Positions 1 through 43,874 of a stretch of DNA of 43,874 nucleotides are shown here, one piece after another (the stretch's first letter is position 1; every line of letters begins with the position of its first letter). This stretch comes from Buttiauxella warmboldiae (GTDB taxonomy: Bacteria; Pseudomonadota; Gammaproteobacteria; Enterobacterales; Enterobacteriaceae): positions 1 through 43,874 of the forward strand of contig NZ_RPOH01000013.1 of assembly GCF_003818135.1 (NCBI RefSeq), given 5' to 3'. The notes beneath the pieces were generated by a model that did not search any database, was not told the DNA's origin, and saw only the letters and a list, made by a program, of their open reading frames with translations. The translations under genes and the position numbers were made by a program.

Positions 1-25
1 AAAACCTGCCGCGGCAGGTTTTTTT
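1..25. terminator. Intrinsic terminator at the left edge
   Basis: A perfect GC-rich palindrome (CCTGCCGCGGCAGG, 5-18) is flanked by A's on the left and seven T's on the right (19-25), so it can terminate in either direction. The gene it serves on the left lies outside the window. The stretch 26-261 between it and yecJ shows no convincing gene. Confidence 0.8.
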
Positions 26-261
26 ACGCCTGTTATTTAGCGCTTCACCTCTTTACATCCACATTTATTGCTGTTGGCACTCATTATCAGCAAGCAGATG
101 AGCGAGAGCCTGATTTGTAACCAGCGCCTCGATAAAAGGCGGCGACAGAGAAAGCCTGCGGGCTGCACGTGGGTTGTTTGATCAATCCTCAACAATGGAT
201 GATTGCCTCACATGCGTTGCCACTAGTACTATGGCGGCCATTGCGAAACAGGAGAGAAAAG

Positions 262-513
262 ATGTCTGAACAATTATCCGCCGACCAGGAACTGGTCTCC
301 GACGTGGTAGCCTGCCAGTTGGTGATCAAGCAAATTCTGGATGTTATTGATGTGATTGCGCCCGTTGAAGTGCGCGAGAAAATGGCTAACCAGCTAAAGA
401 CGATTGATTTTGCCACCCATCCGGCAGCGGCGGATCCGGTGACCCGCCGTGCGATTCAAAAAGCAATTAGCCTGATTGAGCTGAAGTTTACTGCGCCAAA
501 CGAAGCGCATTAA
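262..513 (+). CDS. yecJ: YecJ, DUF2766 family small protein
   Basis: An 83-aa protein of unknown biochemical role, closely matching E. coli YecJ as I remember it; the shared stretches include [19 protein letters not shown] and VEVREKM near the N-terminus. It is predicted to be mostly helical and cytoplasmic, with no signal peptide or membrane span. I chose ATG 262 because AGGAGAG lies 5-11 bases upstream and the family begins MS-Q-L; an open frame runs further upstream to 169 but lacks a matching ribosome site. In E. coli yecJ lies beside ftnB; here about 10.7 kb of accessory genes separate the two, so yecJ marks one border of the insertion. Confidence 0.9.
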
Positions 514-528
514 TTTTGCCGCTTGATA

Positions 529-550
529 GCCCTGGTGAAAGGGCGGTTTT
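529..550. terminator. Convergent terminator between yecJ and the Dcu-type gene
   Basis: A short hairpin (GCCCT, loop GGTGAA, AGGGC) is followed by GGTTTT on the plus strand. It lies in the 40-base gap between the convergent ends of yecJ and the leftward carrier gene. A second small palindrome (CTCTCAAAAGAGAG, 551-564) overlaps the end of the carrier gene. Confidence 0.5.
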
Positions 551-553
551 CTC

Positions 554-1897
554 TCAAAAGAGAGTCATCACCAGCAGATAGCTCGCCGCGCAGGCACAGC
601 TGACGCCGATAAGCCCGGGTAAAATAAAACTATGGTTAATGATAAATTTACCAATCCTGGTGGTGCCGGAACGATCAAACCCGATGCAGGCCAGATCGCT
701 TGGATAGGTTGGCAGCACAAAGTAACCATAAGAGGCCGGGAAGAAGGCAATTAGCATTTTCGGTTCGACACCCAGCATCAACCCCATCGGGGCGACTGCG
801 GTTAACGCTGCGGCCTGGCTATTCACCAGCTTAGAAACTAAAAACAGCACGATGGCGTAGGTCCAGGGGTGGTTTTTTACCACCCCTTCCAGCGCCATTT
901 TCAGCTCTTCAAGGTGCGCCTGGAAGAAGGTGTCGCTCATCCAGGCCACGCCGAACACCGAGAAAATCGCCACCATCCCGGCTTTAAACACCGCGCCGTT
1001 GGAGATTGCCGCAGCGTTCACCTTGCACACCATCAGCATTACCGCACCCGCAATCAGCATCATCATCTGGATAACCAGATTCATCGACAGCGGCTTGAGC
1101 GCGCCTTTCATCTCAAATACCGGACGCAGCGTGGGAATCGCTCCCAATAGCACCACCACTAAAATCCCGGCGAAGAAGATCCACGTTGACCAGTAGGCCT
1201 GTTTTGGGAACACCTGGTTCATCAGGGTTTCGCTGCTGCCGTAGATAAATTCGCGCTGTTTTGGATCTGTCAGCTTTTGCTGGAACTCTTCATCATCTTC
1301 CAGATTTTTACCGCGCCGCAAACTCCACAGGGCGGCAATCAGCACGCCAAATAACGAGGCGGGCACGGAAACGCAAAGAATATCAAGAATGCCCCACGCG
1401 TGACCGATGCCGTGGTTAGCCGCCAGAATCGAAATCAGCGACACCACCGCTACCGAAACCGGAGATGCCGTGATCGCCATTTGCGATGCCACTGATGCGA
1501 CCGCCATAGGGCGTTCCGGGCGAATCCCTTTTTTGAGCGCAATATCGGCAATAATCGGGAACATGGTGTATACCACGTGTCCGGTGCCGCACAGAAATGT
1601 CAGCATCCAGGTGGTGAAGGGGGCGAGCAGAGTAATATGCTGAGGATGTTTACGCAGCAGCCGTTCGGCGAACTGCATCATTACATTCAGACCGCCTGCG
1701 GTTTGTAATGTGGCGGCGCAACCAATGACGGCAAGAATGGTCAGCATCACATCAACCGGGGGTTTTCCTGGCTCAAGGCCAAATACGAAAGTGAGAATGA
1801 ACAAGCCAATTCCGCTGATAAGGCCAAGCCCCATCCCGCCAAAGCGTGTTCCTACCAGAAGACATAAAATGATGACAATAAATTCAATGGTAATCAT
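554..1897 (-). CDS. Anaerobic C4-dicarboxylate transporter, DcuA/DcuB family
   Basis: A 447-aa inner-membrane carrier, the length of DcuA and DcuB. Family segments visible are LEPGKPPVDVML near residues 41-52, CGTGHVVYT near 103, ITASPVSVAVVSL near 142, LVSKLVNSQAAALTA, and the C-terminal YPSDLACIGFDRSGTT followed by IINHSFILPGLIGVS. Dcu proteins exchange or take up fumarate, malate, aspartate and succinate, mostly in anaerobiosis. The sequence looks closer to DcuB than to the DctA type, but the paralogue and substrate are uncertain. ATG 1897 has AAGGGA upstream, and that site lies in a hairpin. It is last in the leftward set after the heparinase-fold lyase, across a 145-base gap with a terminator-like hairpin, so it may have its own promoter. 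A link to polyuronide use is only positional. Confidence 0.85.
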   Translation of the reverse strand: MITIEFIVIILCLLVGTRFGGMGLGLISGIGLFILTFVFGLEPGKPPVDVMLTILAVIGCAATLQTAGGLNVMMQFAERLLRKHPQHITLLAPFTTWMLTFLCGTGHVVYTMFPIIADIALKKGIRPERPMAVASVASQMAITASPVSVAVVSLISILAANHGIGHAWGILDILCVSVPASLFGVLIAALWSLRRGKNLEDDEEFQQKLTDPKQREFIYGSSETLMNQVFPKQAYWSTWIFFAGILVVVLLGAIPTLRPVFEMKGALKPLSMNLVIQMMMLIAGAVMLMVCKVNAAAISNGAVFKAGMVAIFSVFGVAWMSDTFFQAHLEELKMALEGVVKNHPWTYAIVLFLVSKLVNSQAAALTAVAPMGLMLGVEPKMLIAFFPASYGYFVLPTYPSDLACIGFDRSGTTRIGKFIINHSFILPGLIGVSCACAASYLLVMTLF

Positions 1898-1903
1898 AGT
1901 AAT

Positions 1904-1946
1904 CCCTTAACGTTACGCAGGTTAATAGCATTGCAGAACGTAAGGG
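1904..1946 (-). promoter_or_regulatory. Leader hairpin over the ribosome site of the Dcu-type gene
   Basis: On the minus-strand RNA, CCCTTACGTT (plus 1937-1946) can pair with AACGTTAAGGG (plus 1904-1914), leaving one bulged base and a loop of about 22 bases. The second arm contains the likely Shine-Dalgarno bases TTAAGGG, only a few bases before the start codon. Pairing would hide the ribosome site. The structure is seen; regulation by it is inferred. Confidence 0.4.
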
Positions 1947-2015
1947 TTACCAATGAGACATAGATCTTATTTGTTAAAAATCAATAAAAACAGATGGTTA
2001 ATAACATTTCATTAA

Positions 2016-2037
2016 CACCCCGCCCGGAAGCGGAGTG
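2016..2037 (-). terminator. Terminator-like hairpin after the heparinase-fold lyase gene
   Basis: CACTCCGC and GCGGGGTG (minus strand) form an 8-bp stem with one G-T pair and a TTCCGG loop, directly after the stop codon at 2043. The following tract is only moderately T-rich, so termination may be partial, leaving some read-through into the Dcu-type gene. Confidence 0.4.
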
Positions 2038-2042
2038 GCGAT

Positions 2043-4061
2043 TTAGAACGGGCAGTGCGAACGCTGGAGGCGAGGAAGTTTTGTCTCGTCGTTTGTGATA
2101 TCAATCACCAGCACATTTTCGCCCCGCTTAAGTGCAATTCGCATGCCTTCACTATCGGGCAAGACCTGCATATCGGTGATTGGCTGCTGGTTGTCAAAAT
2201 CCCACGCGCAAACAAACTCAGGGCTTTTGTCATCGCTGCGCAAAACCAGATAACTTAGATCCTCAATAGCCGGATTATCGGGAGCCTTTCCTTGCCAGAG
2301 TTCGGCCTTCCCGTGTAGCCACAATGCCTGCCCATTCAGTGCCGTGCCAAAATTGCGCGGCTGGCTGTTAGTCAGTTGAGCGCAATACGCATCCTGCATA
2401 ATTGCAAGCGGCCCGGTGTGGCTGAATGTCGCCAGTTCACCCTCGACATCAAGCGCTTTGCCATGAAGATGAAGTGTCCAGTCAACCTGTTGGCGATGCG
2501 GATTTTGCACGTTGCTGATGTCAATCAGGGTGTTGTCCAGCCACAGTAAACGGCGACGGAAACGCACATCGCGCCAGGCATCGCTATCCCACTGCACGCG
2601 CGTATGGCTATCCAGTTCCGGTGGCGTTTGCCGCCAGTCCACCTCTGCATCGAGCCAGCAAAACGCCTCGCTTTCATGATACTGGCGCACCACGGAAATC
2701 GCAGGCGGCTGGTTCGTTTGGTTAACGGAAATCGTATTATGCGTGGCGCTGTTTTTGTAATACGTGTAATGCATTGGCGCGCCGTAACCGGTCGTTCCCA
2801 GGTCGGGTAAAATTTCTTCCGCACCATTAAACAGCACAAGATTCAGGCGATCGTAGTGGTCATGTTCGCCACCGTAAGGGGCATGTTTCACCAGCAGAGC
2901 ACGCTGCTTTGCAGCGTTGCGCCAGAGGGTCAGGCCGCAATCAGGGGCATGTAAATGCCCGGTGGGGATCAACTCCGGAACCTGTTCTGGCAATGGACGA
3001 GTGTAGAGAAATGCATCCAGATTCAGGCGTGGATGATACTGATTCATCGCCTTTAACGCGGCGGCATATTGGCTATCCTGATAGTAATACCACGCAAATT
3101 CATAAAGATGGCCGTGATCGAGTTTTTCCTGTCCGTAGATACAATCATTGATGCGCGGGAAGGTGCCGTCTGGCATCAACAACATCAGTGGGAAACTGAG
3201 CATCTTTTTATAATAGGGTTCATTGAGCAGACTCCAGCGTGTACCCATCGCCAGCTTTTCAAACGCCAGAAAACCTTGCAGGGCGTAGAAATGGTAATGA
3301 ACCGAGCCTTCAAACCACAACCCTTCTTCAAACAGACCGTGTTCCAGTTGATAACGCAGCCCATAGGGCTGGTTTACCGCAAACTCCAGCAGCGAATTAT
3401 CATCCAGAACCAGACCCATTACACCCACCGCGCAGCCGATTTTGACCTCATGGTTATGTAATTGCGCAGTGCGGTGAGCTATCAAAAATTGCGCACCTTC
3501 TCGCAGCAGGCGCGTGATGATGTATTCACGTTGCTCTGCGGTCAGTGCTTCAGCGATGCAATCAAACCCGAGGGTGAAATCCAGCAGGCAGTTGGCTTCG
3601 CACAGCGTCTGGGCGTTCATTTTCCCCGGCCCGTTATAAGGAATATCACCGTGAATGGCATAGCCTGGGTAAAACTCCGCATAGCGCATCAGCAAATCAC
3701 GGACTTTCTCGAAATAAATGTGCTCACCGGTTAATTGCCATAACACACCAAGCTGGTGGCAGGCTTTGGCATTTAACCCGTTCAGCTCGCGCCACCATGC
3801 GCCGTCATAAGGCTCACCGCTAAACTGCCGCCCGTCTACCGGGCAGCAATGAGAGGCAGGGGAGTGTCTGTCCCACATCAGCCTGACCCCGTGGTCGGGG
3901 CAATAATAATAGAGATTCCACGTTGCCAGTGCCGTTTCAGGCACGTGCAACGGGTTGTTCAGAGCCACCGAATTATCGGCAATCAATTGTTCAATGATTG
4001 CTGGCTGCTGTTTAATCCGTTGCCGAAGAAGAATAAGTTGTTGCGTGGTGAACTGCTTCAT
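2043..4061 (-). CDS. Heparinase II/III-family polysaccharide lyase, cytoplasmic
   Basis: A 672-aa lyase of the heparinase II/III fold (the alpha/alpha toroid plus beta-sandwich group containing PL12, PL15, PL17 and PL21). Enzymes of this group cleave uronic-acid polymers or oligomers by beta-elimination, leaving a 4,5-unsaturated uronate. Visible signatures are HNHE at residues 202-205, VHYHFY near 254-259 with the probable catalytic Tyr256, and GGEHDHYDRLNL near 397-408. Later Asp420 and His441 sit where metal ligands occur in heparinase II. There is no signal peptide, so it should act on imported oligomers. I start at ATG 4061, preceded by AAGGA; the 28-residue upstream extension (to 4145) overlaps the previous gene and lacks family sequence. 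It lies 20 bases after the secreted lyase gene and is surely cotranscribed with it. Oligo-alginate lyase is one option, but the polymer is not readable by eye. Confidence 0.85.
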   Translation of the reverse strand: MKQFTTQQLILLRQRIKQQPAIIEQLIADNSVALNNPLHVPETALATWNLYYYCPDHGVRLMWDRHSPASHCCPVDGRQFSGEPYDGAWWRELNGLNAKACHQLGVLWQLTGEHIYFEKVRDLLMRYAEFYPGYAIHGDIPYNGPGKMNAQTLCEANCLLDFTLGFDCIAEALTAEQREYIITRLLREGAQFLIAHRTAQLHNHEVKIGCAVGVMGLVLDDNSLLEFAVNQPYGLRYQLEHGLFEEGLWFEGSVHYHFYALQGFLAFEKLAMGTRWSLLNEPYYKKMLSFPLMLLMPDGTFPRINDCIYGQEKLDHGHLYEFAWYYYQDSQYAAALKAMNQYHPRLNLDAFLYTRPLPEQVPELIPTGHLHAPDCGLTLWRNAAKQRALLVKHAPYGGEHDHYDRLNLVLFNGAEEILPDLGTTGYGAPMHYTYYKNSATHNTISVNQTNQPPAISVVRQYHESEAFCWLDAEVDWRQTPPELDSHTRVQWDSDAWRDVRFRRRLLWLDNTLIDISNVQNPHRQQVDWTLHLHGKALDVEGELATFSHTGPLAIMQDAYCAQLTNSQPRNFGTALNGQALWLHGKAELWQGKAPDNPAIEDLSYLVLRSDDKSPEFVCAWDFDNQQPITDMQVLPDSEGMRIALKRGENVLVIDITNDETKLPRLQRSHCPF

Positions 4062-4081
4062 CGCTCGATCCTTATTCTCAT

Positions 4082-5320
4082 TCAGTGTTGTTTTAACGGG
4101 GTAATAAGATGAGAAATATCGTCCGGATATTTTGCCATTAACCACTCCGCTTTTTCAGTAAACAGTTTGTCGTCAGGCCACGCGCGAGCGACGCTCACCA
4201 TATTCACCAACGCTTTTTTATCATCCATTTTATCAATATCCTTCCATGGCCAGGTTTTATTGCTATTCACGAAGTGTGCGACGTAGGTATAACCCTTGCG
4301 CAGGCTGTGATCGTCAAGATTGAAATTCCATACATCAACCCCGGTCACTTCCCCTAAACGCCCCAGCTTGTTGTAAGCCTCAAGGTGGAAATTGCTGTAA
4401 TGCCAGGGGCGAGTGCGCTCAATTTCCGCCATCTGGCGGCCTTCTTTATCAAAATGAGAAGGGATTCGGCGCAGTTGCGTGATTTGCAGCCGTTTTTTAG
4501 CCGCCTGCACATCGCCACTAAACAGGGCAAATGACGCGGCCTGTAAATCAAAATAAGTGCCGTGGTTGTTGTGCCAGTTGTCCTCTTCAAAACCGTTCTG
4601 GCTGGTGGTCATCCAGTGATAAAAATCGCCATACCATTGTTTTATCTGCCGGTAGTCATCGTCGCTCAGAACATTAGCCGGGCGTAACAATTCAACAGCA
4701 TCAATCACCTCCACCAGGGCGCGGCTATCAATCAGGCCGATTCCTCGTCCATCGTTAATGCCTGGAATAGCCTGCGCGTGTTGCAGATTTGGGTTCATGC
4801 GCGTTTCGGGCTTCACAAACCAGTTCAAAAGCTGAGCGCGGGCTTTTTCGGCATAGGCCGGTTTTTGCGTAAATTGCCACGCCAGCGCCAGCGTCCAGAC
4901 ATCATTGCTCATGTTGACCAGGCGTTTTTTGTCCGTGGCATCACTGTTGGCATCAGGGTTAGTCTGACCATCTTTGCGAATATACGGCAGCCCATCTTTG
5001 GTCGTTGGGTCCGGCCACCAGTATGGCGGGAAACTGTAGTAATCATGTTTATCACCGCTGGCCGCGGTAAGGGTTTTATCCATCACGGAATACAGCGGTT
5101 TGGTTAGCGCTTTATCCGCTCCGGCAATCAGTTTTTGATATGCGCCGATAAACTGCGGATTTTGTGCCTTTACCTGTTGTTGGCTGTAGCGTAAATCATC
5201 CAGCTTTATTTGCAGCGGATGCGCATCGGCGGCATACAACGGTGAAGTCATTAATACTCCTGCAACCGCCAGCGAAATGAATGACAGGCAGGGCAATAAA
5301 GTGGGTTTGCTCGAACACAT
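4082..5320 (-). CDS. Secreted alginate-lyase-fold polysaccharide lyase
   Basis: A 412-aa protein with a signal peptide (hydrophobic core residues 8-26, likely cut in SPLYAADA near 30-33), hence periplasmic. The mature part looks like the Alginate_lyase domain group (PF05426; PL5/PL38-type toroid). It has HDYYSFPPYWWPDP at 92-105, DGLPYIRKDG at 109-118, a TRMNP motif near 173 and WHNNHGT at 249-255. Asn252/His253 and Arg304/Tyr308 in RPWHYSNF resemble the catalytic Asn-His and Arg/Tyr of this fold. The substrate should be a uronic-acid polymer such as alginate or glucuronan. ATG 5320 has CGGAGAA just upstream and gives a compact signal peptide; ATG 5335 has no such site. It is first in the leftward operon with the heparinase-fold lyase, divergent from the ABC importer. 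The gene at 10067 is its signal-less paralogue. Confidence 0.85.
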   Translation of the reverse strand: MCSSKPTLLPCLSFISLAVAGVLMTSPLYAADAHPLQIKLDDLRYSQQQVKAQNPQFIGAYQKLIAGADKALTKPLYSVMDKTLTAASGDKHDYYSFPPYWWPDPTTKDGLPYIRKDGQTNPDANSDATDKKRLVNMSNDVWTLALAWQFTQKPAYAEKARAQLLNWFVKPETRMNPNLQHAQAIPGINDGRGIGLIDSRALVEVIDAVELLRPANVLSDDDYRQIKQWYGDFYHWMTTSQNGFEEDNWHNNHGTYFDLQAASFALFSGDVQAAKKRLQITQLRRIPSHFDKEGRQMAEIERTRPWHYSNFHLEAYNKLGRLGEVTGVDVWNFNLDDHSLRKGYTYVAHFVNSNKTWPWKDIDKMDDKKALVNMVSVARAWPDDKLFTEKAEWLMAKYPDDISHLITPLKQH

Positions 5321-5816
5321 ATTTTCTCCGTCCATCGGTAGAATGAATTCAGGTTGATAAAAGCCATCACCTTATTAATTGTCGGTGTTATTAGTATTCA
5401 TCGGTTATGAGAGTGGAAATAATATTATTGATGTTGCCTGCGCAGTGTAAGAGGCGGAATTAATTTTTATGTGATGTACTTCAAACTCTTGTTTATGATG
5501 CTAAATAACCCCTGAAAGCGAGTTGTAGATCACGAAAAAGAGCAGTTTTAAATCTAGTTTTATAATTTGCTAAATTTGTTTATATTTATATTGTCATGTT
5601 TTTATTGAACATTTTTTATTGTGTGTTTTGTGTCGCATTTTTAAATGTGATTGATGACACACTTCTGTATTGTGAAACGGCATTTCTGTTTTTGGTCGTT
5701 GTGTTTAACTCAACTATTCTATTTAATTATTGGGCAGCTTTTCTTTTATCAAAAATAATCTGCTTCACTCCATTTATTCAATTATCAAACCTCTTAAAAT
5801 AAGGATGTGAAAATAA
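5321..5816. promoter_or_regulatory. AT-rich divergent promoter region of the polyuronide locus
   Basis: About 480 bases separate the divergent lyase and importer operons, clearly richer in A and T than the flanking genes. I see no convincing gene; a 68-codon open frame at 5596-5802 has low-complexity hydrophobic content and no good ribosome site. The region probably holds both promoters and operators. TATAAT occurs at 5561-5566 without a good -35 partner. A candidate CRP site is listed separately. The specific regulator of this locus is not identified. Confidence 0.5.
5643..5664. promoter_or_regulatory. Candidate CRP-cAMP site upstream of the ABC importer operon
   Basis: AAATGTGA at 5643-5650, a 6-base spacer and ACACA at 5657-5661 match the CRP consensus (TGTGA-N6-TCACA) at nine of ten core positions, counting one mismatch in the second half. 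It lies about 150 bases before the binding-protein gene. Catabolite control of a sugar importer is expected; the site itself is a visual match only. Confidence 0.5.
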
Positions 5817-7112
5817 ATGTTCGCTACAAAATTAAAATCCGTATTTCTGATATCCGCACTGGGGTTAAGTGCTTCACAAGCATTTGCAGCCCAAACGCTT
5901 AATGTCTGGATTCGTGCCAGCAACGACTCAAAAAATATCTACAAGCAAGAAGCGGAAACCTTTGAAAAAAAGACCGGCATTAAAATCGAATATTTTAATG
6001 CCACAACTGATTTCGAGCAGCGTCTGGCGCGTGCGGCGGCGGGCAATGCGCTGCCGGACCTTATCTTCAATGATGCGGTCGCCATTGGACAATTCATCCA
6101 GCTTGGCATCGCCGAAGAAATCGACCCGAAAGCAATCGCCGGTGGCGACAATATTTACCCAACCGCCTGGGAAAGTACCCGCTACACCGACGGGAAATAC
6201 TATGGCGTGCCGACATCCGCTCAAACCTTCGCCCTGTTTGTACGCAAAGACTGGCGTGAAAAGCTGGGAATGCCCGCGCCAAAAACCTGGAGCGATATCG
6301 AGAAACTGGCAAAAGCCTTTACCACGCAAGACCCCGACGGCAATGGTAAAAACGACACCTACGGTTTTCTGTTGCCAGGCTCTACCACTCGCGGTTATGC
6401 CTGCTGGTTTATGAGTGCCTTCCTGTGGCAAGCCGGGGGTGATTTTATCCGTGAAGGGGCGATAAAAGGCACATTCAAAGCCTCGCTCGATGAACCCGCT
6501 GCGACGGAAGCCTTGCAGTTTATGCGCGGTATGTTGTGCGAAAAAGTGGTCCAGCCGGGCGCTATCAATGCCACGACGGCCGATATCATCCCTTCATTCC
6601 GCTCCAGCCAAACCGGCATGTTCTTCACCGGGCCGTATCATATCGCGTTATTTGATAAAGACCCCGGCAAAGACAAGTTTGAAGTGGTGATGCTCGAAGG
6701 CCCGAAAAACAGCGCCACGCTGGCTGAAGGCACCACGGTCTTTATGATGAAAAGCAGCAAGAACAAAGAAGCAGCCCGCAAGTTCATCGAATTTATGATT
6801 TCCCAGGAAGGGCAAGAAATCGGCATGGGTAAAGGCAGCAAACATATGCCAGTGGTGCGTTTGCCCGTGAACAAACAAGTAGACACGCAAGCGGTGTATG
6901 ACGACGCGCGCTGGGAGAATTTCGCCAGACTCTACGCCGAACAAGGCCGCTATGTACCACAAGTGCCGAACTGGACGCCAATCCGCCAGATAACCGCCGA
7001 TGGTTTTAACCGTGTTCTGGCTGACTGCAATAGCGATATCAATGCGGAGCTGAAAGCCACCAACGAGAAGGTCAACGCTGAACTTGCTAAACAGCAGGTG
7101 CTGGCGAAGTAG
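5817..7112 (+). CDS. ABC importer extracellular sugar-binding protein (SBP_bac_1 type)
   Basis: A 431-aa periplasmic binding protein with a clear signal peptide (MFATKLK, then a hydrophobic stretch, cleavage after SQAFA near residue 24). The mature start TLNVWIRA and later ALPDLIFND, YGVPTSAQTFALFVRKD, and the GMFFTGPYHIA segment are typical of the maltose/glycerol-3-phosphate/oligosaccharide binding-protein superfamily. It should capture oligosaccharides for the two permeases downstream. ATG 5817 has AAGGA about 12 bases upstream, and the open frame starts there. It is the first gene of the rightward operon, followed by paired REP elements that can stabilise its part of the mRNA. The neighbouring lyases suggest unsaturated oligouronides as the ligand; that is inference from context. 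Confidence 0.9.
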   Translation: MFATKLKSVFLISALGLSASQAFAAQTLNVWIRASNDSKNIYKQEAETFEKKTGIKIEYFNATTDFEQRLARAAAGNALPDLIFNDAVAIGQFIQLGIAEEIDPKAIAGGDNIYPTAWESTRYTDGKYYGVPTSAQTFALFVRKDWREKLGMPAPKTWSDIEKLAKAFTTQDPDGNGKNDTYGFLLPGSTTRGYACWFMSAFLWQAGGDFIREGAIKGTFKASLDEPAATEALQFMRGMLCEKVVQPGAINATTADIIPSFRSSQTGMFFTGPYHIALFDKDPGKDKFEVVMLEGPKNSATLAEGTTVFMMKSSKNKEAARKFIEFMISQEGQEIGMGKGSKHMPVVRLPVNKQVDTQAVYDDARWENFARLYAEQGRYVPQVPNWTPIRQITADGFNRVLADCNSDINAELKATNEKVNAELAKQQVLAK

Positions 7113-7126
7113 GTTTGGTGCCAAAC

Positions 7127-7197
7127 GGTGGATGATGCTGCGTTTATCTACCCTACAAAACCAGACGTAGGGCGGATAAACGCAGCGCCATCCGCCA
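7127..7197. repeat. Paired REP elements (BIME-like) after the binding-protein gene
   Basis: A left arm at 7127-7156 and an inverted right arm at 7167-7197 share GCTGCGTTTAT and CCCTAC with few mismatches, and each arm has a GGTGGAT or ATCCGCC end. This is the enterobacterial REP/BIME design, here able to fold into one long hairpin. Its position between binding-protein and permease genes fits the known role of protecting upstream mRNA from 3' decay. Confidence 0.8.
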
Positions 7198-7225
7198 CTT
7201 AACTTCAAAAAAGAGCAAAAAAACG

Positions 7226-8104
7226 ATGTTAACTTCTCGCCAGAAACGAAACCTGGTGCCGTGGATATTTTTGGCTCCGGCACTGGTCATTTTTACCTGG
7301 TTTAAATTCATCCCCATGCTGCAAGGGTTGGTGATGAGTTTTTACAAGGTGAACTTCAATCAACCAGATGAATGGGTTGGGTTTGCCAACTTCGCCCGCG
7401 CTTTTGCCGATATCGAACTGCATTCAGCCGTGTTCAACACCTTTCTTTATGTCGTGGTGACGATGGTGGTTGGGGCGGTACTGGCATTTTTCCTGGCTAT
7501 GTTGCTTGAAGGTCCCGCCCGCCATTTGCGCTTCATCCGTACCGCGATTTTCCTGCCTGCGGTAACGAGTGCGGCTATCGTCGCTGAAATGTGGCGCATC
7601 TTGTTTAACCCAACGCCGAACGGGGTGGTGAACCATATTCTGAGTTGGTTTGGCGTGGCCGACCAGGGGTTCCTCGCCAGCTCCGATCAGGCGCTGTGGG
7701 TGATCATGCTGCTGCATATCTGGAAAGCGGTGCCATACAACATGGTGATATTTATCGCCGGCCTGGCGGGTATCAGCCGTGATTTATATGACGCGTCAAA
7801 TGTTGACGGCGCGAACTGGTGGAACCGCCTGCGCTACGTCACGCTACCTGGCATGATCCCAGCTATTTCCGTGGTGTTGATGCTCTCGTTTATCCGTGGT
7901 TTCCGCGTGTTTGCCGAAGTGTACGCCACCACCGGCGGCGGGCCGTCCGGTGCGACAGAGATGATCATGACCCACATCTATAAACTTGGTTTTGAGCAAT
8001 TTGACTACGGCTATGCTTCGGCGGTGTCGTTCCTGTTATTCGCCTTCACCGTGGTGCTGACGATTTGTCATCTCACGCTGAAAAAGCGCATTGCCCGCTA
8101 TTAA
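7226..8104 (+). CDS. ABC sugar transporter permease, MalF/UgpA type
   Basis: A 292-aa inner-membrane permease with about six hydrophobic spans. It begins with the family pattern WIFLAPALVIF near residue 13, followed by FIPMLQGLVMSF. The EAA loop that contacts the ATPase is visible as YDASNVDGANWWNRLRYVTLPG near residues 190-211. It should pair with the next permease and with the ATPase at 8965 to import the ligand of the upstream binding protein. The ribosome site is weak (AAAGAGC well upstream of ATG 7226), consistent with lower expression than the binding protein. Stop and next start are 10 bases apart. Confidence 0.9.
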   Translation: MLTSRQKRNLVPWIFLAPALVIFTWFKFIPMLQGLVMSFYKVNFNQPDEWVGFANFARAFADIELHSAVFNTFLYVVVTMVVGAVLAFFLAMLLEGPARHLRFIRTAIFLPAVTSAAIVAEMWRILFNPTPNGVVNHILSWFGVADQGFLASSDQALWVIMLLHIWKAVPYNMVIFIAGLAGISRDLYDASNVDGANWWNRLRYVTLPGMIPAISVVLMLSFIRGFRVFAEVYATTGGGPSGATEMIMTHIYKLGFEQFDYGYASAVSFLLFAFTVVLTICHLTLKKRIARY

Positions 8105-8114
8105 GGAGCTGCCC

Positions 8115-8954
8115 ATGTTAGGTAAACGTTGGGATACCGTAGGCCGCTGGATGATTTATGGCCTGCTGTTAATGGTATTTGTCGGGCCGTTCTGGGGCAT
8201 TGTTGCCACCGCATTCAGTGGTGCACCCGTGAAGCCTGGTGAACTGTTGGCCTGGCCGAATGAGTTTTCAATGGAGAATTTTATCTTTGCCTGGCAGGAC
8301 ATTGGTGTCTGGCAATACCTGTTGAACTCGATGGTAGTGGTGTTCTTCGGCACCATTTTGCAGGTCTCTGTCAGTGCGCTGGCGGCCTACGCCTTAGCGC
8401 GCAAAAAGTTCGTCGGCGTCTCGTTGGTCAGTTTGATCATCCTTTCCACCATGATGCTACCGGAAGAGGTGATCGCCATTCCGCTGTACATGATTATCAA
8501 CTGGCAACTGCCGCTGATTGACTCGTCACTCTATAACACCTATCTGGGCATGATCATGCCGGTGGTGGGCTGGGCGTTTTCCATCTTCGTGCTTAGCGAA
8601 TTTATGGCGGCGATCCCCAAAGAACTCGAAGAAGCTGCGCGTATCGATGGTGCCAATGAATGGCAGATTTTCTTCCACGTTATCTTGCCTCTGGTTAAAC
8701 CGGCGCTCGGGACGGTTGTGACCTTCGGTTTCATCATGATTTGGGACCAGTACCTGCTGCCGCTGATTGTGGTGAACCACGACAGCCTGAACACCATTCC
8801 GGTGATCCTTGGCCGCTTGCGTACCGATGAAAGCATCACACCAAACATCTTTATTGCCATCACCTTACTGGCGATGTTGCCGAGCATCATTGTGTATCTC
8901 GGTCTGCAAAAACATTTCAATCGCGGGATTATGTCCGGCGCGGTCAAAGGATAA
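8115..8954 (+). CDS. ABC sugar transporter permease, MalG/UgpE type
   Basis: A 279-aa inner-membrane permease, the second half of the transport channel. Typical segments are the N-terminal span near residues 11-33, NSMVVVFFGTILQVSVSALAAYALAR near 71-96 and the EAA loop EEAARIDGANEWQIFFHVILP near 173-193. ATG 8115 follows AAGGAG by about six bases; an open frame to 8091 overlaps the previous gene and has no such site. It lies in tight operon spacing between the first permease and the ATPase. Confidence 0.9.
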   Translation: MLGKRWDTVGRWMIYGLLLMVFVGPFWGIVATAFSGAPVKPGELLAWPNEFSMENFIFAWQDIGVWQYLLNSMVVVFFGTILQVSVSALAAYALARKKFVGVSLVSLIILSTMMLPEEVIAIPLYMIINWQLPLIDSSLYNTYLGMIMPVVGWAFSIFVLSEFMAAIPKELEEAARIDGANEWQIFFHVILPLVKPALGTVVTFGFIMIWDQYLLPLIVVNHDSLNTIPVILGRLRTDESITPNIFIAITLLAMLPSIIVYLGLQKHFNRGIMSGAVKG

Positions 8955-8964
8955 GGAGCGACAC

Positions 8965-10053
8965 ATGGGGTCTGTAGTGCTTAAAAATGTCTGTAAATCA
9001 TATGGCGACGCACACGTTATTAAAGATGTCTCGTTGACCATTCCAGACGGTGAGTTCTGTGTGTTGGTTGGCCCGAGTGGCTGCGGCAAATCTACCTTGC
9101 TGCGCATGATTGCCGGGCTTGAAGAGATTACCGGCGGCGAGGTGGCGATTAATGAAAAAGACGTCACTGACGTTGAGCCGAAGCTGCGCGATATTGCGAT
9201 GGTGTTCCAGAGTTACGCGTTATATCCGCAAATGACCGTGCGTGAAAATATGGGCTTTGCTCTCAAAATGGCCAAACTGCCAAAAGCGGAAATCAGCCAG
9301 AAAGTGGAAGCGGCAGCCGACCTTCTCGGCCTGGGTGTACTGCTCGACCGCCTGCCAAAAGATTTATCCGGCGGCCAGCGCCAGCGTGTGGCGATGGGGC
9401 GGGCCATTGTGCGTAATCCGCAGGTGTTTTTATTTGATGAACCGCTCTCAAACCTCGACGCTAAACTGCGCACTCAGGTGCGGGGCGAAATTCGTGAGCT
9501 GCATCGCCGCCTGAAAACGACCTCGGTCTACGTGACTCATGACCAAATAGAAGCCATGACCATGGGGCAGATGATTGTGGTGTTACGCGAGGGGCGTATC
9601 GAACAGGTCGGTAGCCCGCTGGAATTATACGACCGCCCGGCAAATCTATTTGTCGCCGGTTTCATCGGCTCGCCTGAAATCAACCAGTTAAAAGGTGAAG
9701 TGGTACTACAAAACGGAGAGGTGATGTTACGTCTTGCCGATGGCTCTTTGTTAAGCTTGCCGCCGGGCGTGCAGGTGAAACCGCAGCAAAAAGTAGTGTA
9801 CGCAATACGCCCTGAACAGGTCAATGTGGTGGATGAAAGCGAGCAAAGCGGGGCGCTAAAGGCGACCATCACCGCCATTGAAAACACCGGCTCCGATATG
9901 CAGTTGTTCTGCAACACTGGCGGGGGATCCTTTACCTCGGTATTTAAGCAGCGATTAAATGTACGGGAAGGTGAAACGGTATGGCTGCAGCCCAGAGTGA
10001 CCGGTATCCACATTTTTGATGCCGACAGTGGGCAGCGCGTAGCGTGTCATTAA
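8965..10053 (+). CDS. ABC sugar transporter ATPase, MalK/UgpC type
   Basis: A 362-aa ATP-binding subunit of the CUT1 importer family. It has Walker A GPSGCGKST near residues 36-44, a Q-loop in VFQSYALYP, the signature LSGGQRQRV, Walker B VFLFDEP, the D-loop SNLDAKLR and the switch His in YVTHDQ. The C-terminal third (from about 235) matches the MalK-type regulatory domain (GFIGSPEIN, YAIRPEQV). I chose ATG 8965, with AAGGAGCG upstream; a longer open frame to 8809 lies inside the permease gene. It energises the two upstream permeases, and one ATPase of this kind can sometimes serve several importers. Confidence 0.92.
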   Translation: MGSVVLKNVCKSYGDAHVIKDVSLTIPDGEFCVLVGPSGCGKSTLLRMIAGLEEITGGEVAINEKDVTDVEPKLRDIAMVFQSYALYPQMTVRENMGFALKMAKLPKAEISQKVEAAADLLGLGVLLDRLPKDLSGGQRQRVAMGRAIVRNPQVFLFDEPLSNLDAKLRTQVRGEIRELHRRLKTTSVYVTHDQIEAMTMGQMIVVLREGRIEQVGSPLELYDRPANLFVAGFIGSPEINQLKGEVVLQNGEVMLRLADGSLLSLPPGVQVKPQQKVVYAIRPEQVNVVDESEQSGALKATITAIENTGSDMQLFCNTGGGSFTSVFKQRLNVREGETVWLQPRVTGIHIFDADSGQRVACH

Positions 10054-10066
10054 GAAGGAGCGATTG

Positions 10067-11203
10067 ATGAAGTTATACACCCTGGATGTCACGTGCCTGG
10101 AGAATGCCCGCCGTGGCTTACAGCAACCTTTTTCGCCGCTGCAACTGGCGCTGGGGAGACTGGTTAGCGAGGCGGATAAACTCCACGGGCAACCCCCTGA
10201 AAGCGTAGTGCATAAAAAGCTGCGCCCGGTGAGTGGCGACCCGCACGACTACTACAGCCTGGGGACTTACTGGTGGCCCAATCCACGCAGGCCGAATGGC
10301 CTGCCGTACATCCGCCGCGACGGGCACACCAACCCGCAATGCCAGAACAATGACACTGACACCACGCGCATTATTCGCATGTGTGAACGTAGCCTGACGC
10401 TTGGGTTGGCATGGTATTTTACCGGGCATCGCAAATACGCGCTTGCGGCGGCGGAGCAAATCAAGTGCTGGTTCCTTGATGAACAGACGCGCATGAACCC
10501 GCATTTGAATTACGGGCAGGCGATCCCAGGGATAGTCTCCGGGCGCGGCACCGGGCTTATCGACACGCGCTTATTGTGGATGGTTATCGACACCATCGGG
10601 TTGATAAGCGATGCAGGCGTACTGGATACCGACGACATTATCGGCTTGCATCAGTGGTTCCGGGACTTTAACCACTGGATGTTCTATAGCGATGTTGGCC
10701 ATTCGGAGTACGTCTGGCACAACAACCACGGCACCTGGTATGATGCGCAACGCGCGGTGAATGCGCTGTTCTACGGTGATAAAGGGCTGGTGGCGCGGAT
10801 TATCCAGCAGGGAATCACGCAACGCATGGCGGCGCAAATTGACCAGGAGGGCAAACAGACCATGGAACTGGAGCGCCCGGTGCCGTTCCACTATTCCTTG
10901 TTCAATCTCGAAGCCCATTTGCTGCTAAATCGCTATGCCGAACATGTCGAATTCGACCGCTGGAATGCGGAGCAAGATGGCCGAAGCGTGAAGCTCGGCA
11001 TTGATTATTTAATGCCGTTTATTGCCGATCCTGATTTGTGGCCGTACCGCGATCTGGACGGTATCGTCTGGGATAGCGCTTTGCGCATATTACTGCAATC
11101 TATGCGTGGATACCCGAAAGAAGCTGCGCGATATAAAACCGTGCTGGCGAATTTCCCGGAAGATACGCTGAATTTACGCGAACAACTGATGTGGTGTGCC
11201 TGA
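10067..11203 (+). CDS. Cytoplasmic alginate-lyase-fold lyase, paralogue of the secreted enzyme
   Basis: A 378-aa enzyme without a signal peptide, related over its length to the secreted lyase at 4082-5320. Shared blocks are DPHDYYSLGTYWWPNP at 58-73, NGLPYIRRDGHTNP at 77-90, TRMNP near 141, QAIPGI followed by GRGTGLIDTR near 159-168, and WHNNHGT at 217-223. Arg270 and Tyr276 in RPVPFHYSLFN match the Arg/Tyr pair of the paralogue. It is last in the importer operon, so it should cut imported oligouronides by beta-elimination in the cytoplasm. ATG 10067 follows AAGGAG; a TTG directly before it is less likely. Alginate versus glucuronan specificity cannot be decided by eye. One polymer seems to be handled by the same enzyme family on both sides of the inner membrane. 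Confidence 0.85.
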   Translation: MKLYTLDVTCLENARRGLQQPFSPLQLALGRLVSEADKLHGQPPESVVHKKLRPVSGDPHDYYSLGTYWWPNPRRPNGLPYIRRDGHTNPQCQNNDTDTTRIIRMCERSLTLGLAWYFTGHRKYALAAAEQIKCWFLDEQTRMNPHLNYGQAIPGIVSGRGTGLIDTRLLWMVIDTIGLISDAGVLDTDDIIGLHQWFRDFNHWMFYSDVGHSEYVWHNNHGTWYDAQRAVNALFYGDKGLVARIIQQGITQRMAAQIDQEGKQTMELERPVPFHYSLFNLEAHLLLNRYAEHVEFDRWNAEQDGRSVKLGIDYLMPFIADPDLWPYRDLDGIVWDSALRILLQSMRGYPKEAARYKTVLANFPEDTLNLREQLMWCA

Positions 11204-11220
11204 AAAATAACAGAGGGAGT

Positions 11221-11241
11221 GTCGGGTGGTGACCACCCGAC
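11221..11241. terminator. Bidirectional terminator-like hairpin after the importer operon
   Basis: GTCGGGTGG and CCACCCGAC form a perfect 9-bp stem with a TGA loop, followed by AGTTTAATAATTAA. It lies in the 48-base gap between the convergent ends of the lyase gene and ftnB, so it may serve both. Confidence 0.6.
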
Positions 11242-11251
11242 AGTTTAATAA

Positions 11252-11761
11252 TTAATGATGCTGATGGTTGACGAAGGTTGTCAGAAGCTTATCCGTCTGG
11301 CTCATACATAATCCTGCTTTATGAGCGTGGCGTACTTCGTCGAGAATAGTATTAAGCAGCAATCCCTCCTCCTGTTGCTCCTGGTCCATGCTTTGTAGAA
11401 ACGCCAGCGTCTGTTCGTCCTTTAACGCCGCCGCTTCAGCGCTCAATGTGCTTAAGATGGCGCAGCGCTGTTGATAATCCTCAACCATTTTTTCAAACAG
11501 CGCTTCCAGTGAGCTGCAGTCGCATCTGCCGGGTAGCGCTTCAATGCTGCCCACAAAGGGGTTGGCACCCGCCTGCTTCATAAAATTAAATATCCTCATC
11601 ATCTGCGTCACGTTACATTGAGCCTGTTTTCTTAAGAAAGTTGCAGCACCCGTCAGGCTCTGTTCTGAACACCAGTTGCTCAACCGCAAATAGAGATTGG
11701 AGGAATAAAAATCACGGTTAATCTGTAAATTTAGTTTTTGAACCATACCTGAAGTTTCCAT
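11252..11761 (-). CDS. ftnB: Ferritin-like protein FtnB
   Basis: A 169-aa ferritin-family protein matching E. coli FtnB in length and in blocks such as [22 protein letters not shown] and [11 protein letters not shown]. In FtnA the ferroxidase residues Glu50 and His53 lie in AQEEMTH; here the equivalent stretch reads AQCNVTQ, so both are missing, as they are in E. coli FtnB. It may therefore act in iron handling or iron-sulfur repair rather than bulk iron oxidation. ATG 11761 follows AAGGA at good spacing; an upstream ATG at 11788 would add nine unconserved residues. The C-terminus is His-rich (NHQHH). It is a backbone gene, next to araF in E. coli but here separated from both neighbours by carbohydrate genes. 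Confidence 0.93.
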
Positions 11762-11833
11762 AATCATTTCCTTATTGAGCCGGAACATCGGGGTTAGCTT
11801 TGCGTATTACGATAAGCGAGCTGCCAGAGGAAA

Positions 11834-11881
11834 TGACTGACAAAGAAGAAACGCGTTTTTCTTCTTTGCGATGGTCAGTCA
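11834..11881. repeat. Long two-part inverted repeat between ftnB and the AraC-type gene
   Basis: An outer pair TGACTGA (11834-11840) and TCAGTCA (11875-11881) encloses an inner perfect 11-bp pair CAAAGAAGAAA (11841-11851) and TTTCTTCTTTG (11858-11868), with a CGCGTT loop and a 6-base internal bulge on one side. It lies upstream of ftnB and about 180 bases downstream of the regulator gene. It could be a terminator for the regulator or a leader structure for ftnB. T-tracts are weak on the minus strand. Confidence 0.6.
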
Positions 11882-12062
11882 AAAATTAATTTATTTTACT
11901 TATTGTTTACGGCTACCTCCGGCGCGCTTTGTGAGAATGCTTGCGGCTTGTCATCAGTCTGGTAGTTAACTTTGTAGGTTGTTATCGAACATAATTTAAA
12001 TAACTCATTGTGGCTGTGATTGAGCGCTGAATAATGCATCCGTCATGCCGCAGTTTATTGTG

Positions 12063-12932
12063 TCAGATCATATTTTGTTGTCTGCTCAGCTTAGCCCGTG
12101 ACCATTTGCGATATTGCAACGGCGTCTGCAGCATCATTTTTTTAAAACAGGTAATAAAGTAAGTCGCTTCAACAAAGCCGACCTCCTGGGCGATGGCATC
12201 AATGCTTAGGGGAGAAGTGCGCAGCAGATCGCAACTTTTCTTAATGCGCCGCGTCAGTAAATATTCATGAATACTGCCTCCGGTTTGCTGGCGAAAAACA
12301 CGTGAGGTATAGCTGCGAGATAAACCGATGGATTGCGCCAGTTCATCCAGGACAAATTTCTCACCGTAATGGTTCTCTATCCAATGCATGATGCGCGCCG
12401 CAACGGTTTGTTGTTGCGGGATAAATTGCTGGGGAACAGCGGGCAGGAAAGCCATGATTTGCATCACCATCAACGCCACATCGCTGGCCGTGGAGTGGCT
12501 ATTAGGATCGAGTTTGTCGAACTGCTCAAGAATGGCCTCCATAAATGCGGCCTGTTCACTTAAATCATACACCTGAGCCGGAACATGGCTGGCGCAGAAG
12601 GCGGAAAATTGTGCCTGCTGGCGCGGAAACGCAAGCAGCGTGCTGATAACAGAAGAGTGTTCGATGTGCATGGTGGTGCGGTGATACTGATTTTTATCGC
12701 TGGCATCGACATGCACCTTATGCAGCCGGAATGGCGGGAAGATAAAAAGTCGCCCCGGGCGTGCGGTGTAATGTTGATTATCTACCACAACGATGCCATA
12801 TCCTTTTGAAATATAGAGAAACTCAACGCACTGGTGCCAGTGATAATATCGGGCGCTGGAAGCCCGCAGTCGATGAAATGAGATAACCTGGCTGTCGAGG
12901 GTAATTCGCTCCATTAATTGTGGTTCACTCAT
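12063..12932 (-). CDS. AraC-family transcriptional regulator with cupin sensor domain
   Basis: A 289-aa regulator. Residues about 15-95 form a cupin-like sensing domain (HWHQCVEFLYISKG, then PGRLFIFPPFRLHKV). The C-terminal 100 residues are the AraC/XylS DNA-binding domain with two helix-turn-helix units: LDELAQSIGLSRSYTSRVFR near 195-215 and IDAIAQEVGFVEATYFITCFKK near 244-265, then TPLQYRKW. Regulators with this layout usually activate neighbouring sugar genes when a sugar binds the cupin. It is divergent from the 88-aa protein/symporter/GH88 operon across 224 bases, so that operon is its likely target, with an unsaturated uronide-type inducer; both points are inferred. GGAGG precedes ATG 12932. 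It is not the arabinose regulator araC. Confidence 0.92.
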   Translation of the reverse strand: MSEPQLMERITLDSQVISFHRLRASSARYYHWHQCVEFLYISKGYGIVVVDNQHYTARPGRLFIFPPFRLHKVHVDASDKNQYHRTTMHIEHSSVISTLLAFPRQQAQFSAFCASHVPAQVYDLSEQAAFMEAILEQFDKLDPNSHSTASDVALMVMQIMAFLPAVPQQFIPQQQTVAARIMHWIENHYGEKFVLDELAQSIGLSRSYTSRVFRQQTGGSIHEYLLTRRIKKSCDLLRTSPLSIDAIAQEVGFVEATYFITCFKKMMLQTPLQYRKWSRAKLSRQQNMI

Positions 12933-13032
12933 TTTCCCTCCAGGACAATAATTTTAAATTTTTACGCTATGGTTTGTAATTTATTACCCCGCTAAAAAGA
13001 AAAATCCAGCGAATATGAAATAACGGTTTATT

Positions 13033-13052
13033 TTTGTGATGCGGCTCACTCT
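13033..13052. promoter_or_regulatory. CRP-cAMP site between the AraC-type gene and the GH88 operon
   Basis: TGTGA at 13035-13039, spacer TGCGGC and TCACT at 13046-13050 match the CRP core at nine of ten positions. It sits about 110 bases before the 88-aa ORF, in the divergent promoter region 12933-13156. A shared role with the AraC-type regulator in catabolite-sensitive activation is likely but inferred. Confidence 0.6.
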
Positions 13053-13156
13053 GAGGCGTGACTAAAAGCGGCTACTCTTTGTCTCAATGCGCCGTAAAGC
13101 GTACTAAAAATATGAATAACAATAACTTAGTTTATTCTCGTGTCTGACGGGAGGAC

Positions 13157-13423
13157 ATGGTGCAACCTGAAAATATCATCCTGAATAACCCATTTAAAAG
13201 CAGGGTCGATCTGCGTGAGTTGGTGAGTGAATTATTGAATACCGTTTCGCCATTATTTAAAAAAGATGCCAGCCGTATCGACCTTTTAATCAGTGCCATT
13301 TTGGCAGGGGATGGCATCGCGTTTGAGGCGCAATCTTGCCCGCAAGCCATTATCAGCGAGGCTGCTGTACGCCTGGTGATGGGTCATCAAAGCAAACTCC
13401 TGAGTCTGGAGAGTCACCAATGA
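13157..13423 (+). CDS. Uncharacterised 88-aa protein, translationally coupled to the symporter
   Basis: I do not recognise this protein. It is 88 aa with no signal peptide, membrane span or cysteine-rich motif beyond one Cys near residue 61. Residues about 16-55 look amphipathic and helical (RVDLRELVSELLNTVSPLF, then SRIDLLISAILAGDG). The ribosome site GGGAGG before ATG 13157 is good. Its stop TGA overlaps the ATG of the symporter gene (ATGA at 13420-13423), so translation of the two is coupled. As first gene of an operon with a LacY-type symporter and a GH88 hydrolase, it may be a cytoplasmic accessory or regulatory factor. No function is claimed. Confidence 0.75.
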   Translation: MVQPENIILNNPFKSRVDLRELVSELLNTVSPLFKKDASRIDLLISAILAGDGIAFEAQSCPQAIISEAAVRLVMGHQSKLLSLESHQ

Positions 13424-14700
13424 ACATATCGACACCTACGCGTACCGCGCAGATAAAAATGAGCAGTTTTATCTTCCTTTATTTTTTCACCTGGTCTTCA
13501 AGCTTCGGGCTATATGCCCTGTGGCTGAGTCAAAAAGTCGGTTTAGACAGCATCACAATCGGCAGCGTTTTCGCCATCAATGGCGTCTTTGCGGTAGTGA
13601 TGAAGCCGGTCTATGGCTACATCATGGACAAAATCGGTATGAGCAAATGGCTGCTCTATTTTGTCTGTGTTATTTCGGCGTTGATGGCACCATTTTTCGT
13701 GACCGTCTATCAGCCCCTGCTGCTGACACACACCACCATCGGTATTGTGGCGGGGGCGTTTTACCTGAGTCTCGGCTGGTACGCAGGCGTTGCGGCATCT
13801 GAATCTTATGCTGACCGCTTTAGCCGCTTGTACGGCCTCGAGTTTGGGCGCATTCGCATGTGGGGATCGCTCGGCTGGGCCATGGCAGCCTCGGTATCCG
13901 GTCTGTTATTTAACTACACGCCGCTGGCAAATTTCCTTGTCAGCAGCACCACCTCGGTATTGATGCTGTTGGTACTGATTAGCCTGAAGATTGGTGATGA
14001 ACAGCTGCGCAATAACAATGTGATTTCAGCGAACAAAATCGTCTTTACGGATGTGCTCATGCTGCTGAAAAACCGTAAATTCTGGATGTTCAGCCTGTAT
14101 GTGGCGGGAGTGGCCTGGATGATGTTTGTAGCAGAGCAACAGTTCCCGCGCTATTTCGTCTCGTTCTTCGCCACCAAAGAGCAGGGGAATGCGTGGTACG
14201 GCTACCTCAGCACGGTGCAGTCCGGCATGGAATTCGTGATGATGATGTTTATTCCGGTGCTGGTGAATCATTACGGTGCCAAAAAAGGACTGTTGTTATG
14301 CGGCTGCGTAGTAGGGTTACGCCTGATTGCTTCGGGCCTGACAACCGATCCGTTGGTGATATCCATTATCAAACCGTTCTACGGAGTAGAAATCGCATTA
14401 CTGCTGATTTCGGTCTTTAAATACATTGCCGAACATTTCCACAAGAAAGTTAACGCCACTATGTATTTGCTGGGTTATCAGGCGATGATTTATGTCGGCT
14501 CAGTTGTTGTGGCACCGCCCGCGGGCTACCTGTATGACAAAATCGGCTTTGAACACACCTATTTAATGATGGGCTGCTGCGCGCTGATATTCACCCTGAT
14601 TTCCGCTTTTACCCTTTCGCATTGCCAGGCAAAACGCGATGAACTCCACTCGAACACTCCCAATTTAGACGCCGTACCGGTTGAACCGGTAAAACATTAA
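13420..14700 (+). CDS. LacY-type oligosaccharide:H+ symporter (MFS, OHS family)
   Basis: A 426-aa inner-membrane carrier with about 12 hydrophobic spans, the length of LacY (417) and relatives. The N-terminal FLYFFTWSSSFGLYALWLS, and the LEFGRIRMWGSLGWA stretch (LacY has FEFGRARMFG with the proton/sugar-site Arg144), place it in the oligosaccharide:H+ symporter branch. ATG 13420 overlaps the preceding stop; a longer frame to 13336 runs inside the upstream gene and is rejected. The partner is a GH88 enzyme 14 bases downstream, so the cargo is probably an unsaturated uronyl disaccharide or oligosaccharide rather than lactose. It would be a second uptake route next to the ABC importer. Confidence 0.88.
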   Translation: MNISTPTRTAQIKMSSFIFLYFFTWSSSFGLYALWLSQKVGLDSITIGSVFAINGVFAVVMKPVYGYIMDKIGMSKWLLYFVCVISALMAPFFVTVYQPLLLTHTTIGIVAGAFYLSLGWYAGVAASESYADRFSRLYGLEFGRIRMWGSLGWAMAASVSGLLFNYTPLANFLVSSTTSVLMLLVLISLKIGDEQLRNNNVISANKIVFTDVLMLLKNRKFWMFSLYVAGVAWMMFVAEQQFPRYFVSFFATKEQGNAWYGYLSTVQSGMEFVMMMFIPVLVNHYGAKKGLLLCGCVVGLRLIASGLTTDPLVISIIKPFYGVEIALLLISVFKYIAEHFHKKVNATMYLLGYQAMIYVGSVVVAPPAGYLYDKIGFEHTYLMMGCCALIFTLISAFTLSHCQAKRDELHSNTPNLDAVPVEPVKH

Positions 14701-14714
14701 TTAAAGGAAACGTT

Positions 14715-15920
14715 ATGACCCGTACTTTAGTCACTGAAAATGTGGTGACCGAGCCACTGCGCCCTATTGAATTACACCAGATAGACCGTCTGGCGCTGAG
14801 ACATAAGCTGGATAAAGCTTTGCACAGCGTCACTAACAAGCTGGATAAGATTATTGTCATCGTTGGGGACAAATTCCCGAACGAAGCCTGTGAAGGCGGC
14901 AAGTGGAAACCTGCTGAGAATAACGAGTGGACCACCAGTTTTTGGCCAGGGCAATTGTGGCTGGCGTGGGAGATGACAGGCGATGACAAGTATCGTCAGG
15001 CAGCAGAGCGCTATTTGCCCTCTTTTACGCAGCGTTTAGACCAGCGTATCGAAACCGCGACTCACGATTTGGGCTTCCTCTATACGCTTTCGTGCGTCAA
15101 TGCCTGGCGCTTAACCGGCAATGAAATGGCCCGTCAGACCGCATTACAGGCCGCAGATATTTTGATGGAACGCTACAACCCGGTGGCGAAAATTATTCAG
15201 GCGTGGGGGGATTTAAATGATCCAGAGCAGCAGGGGAGGATGATTATTGACTGTAATATGAACCTTCCGCTGCTTTATTGGGCAAGCCAGCAAACCGGTG
15301 ACGCACGTTATGCGCAGGCTGCTACGGCGCACGCACAGCAGGCAGCAAAGTATATCGTTCGCCCGGATGCCTCGACTTTCCATACTTACTATATGGATGT
15401 GGTAACCGGAGAACCGCGATTTGGCAATACGCATCAGGGGTACAGTGATACTTCCTGCTGGTCGCGCGGACAGGCGTGGGGGATTTATGGTTTTCTGCTT
15501 ACCTGGCGGTATACCGACGATAGAAGTATGGTGGAGCTCGCCCGAAGCCTCGCGCATTACTTTATCAACCGTCTGCCGGAAGATGATGTTTGCCACTGGG
15601 ATCTGGCGCTGCTGGGAACCGATGCGGTACGCGATAGCTCAGCGGCGGCAATTACCGCCTGCGGCCTGCTGGAGCTGGTGAAAGCGCTGCCAGCGCTGGA
15701 TGAGCACCGTGCCCATTATGAAGAAATGGCGCTGCGTATTATCGAGTCGCTCACCGATAACTATCTGGCGCGGGACGATGAAGCCTGTGAGGGGCTGCTG
15801 AAGCACTCGGTGTACCATATGGCAAGCGGTAAAGGTGTCGATGAGTGCTGTAGTTGGGGAGACTATTTCTATCTTGAAGCGCTGGTGCGTGTGCGCCAGA
15901 CGTGGAGCCTCTACTGGTAA
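14715..15920 (+). CDS. GH88 unsaturated glucuronyl hydrolase
   Basis: A 401-aa alpha/alpha-barrel hydrolase that removes the 4,5-unsaturated uronate left by polysaccharide lyases through hydration of the vinyl ether. Candidate catalytic residues are Asp118 in ATHDLGF and Asp179 in MIIDCNMNLP. Their spacing of 61 equals that of Asp88 and Asp149 in Bacillus sp. GL1 UGL. NEWTTSFWPGQLWLAWEMTG near residues 70-89 and CWSRGQAWGIYGF near 248-260 are family hallmarks. There is no signal peptide, so it is cytoplasmic and fed by the symporter and perhaps the ABC importer. AAAGGA precedes ATG 14715. It is last in the operon, before a strong hairpin. The product, 4-deoxy-5-hexosulose uronate, would need KduI/KduD, not encoded here. 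Confidence 0.92.
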   Translation: MTRTLVTENVVTEPLRPIELHQIDRLALRHKLDKALHSVTNKLDKIIVIVGDKFPNEACEGGKWKPAENNEWTTSFWPGQLWLAWEMTGDDKYRQAAERYLPSFTQRLDQRIETATHDLGFLYTLSCVNAWRLTGNEMARQTALQAADILMERYNPVAKIIQAWGDLNDPEQQGRMIIDCNMNLPLLYWASQQTGDARYAQAATAHAQQAAKYIVRPDASTFHTYYMDVVTGEPRFGNTHQGYSDTSCWSRGQAWGIYGFLLTWRYTDDRSMVELARSLAHYFINRLPEDDVCHWDLALLGTDAVRDSSAAAITACGLLELVKALPALDEHRAHYEEMALRIIESLTDNYLARDDEACEGLLKHSVYHMASGKGVDECCSWGDYFYLEALVRVRQTWSLYW

Positions 15921-15924
15921 GCTG

Positions 15925-15950
15925 TGGCCCTCGCAGTAGTGCGGGGGCCA
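15925..15950 (+). terminator. Terminator-like hairpin after the GH88 operon
   Basis: An 11-bp stem (TGGCCCTCGCA with TGCGGGGGCCA, one T-G pair) with loop GTAG lies directly after the stop codon and is followed by TATTAT. The T-tract is poor, but the stem is very stable. Confidence 0.65.
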
Positions 15951-16030
15951 TATTATGACAGTTAAATGTACGTACGCTTTTCTGTGTGAATACCCGTAGT
16001 AAGAGCCGTTCAATGACAGAAGCTGGCGGC

Positions 16031-16036
16031 TATACT
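16031..16036 (+). promoter_or_regulatory. Possible -10 element before the 56-aa ORF
   Basis: TATACT matches the -10 consensus at five of six positions and lies 30 bases before ATG 16061. A weak TTCAAT at 16009-16014 is the only -35 candidate. It supports, but does not prove, transcription of the small ORF. Confidence 0.3.
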
Positions 16037-16060
16037 GACTCTTTTCACCGGGAGTAAGCG

Positions 16061-16231
16061 ATGCCTGGCGAAACCGACAGCCGACCCGGTTATGGGAAGC
16101 CGCGGAGGGGTTCATCAATTCTGGTCGCCCGCTCAACCGCAGGGATGCGTTGGCTATATTTATGGATGAATCTGCTAATTCATTTTTTATTTGTCCGACA
16201 TAACCGTTTATTTTATGGCTTTAGCTGCTGA
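16061..16231 (+). CDS. Possible small membrane protein of 56 aa upstream of araF
   Basis: An open frame encodes 56 aa: a polar, basic N-terminal part (MPGETDSRPGYGKPRRG) and then a hydrophobic aromatic stretch (WLYLWMNLLIHFLF) near residues 32-45 that could span the membrane. GGGAG lies about seven bases before ATG 16061, and a TATACT box lies further upstream. I recognise no family. The frame overlaps the candidate AraC half-sites at 16161 and 16214, so it may instead be a chance reading of the araF control region. Codon conservation in relatives would decide. Confidence 0.3.
   Translation: MPGETDSRPGYGKPRRGSSILVARSTAGMRWLYLWMNLLIHFLFVRHNRLFYGFSC
16161..16230. promoter_or_regulatory. Pair of AraC half-sites upstream of araF
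   Basis: TATGGA-N7-GCTA at 16161-16177 is the exact reverse complement of the araI1-type half-site TAGC-N7-TCCATA. TATGGC-N7-GCTG at 16214-16230 matches eight of ten positions. Centres are 53 bases apart, about five helical turns, in the same reversed orientation relative to araF. They lie upstream of a CRP-like site, as in the E. coli araFGH promoter. Binding is inferred from the known motif. Confidence 0.65.
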
Positions 16232-16260
16232 ATATATGCACGGTTTTACTGTATTTCTGC

Positions 16261-16305
16261 CATGTGATTGCGCTCTCCTATGGACTTTTAATTTCCCGCT
16301 ACAAC
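16261..16305 (+). promoter_or_regulatory. Candidate CRP site and -10 region of araF
   Basis: TGTGA at 16263-16267 is followed after six bases by TCTCC, a good left and poor right CRP half. Its centre is about 30 bases before TACAAC (16300-16305), a plausible -10, which is class II activator spacing. The start would be near 16312, giving a leader of about 90 bases. The TSS is inferred. Confidence 0.4.
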
Positions 16306-16400
16306 TATCCCCAGCCCACAAAGTAAAAATCTCATGCGGCTAATAGATTGTTTTAACTAAATCTTACCCTACAGAAAATAAAATTGAGCGGGAGTTTACC

Positions 16401-17390
16401 ATGCACAAATTTACTAAAGCGCTGGCGGCAATTGGCATCGCTGCCGTTATGTCACAATCCGCTATCGCAGAAACCATGAAGCTGGGCTTCCTGGTGAAGC
16501 AGCCGGAGGAACCCTGGTTCCAGACCGAATGGAAATTTGCTGATAAAGCCGGGAAAGACCTCGGGTTTGAAGTGATCAAAATTGCCGTACCGGATGGCGA
16601 GAAAACCCTTAATGCGATTGATAGCCTGGCGGCCAGCGGCGCGAAAGGTTTTGTTATTTGTACGCCCGATCCCAAACTCGGTTCAGCGATCGTCGCTAAA
16701 GCAAAAAGCTATGACATGAAGGTGATAGCTGTTGATGACCAGTTTGTTACCGCCAAAGGTAAGCCAATGGAAACAGTGCCTTTGGTGATGATGGCGGCGA
16801 CTAAAATCGGCGAACGCCAGGGGCAAGAGCTGTACAAAGAGATGCAGAAACGCGGTTGGGATGTGAAAGCGTCTGCGGTGATGGCGATTACGGCGGATGA
16901 ACTCGATACCGCGCGTCGTCGCACCTCTGGCTCAATGGCAGCCCTGAAAGCCGCCGGTTTCCCGGAAAAGCAGATCTACAAAGTTCCTACCAAGTCTAAC
17001 GATATCCCAGGCGCCTTCGACGCCGCTAACTCCATGCTGGTTCAGCACCCGGAAGTGAAACACTGGCTGATTGTCGGCATGAATGACAATACCGTGCTGG
17101 GAGGCGTGCGTGCCACTGAAGGGCAGGGCTTTAAAGCACCGGATGTGATTGGCGTCGGCATCAACGGTGTGGATGCCGTTAGCGAACTGTCGAAAGCCAG
17201 CGCCACCGGCTTCTATGGTTCTCTGCTGCCAAGCCCCGATGTACACGGCTATAAGAGCAGCGAAATGCTCTACAACTGGGTCACCAAAGGTGTGGAGCCG
17301 GCAAAATTCACCGAGGTGACCGACGTGGTGTTGATCACGCGCGATAACTTTAAAGAAGAGCTGGCGAAAAAAGGATTAGGCGGTAAGTAA
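16401..17390 (+). CDS. araF: L-arabinose ABC transporter, periplasmic binding protein
   Basis: A 329-aa binding protein, the exact length of E. coli AraF, with a signal peptide (MHKFTKALAAIGIAAVM, cut after SAIA near residue 23) and mature start ETMKLGFLVKQPEEPWFQTE. It captures L-arabinose in the periplasm for AraG and AraH. Internal segments such as IVGMNDNTVLGGVRATEG and FYGSLLPSPDVHGYKSSEMLYNW match the family. GGGAG precedes ATG 16401. It is first in araFGH, followed by paired REP elements that separate it from araG. Regulation by AraC and CRP is supported by upstream sites. Confidence 0.97.
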   Translation: MHKFTKALAAIGIAAVMSQSAIAETMKLGFLVKQPEEPWFQTEWKFADKAGKDLGFEVIKIAVPDGEKTLNAIDSLAASGAKGFVICTPDPKLGSAIVAKAKSYDMKVIAVDDQFVTAKGKPMETVPLVMMAATKIGERQGQELYKEMQKRGWDVKASAVMAITADELDTARRRTSGSMAALKAAGFPEKQIYKVPTKSNDIPGAFDAANSMLVQHPEVKHWLIVGMNDNTVLGGVRATEGQGFKAPDVIGVGINGVDAVSELSKASATGFYGSLLPSPDVHGYKSSEMLYNWVTKGVEPAKFTEVTDVVLITRDNFKEELAKKGLGGK

Positions 17391-17397
17391 TCCCCTG

Positions 17398-17487
17398 GGT
17401 GGATGGCGCTTGCGCTTATCCACCTTAGCCAAACCTCACTCTCGTAAACACAAACTGTTGGTCGGATAAGCGCATACGTCATCCGAC
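17398..17487. repeat. Two REP-like hairpins between araF and araG
   Basis: Hairpin one (17398-17424) pairs GGTGGAT with ATCCACC around a GCGC core. Hairpin two (17461-17487) pairs GTCGGAT with ATCCGAC. Their opposite orientation and about 36-base spacing fit a BIME. As with the other importer in this window, it lies just after the binding-protein gene and probably raises AraF over AraG/AraH. Confidence 0.75.
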
Positions 17488-17500
17488 ATTGGGGTATGTC

Positions 17501-19015
17501 ATGCAACACCAGACACCGTATCTCTCTTTTCGTGGTATTGGCAAAACCTTTCCCGGAGTGAAAGCCTTACAGGACATCAGTTTCGACTGCTATGCCGGGC
17601 AGGTGCACGCACTCATGGGGGAGAATGGCGCCGGAAAATCAACGCTTCTGAAAATTCTGAGCGGGAACTATGCGCCGAGCGAAGGCAGCATTGTGCTGCG
17701 CGGCGAAGAAGTCACCTTTGCCGACACGCCTGCGGCCCTTAATGCCGGAGTCGCCATAATCTATCAGGAGCTGCACCTGGTGCCGGAAATGTCGGTCGCC
17801 GAGAATATTTACCTCGGGCAGCTTCCGCACAAAGCCGGTTTTGTGAACCGCTCCTTGCTCAATTACGAAGCCAAACTGCAGCTTGAACATCTTGGTCTGG
17901 ATATTGAACCGGGCACGCCGCTTAAATATTTATCCATTGGCCAATGGCAAATGGTGGAAATTGCCAAGGCGCTGGCGCGTAACGCAAAAGTGATCGCCTT
18001 TGACGAGCCGACCAGTTCTTTATCACGTCGTGAAATTGACAACCTGTTCCGCGTGATCCGTGAATTACGCGCCGAAGGCCGGGTGATCCTCTACGTTTCG
18101 CACCGCATGGAAGAGATCTTTGCCCTGAGAGATGCCATTACCGTCTTTAAAGATGGGCGCTACGTGCGCACTTTTGACGATATGCAGCAGGTCAACCATG
18201 ACTCGCTGGTGCAGGCGATGGTCGGGCGTGAACTGGGGGATATCTATGGCTGGAAACCCCGGGAATACGGGGCCGAGCGTTTGCGTCTTGATAGCGTAAA
18301 AGCGCCAGGCGTGCGGACACCCATTTCGCTTTCGGTGCGCAGTGGCGAAATTGTCGGGCTGTTTGGTTTGGTCGGCGCCGGGCGCAGCGAACTGATGAAA
18401 GGGATGTTTGGCGGCACACGTATCACCGACGGCAAGGTGCTGATTGATGGCGATATCATCAATATCCATAAGCCCGCCGATGCGATACGTGCGGGCATGA
18501 TGCTGTGCCCTGAGGATCGCAAAGCTGACGGTATTATTCCGGTGCACTCGGTGCGCGACAATATCAATATCAGCGCGCGGCGCAAGCATGTTAGCGCAGG
18601 TTGCCTGATTAACGAGCGCTGGGAAAGTGACAACGCCGCAGCGCATATCCGTTCCCTGAAGATCAAAACTCCCTCGGCTGAACAGCCGATTATGAATCTC
18701 TCCGGCGGCAACCAGCAGAAAGCTATTTTAGGGCGCTGGCTATCGGAAGAGATGAAAGTGATTCTGCTTGATGAACCTACACGCGGCATTGATGTGGGGG
18801 CAAAACACGAAATCTATAACGTGATTTATGCGCTGGCAGCCAAAGGCGTGGCGGTGCTGTTTGCCTCCAGCGACCTGCCCGAAGTGCTGGGCCTTGCCGA
18901 TCGCATTATTGTGATGCGCGAAGGGGAAATTGCCGGTGAATTACTGCATGGCGAAGCCAGTGAGCAACAGGCCCTGGGCCTCGCGATGCCAAAAACCAGC
19001 GCGTCTGCCGCTTGA
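17501..19015 (+). CDS. araG: L-arabinose ABC transporter, fused ATPase
   Basis: A 504-aa protein with two tandem ATP-binding domains, matching E. coli AraG in length and nearly throughout. Domain one has Walker [10 protein letters not shown] near residues 41-49 and the [18 protein letters not shown] segment. Domain two has the degenerate Walker [11 protein letters not shown], the signature LSGGNQQKA, and Walker [15 protein letters not shown]. This asymmetric design is normal for CUT2 sugar importers. I start at ATG 17501; a TTG at 17489 in the same frame has no ribosome site. The site before 17501 is weak (GGGGT). It powers import with AraH. Confidence 0.96.
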
Positions 19016-19029
19016 GTAAGGAGAAAAAA

Positions 19030-20019
19030 ATGTCTGCATTAACCACATCGGGCAACAGCAAGAAGAAGCCGTCGAATCTGAGTTTCGGACGTATCTGGGA
19101 TAACTACGGCATGCTGGTGGTGTTCGCCGTGCTGTTTATCGCCTGCGCTATCTTTGTGCCCAATTTCTCTTCTTTTGTGAATATGAAGGGGTTAGGGCTT
19201 GCCATTTCGATGTCGGGAATGGTGGCCTGCGGCATGTTGTTCTGCCTTGCGTCCGGTGATTTCGACCTCTCTGTGGCCTCGGTGATTGCCTGCGCGGGGG
19301 TCACTACGGCGGTGGCGATCAACATGACCGAAAGCCTGTGGATTGGCGTGGCGGCAGGGTTACTGCTTGGGATATTAAGCGGGCTGGTGAACGGCTTTGT
19401 GATCGCGCGGCTGAAAATTAACGCGTTGATTACCACGCTTGCCACGATGCAGATTGTACGCGGCCTGGCATATATTATTTCTGATGGTAAAGCCGTGGGC
19501 ATCGAGGATGAGCGCTTCTTTACCCTGGGCTACGCTAACTGGCTGGGCCTGCCGGCACCCATCTGGTTGACGGTGGGTTGCCTGATAATCTTCGGTTTCC
19601 TGCTCAATAAAACCACCTTTGGGCGCAATACGCTGGCGATTGGCGGTAACGAAGAGGCCGCGCGTCTGGCGGGGGTGCCGGTCGTGCGTACCAAAATCAT
19701 CATCTTTATTCTTTCAGGCTTAGTCTCGGCTGCGGCAGGAATTATCCTTGCTTCGCGTATGACCAGCGGCCAGCCGATGACCTCTATTGGCTACGAGCTG
19801 ATTGTCATTTCTGCCTGCGTGCTGGGGGGCGTGTCGTTGAAGGGCGGGATCGGTAAAATTTCTTATGTGATTGCCGGGATTTTGATTCTTGGTACCGTAG
19901 AAAACGCCATGAACCTGCTGAATATTTCACCGTTCTCGCAATATGTGGTGCGCGGGCTAATTCTGCTGGCGGCGGTTATTTTCGACCGCTATAAACAGAA
20001 AGCCAAACGCGCCGTCTGA
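19030..20019 (+). CDS. araH: L-arabinose ABC transporter, permease
   Basis: A 329-aa permease with 8-10 hydrophobic spans, nearly collinear with E. coli AraH (FGRIWDNYGMLVVFAVLF near residues 23-40, ASGDFDLSVASVIACAGVTT near 77-96, VSLKGGIGKISYV). It forms the membrane channel for L-arabinose with AraF and AraG. ATG 19030 follows AAGGAGA; the frame extends to a TTG at 19012 that overlaps araG and is rejected. A clear hairpin follows the stop. Confidence 0.96.
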   Translation: MSALTTSGNSKKKPSNLSFGRIWDNYGMLVVFAVLFIACAIFVPNFSSFVNMKGLGLAISMSGMVACGMLFCLASGDFDLSVASVIACAGVTTAVAINMTESLWIGVAAGLLLGILSGLVNGFVIARLKINALITTLATMQIVRGLAYIISDGKAVGIEDERFFTLGYANWLGLPAPIWLTVGCLIIFGFLLNKTTFGRNTLAIGGNEEAARLAGVPVVRTKIIIFILSGLVSAAAGIILASRMTSGQPMTSIGYELIVISACVLGGVSLKGGIGKISYVIAGILILGTVENAMNLLNISPFSQYVVRGLILLAAVIFDRYKQKAKRAV

Positions 20020-20030
20020 GTGTTGATATC

Positions 20031-20077
20031 GATTAGCCGGGAACGCCTGAAAAACAGTTTCCGGTTAATCTTTATTT
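20031..20077 (+). terminator. Terminator of araFGH
   Basis: GATTA-GCCGG-GAAC pairs with GTTTCCGG-TAATC around an 11-base loop, then TTTATTT follows. Minor mismatches occur, but stem length and T-tract make it a good intrinsic terminator. Confidence 0.75.
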
Positions 20078-20227
20078 GGCAGAAAATCCAGATATTAAAT
20101 GTGATATTCCCTGCCTGATTAGTGGTTCATTCCATAAACTATTGCAAAGTAAGAGGTAAATCACTGTAACAGTTTCATGGCTAAAGTAGAGTCGGCAGCC
20201 TGAATTCGGCTTCAAGGAGATGAGCCA

Positions 20228-21493
20228 ATGAGCAGTGATGTCAATTACACCAGCAGTAAAGTGCGCGTTCCTGGCAACCGTAAGTTCGATACAACCTGGG
20301 TTCTGAGTCTTTTTGGTACCGCAGTGGGGGCAGGGGTGCTGTTTCTGCCAATCAACGCGGGGATGGGGGGATTCTGGCCGTTAGTCGCGCTGGCCATTAT
20401 CGTGGGCCCCATGACGTGGCTTGCCCACCGTGGACTCGCTCGTTTTGTCTTATCTTCACGCAACCCCGGCAGCGATATCACCGAAGTTGTAGAAGAACAT
20501 TTCGGTGCGAAAGCGGGTATCTTAATCACGCTGCTCTACTTCTTTGCCATCTACCCGATTCTGCTGATCTACGGCGTGGGCATCACCAACACTATCGACT
20601 CGCTGATGGTCAACCAGCTGGGCATGACCCCGCCGCCGCGCGCGATCCTGTCGATTGTGCTGATTGTCGCACTGATGGCGGTGATGCTAACCAGCGAGCG
20701 AGTGATGCTGAAAATCACCGAGCTGATGGTCTACCCGCTGGTGGGAATTTTACTGTTCCTCTCCCTGTATTTGATGCCGCACTGGAACACCGCGGCGCTT
20801 TCCCAGGTGCCCACCGCCATGGATTTCACCACCACCCTGTGGCTGACTATTCCGGTGTTGGTATTCGCCTTTAACCACTCCCCGGCTATCTCCTCTTTTG
20901 CCCTGTCGCAACGCCGTGAATACGGGAATCAGGCAGATGAAAAGGCGAGCCAGACGCTGCGTAAAACCTCGACCATTCTGCTGGCCTTTGTGATGCTGTT
21001 TGTCTTTAGCTGCGTGCTCAGCGTGACGCCAGCCGATCTGATGGCGGCCAAACAGCAAAATATTTCGATGCTGAGCTTCCTGGCTAACAAATTCGATAAT
21101 CCGTTAATCTCTATCTTTGGTCCACTGGTGGCGATTCTGGCTATTTCCAGCTCCTTCTTCGGCCATTATCTTGGCGCGCGTGAAGGCCTGCATGGTCTGG
21201 TGAAAAAAATTGCCCATCACAACGGCAAACACTTTGACGATCGCCAGCTGAATAAAGCCATTGCGCTGTTCTTTATGCTGAGCCTGTGGCTGGTGGCGAC
21301 CCTCAACCCAAGTATTCTTGGCATGATTGAATCGCTGGGCGGCCCCATTATCGCGATGATTCTGTTTATCATGCCGATGTATGCGATTCATAAAATGCCG
21401 GCGCTGGCGCAATTCCGCGGCAAAGCGAGCAATATCTTTGTTACCGTAATGGGGCTGGTGGCGATTTCAGGTCTGATCGCCAGCTTCTTCTGA
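20228..21493 (+). CDS. SdaC-like serine/H+ symporter (HAAAP family)
   Basis: A 421-aa carrier with about 11 spans. It resembles E. coli SdaC (429 aa) in [18 protein letters not shown]-type N-terminal sequence (here [20 protein letters not shown]), [50 protein letters not shown], and [24 protein letters not shown]. SdaC imports L-serine with protons, so serine or a related hydroxy amino acid is the likely substrate. AAGGAG precedes ATG 20228. It is a single-gene unit between the araH and otsB terminators, absent from that position in E. coli K-12, so it looks like an insertion into the backbone. It may be a paralogue of an sdaC elsewhere, so no symbol is assigned. Confidence 0.85.
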
Positions 21494-21520
21494 CCCCTCC
21501 TCTCTTCCTGTCTTTTCCTA

Positions 21521-21550
21521 CGCCAGGCTGAACGTAGCCTGGCGATTTAT
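21521..21550 (+). terminator. Terminator after the SdaC-like gene
   Basis: CGCCAGGCT (21521-21529) and AGCCTGGCG (21536-21544) form a perfect 9-bp stem with loop GAACGT, followed by ATTTAT. It isolates the carrier from otsBA. Confidence 0.75.
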
Positions 21551-21579
21551 CCGGAAAAATTGCGACCCCCGTCACCCTG

Positions 21580-21591
21580 TCTATACTTACA
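21580..21591 (+). promoter_or_regulatory. Sigma-S-type promoter of otsBA
   Basis: TCTATACTTA fits the sigma-S -10 pattern (C at -13, TATACT, then TTA) with no strong -35. It lies about 65 bases before the otsB start. E. coli otsBA is induced by osmotic stress and stationary phase through RpoS, which agrees with the motif. Confidence 0.6.
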
Positions 21592-21620
21592 TGGCTAATC
21601 ATAATCTACCGTTACGGTAG

Positions 21621-23853
<2,233 letters not shown>

Positions 23854-23873
23854 GGATGAAGACAAGTGAAGTG

Positions 23874-23903
23874 CCCTGGTGAAATCACGTTATTTCGCCG
23901 GGG
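23874..23903. terminator. Weak terminator-like hairpin between otsA and the uspC remnant
   Basis: CCCTGGTGAAAT (23874-23885) pairs with ATTTCGCCGGGG (23892-23903) using two G-T pairs, loop CACGTT. No clear T-tract follows on either strand. It lies between the convergent ends of otsA and the uspC pseudogene. Confidence 0.4.
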
Positions 23904-23940
23904 AGCCATCCCCTGATTTTGTCGTTAACTTAAATTTCAC

Positions 23941-24358
23941 TTATCTCAGCGGCACCAGCAATACATCAATTTTACTCGCAGCGACAACAGCCTTCGCGCA
24001 GCAAATTATTTTGCTAAAAAAACGCTGGTTATGGTTGTCACAAATCACTAAATCCAGCGAACAGCGGTTACATTTTAGCAAAATATGTGCGCTTAATTCG
24101 CCTGTGATAATAATGCCGTCATAAGTAGGGATATTGGTTTTTAAAATTAATTTATCAATAAAAAACCGGATCTCCTCAAGCATTAACTCACGCAAATCCT
24201 CCATCATCGGGGGGCAAATTGAGTATAAAGTTCGGGATCGCAAGCCTGCGTAAGCAAGGTGATTTTCCATTTACAGGCCTCGTGATGGAAACGGCTTTCG
24301 CCAGCAGCTACTGGCTTTGTACGCTGACGGCGAGGGTACCAGAATATATTGAACTCAT
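23941..24358 (-). pseudogene. uspC: uspC pseudogene (universal stress protein C), nonsense plus frameshift
   Basis: Read leftward from ATG 24358, with AGGAG at good spacing, the sequence resembles E. coli UspC but is interrupted twice. The first 16 codons (MSSIYSGTLAVSVQSQ) are followed by TAG at 24308-24310, where UspC continues with Gln. The frame then gives LLAKAVSITRPVNGK before a one-base loss near 24265 shifts it. After the shift, DPELYTQFAPPMMEDLRE and then LSAHILLKCNRC, LVICDNHNQRFFS and VLLVPLR follow the UspC C-terminus closely. A 109-codon frame from 24270 could still make a C-terminal fragment, but it lacks the nucleotide-binding N-terminal half. The position between otsA and flhD is that of uspC in E. 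coli. Sequencing error could explain one lesion, hardly both. Confidence 0.85.
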
Positions 24359-25164
24359 GGCAACTCCTGCGGCTTGAGCGCCCTGCGGGTAACTGCTTTC
24401 CCTACTACAACCTACCTTTTTACGCAAGGACAGTACCCGCTTAAAATGTGAGGTTACATTCGGAAAAAGATTAATATTGCTAATGAATTTCGGTTGTACA
24501 GGCAGTGGAATGCATCGATCGCGCAAAATAGCATCAGACTTTTTTATTATTTTATCAAAATAGTCTCGCGGGAACTGTTCGCCGGGGAATTAATCTTTTT
24601 CGCTAACAAAAGACCCCGCTTTTATAGCGTAATATGCTTTTTATGGCGTTTATTTTAGTTAATCAATTCGTTTTTTTAGAAATATCCATGCCAATCAAAA
24701 GAATAAATAAACGTTGTGAAGTGATGTTGATGATGGGTGATCGGATTGTTGGTGCCAGGAAAATGTTTTTTCATGGAAAAGTAACGAAGATTTTGGATTT
24801 GCTGCTAATTTATGCAATATAAAAGCCGTACTGATGTTTTTAGAGGGCTTATAAAGTGAATTTGTGTGATATATGTCACATAAATATTAAAATTCATTGG
24901 CAACCGCATTGTATGTCTAAAAGGCTGCGAGTAGAGTTTGCGCAGAATTAGGAAAAATCTTAATTTTTCTCATAGAAATTCACTCTCAGATAACAACGCA
25001 CCAACAAAGATGTCGCAATCACATTGCATAACGGTGGATTGAGTGCGTGTTAATCAGTCAATTGATTTTGGCTTTTTGTTTGACTTTTGACCGAAATTTT
25101 TCCGGCGACTCATGGGGTGCGGCAACGCCGCATGTATAAAAGTTAGTTTTTCAGGATGAACACA
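24359..25164 (+). promoter_or_regulatory. Long AT-rich control region upstream of flhDC
   Basis: About 800 bases separate the uspC remnant from flhD. No gene is convincing; a 62-codon frame at 24634-24822 is AT-rich and lacks a good ribosome site. The right third should be the flhDC promoter and leader: a perfect CRP site (24865-24880), conserved-looking TAGGAAAAATCTTAA near 24950-24964, and a small hairpin TGCGGC/GCCGCA at 25118-25132 in the leader. The left part (24372-24860) shows nothing I can name. In E. coli this region integrates many regulators and often receives IS elements; no IS is present here. Confidence 0.6.
24865..24880. promoter_or_regulatory. Perfect CRP-cAMP site of flhDC
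   Basis: TGTGA-TATATG-TCACA is a perfect match to the CRP palindrome, about 290 bases before the flhD start. CRP is a known activator of flhDC in E. coli from an upstream site, so this is the expected operator. Confidence 0.85.
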
Positions 25165-25515
25165 ATGCATACATCCGAGTTGTTAAAACATATCTACGAT
25201 ATTAATTTATCGTACTTATTGCTTGCACAACGCCTTATTAGCAGTGATAAAGCCTCGGCAATGTTTCGTCTGGGAATGACCGAGGAGATGACCAATTCCC
25301 TGAGCGAATTAACCCTGCCGCAAATGGTAAAATTAGCGGAAACCAACCAGCTAATCTGCCAATTCCGCTTCAACGATAACCAGACTATTAGCCGCCTGAC
25401 CCAAGATTCGCGCGTGGATGATTTACAGCAAATTCATACCGGCATTTTGTTATCCACCCGTTTATTAAATGAGGTGTCCGCATCAGACGAGGCGCCACGT
25501 AAAAAAAGGGCGTGA
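25165..25515 (+). CDS. flhD: Flagellar master regulator subunit FlhD
   Basis: A 116-aa protein (E. coli 116) that forms the FlhD4C2 activator of class II flagellar promoters. Near-identical segments include [19 protein letters not shown] at the start, [15 protein letters not shown] and [13 protein letters not shown], with the basic RKKRA end. I choose ATG 25165, matching the E. coli start; ATG 25156, three codons earlier, is in frame and lies closer to the AGGA site, so the exact start is slightly open. flhC follows four bases after the stop. Confidence 0.96.
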
Positions 25516-25519
25516 CAAA

Positions 25520-26098
25520 ATGAGCGAGAAAAGCATTGTTCAGGAAGCCCGCGATATACAACTGGCGATGGAGTTAATTACCCTCGGAGCCAGGCTGCAG
25601 ATGCTGGAAAGCGAAACGCAATTAAGCCGTGGTCGTTTGATCAAATTATATAAAGAGCTTCGCGGTAGCCCGCCACCGAAAGGCATGCTGCCCTTTTCAA
25701 CCGACTGGTTTATGACGTGGGAGCAAAATATTCATGCTTCTATGTTCTGCAACAGCTGGCAGTTTTTGCTACGCACCGGGTTATGTAGCGGTGTTGATGC
25801 GGTCATTAAGGCTTATCGTTTATACCTTGAGCAGTGCCCCGCACAAGAAGGTGGCCCCTTGTTGGCGCTGACACGCGCCTGGACGCTGGTGCGTTTTGTC
25901 GAAAGCAACATGCTGGAATTAAGCCGCTGTAACTGCTGCGGCGGCAATTTTATTACTCACGCGCACCAACCCCCAGGCAGCTTTGTCTGCAGTTTATGCC
26001 AGCCGCCATCACGAGCGGTAAAAAGACGTAAACTTTCTATCAACACTGCCGATATTATTCCACAACTGCTGGATGAACAGGTCAAACAGGCCGTTTAA
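25520..26098 (+). CDS. flhC: Flagellar master regulator subunit FlhC
   Basis: A 192-aa DNA-binding partner of FlhD, same length as in E. coli. The zinc-binding cysteines are visible as CNCCGG near 137-142 and CSLC near 157-160. [19 protein letters not shown] matches the known N-terminus, fixing ATG 25520; a longer frame to 25469 lies inside flhD. The ribosome site is weak (AAGGGCG 12 bases upstream), consistent with coupling to flhD. The last 70 bases also carry the sigma-28 promoter of motA, so the codons there serve two functions. Confidence 0.97.
26029..26055 (+). promoter_or_regulatory. Sigma-28 (FliA) promoter of motAB-cheAW inside flhC
   Basis: TAAACTTT (26029-26036), 11 bases, then GCCGATAT (26048-26055) matches the FliA consensus TAAAGTTT-N11-GCCGATAA at all but two positions. 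It lies within the C-terminal codons of flhC ([10 protein letters not shown]). Transcription would start near 26066, giving a motA leader of about 160 bases that includes the hairpin at 26124. Confidence 0.85.
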
Positions 26099-26123
26099 CA
26101 GTTCGGTGTGGTAAAAACACTCC

Positions 26124-26156
26124 AGCAGCGATAAGTGATTATCGCTGCTTTTTTTT
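26124..26156 (+). terminator. Strong intrinsic terminator after flhC, within the motA leader
   Basis: AGCAGCGATAA and TTATCGCTGCT form a perfect 11-bp stem with loop GTGA, followed by eight T's. It should end flhDC mRNA. Because the motA sigma-28 promoter is upstream of it, that transcript must also cross it. Confidence 0.9.
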
Positions 26157-26227
26157 GCCCGGGCCCCGGCTGTTTTCACCTCTGATTTGTGACTCCTCGT
26201 CATATTTAACAGCAGAAGGATGTACTC

Positions 26228-27121
26228 GTGCTGATTGTAATAGGTTATCTGGTCGTAATGGTGACGGTATTCGGCGGCTATATGATGACCGGTGGTCATC
26301 TTGGCGCACTCTATCAGCCAGCTGAATTTATCATCATTGCTGGAGCGGGGGTGGGAGCTTTTATCGTCGGTAATAACGGTAAGGCCATTAAAGCTACGGT
26401 AAAAGCTTTGCCATTACTTTTTCGCCGCTCGAAATATACCAAAAGCATTTATATGGATCTTATGGCCCTGCTGTATCGTCTGATGACAAAGTCACGCCAG
26501 CAGGGAATGTTTTCGCTGGAGAATGATATTGAAAATCCGCAAGAGAGCGAAATCTTTGCCAGCTATCCACGCATTTTAGCCAACGCGCTGATGCTGGAAT
26601 TCATTACTGATTATCTGCGTCTGATCATCAGCGGAAATATGAACTCCTTCGAAATTGAAGCGCTGATGGATGAAGAGATCGAGACTCACGAAAGTGAGGC
26701 GGAAATACCGGCCAATAGCCTGGCTATTATGGGGGATTCGCTCCCGGCATTCGGTATCGTGGCGGCGGTTATGGGGGTGGTGCATGCATTGGCTTCCGCC
26801 GACCGACCCGCGGCAGAACTTGGCGCGTTAATTGCCCACGCCATGGTCGGAACCTTCCTCGGTATTTTACTGGCTTACGGTTTTATTTCACCGCTGGCGA
26901 CCGTTCTGCGCCAGAAAAGCGCCGAAACGACCAAGATGATGCAGTGTGTAAAAGTCACCTTGCTCTCAAGCCTTAACGGTTATGCACCGCCCATTGCGGT
27001 TGAGTTCGGTCGTAAAACGCTCTATTCCAGCGAGCGTCCTTCGTTTGTCGAACTTGAAGAACATGTTCGCGCCGTGCGTTCTCCGAATGCGCAGCAGCGC
27101 GCCACGGAAGAAGAAGTATGA
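26228..27121 (+). CDS. motA: Flagellar motor stator protein MotA
   Basis: A 297-aa inner-membrane protein (E. coli 295) forming, with MotB, the proton channel of the stator. It has four spans and a large cytoplasmic loop; [16 protein letters not shown] near residues 89-104 contains the Arg90 and Glu98 equivalents that contact FliG. The segment [28 protein letters not shown] is nearly identical to E. coli. The start is GTG 26228, as in E. coli, with AAGGA seven bases upstream. The stop overlaps the motB ATG (ATGA at 27118-27121). It leads motAB-cheAW. Confidence 0.97.
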
Positions 27122-28044
27122 AGCACAATGCGCGCCCCATTATTGTCGTAAAACGCCGCAAGCACAAAGGACATGGCGGCGCGCACGGCTCATGGAAAAT
27201 TGCCTACGCCGATTTTATGACCGCAATGATGGCTTTTTTTCTGGTTATGTGGCTGATTTCCATCTCCAGCCCTAAAGAACTGGCGCAAATTGCCGACTAT
27301 TTCCGTACGCCGCTTTCCGCCGCGATTACCGGGGGGCAACGCATTGCCGACAGCCAGAGCCCGATCCCCGGCGGCGGTGATGATGTTACCCGGCAGCAGG
27401 GCGAAGTGAAAAGAGAGCCCAATATTGAAACGCTCAGAAAGCGGATGGAGTCCAGCCGTCTCAAGCGCCTGGGCGACAAACTGGATCAGCTGATTGATGC
27501 CGATCCCAGGCTGCGCGCGCTGCGTCCCCATCTGCAAATTGATCTGGTGCAGGAGGGGTTAAGAATACAAATAATCGACAGCCAGAACCGCCCGATGTTT
27601 AAAAATGGCAGTGCCGAAGTTGAACCCTATATGCGCGATATTTTGCGCAGCATTGCACCGTTACTGAATGATATTCCAAATAAAATTAGTCTGTCCGGCC
27701 ATACGGACGATCTGCCCTACGCCATGGGCGAACGTGGTTATAGCAACTGGGAGCTCTCCGCCGATCGGGCAAATTCCTCGCGGCGCGAGCTGATGTCGGG
27801 CGGCCTGCTTGACGGCAAAGTGCTGCGCGTCGTGGGGATGGCATCCACCATGCGTCTGACGAATCGAGGGCCTGGCGATGCGATCAACCGCCGTATCAGT
27901 TTGCTGGTGCTGAATAAACAAGCCGAAGAGGCCATCGTGCACGAAAACGCCGAGAGTGATAATCAGCCAATAAGTCTTCTCCAACAGCCTGCAGCCGTGG
28001 AACCGGCGCAGAACACATTACCGCCACAACCCGGTACGAGGTGA
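27118..28044 (+). CDS. motB: Flagellar motor stator protein MotB
   Basis: A 308-aa protein (E. coli 308) with a short cytoplasmic basic N-terminus, one span near residues 29-50 and a periplasmic OmpA-type peptidoglycan-binding domain. Asp32 in YADFMTAMM is the proton-carrying residue. The peptidoglycan domain shows [29 protein letters not shown] and [10 protein letters not shown]. It anchors the stator to the cell wall. It overlaps motA by four bases and precedes cheA by four. Confidence 0.97.
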
Positions 28045-28048
28045 TAGC

Positions 28049-30046
28049 GTGAGTATGGATATCAGCGATTTTTACCAGACATTTTTTGACGAGGCCGACG
28101 AGCTGCTGGCCGATATGGAACAGCATTTGCTGAATTTGCTGCCCGATGCGCCGGATTCAGAACTGCTGAACGCCATTTTTCGTGCCGCACACTCGATTAA
28201 AGGGGGCGCGGGAACTTTTGGTTTCTCCGTTTTGCAGGAAACCACGCATTTAATGGAAAACCTGCTCGACGACGCGCGGCGTGGAGAGATGCAGCTCAGC
28301 ACCGATATCATCAACCTGTTTTTGGAAACCAAAGATATTATGCAAGAACAGTTGGACGCTTATAAAAACTCACAGCTTCCGGACGCGGAAAGTTTTGATT
28401 ATATCTGCAAGGCGTTGCGCCAGCTGGCGCTGGAAGCCAAAGGCGAAACGCCAGCACCGCCTGCAAAACTGACGGTTGTTGAAAAAGAGAGTGCCGATGC
28501 TGCCCCTGCCTGCGATGGACATTTGCGCATTGCCATCACCGGTCTTAAACCCACTGAACTTGACCTGTTGCTTGAAGAGCTGGGCAATCTCGGCACCCTA
28601 AGCGATGTCTCGAAAGGTGAAAGCACGGTCACCGCCACAATAGAAACGACCGTCAGCGCCGATGACATCAGCGCGGTGCTCTGTTTCGTTATTGAGCCGG
28701 AACAAATCGAATTTTTGCCTCTTACCGCGACTATGCCAGTTGCCGAAATTGCGGTTGTTGACGCGCCGGTTGCACAGGTCGCCACCCCCCCACAGCCAGT
28801 AGCAGTAGCCCCTGCGGCTGCACGTATGGAAAGAGAAACCAAGCCCACGCGCGTCAGCGAATCGAGCAGCATTCGCGTAGCGGTTGAAAAGGTCGATCGG
28901 CTGATTAACCTGGTGGGCGAGCTGGTGATCACCCAGTCGATGCTGGCTCAGCGCTCCAACGCATTAGATCCCGTTGAGCACGGCGAGCTGATTACCAGCA
29001 TGGGACAGTTACAACGTAACGCCCGTGATTTACAAGAATCGGTGATGTCGATTCGTATGATGCCTATGGAGTACGTCTTCAGCCGCTTCCCGCGGCTGGT
29101 GCGCGATCTGGCAGGCAAACTGGATAAACAGGTGGAACTGACGCTGCAGGGCAGTTCCACTGAACTGGATAAAAGCCTCATTGAACGCATTATCGATCCG
29201 TTAACGCACCTGGTGCGCAATAGCCTCGATCACGGTATCGAAACCCCAGAAACACGGCTGGCCGCCGGGAAGTCGGCAGTGGGTAATCTGATACTTTCTG
29301 CCGAACATCAGGGGGGCAATATCTGCATCGAAGTGTCCGATGATGGTGCGGGACTTAATCGTGAACGCATTCTTGCCAAAGCGCTGTCACAGGGCATGGC
29401 GGTGCATGAAAACATGTCTGATGATGAAGTCGGGATGTTGATTTTTGCCCCGGGATTCTCCACGGCTGAACAGGTGACAGACGTTTCCGGGCGCGGCGTG
29501 GGCATGGATGTGGTGAAACGTAATATCCAGCAAATGGGGGGCCATGTTGAAATTAAATCTCAGGCGCAGGTCGGCACCACAATCCGTATTATGCTGCCGC
29601 TGACGCTGGCGATCCTTGACGGTATGTCGGTCAAAGTTTGCGACGAAGTGTTTATTTTGCCGCTTAACGCGGTGATGGAATCGTTACAACCGCAAGAAGA
29701 CGATCTGCATCCGCTGGCCGGTGGTGAAAGGGTACTGGAAGTGCGCGGTGAATACCTGCCTCTGGTTGAGCTGTGGAAAGTATTCGATGTGGCTGGTGCA
29801 AAAACTGAAGCGACCCAGGGCATTGTGGTGATTTTGCAAAGCGCAGGGCGGCGCTATGCGCTGCTGGTCGATCAGCTGATTGGTCAGCATCAGGTGGTAG
29901 TGAAAAACCTTGAAAGCAACTACCGCAAAGTGCCGGGTATTTCTGCCGCCACCATCCTCGGTGATGGCAGCGTGGCGCTGATTGTTGACGTCTCCGCGCT
30001 GCAGGGTTTGAACCGTGAACAACGCCTGAATGGCCAGGCCGCCTGA
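28049..30046 (+). CDS. cheA: Chemotaxis histidine kinase CheA
   Basis: A 665-aa kinase (E. coli 654). The phosphotransfer domain carries His48 in AAHSIKGGAGTFGF. The CheY/CheB-binding P2 domain lies near 160-230, then a linker rich in Pro and Ala that accounts for the extra length. Dimerisation starts near 278 (SSSIRVAVEKVDRLINLVGELV). The ATP site shows the N-box LVRNSLDHGIE and G-boxes DDGAGLN and GRGVGMDVV, and a CheW-like domain closes the protein. The start is GTG 28049, as in E. coli. Met98 (TKDIMQEQL) is conserved, so the short form CheA-S can be made from 28340. It phosphorylates CheY and CheB in complex with receptors. Confidence 0.97.
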   Translation: MSMDISDFYQTFFDEADELLADMEQHLLNLLPDAPDSELLNAIFRAAHSIKGGAGTFGFSVLQETTHLMENLLDDARRGEMQLSTDIINLFLETKDIMQEQLDAYKNSQLPDAESFDYICKALRQLALEAKGETPAPPAKLTVVEKESADAAPACDGHLRIAITGLKPTELDLLLEELGNLGTLSDVSKGESTVTATIETTVSADDISAVLCFVIEPEQIEFLPLTATMPVAEIAVVDAPVAQVATPPQPVAVAPAAARMERETKPTRVSESSSIRVAVEKVDRLINLVGELVITQSMLAQRSNALDPVEHGELITSMGQLQRNARDLQESVMSIRMMPMEYVFSRFPRLVRDLAGKLDKQVELTLQGSSTELDKSLIERIIDPLTHLVRNSLDHGIETPETRLAAGKSAVGNLILSAEHQGGNICIEVSDDGAGLNRERILAKALSQGMAVHENMSDDEVGMLIFAPGFSTAEQVTDVSGRGVGMDVVKRNIQQMGGHVEIKSQAQVGTTIRIMLPLTLAILDGMSVKVCDEVFILPLNAVMESLQPQEDDLHPLAGGERVLEVRGEYLPLVELWKVFDVAGAKTEATQGIVVILQSAGRRYALLVDQLIGQHQVVVKNLESNYRKVPGISAATILGDGSVALIVDVSALQGLNREQRLNGQAA

Positions 30047-30075
30047 TCCTTCGGGCTTAAGAACAGGATAAGAAA

Positions 30076-30576
30076 ATGACTGGATTAACCAATGTGACAA
30101 AACTGACCGGAGAAACGGTAGGACAGGAGTTTCTGGTCTTCACCCTTGGTGATGAAGAATACGGGATCGACATCCTAAAAGTGCAGGAAATTCGTGGCTA
30201 CGACCAGGTGACGCGTATCGCTAACACTCCGGCATTTATTAAGGGGGTGACGAACCTGCGCGGTGTGATTGTGCCGATTCTCGACCTGCGAATTAAATTT
30301 GAGCAGCAAGGGGTGGAGTATAACGATAACACGGTGGTTATCGTGCTGAACTTCGGCCAGCGCGTGGTGGGCATCGTTGTCGATGGCGTGTCAGACGTGC
30401 TGTCTCTGAGCGCGGAACAAATCCGTCCGGCACCGGAATTTGCCGTGACGCTGTCAACGGAATATCTTACCGGCCTCGGTGCTCTGGGCGATCGAATGCT
30501 GATTCTGGTGAATATTGAGAAGCTGCTGAACAGTGAAGAGATGGCGCTTATCGATAGCGCAGCGCGCGTGGCATAA
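30076..30576 (+). CDS. cheW: Chemotaxis adaptor CheW
   Basis: A 166-aa adaptor (E. coli 167) that couples CheA to receptors. The near-identical core [20 protein letters not shown] and [19 protein letters not shown] near residues 14-50, then [16 protein letters not shown], identifies it. AGGA precedes ATG 30076 by about nine bases. It is last in the motAB-cheAW operon, and a hairpin follows immediately. In E. coli tar comes next; here a symporter gene on the other strand intervenes. Confidence 0.97.
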
Positions 30577-30578
30577 AT

Positions 30579-30615
30579 TGTCGCCCGGGTGCGGCGAATG
30601 CACTCCCGGGCGACA
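30579..30615. terminator. Very stable hairpin between cheW and the symporter gene
   Basis: TGTCGCCCGGG (30579-30589) and CCCGGGCGACA (30605-30615) form a perfect 11-bp stem extended by TGC/GCA. The downstream plus-strand tract is A-rich, not T-rich, so this is either a Rho-assisted end or an mRNA-stabilising element. It lies 3 bases after the cheW stop. Confidence 0.55.
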
Positions 30616-30679
30616 AAAAACGCGCTATTTAATTGTCGGGCGGAAGCGCTATTGTCAGTCCGCCGCTATCAAAAGCAAC

Positions 30680-31972
30680 TCACGCTTCTACGCGTTCGCC
30701 TGCTTCCACTTCTTCTTCCATTTCGCCTTCATTCTTCGACAGCATCGCGGTAGCCACGCCATTTCCCAGCACGTTAATCGCAGAACGCCCCATATCGAGG
30801 AAGTGATCGATACCCATCAGCAGTAAAATACCCGCAACCGGAATATTGAAGCTTGGGATGGTTGCTGCCAGTACTACCAGCGCCGAACGCGGCACGCCGG
30901 CAATACCTTTAGAAGCCAGCATTAACGTCAGCATTAACACCATAATTTCAGAGAATGTCAGATGGATGTTATAAGCCTGCGCGATAAACATGGAAGCAAA
31001 CGAGCAGTAGACCATTGAGCCCACCAGGTTAAATGAATAACCAATCGGCAGCACAAAAGAGGCAATATTACGCGAGCAGCCAAAACGGGTCAGCTGATCG
31101 AGAGTTTTTGGGTAGGCCGCCTCTGAACTGCTGGTGGTAAATGCCACCAGCACCGGATCTTTGAGCATCGCAATCAGGCGGAACACATCGCGCTTGAGCA
31201 CCATATAGCCGACGCCAACCAGCACCATACAGGTGAGGATAATCGCGAGGTAGTAGCCGCCAATAAATGAGGCATAGTTCAGCAAAATGCCCAGGCCTTC
31301 CGTTGCCACAACCGATGAGATCGCCGCAAAGATGGCCAGTGGCGCAACGTACATCACGTAGCCCGTCACTTTCAGCATAATGTGTGAAACCACATCCAGG
31401 GCGGCCACTAATGGCGTATTAAATTTCTCCCCAAGTGAGGCACCCGCAATACCGAAGAACAGCGAGAACACCACAATTTGCAGGATTTCGTTGTTCGACA
31501 TCGCGCCTGCGATGCTGGTTGGAATGGTATGCGAGATGAACGCTTTCAGATTCATACCGCTGACCGCAAGACCCGTCTGCACATCGCCGGCGGGTACCTG
31601 AAGGTTCATTCCCGTACCCGGATGCTGGATAGTCACGATAAACAAACCGACCAGAATCGACAGGATGGAAGAGGAGACAAACCAGACCATCGCTTTGCCG
31701 CCCACGCGGCCAATGGTAGAGGTTTCGCCCATCTTCATAATGCCGACCGTCAGGGTGCTGAACACCAACGGGGCTATCACCATTTTGATCAGGCGTAAAA
31801 AGATATCGGTAAACAGCGTGATGTTTTCGGCATAGCTTTTAACGTTTTCAGCGGCAGCATATTCGTGAATGGCCGCGCCAGAGAGGATCCCGGCAAACAT
31901 GAAAAGCAGAATAAATAGCGTGAGTTTGTTTGAGCTGGACAATTGCGTAATAACCCCGTCGGTGAGTAACAT
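30680..31972 (-). CDS. Dicarboxylate/amino acid:cation symporter, probably glutamate/aspartate type
   Basis: A 430-aa DAACS (GltP/DctA) family carrier with re-entrant loops. HP1 has TTSSSEAAYP near 279-288. TM8 has GIDHFLDMGRSAIN near 387-400, so Asp393 and Arg396 match Asp394 and Arg397 of GltPh, which bind the amino group and side-chain carboxylate of aspartate; DctA lacks that Asp. This favours an acidic amino acid over a plain dicarboxylate. The NMDGT sodium motif reads NLVGS (315-319) and the GltPh Asp405 position is Asn404, so coupling is likelier to protons. The C-terminus is very acidic. The ribosome site is weak. It is an insertion between cheW and tar, opposite in strand, absent there in E. 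coli K-12. Function is inferred from residues. Confidence 0.85.
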   Translation of the reverse strand: MLLTDGVITQLSSSNKLTLFILLFMFAGILSGAAIHEYAAAENVKSYAENITLFTDIFLRLIKMVIAPLVFSTLTVGIMKMGETSTIGRVGGKAMVWFVSSSILSILVGLFIVTIQHPGTGMNLQVPAGDVQTGLAVSGMNLKAFISHTIPTSIAGAMSNNEILQIVVFSLFFGIAGASLGEKFNTPLVAALDVVSHIMLKVTGYVMYVAPLAIFAAISSVVATEGLGILLNYASFIGGYYLAIILTCMVLVGVGYMVLKRDVFRLIAMLKDPVLVAFTTSSSEAAYPKTLDQLTRFGCSRNIASFVLPIGYSFNLVGSMVYCSFASMFIAQAYNIHLTFSEIMVLMLTLMLASKGIAGVPRSALVVLAATIPSFNIPVAGILLLMGIDHFLDMGRSAINVLGNGVATAMLSKNEGEMEEEVEAGERVEA

Positions 31973-32268
31973 TTAATTAACTTATTGAGCTTTATATAAT
32001 AATTATGAGCACCCAATATCTATTCGGCCCATAAATTGAACCAAAGCGCCGCGGGATTCAACTATTTTTTACTATTTGTCATATTTGTTAATTCAATGAT
32101 TCTGATGCAACAGGACGATTACAATAAAGGAAACGGACTGAGTTTTGCTGATGCCCTTGTTTTCGCTTAATAAATCACCTTATGACGGGCGCGAATCCGT
32201 GGTAGACGTCTTAAAACCATTAGCAATGATAAATTTTTGCGCTAATCCAGCGTACGCCTGGTTTCCGT

Positions 32269-32295
32269 TAAAGTTCCGTTTCGTGATGCCGATAA
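32269..32295 (+). promoter_or_regulatory. Sigma-28 (FliA) promoter of tar-tap-cheRBYZ
   Basis: TAAAGTTC (32269-32276), 11 bases, GCCGATAA (32288-32295) matches the FliA consensus at 15 of 16 positions. It lies 31 bases before tar. The rest of the 354-base gap 31973-32326 shows no gene; its left part must hold the symporter promoter on the other strand. Confidence 0.9.
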
Positions 32296-32326
32296 CACCG
32301 ATAAGAAATCATTAAAAGGGTGTTAT

Positions 32327-33988
32327 ATGTTGAACCGTATTCGCGTTGTCACCATGCTGATGATGGTGCTGGTGGTGTTCGCACTCCTTCAGCTCATCTC
32401 TGGCGGAATGTTTTTTAACTCACTCAAACAAAATAACGATATTTTAAAAGTTTCCAAAGAGTTACGCATTCAGCAGTCAGAGCTGGTAAACACCTGGGAG
32501 CTGATGCTGCAAACGCGCATTCACCTGAGCCGTTCCGCGGCTCGCATGACGATGGATGCCAGCAATGGGCAAAGCGCGGCCAAAACCGAGTTGCTTAACA
32601 ACGCTAAACAATCCCTTCTTGCAGCGCAAAAACATTACGCCCGCTTTAAACAAATTCCGGCGATTAATCCCGAACTGGAAGCGCTGGTGCGGGATATTGA
32701 CAATGACTACCAGAATTACAACCGGGCGCTCGGTGAACTGGTGGGACATCTGGAAAGCGGCAATATGGATGCCTATTTTGCGCAGTCCACCCAGAGTCAG
32801 CAAAACGCCCTTGAGAAAGCCTACGACAGCTATATTGCGCTCAATGAGCGCATGTATGAACACGCCTTTATTACCAGTACCCAGGATTACAACTTTGCCA
32901 AATGGCAGATTGCTGGCCTTGCGTTAGCGCTGGCGGCGGTAATCGTGCTGGTGTGGTTTGGTATACGCCGCATCCTGCTGCAACCCCTGGCGGTGGTGAT
33001 TAACCATATCCGGGAAATTGCCAACGGCAACCTCACCGAAAATATTATTTCTACCGGCCGCAATGAAATCAGCGAGCTGACGTCCAGCGTGCGCCATATG
33101 CAGCAAGAACTGATTATTACCGTTGGCAGCGTGCGTGATGGTTCAGACGCCATCTACAGCGGGGCGACGGAAATTGCCGCCGGCAACAACGATCTCTCTT
33201 CCCGAACCGAACAACAGGCGGCATCACTTGAAGAAACCGCCGCCAGCATGGAGCAGCTCACCGCGACGGTGAAACAGAATGCGGAAAATGCCCGCCAGGC
33301 ATCGCAACTGGCGCTGAGCGCATCCGAAACCGCTCAGCGCGGCGGCAAAGTGGTTGATGGCGTGGTGAGAACCATGCATGACATCGCGGGCTCCTCGAAG
33401 AAAATTGCCGATATTACCGGGGTTATCGACGGTATCGCCTTCCAGACCAATATCCTGGCGCTGAACGCCGCAGTAGAAGCCGCCCGGGCAGGGGAGCAAG
33501 GGCGGGGATTTGCCGTGGTTGCCGGTGAAGTTCGTAACCTGGCAAGCCGCAGCGCTCAGGCTGCCAAAGAGATCAAATCCCTGATTGAGGATTCCGTCTC
33601 CCGCGTCGATACCGGCTCCGTGCTGGTAGAAAGCGCCGGAGAAACCATGAGTGATATCGTTAATGCGGTAACCCGCGTGACCGACATTATGGGGGAGATA
33701 GCCTCCGCCTCAGATGAGCAAAGCCATGGAATCGACCAGGTGGCGCTGGCGATTTCCGAGATGGATCGCGTGACTCAACAGAACGCTTCACTGGTGGAAG
33801 AGTCTGCGTCAGCCGCCGCTGCACTTGAAGAGCAAGCCAGCATATTAAGCCAACTGGTCGCCGCCTTCCGTTTAATTAAGGAGCCGGCTGCAAAACCTCC
33901 CGTTAGCGTCACCATGCCCGTTGCCCCGGTACTCAAATTGAGTAAACCGGCCGCCAGCGGGCATGACGACAACTGGGAAACTTTCTAA
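32327..33988 (+). CDS. tar: Aspartate chemoreceptor Tar (methyl-accepting)
   Basis: A 553-aa receptor (E. coli Tar 553). TM1 spans about 7-30, the periplasmic sensor 31-190, TM2 about 193-213, then HAMP and the signalling hairpin. Aspartate ligands Arg64, Arg69 and Arg73 ([15 protein letters not shown]) occur at identical positions, and the YFAQSTQ motif keeps Tyr150 and Thr155 near the Tar Thr154 position. The tip [21 protein letters not shown] is standard. The C-terminal NWETF recruits CheR and CheB. It senses aspartate and probably maltose through MalE. It heads the tar-tap-cheRBYZ operon under a FliA promoter. Confidence 0.93.
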
Positions 33989-34030
33989 GCATCATTAATG
34001 GCCGACAGACGTGTCGGCTGAGGGACTGAG

Positions 34031-35635
34031 ATGTTCAACCGTATCCGAATTTCAACCACGCTGTTGTTAATCTTAATCGTCTGCGGTGTCGTGCAGATTG
34101 GTAGTAACGGCCTCTCCTTCTGGGCTTTCAGGGATGATTTTCAGAATTTAAAAAAGGTTGAAGTGGGCAACCAGCAGCGCGACACCTTAACCCAGAGTCG
34201 TTCGGCGTTATTGCAGGCCAGCACCGCTCTGAACCGTGCTGGCACGCTCACGGCGCTGAGCTACCCACCGGAAGATATTAAGCGCCTGATGGCGAGCGCT
34301 CGTGGCAGCCTGAAACAAGCGGATATGCTGTTTAACCAGTTCCTTGAGATCCCTCTTTTAAATAAAGAAGGTGAGGAGATGATGGCGTCGACCAAACAGA
34401 GTTACGCCACCTATCGCGATGACTTACAGCACCAGGCTACCTGGCTTGAAAGCAACCAGCTTTCTGATTTCCTCAGCGCCCCGATTCAGAAATCGCAGGA
34501 TATTTTTGACGCCAACTTTAACGCCTGGCAGCAAAGCATCAATGACACCGTGGCGGCATCGAGCGCAGACAGCAGGCTGAACTACCAGATCTCAGCGATT
34601 ATTTTTGCCAGCGTGTCGCTGATTGCCATTCTGATGCTGATTGGCTCGATCCTATGGTCGCGCAGAATGCTGGTACAGCCGCTGGAAGTGGTGCGCAGCC
34701 ACTTTGAGCACATTGCCGCAGGGGATTTAGCGCACCCGATTAGCGTCTCCGGGCGTAATGAAATTTCCGAGATTTTCCGTAGCCTGAAAAACATGCAGCA
34801 GGCGCTGAAAGAGACGGTGAGCCAGGTGCGCCACGGCAGCAGCGCCATGCATACGGGGATCGCAGAAATAGCGGCGGGGAATAACGATCTTTCTTCGCGT
34901 ACCGAGCAGCAGGCGGCATCCCTCGCACAAACGGCCGCCAGCATGGAGCAACTGACGGCCACCGTTAGCCAGAATGCCGACAACGCCCGCCATGCGGCGC
35001 AACTTTCCCGCAGTGCCGCAGACACCGCCCAGCAAGGCGGCCAGCAGGCGGCAAACGTCGCCCGCACTATGCACGATATTGCGGGCAGTTCGAAGAAAAT
35101 TGGCGATATCACCAGCGTTATCGACGGCATTGCTTTCCAGACCAATATTCTTGCGCTGAACGCCGCAGTTGAAGCGGCGCGCGCCGGTGAGCAAGGGCGT
35201 GGGTTTGCCGTCGTTGCAGGTGAGGTGCGCAATCTGGCACAACGTAGCGCGCAGGCGGCCAAAGAGATCAAGGTACTTATCGAAGAGTCGGTCAACCGCG
35301 TGCAGCAAGGCTCGCAGCTGGTGGACACCGCCGCTACTACGATGGCGGAAATCGTGCGCTCGGTGACACAAGTTAACGACATCATGGGCGAAATTGCCTC
35401 AGCCTCTGATGAACAGCGTCGCGGTATTGAACAGGTTGCGCTCGCGGTTAGCCAGATGGATCAAGTGACACAACAAAACGCCGCGCTGGTCGAAGAAGCG
35501 GCGGCGGCAACCGATGCTCTGGCAAACCAGGCTGAACACCTCAGCGGTGTGGTCGCGGTATTTAATCTGGAAAGCGTCGGGCAGGAAGACGCTACCGGAG
35601 ATTTAGTAACCAATGGGACGCTCGTTACCCTCTGA
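34031..35635 (+). CDS. tap: Dipeptide/pyrimidine chemoreceptor Tap
   Basis: A 534-aa receptor (E. coli Tap 533). The N-terminal [17 protein letters not shown] and the sensor segments [34 protein letters not shown] and [13 protein letters not shown] follow E. coli Tap closely. The C-terminus lacks the NWETF motif, as expected of this low-abundance receptor. In E. coli it mediates taxis to dipeptides through DppA and to pyrimidines. GAGGGA precedes ATG 34031; the gap from tar is 42 bases. Confidence 0.93.
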
Positions 35636-35654
35636 TTGTGACTGAGAAGGCGCT

Positions 35655-36521
35655 ATGACATCACCCCTGTCCCCTGGACAAACGTCATTAATGTTACAGA
35701 TGACACAGCGTCTACCGCTATCCGACACGCACTTCCAGCGGATATGCCAGTTGATTTACCAGCGCGCAGGTATCGTGCTGGCCGATCACAAACGCGACAT
35801 GGTTTACAACCGTCTGGTGCGCCGTTTGCGCACCCTGGGACTGGAGGATTTTGGGCATTATCTGAGCATGCTGGAAGCCAACGGCAGTAATGCTGAATGG
35901 CAGGCGTTCATTAATTCCCTGACCACCAACCTGACGGCGTTTTTTCGCGAAGGCCACCATTTTCCAATCCTTGCCGAACATGCGCGCAAACGGAGTGGGG
36001 AGTACAAAGTCTGGAGTGCGGCGGCCTCGACCGGAGAAGAGCCGTACTCCATCGCCATTACGCTCGCCGATGTGCAGGGGCTGACGCCGGGGCGCTGGAA
36101 AGTCTTCGCCAGCGATATCGACACTCAGGTACTGGAGAAAGCGCGCAGCGGAATTTACCGCCAGGATGAACTGAAGACGCTGGCTCCCCTCCAGATGCAG
36201 CGCTATTTCATGCGCGGCACCGGGCCACACTCAGGTCTGGTACGGGTGCGCAGCGATGTGATGAACCATATGGAGTTCGCACCGGTCAATCTGCTGGATA
36301 AGCAGGCATCCATTCCCGGGCCGTTTGATGCCATTTTTTGTCGCAACGTAATGATTTATTTTGATAAATCGACGCAGCAGCAAATTTTGCAGCGCTTTGT
36401 ACCGCTGCTAAAACCGGGCGGATTGCTGTTTGCCGGCCATTCGGAAAATTTCAGCAACCTCAGCCGTGAGTTTTTGCTGCGCGGGCAGACCGTGTACGGG
36501 CTGAGTAAGGAAAGAACGTGA
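35655..36521 (+). CDS. cheR: Chemoreceptor glutamate methyltransferase CheR
   Basis: A 288-aa S-adenosylmethionine-dependent enzyme (E. coli 286) that methylates receptor glutamates. The N-terminal helical domain has [21 protein letters not shown] near 38-58; the SAM domain has [15 protein letters not shown] near 119-133, [13 protein letters not shown] and [11 protein letters not shown]. It is last but overlaps cheB: GTGA at 36518-36521. It docks on the Tar NWETF tail. Confidence 0.97.
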
Positions 36522-37567
36522 CAAAAATAACCGTGCTGTGCGTCGATGATTCTGCCCTGATGCGCCAGATCATGACCGAAATTGTCAACAGCCACGACGA
36601 CATGGAAATGGTGGCTACCGCCCCCGATCCCCTGGTGGCGCGTGATTTGATCAAGAAATTTAACCCTGATGTGCTGACGCTGGATGTGGAAATGCCGCGC
36701 ATGGACGGGCTGGATTTCCTCGAAAAACTGATGCGCCTGCGCCCGATGCCGGTGGTGATGGTTTCCTCACTGACGGGTAAAGGTTCTGAGGTGACGTTAA
36801 GGGCGCTGGAGCTGGGGGCGATTGATTTTGTCACCAAGCCGCAGTTGGGTATTCGTGAAGGGATGCTGGCCTACAGCGAAACCATTGCTGAAAAAGTACG
36901 CACCGCGGCGAAGGCCAGGCTGGCGGCACGTGCGCCGGCTGCCGCCCCCATGGCGCTGAAAGCCGGGCCGCTGCTGAGCTCGGAAAAATTGATAGCTATC
37001 GGTGCTTCTACCGGCGGCACCGAGGCTATCCGCCACGTGCTGCAACCGCTGCCGCTATCAAGCCCGGCGGTATTAATTACCCAGCATATGCCCCCGGGGT
37101 TTACCCGCTCGTTTGCTGAGCGGCTCAACAAATTATGCCAGATAACGGTGAAAGAGGCGGAGGACGGCGAACGCGTGTTGCCGGGGCACGCCTACATCGC
37201 CCCCGGCGATAAACATATGGAGCTTGCCCGCAGCGGGGCGAACTACCAAATCAAGATTCATGACGGCCCACCGGTAAACCGGCACCGTCCGGCGGTGGAT
37301 GCGCTGTTCCATTCCGTCGCGAAGTTCGCCGGGCGCAATGCCGTGGGCGTGATTCTGACAGGAATGGGGAATGACGGTGCCGCCGGGATGCTGGCAATGC
37401 ATAAAGCCGGGGCATGGACTATCGCCCAAAACGAAGCAAGTTGTGTGGTGTTCGGCATGCCGCGCGAGGCCATTAATAGTGGTGGCGTTAGCGAAGTGGT
37501 CGATTTAAGCGAAATCAGTCAACAGATGTTGATAAAAATTAGTGCCGGACAGGCAATACGTATTTAA
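36518..37567 (+). CDS. cheB: Chemoreceptor methylesterase/deamidase CheB
   Basis: A 349-aa response regulator (E. coli 349). The receiver domain has Asp10-Asp11 and phospho-acceptor Asp56 in [10 protein letters not shown]. The esterase domain has the Ser of [10 protein letters not shown] near 162-171, His of TQHMPPGFT near 189-197, and Asp of [10 protein letters not shown]. It removes methyl groups when phosphorylated by CheA, giving adaptation. The start is GTG 36518 with AAGGAAAG upstream. Confidence 0.97.
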
Positions 37568-37584
37568 CCGAAGGAACTCTATAA

Positions 37585-37974
<390 letters not shown>

Positions 37975-37984
37975 GGAGAGGCAT

Positions 37985-38629
37985 ATGCACCCATCGACCC
38001 ATCCCACAACAGAATTACATACCGCCGGCGATATTATCGTTCGGATAGGCAGCCTCACCCGTATGCTGCGCGATAGCCTGCGTGAACTGGGCCTCGATCA
38101 AGCGATAGCCGAAGCCGCGGAGGCCATTCCCGATGCTCGTGACCGCCTGGACTACGTGGTGCAGATGACCGCACAGGCTGCCGAGCGCGCGTTGAACTGC
38201 GTGGAGCTGGCGCAGCCTCACCAGAATAAGCTGGAAAGCGATGCCAAAGCGCTTAATGGCCGCTGGGATGCCTGGTTTGCAAACCCCATTGAGCTGGGCG
38301 AGGCCCGCGAACTGGTGAGCGATACACGCAGCTATCTCTCGGGCGTTTCGTCACACACCAGTTTCACCAATGCCCAACTGCTGGAAATTATGATGGCGCA
38401 GGATTTCCAGGATTTAACCGGCCAGGTTATCAAGCGCATGATGGATGTTATTCAGGAGATCGAACGCCAGTTATTGATGGTGCTGATGGAAAATATGCCC
38501 GAGCTGGATGCGCGAGTGAAGCGTCCTGCCGATAGCCTGCTCAACGGTCCCCAATTGAAAACGGGGGCTGCGGGGGTGGTGGCAAGTCAGGATCAGGTTG
38601 ATGATTTACTGGATAGTTTAGGCTTTTAA
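37985..38629 (+). CDS. cheZ: CheY-phosphate phosphatase CheZ
   Basis: A 214-aa helical protein (E. coli 214) that dephosphorylates CheY. The active segment [11 protein letters not shown] contains Asp143 and Gln147 at the E. coli positions. The C-terminal CheY-binding peptide [12 protein letters not shown] is intact. GGAGAGG precedes ATG 37985. It is last in the tar operon, followed by a hairpin. Confidence 0.98.
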
Positions 38630-38636
38630 TACGCCA

Positions 38637-38662
38637 CGCAGTGCCTGAAGGTTGGCACTGCG
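38637..38662. terminator. Hairpin between cheZ and flhB
   Basis: CGCAGTGCC (38637-38645) and GGCACTGCG (38654-38662) form a perfect 9-bp stem with loop TGAAGGTT. No T-tract follows, so efficiency is doubtful. The rest of the 140-base gap should hold the class II promoter of flhBAE; I could not assign it. Confidence 0.5.
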
Positions 38663-38769
38663 CATTGCTTAACCCGCAAACAAACCCACAAATCCCCCCG
38701 TTTTCCTCCCATTAGCGCTTCCCCTCTCTGGCATGCTGGGCTGGTAATTGTGGCCACGGGATTGTTGCA

Positions 38770-39921
38770 GTGTCAGAAGAGAGCGACGAGGAAAAAACAG
38801 AAGCCCCCACACCCCACCGCCTTGAAAAAGCGCGCGCAGATGGGCAGATCCCCCGATCCCGTGAATTGACCTCGCTGCTGATGTTACTGGTAGGGCTCAG
38901 CATTATCTGGCTGGGCGGCGAACCGCTGGCGCGGCAGCTGGCCGCCATGTTGTCCTCCGGGCTGCATTTTGACCACCGCATCATTAACGATCCCAACCTT
39001 ATCGTTAACCAAATCAGCCAGCTGATAAAACAGGCCGTCTGGGCGCTGCTGCCGCTAATTTTTGGGCTGGTGGTGGTGGCGATTGCCGCGCCGATGCTGC
39101 TGGGCGGCCTGCTGTTTAGCGGCAAATCGATGCAGTTTAAGTTCAGCAAACTGAATCCGATTTCCGGGCTGGGGCGGATGTTCTCAGCCCAGGCGGGAGC
39201 CGAACTGCTGAAAGCTTTTCTGAAAGCCATTCTGGTTGGCAGCGTCACGGCCTGGTACTTGCTCCGTAGCTGGCCGGAGATGATGCGCCTGATGAGCGAG
39301 CCGCCGCTGGCGGCACTGGGACACGCGCTGAACATGGTCGCGGTATGCGGCCTGCTGATAGTCCTGGGACTGACGCCGATGGTCGGCTTTGACGTATTTT
39401 TCCAGATTTTCAGCAACCTGAAGAAACTGCGCATGAGCCGTCAGGACATTCGCGACGAGTTCAGGCAGCAGGAAGGTGATCCGCACGTCAAAGGGCGTAT
39501 TCGCCAGCAGCAGCGCGCCGCCGCCCGCCGCCGCATGATGACGGATGTACCAAAAGCCGATGTGATTGTGACAAACCCGACGCACTACTCGGTCGCATTA
39601 CAGTACGACGAAAATAAAATGAGCGCGCCGAAAGTGCTGGCGAAAGGAGCAGGCCTTGTGGCACTGCGCATTCGTGAAATTGGCCATGAACACCGTATTC
39701 CAATGCTCGAAGCTCCGCCGCTGGCGCGGGCGCTATATCGCCATGCTGAAATCGGGCAGCAAATTCCCGGGCAGCTGTACTCCGCGGTGGCCGAAGTGCT
39801 GGCATGGGTATGGCAGCTGCGGCGCTGGCGCATAGCGGGGGGCTTAATCCCGAAAAAACCTGAAAATCTTCCCGTGCCTGAGGCGCTGGACTTTGCAAAC
39901 GAGAAGGACTCCGATGGCTAA
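38770..39921 (+). CDS. flhB: Flagellar export switch protein FlhB
   Basis: A 383-aa export-gate component (E. coli 382) with four spans and a cytoplasmic domain. The autocleavage motif NPTH is at residues 269-272, the same place as in Salmonella, within TNPTHYSVALQYD. It switches export from rod/hook to filament substrates with FliK. The start is GTG 38770, as in E. coli; the ribosome site is weak. It overlaps flhA by eight bases. Confidence 0.97.
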   Translation: MSEESDEEKTEAPTPHRLEKARADGQIPRSRELTSLLMLLVGLSIIWLGGEPLARQLAAMLSSGLHFDHRIINDPNLIVNQISQLIKQAVWALLPLIFGLVVVAIAAPMLLGGLLFSGKSMQFKFSKLNPISGLGRMFSAQAGAELLKAFLKAILVGSVTAWYLLRSWPEMMRLMSEPPLAALGHALNMVAVCGLLIVLGLTPMVGFDVFFQIFSNLKKLRMSRQDIRDEFRQQEGDPHVKGRIRQQQRAAARRRMMTDVPKADVIVTNPTHYSVALQYDENKMSAPKVLAKGAGLVALRIREIGHEHRIPMLEAPPLARALYRHAEIGQQIPGQLYSAVAEVLAWVWQLRRWRIAGGLIPKKPENLPVPEALDFANEKDSDG

Positions 39922-41995
39922 CCTGTTGGCGCAGCTGCGCCTGCCGAGCACCATGAAATCCGGACAATGGCAGATCCTTGCCGGCCCGGTGCTAATCTTG
40001 CTGATTTTGTCGATGATGGTGCTGCCGCTGCCGGCGTTCGTGCTGGATTTGCTGTTCACCTTTAATATCGCGCTGTCGATCATGGTGCTGCTGGTGGCGA
40101 TGTTCACCCAGCGCACGCTTGAGTTTGCCGCCTTCCCAACGATTTTGCTGTTTACCACATTGCTGCGGCTGGCGCTCAACGTGGCTTCAACGCGTATTAT
40201 TTTAATGGAAGGCCACACCGGCGGGGCGGCGGCGGGTAAGGTGGTGGAGGCTTTTGGCCACTTCCTCGTGGGCGGCAACTTTGCTATCGGCATCGTGGTG
40301 TTCATCATCCTCGTGATTATCAACTTTATGGTTATCACTAAAGGTGCCGGGCGTATTGCCGAGGTGGGCGCGCGTTTCGTGCTCGATGGGATGCCGGGCA
40401 AACAGATGGCGATCGACGCCGATCTTAACGCCGGGTTGATCGGTGAAGAAGAGGCGAAAAAACGCCGTTCCGAAGTGACCCAGGAAGCCGATTTTTATGG
40501 TTCGATGGACGGGGCCAGTAAATTCGTGCGTGGTGATGCCGTCGCCGGGTTGATGATCATGGTGATAAACGTGGTCGGCGGCCTGCTGGTGGGGGTTCTG
40601 CAACACGGTATGCCGGTAGGCGCGGCGGCAGAAAGCTACACTCTGTTGACCATCGGTGACGGGCTGGTCGCACAGATCCCGGCGCTGGTAATCTCGACGG
40701 CGGCGGGCGTTATCGTCACCCGCGTGGCTACCGATCAGGATGTCGGCGAACAGATGGTGACCCAGCTGTTCAATAACCCACGCGTCATGCTGCTGAGCGC
40801 CGGGGTGCTCGGCCTGCTGGGCATGGTGCCGGGAATGCCGAACTTTGTCTTCCTGCTGTTTACCGCGGCACTGCTGGCGCTTGCCTGGTGGATGCGTGGC
40901 CGCGAAATGGCTTCCCCGGCGACGCCTGCGGCAGCGGTCAAGCCGCAGGAAAACCCACAGGCGGTTGAAGCCACCTGGAATGACGTGCAGCTTGAAGATT
41001 CACTCGGCATGGAAGTGGGCTATCGCCTGATCCCGATGGTGGATTTCCAGCAGGACGGCGAGCTGTTAGGGCGGATCCGCAGCATCCGTAAAAAATTCGC
41101 TCAGGATATGGGATTTTTACCGCCGGTGGTGCATATCCGCGACAACATGGATCTGCCGCCTGCGCGCTACCGCATCCTGATGAAAGGGGTTGAGATTGGC
41201 AGCGGCGACGCTTATCCGGGGCGCTGGCTTGCTATCAACCCAGGTACAGCCGCAGGCACTCTTCCCGGCGAAACTACGACTGACCCGGCGTTTGGCCTTG
41301 CCGCCACCTGGATTGAAAGCGCGCTCAAAGAGCAGGCGCAGATCCAGGGCTTTACCGTGGTGGAGGCCAGCACCGTGGTTGCCACGCATCTGAACCATCT
41401 GATTGGGCAGTTTGCGCCAGAACTGTTTGGCCGCCAGGAGGCGCAGCAGCTGCTCGACCGCGTCACCCAGGAGATGCCGAAGCTGACGGAAGACCTGGTG
41501 CCGGGCGTGGTGACGCTCACCACGCTGCACAAAGTGCTGCAAAACCTGCTGGCCGAGAAAGTGCCGATTCGCGATATGCGCACCATTCTGGAAACGCTGG
41601 CAGAACACGCGCCCGTCCAGAGCGATCCCCATGAGTTAACGGCGGTGGTACGTGTGGCATTGGGGCGGGCAATTACCCAGCAGTGGTTCCCCGGCAACGG
41701 TGAAGTACAGGTGATAGGCCTGGATGCGGCGCTGGAGCGCTTGTTATTGCAGGCGCTGCAGGGGGGCGGTGGGCTTGAACCCGGACTGGCCGATCGTTTG
41801 CTGGAGCAGGCCCAGGAAGCGCTGAAACGCCAGGAAATGCTGAGCGCGCCGCCGGTGTTGCTGGTTAATCACGCCTTGCGTCCGCTGCTGGCGCGTTTTC
41901 TGCGCCGCAGCCTGCCGCAGCTCATGGTGCTGTCAAACCTTGAGCTTTCTGAAAACCGCAATATCCGCATGACTGCGACCATTGGAGCGAAATAA
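39914..41995 (+). CDS. flhA: Flagellar export gate protein FlhA
   Basis: A 693-aa export-gate protein (E. coli 692), with eight spans in the first half and a large cytoplasmic domain that docks chaperone-substrate complexes. The highly conserved loop VLDGMPGKQMAIDADLNAG near residues 157-175 and GSMDGASKFVRGDA follow. ATG 39914 has AAGGA upstream and overlaps the end of flhB; the open frame to 39893 is rejected. Its stop TAA shares one base with the flhE ATG. Confidence 0.98.
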   Translation: MANLLAQLRLPSTMKSGQWQILAGPVLILLILSMMVLPLPAFVLDLLFTFNIALSIMVLLVAMFTQRTLEFAAFPTILLFTTLLRLALNVASTRIILMEGHTGGAAAGKVVEAFGHFLVGGNFAIGIVVFIILVIINFMVITKGAGRIAEVGARFVLDGMPGKQMAIDADLNAGLIGEEEAKKRRSEVTQEADFYGSMDGASKFVRGDAVAGLMIMVINVVGGLLVGVLQHGMPVGAAAESYTLLTIGDGLVAQIPALVISTAAGVIVTRVATDQDVGEQMVTQLFNNPRVMLLSAGVLGLLGMVPGMPNFVFLLFTAALLALAWWMRGREMASPATPAAAVKPQENPQAVEATWNDVQLEDSLGMEVGYRLIPMVDFQQDGELLGRIRSIRKKFAQDMGFLPPVVHIRDNMDLPPARYRILMKGVEIGSGDAYPGRWLAINPGTAAGTLPGETTTDPAFGLAATWIESALKEQAQIQGFTVVEASTVVATHLNHLIGQFAPELFGRQEAQQLLDRVTQEMPKLTEDLVPGVVTLTTLHKVLQNLLAEKVPIRDMRTILETLAEHAPVQSDPHELTAVVRVALGRAITQQWFPGNGEVQVIGLDAALERLLLQALQGGGGLEPGLADRLLEQAQEALKRQEMLSAPPVLLVNHALRPLLARFLRRSLPQLMVLSNLELSENRNIRMTATIGAK

Positions 41996-42387
41996 TGAAC
42001 CGCCTGTTCATTGTGCTGCTGTTTCCTTTTATCACGCACGCCAGCGCCGAGGGCGCATGGCAGGCGAGCGGCGTGGGGGCGACGCTTAGCCACCGGGGGC
42101 TTGCGGCCTCATCCCGCCCCCTGGCGCCCGCCCAGCCGGTTAGCGGCGTAATGACGATGGTCGCCTGGCGCTATGAGCTGACCGGGCCAACGCCCGCGGG
42201 CTTAAATGTCCGGTTGTGTTCGGTCACGCGCTGCGTTGAGATCGAAGGGCAGAGCGGTACTACGCGTGGGTTAACTAACGTGGCGGCAAACGAGCCGCTG
42301 CGATTCGTCTGGCAAGTGCCCGGCGGCGGTAGACTTTTCCCGCCGCTTAAAGTACGCAGTAACCAGGTCATCGTGAATTATCACTGA
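41995..42387 (+). CDS. flhE: Flagellar protein FlhE
   Basis: A 130-aa periplasmic protein (E. coli 130) with a signal peptide (LFIVLLFPFITHASA, cut near residue 18). Conserved parts are EGAWQASG near 19-26, QPVSGVMTMVAWRYELTGPT and FVWQVPGGGRL, with a Cys pair (LCSVTRC). In enteric bacteria it limits proton leakage through the export gate. It is last in flhBAE, followed by a terminator. Confidence 0.96.
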   Translation: MNRLFIVLLFPFITHASAEGAWQASGVGATLSHRGLAASSRPLAPAQPVSGVMTMVAWRYELTGPTPAGLNVRLCSVTRCVEIEGQSGTTRGLTNVAANEPLRFVWQVPGGGRLFPPLKVRSNQVIVNYH

Positions 42388-42394
42388 GCATCAG

Positions 42395-42418
42395 GGCCGC
42401 ACCTGCGTTGCGGCCTTT
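42395..42418 (+). terminator. Terminator of flhBAE
   Basis: GGCCGCA (42395-42401) and TGCGGCC (42409-42415) form a perfect 7-bp stem with loop CCTGCGT, followed by TTTCCCC. It is moderate in strength but well placed, eight bases after the flhE stop. Confidence 0.7.
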
Positions 42419-42450
42419 CCCCTGTTCGATCTCATTTCTAGCCCTATCTT

Positions 42451-42479
42451 TTGATAAAAACAAACCATTGTTTTATAAA
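42451..42479 (+). promoter_or_regulatory. Sigma-70 promoter for the GH105 gene
   Basis: TTGATA (42451-42456), a 17-base spacer and TATAAA (42474-42479) match the consensus at five of six positions each with ideal spacing. Transcription would start near 42486, giving a leader of about 205 bases before ATG 42692. Confidence 0.55.
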
Positions 42480-42480
42480 T

Positions 42481-42691
42481 TGGTGAGGCCGGTATCCTGA
42501 CTCTTTGCAATTTTGCCAGTATTATCAAAGCCGTGGCAAAAACGAAAAGGTATCTCTTCCCCCGTCCTTCTACCTTAGCAGGATAAGATTTTCGCAGACC
42601 TGCGGGCATAAGCCGGAACGTGCACGATCCAGTGACAAAAGCAACGGAGTCTGGCGGCAATGAATTCGAAGACATCACAGAGGTTAAGTTA
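42481..42691. other. Structured leader region before the GH105 gene; antisense side resembles a cobalamin riboswitch
   Basis: No gene is seen here. TTTGCCA and TGGCAAA (about 42511-42540) form a hairpin on either strand. On the minus strand, three elements occur in the order and rough spacing of a cobalamin aptamer: GTTCCGG...GCCCGCA near 42600-42620, GGGGGAAG near 42556-42563, and GTCAGGATACCGGCC near 42486-42501. A convincing 5' closing stem is missing, and no minus-strand gene follows, so this may be a decayed or coincidental element. Confidence 0.25.
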
Positions 42692-43831
42692 ATGATTATT
42701 TATCCTGTCAAACACAGCCCTTTACTGCGCCAGCCGCAGCATTTTATCGCCCGGGATGAGCTGAAAACCCTGATCCACAAGGTGACGGATAATCTGATTA
42801 ATATTAAGGATGAAACGGGCCAGTTCCTGCTGCGGCTGGATGACGGGCGAGTCATTGACACCAAAGGTTGGGCCGGCTGGGAGTGGACGCACGGCGTCGG
42901 TTTGTACGGTATGTATCAATATTATCGCCAGACCGGCGATGAGAAGATGCGTGAGATTATCGATAGCTGGTTTGCGGATCGCTTTGCCGAAGGGGCAACC
43001 ACCAAAAACGTCAATACCATGGCGCCGTTCCTGACGCTGGCCTACCGCTTTGAGGAAACGCGCGACCCATCGTACTTACCCTGGCTTGAAAGCTGGGCGG
43101 AGTGGGCGATGTATGAGATGCCGCGCACCGAACACGGCGGCATGCAGCACATTACGCTGGCAGAAGAGAACCATCAGCAGATGTGGGACGACACGCTGAT
43201 GATGACGGTGTTGCCGCTGGCGAAAATCGGCAAACTATTGAATCGCCCGGAATATGTAGAGGAAGCAACTTATCAGTTCCTGCTGCATGTACAGAATCTG
43301 ATGGACCGGGAAACCGGGCTGTGGTTCCACGGCTGGAATTATGAAGGCAATCATAACTTTGCGCAGGCGCGTTGGGCGCGTGGTAACAGCTGGCTGACGA
43401 TGGTTATTCCTGATTTCCTCGAGCTGGTGGATTTACCCGAAAATAATGCGGTGCGCCGTTACCTGGTGCAGGTGCTGGAAAGCCAGGTCGCTGCGCTGGC
43501 GAAATGCCAGGATGACAGCGGTTTGTGGCACACTTTGCTGGATGATCCCCATTCTTATCTTGAAGCGTCGGCCACCGCCGGTTTTGCTTACGGCATTCTG
43601 AAAGGCATCCGTAAACGCTACATCGGCAAGCAATACGCTGAAGTGGCTGAGAAGGCGATGAAGGGGGTTGTGAAAAATATCTCCCCTGAGGGCGAGCTGT
43701 TGCAGGTGTCATTCGGTACGGGGATGGGCAGTAATCTGGAGTTTTATCGCCAGATCCCGCTAACGTCGATGCCGTACGGTCAGGCGATGGCCATTCTGTG
43801 CCTGGGTGAGTATTTACGTATTTATCTCTAA
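42692..43831 (+). CDS. GH105 unsaturated rhamnogalacturonyl/uronyl hydrolase
   Basis: A 379-aa alpha/alpha-barrel enzyme, the usual length of the YteR/YesR/RhiN family, which removes a 4,5-unsaturated uronate from lyase products. Family marks are GWAGWEWTHGVGLYGMY near residues 59-75, MWDDTLMMTVLPLA near 164-177 with the likely catalytic Asp166 or 167, WFHGWNYEG near 211-219, ARWARGNSW near 226-234, and DPHSYLEASATAGFAYGI near the end. There is no signal peptide. ATG 42692 has AGAGG upstream at about nine bases; a longer frame to 42620 adds 24 unconserved residues. It is a single gene after flhE, distant from the other uronide genes, but complements GH88. Rhamnogalacturonan is the classical substrate source; other polyuronides are possible. 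Confidence 0.9.
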   Translation: MIIYPVKHSPLLRQPQHFIARDELKTLIHKVTDNLINIKDETGQFLLRLDDGRVIDTKGWAGWEWTHGVGLYGMYQYYRQTGDEKMREIIDSWFADRFAEGATTKNVNTMAPFLTLAYRFEETRDPSYLPWLESWAEWAMYEMPRTEHGGMQHITLAEENHQQMWDDTLMMTVLPLAKIGKLLNRPEYVEEATYQFLLHVQNLMDRETGLWFHGWNYEGNHNFAQARWARGNSWLTMVIPDFLELVDLPENNAVRRYLVQVLESQVAALAKCQDDSGLWHTLLDDPHSYLEASATAGFAYGILKGIRKRYIGKQYAEVAEKAMKGVVKNISPEGELLQVSFGTGMGSNLEFYRQIPLTSMPYGQAMAILCLGEYLRIYL

Positions 43832-43874
43832 GCACATTTTCATCACAAAAGGCTAGGAAAAAGCGTGGTTTTTC

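Follow-up and report, generated by a model that had tools for sequence, protein, structure and literature searches.

In Yersinia, oligogalacturonides are handled by the periplasmic lyase PelP (YePL2A), the importer TogMNAB and the cytoplasmic lyase PelW (YePL2B), together with the porin KdgM and the regulator KdgR (PMC5559549). Members of a single lyase family are found there on either side of the inner membrane, with an ABC importer between, and the available text of that study also describes a further cytoplasmic oligo-lyase and a route to KDG. By analogy, the plan of the Buttiauxella warmboldiae locus described here is like that of the PL2A/PL2B-TogMNAB pectin system in each of these respects, although the lyases are unrelated: those of the pair belong to PL2 in Yersinia and to PL38 here, the third is Ogl (PL22) there and PL17-like here, and, as far as the available text goes, only here do both genes of the pair lie in one locus. 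The importer differs from TogMNAB as well, and it is not orthologous to the genome's own Tog-like set (25% identity over 106 residues for the binding protein, 30% over 256 for the permease).

Other systems share parts of this plan. Sphingomonas A1 is described as importing a polyuronide, alginate, through an ABC system (AlgQ1/Q2-AlgM1M2SS) and as having cytoplasmic lyases (PMC8286568). Verruconatronum alginivorum has one PL38 enzyme with a signal peptide and one without, but it is an alginate degrader, its PL38 loci are separate by gene number, and the accessible part of its description presents no ABC importer (PMC13274419). The alginate PUL of Bacteroides ovatus CP926 (BoPL6, BoPL17, BoPL38) likewise pairs PL38 with a PL17-related lyase; unlike the present locus, it uses SusCD uptake, includes PL6 and acts on alginate, and the available text reports no cytoplasmic PL38 (PMC11381880). 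Plasmid loci of Vibrio cyclitrophicus and V. pelagius (PL38-UxaC-KduD-KdgR-KdgM) carry a PL38 of the secreted type found here (416 and 433 bits), with the same type of heparinase-fold lyase in V. cyclitrophicus (706 bits), but sodium symporters replace the ABC importer and a second PL38 is absent from the stretches examined. Ten Enterobacteriaceae loci of an MFS/KdgM type (L068, L071-L079) also combine a secreted PL38 with this heparinase-fold type, nine of them having KdgR-like cores, whereas their carrier is an MFS protein (a sodium symporter in L077) and the cytoplasmic PL38 is absent from the locus. The related loci compared are not independent of each other.

A seven-gene locus in Buttiauxella

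The window, that is, the whole stretch of DNA analysed, comprises 43,874 nt of B. warmboldiae contig NZ_RPOH01000013.1, and coordinates follow its numbering. The locus consists of seven genes, three for lyases and four for an ABC importer, with the following features.

2043 to 4061, minus strand: heparinase-fold (PL17-like) oligo-uronide lyase, predicted cytoplasmic; 672 aa; Hepar_II_III_C 69.2 bits; PL17 PDB relatives; start set by orthologues
4082 to 5320, minus strand: predicted secreted PL38 lyase; 412 aa; PF05426 264.8 bits; 3nfv 4.9e-69; catalytic residues kept
5321 to 5816, no strand: divergent promoter region; 30% G+C; aligned in 12 loci
5674 to 5686, minus strand: KdgR-like box core GAAATGCCGTTTC; exact match to RAAAYRYYRTTTY
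5817 to 7112, plus strand: substrate-binding protein; SBP_bac_1 131.9 bits
7226 to 8104, plus strand: permease 1; BPD_transp_1 46.1 bits
8091 to 8954, plus strand: permease 2; BPD_transp_1 73.5 bits
8965 to 10053, plus strand: ATPase (UgpC/MalK type); ABC_tran 122.3 bits; UgpC-type 479.5 bits; likely true start 8965
10067 to 11203, plus strand: predicted cytoplasmic PL38 lyase; 378 aa; PF05426 247.9 bits; 3nfv 2.5e-72; catalytic residues kept

Gene content supports a single co-inherited locus, the complete seven-gene unit being present in 16 of the 17 sampled genomes with the cytoplasmic PL38 lyase. Positions 4082-7115 had no DNA match in E. coli genomes. Genes for GH88, a LacY-like MFS and DUF2264 were rejected as members of the unit because, among the loci examined, they are linked to it only in Buttiauxella, where a DUF2264-MFS-GH88 set adjoins the locus with one ferritin and one AraC gene between. 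No publication describing the locus was found among the matches listed, as judged by titles and the opening lines of abstracts, and the available text of the Serratia oryzae genome paper names alginate only in a reference.

Lyases and importer

A preliminary description had assigned a secreted and a cytoplasmic lyase to the same family, and its WWPxP, GLPYIR, TRMNP and WHNNHGT blocks are indeed common to the two PL38 genes. Their likeness is not due to chance, since both proteins pass the PF05426 cut-off of 22.2 bits and match each other at 292-294 bits, with 42% identity over 346 residues. BoPL38 (8bdq) is matched at 4.4e-47 by the secreted lyase and at 7.2e-57 by the cytoplasmic one. The catalytic residues on which the earlier reading depended are intact: all eight mapped BoPL38 positions (Y91, D108, Q173, N242, H243, R292, H297, Y298) are kept in both window lyases and in 21/21 rows of each kind. 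A model of the cytoplasmic lyase, with loops of low confidence, compares with PL38 structures at TM 0.83-0.85. Of the two families proposed beforehand only PL38 stands; PL5 was rejected for both enzymes, as A1-III appears at a Foldseek E of 1.7e-3, behind 17 PL38-type matches.

The signal peptide, claimed for the first lyase only, was confirmed by eye and by a crude hydropathy check. The N-terminus of the secreted lyase (MCSSKPTLL...) resembles a Sec-type signal peptide, and that of the cytoplasmic lyase (MKLYTLD...) has no hydrophobic segment; hydropathy of the first 40 residues was 1.93-2.62 in 20 of 21 secreted rows and 0.27-1.18 in 21/21 cytoplasmic rows, the single outlier presumably being L058, whose frame was called too long (490 aa). 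Both enzymes are therefore supported, at the level of sequence, as PL38 lyases predicted to lie one on each side of the inner membrane. If this is true, the pair would allow one to probe what divides the secreted from the cytoplasmic member of one family. The phylogeny proposed for the paralogues gave a less simple answer: in a 91-row tree the secreted copies join the MFS-type and Vibrio PL38 (support 99) and the cytoplasmic copies (100) fall outside that group. With 56 rows, however, the AU test did not reject one clade of secreted and cytoplasmic copies (p 0.51), and these results do not establish either lyase as a recent duplicate of the other.

The heparinase-fold lyase, whose presence in the locus had been correctly noted, begins 20 bases after the secreted PL38 gene. 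A longer frame, 2043-4145, was rejected as the true gene; it overlaps the secreted lyase gene, and orthologues start at MKQFT. With its start at 4061 the protein has no signal peptide, therefore two of the three lyases are predicted to be cytoplasmic and the enzyme is reassigned to the cytoplasmic arm. Among the families put forward for it (PL12, PL15, PL17, PL21), PL17 is the nearest; its PDB relatives are PL17 only (9irq, 5.1e-23; 4nei, 5.8e-23), and Foldseek, on a poor model, also ranked PL17 first. By sequence comparison it appears nearest to PL17, yet far from it. It reached 86.9 of the 1400 bits of the NCBIfam oligoalginate lyase equivalog cut-off, which is strict, since an alginate-type relative fails too, at 482 bits.

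Between the two PL38 genes lies, as had been claimed, a complete ABC importer of binding protein, two permeases and ATPase, supported as being of the oligosaccharide type. For the ATPase, a longer frame (8809-10053) was rejected by overlap and orthologue starts. The binding protein is unlike that of Sphingomonas A1 in having no alginate-binding protein among the best 60 of its 502 PDB matches. The lyases of the Sphingomonas A1 system belong to other families.

The proposed pathway and its control

A two-compartment pathway is very probable. In the periplasm or outside it, the secreted PL38 lyase would cut a polymer of 1,4-linked uronic acids, and the binding protein and ABC importer would carry unsaturated oligomers into the cytoplasm. 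There, the second PL38 and the PL17-like lyase would release unsaturated monomers and the reducing-end uronate, which could enter the KduI/KduD and UxaC routes to KDG. The single cut-import-cut pathway of the preliminary description is upheld by the families, the importer, co-inheritance and intact residues, with the change that the third lyase acts in the cytoplasmic arm; we infer which way material flows, whether the lyases act in endo or exo mode, how the locus is regulated and what the polymer is.

The absence of a porin and of Kdu/Kdg genes from the locus had left two options, an incomplete pathway or reliance on genes elsewhere. The latter holds: the pathway is not incomplete, because KdgM (two), KduI, KduD, KdgR and UxaC are encoded outside the locus, KduI and KduD exceeding their profile cut-offs and KdgR and UxaC being 63% and 44% identical to the Vibrio genes. 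Such genes adjoin the locus in some relatives: in Enterobacillus tribolii the cytoplasmic lyase is followed after 2-4 kb by KduD and KduI, two genomes (G009, G158) have a KdgM homologue directly downstream of that lyase, and the V. cyclitrophicus plasmid unites the same secreted PL38 and heparinase-fold types with UxaC, KduD, KdgR and KdgM. KduI was rejected as a discriminator, being present in 33/35 genomes and uninformative alone. The locus probably encodes the inner section of a pathway for using a polyuronide, with glucuronan as the likeliest polymer.

KdgR would control the divergent promoter, where the exact core corresponds to a degenerate sequence that we take to be a KdgR-type site. 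This sequence fits the consensus given in PMC5559549. Of 23 related divergent regions, 18 contain an exact core, against 0.69 expected, and five do not; none was found in seven alginate-type or 19 solitary PL38 loci. The whole window holds 11 near-matches vs. 6.8 expected, which is no clear enrichment. A search for TGAAAC-N4-GTTTCA with two mismatches allowed gave one site, outside the locus, and none in the promoter, and the ExuR-like ATTGGTATACCAAT gave no site with three mismatches allowed. A putative KdgR-like site in the promoter combined with a KdgR gene is what a member of the KdgR regulon would present, and regulation by KdgR may be presumed.

The polymer

We lean somewhat toward a D-glucuronate homopolymer (glucuronan), not alginate, as the main polymer. 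Glucuronan is a proven PL38 substrate (PMC13027841, PMC9029943), although PL38 enzymes are described as acting on alginate, glucuronan or GAGs, which counts against this reading. It is favoured over alginate because this genome (G000) gave no A1-R-type DEH reductase at 1e-45, the best SDR reaching 34% and 101 bits, whereas 5/7 alginate-type PL38 loci from this bacterial family are marked by one.

Were the polymer alginate, PL38 and PL17-like lyases would yield oligoalginate and then DEH, and an unrecognised reductase would lead to KDG. BoPL38 and Aly38A are described as alginate lyases, the third lyase is closest to PL17 and its nearest solved relatives are alginate lyases, one study of an alginate degrader counts KduD-type proteins among its DehR homologues (PMC13274419), and 3/17 genomes with the seven-gene-type locus carry an A1-R-type reductase on another contig, all of which count against glucuronan. 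Even so, alginate seems doubtful: the reductase is absent from the other 14/17 and found in 0/9 MFS-type genomes, relatives show KduI/KduD, KdgM and UxaC linkages, both lyase types split from their alginate-type counterparts on long branches in trees, and one position of the third lyase is Arg in 7/7 alginate-type proteins and Tyr in 23/23, 10/10 and the one Vibrio row.

Amuc_0771 and RiPL38 are described as acting on GAGs, and Asticcacaulis PL38 loci contain GH88 and DUF2264, as does the set near the Buttiauxella locus. These observations would fit a polymer in which uronate and a second sugar alternate (hyaluronan, chondroitin, heparosan or a bacterial capsule) and whose lyase disaccharides the adjacent GH88-like enzyme would split. 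We regard this as improbable, as in the stretches examined GH88 is linked to the seven-gene unit only in Buttiauxella, and a dedicated PL17-kind oligo-lyase would presumably serve little purpose on such a polymer. Secreted PL38 genes that stand alone, with no importer linked to them, are found in many of the family's genomes (19 of these loci were scanned), which makes non-catabolic roles of PL38 plausible; for the present locus, however, a role outside feeding, for instance in trimming or recycling a uronate-rich exopolysaccharide made by the cell itself, is highly improbable, since carbon use is indicated by the importer, the pair of cytoplasmic lyases and the KdgR-like boxes, and no polysaccharide synthase was seen among the window proteins examined, which cover part of the ORFs.

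With glucuronan as the preferred polymer, we tentatively propose, at somewhat less than an even chance, an Enterobacteriaceae-wide glucuronan regulon in two forms (ABC with two PL38; MFS/KdgM with one), each with the same new heparinase-fold exo-glucuronan lyase from a family or subfamily of its own next to PL17; this regulon, not described in the literature searched, would run parallel to the distinct alginate PL38 system of the same bacterial family. If true, enterobacteria would own a dedicated, KdgR-controlled route for a glucuronic-acid homopolymer, a carbon source with which the accessible text of the literature found does not link them; the alginate/glucuronan split within PL38 would be mappable on sequence, and the third lyase could be tested as a candidate exo-glucuronan lyase of a new kind.

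In two Siccibacter genomes only the cytoplasmic lyase is retained, with its catalytic residues lost and apparently under purifying selection; the protein appears to have been maintained despite that loss.

Layout and distribution of the locus

The locus lies on contig C13 of a 4.30 Mb genome of 135 contigs (G000). Its two divergent arms are flanked on one side by a Dcu-type carrier (554-1897) and on the other by a ferritin-like gene (11252-11788). The coordinates given for the two PL38 lyases in the preliminary description, and the motifs it had listed as shared by them, were exact.

2043-4061, minus strand: heparinase-fold protein (third lyase), following the secreted PL38 in the minus-strand arm
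4082-5320, minus strand: PL38 lyase with signal peptide (secreted lyase)
5321-5816: divergent region between the arms
10067-11203, plus strand: PL38 lyase without signal peptide (cytoplasmic lyase), last in an arm ordered binding protein, two permeases, ATPase, PL38

A scan of the whole genome with PF05426 detects these two PL38 genes and no others, though the third lyase also gives a weak match. Among named sequences, the cytoplasmic lyase is closest to those of Buttiauxella (95-97%).

Among 295 genomes sampled from the window's bacterial family, 58 had a PL38 match (threshold 1e-20). The full-length cytoplasmic type occurred in 17 (74-100% identity), and all seven genes were together in 16 of these, or in 14 under a strict 55% identity cut, the third lyases of G140 and G106 falling just below it. 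G201 has the importer and cytoplasmic lyase with no minus-strand arm within the 14,675 bases fetched, and carries an MFS-type pair (described below) on another contig. Eleven of 13 named loci were complete, representing Buttiauxella, Serratia oryzae, Serratia sp. Ag1, Serratia sp. H1w and Enterobacillus tribolii; the others were a cytoplasmic relic (L016) and a decayed Buttiauxella massiliensis copy (L015:8347-9450) in which fragments of the third and cytoplasmic lyases are all that remains. Another decayed copy (G114, L067:9534-10313) has kept no more than the final part of the cytoplasmic lyase. The complete locus of G287 has a second secreted PL38 after the heparinase-fold gene (L057:14884-16137; 60% identical to the window's).

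Family and conservation of the lyases

The proposal that one lyase family serves both compartments was borne out at sequence level: both enzymes pass PF05426, each matches 3nfv (BACOVA_01668), BoPL38 and the BoPL38 mutants as its significant PDB relatives, and only one has a signal peptide. Of the two families suggested, PL38 held and PL5 did not; when the cytoplasmic lyase was modelled (pLDDT 77.6, with loops 64-96, 150-163 and 212-219 below 50), it matched 3nfv/BoPL38 structures with TM 0.83-0.85, PL5 ranking far behind. In BoPL38, proton abstraction is carried out by Y298 and H243 (PMC13169297), and PDB titles name mutants of Y91, D108, Q173, N242, H297 and Y298. Absence of catalytic residues, which would have counted against the proposal, was not found: both window lyases retain all these positions as well as R292, as do 21/21 secreted and 21/21 cytoplasmic rows of the alignment. 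The 91 rows comprise two PDB fragments and 89 of 107 PL38 frames, after removal of frames <300 aa and of eight loci whose genomes were identical or close to others in the set (L051, L053, L056, L059, L060, L065, L069, L070).

Cytoplasmic copies form one clade (support 100) and were inherited along with the secreted ones. The two window lyases share 42% identity, about the distance of the cytoplasmic lyase to Vibrio PL38 (42-43%), and an AU test on 56 rows did not reject the grouping of secreted and cytoplasmic copies as one clade (p 0.51); the pair may have arisen by duplication within this locus type or earlier. The cytoplasmic clade also includes relics from the genus to which G122 belongs (Siccibacter turicensis by L016). 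In both sampled genomes of that genus (2/2), a solitary cytoplasmic PL38 lies between dcu and the ferritin gene, the same chromosomal site as the window locus.

L016:9001-10155: solitary cytoplasmic PL38, Siccibacter
L066:9440-10591: solitary cytoplasmic PL38, Siccibacter

Both copies have replaced Y91, Q173, N242, H243, R292, H297 and Y298. Since both frames are nevertheless open, with dN/dS of 0.27 between them (dS 0.95), the protein has probably been retained in a non-catalytic role, as a pseudoenzyme. Four pairs of intact cytoplasmic copies gave dN/dS of 0.02-0.08 at dS 1.2-2.4, where estimates saturate.

The third lyase, starting MKQFT without a signal peptide, contains a Hepar_II_III_C domain. 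PL12, PL15, PL17 and PL21 had been named as families to check it against; in the PDB it is related by sequence to PL17 alginate lyases only (best 5e-23), and its score against the oligoalginate-lyase equivalog, 86.9 bits, is far short of the 1400-bit cut-off. The structural model has low confidence (pLDDT 58.6), but Foldseek places PL17 structures first, at TM about 0.5. An HNH block, a tyrosine and an HxH motif are kept in 42/42 rows. One position is Arg in 7/7 rows from alginate-type loci (six loci) and Tyr in all 23 ABC-type, all 10 MFS-type and the single Vibrio row; in the heparinase-fold tree, very long branches (100) set the alginate-type proteins apart from the rest.

Candidate polymer and proposed pathway

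Elimination of alginate yields the erythro form of the 4-deoxy-5-keto acid, and polymers of GlcA or GalA yield the threo form, which KduI and KduD serve; UxaC acts on D-glucuronate or D-galacturonate. The Kdu/Kdg genes noted as missing from the locus lie elsewhere in G000: KduI (450 bits, cut-off 250), KduD (449 bits, cut-off 339), a KdgR homologue (63%) and KdgM (contig C40), together with a UxaC homologue (44%). The KduI gene is that on C94, because a stronger PF04962 match on C42 is IolB. KduI is present in 33/35 of the genomes compared and alone is not informative. Closer linkages occur in E. tribolii, where KduD and, on the opposite strand, KduI follow the cytoplasmic lyase at a distance of 2-4 kb, and in G009 and G158, with a KdgM homologue (53-54%) directly downstream of that lyase. 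In Vibrio cyclitrophicus and V. pelagius, the secreted PL38 type adjoins UxaC, KduD, KdgR and KdgM, and the window's heparinase-fold type is found in V. cyclitrophicus as well.

PL38 genes also occur in other architectures within this bacterial family. A second type (MFS-type, 10 loci) pairs a secreted PL38 with the window's heparinase-fold type and adds an MFS carrier and, in most cases, a KdgM porin (Pfam-confirmed in L072, L074, L075 and L077); in L077 the carrier is replaced by a sodium symporter. In a third, alginate-type group of seven loci (our own grouping, with gene content examined in L095), the secreted PL38 is of another branch. Its neighbours in L095 encode a sodium symporter, a GntR regulator, an SDR close to the DEH reductases A1-R and A1-R' (4tkl, 1.4e-117; 3afm, 3.7e-109), and a protein resembling oligoalginate lyase (482 bits). 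An A1-R-like SDR is present in 5/7 such loci and absent from L094 and L104. On one side of the PL38 tree (96), the first two types group with two solitary copies and a pair of Vibrio genes; the other side holds the third type, the remaining solitary copies and BoPL38, whose branch is very long and placement unsure.

Proven PL38 substrates include glucuronan (CUL-I, TpPL38A; PMC13027841 and PMC9029943), alginate and GAGs. Glucuronan is somewhat favoured here because G000 has no A1-R-type reductase at 1e-45 (best SDR 34%, 101 bits), because of the linkages to KduI, KduD, KdgM and UxaC, and because three lyases conserved as a unit without a hydrolase would fit a homopolymer. GAGs or another heteropolymer we consider improbable. 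Alginate, itself a substrate of the family, is a less remote candidate, but still an unlikely one given the missing reductase in G000; such a reductase does occur in 3/17 ABC-type genomes (G165, G070, G022), each time off the locus contig, which argues against a simple non-alginate reading. None of nine MFS-type genomes has one (G201 combines both types and is included among the 17).

What the sequence shows directly is the genes, their families and their signals; from them we infer a direction of flow and a chemistry. A KdgM-type porin would let polymer or oligomers through the outer membrane, or they would enter once cut outside; the secreted lyase may be exported, since two T2SS secretins score above cut-off. 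The secreted PL38 would release unsaturated oligomers for uptake by the ABC importer, and inside the cell the cytoplasmic PL38 together with the third lyase would yield monomers for KduI/KduD and UxaC.

In Yersinia enterocolitica, oligogalacturonides are degraded under KdgR by periplasmic PelP (YePL2A), the TogMNAB importer, cytoplasmic PelW (YePL2B) and Ogl, as described in the available text of PMC5559549. The plan equals that of the window locus, but the window lyases are of another family. G000 carries an ABC set of its own on C40, where two Ogl genes, KduD and KdgM are its neighbours; from this gene order we take the set to be Tog-like. Sequence comparison showed that the window importer is not this one. 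The locus thus follows the working principle of the pectin system without belonging to it. Verruconatronum, an alginate degrader, has PL38 with and without a signal peptide in separate genes, and no ABC importer is described in the available text of PMC13274419.

The divergent region and neighbouring genes

Within the divergent region (30% G+C), all 12 aligned loci share an unchanged block, TGAAA-N4-ATTTCT, which fits what we take to be the KdgR core, RAAAYRYYRTTTY. Exact cores were found in 18/23 ABC-type divergent regions (344-694 bases) versus 0.69 expected from first-order random sequence, although the loci are related and hence not independent trials. In stretches of about 7.6-11.7 kb, exact cores occurred in 9/10 MFS-type loci (0.73 expected), 0/7 third-type loci (0.37) and 0/19 solitary PL38 loci (1.31). 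The ogl/kduD/kdgM region of G000 has five, and another lies upstream of kduI. Across the whole window, near-matches showed no clear enrichment (11 versus 6.8 expected, reached by 7/100 shuffles). A TGTGA-type element seen by eye near the block may be a CRP site. The Dickeya KdgR consensus is printed as AAATGAAACAnTGTTTCATTT in the available text of PMC5559549.

Two solitary secreted PL38 genes (L082:9919-11109 and L088:9557-10747), 49-50% identical to the window's secreted lyase, adjoin apparent nrdE and proV genes (by eye), and the Asn of their MNP motif is Thr. Nine others (L085, L086, L089, L091, L093, L097, L099, L100 and L105), from G022 and eight further genomes, share a similar neighbourhood with genes of about 310, 780, 220 and 245 codons, in which no importer or second lyase was recognised; another role is possible for them. 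In Buttiauxella relatives, a DUF2264-MFS-GH88 set behind an AraC regulator adjoins the locus. In the corresponding stretch of the window (13160-15920), the middle of the DUF2264 gene has been lost, with matches left to residues 1-54 and 565-609 only. At the window's end, beside flagellar genes, 42620-43831 encodes a GH88/GH105-like protein that scores above the cut-off of the NCBIfam model BglB (484.9 of 420 bits).
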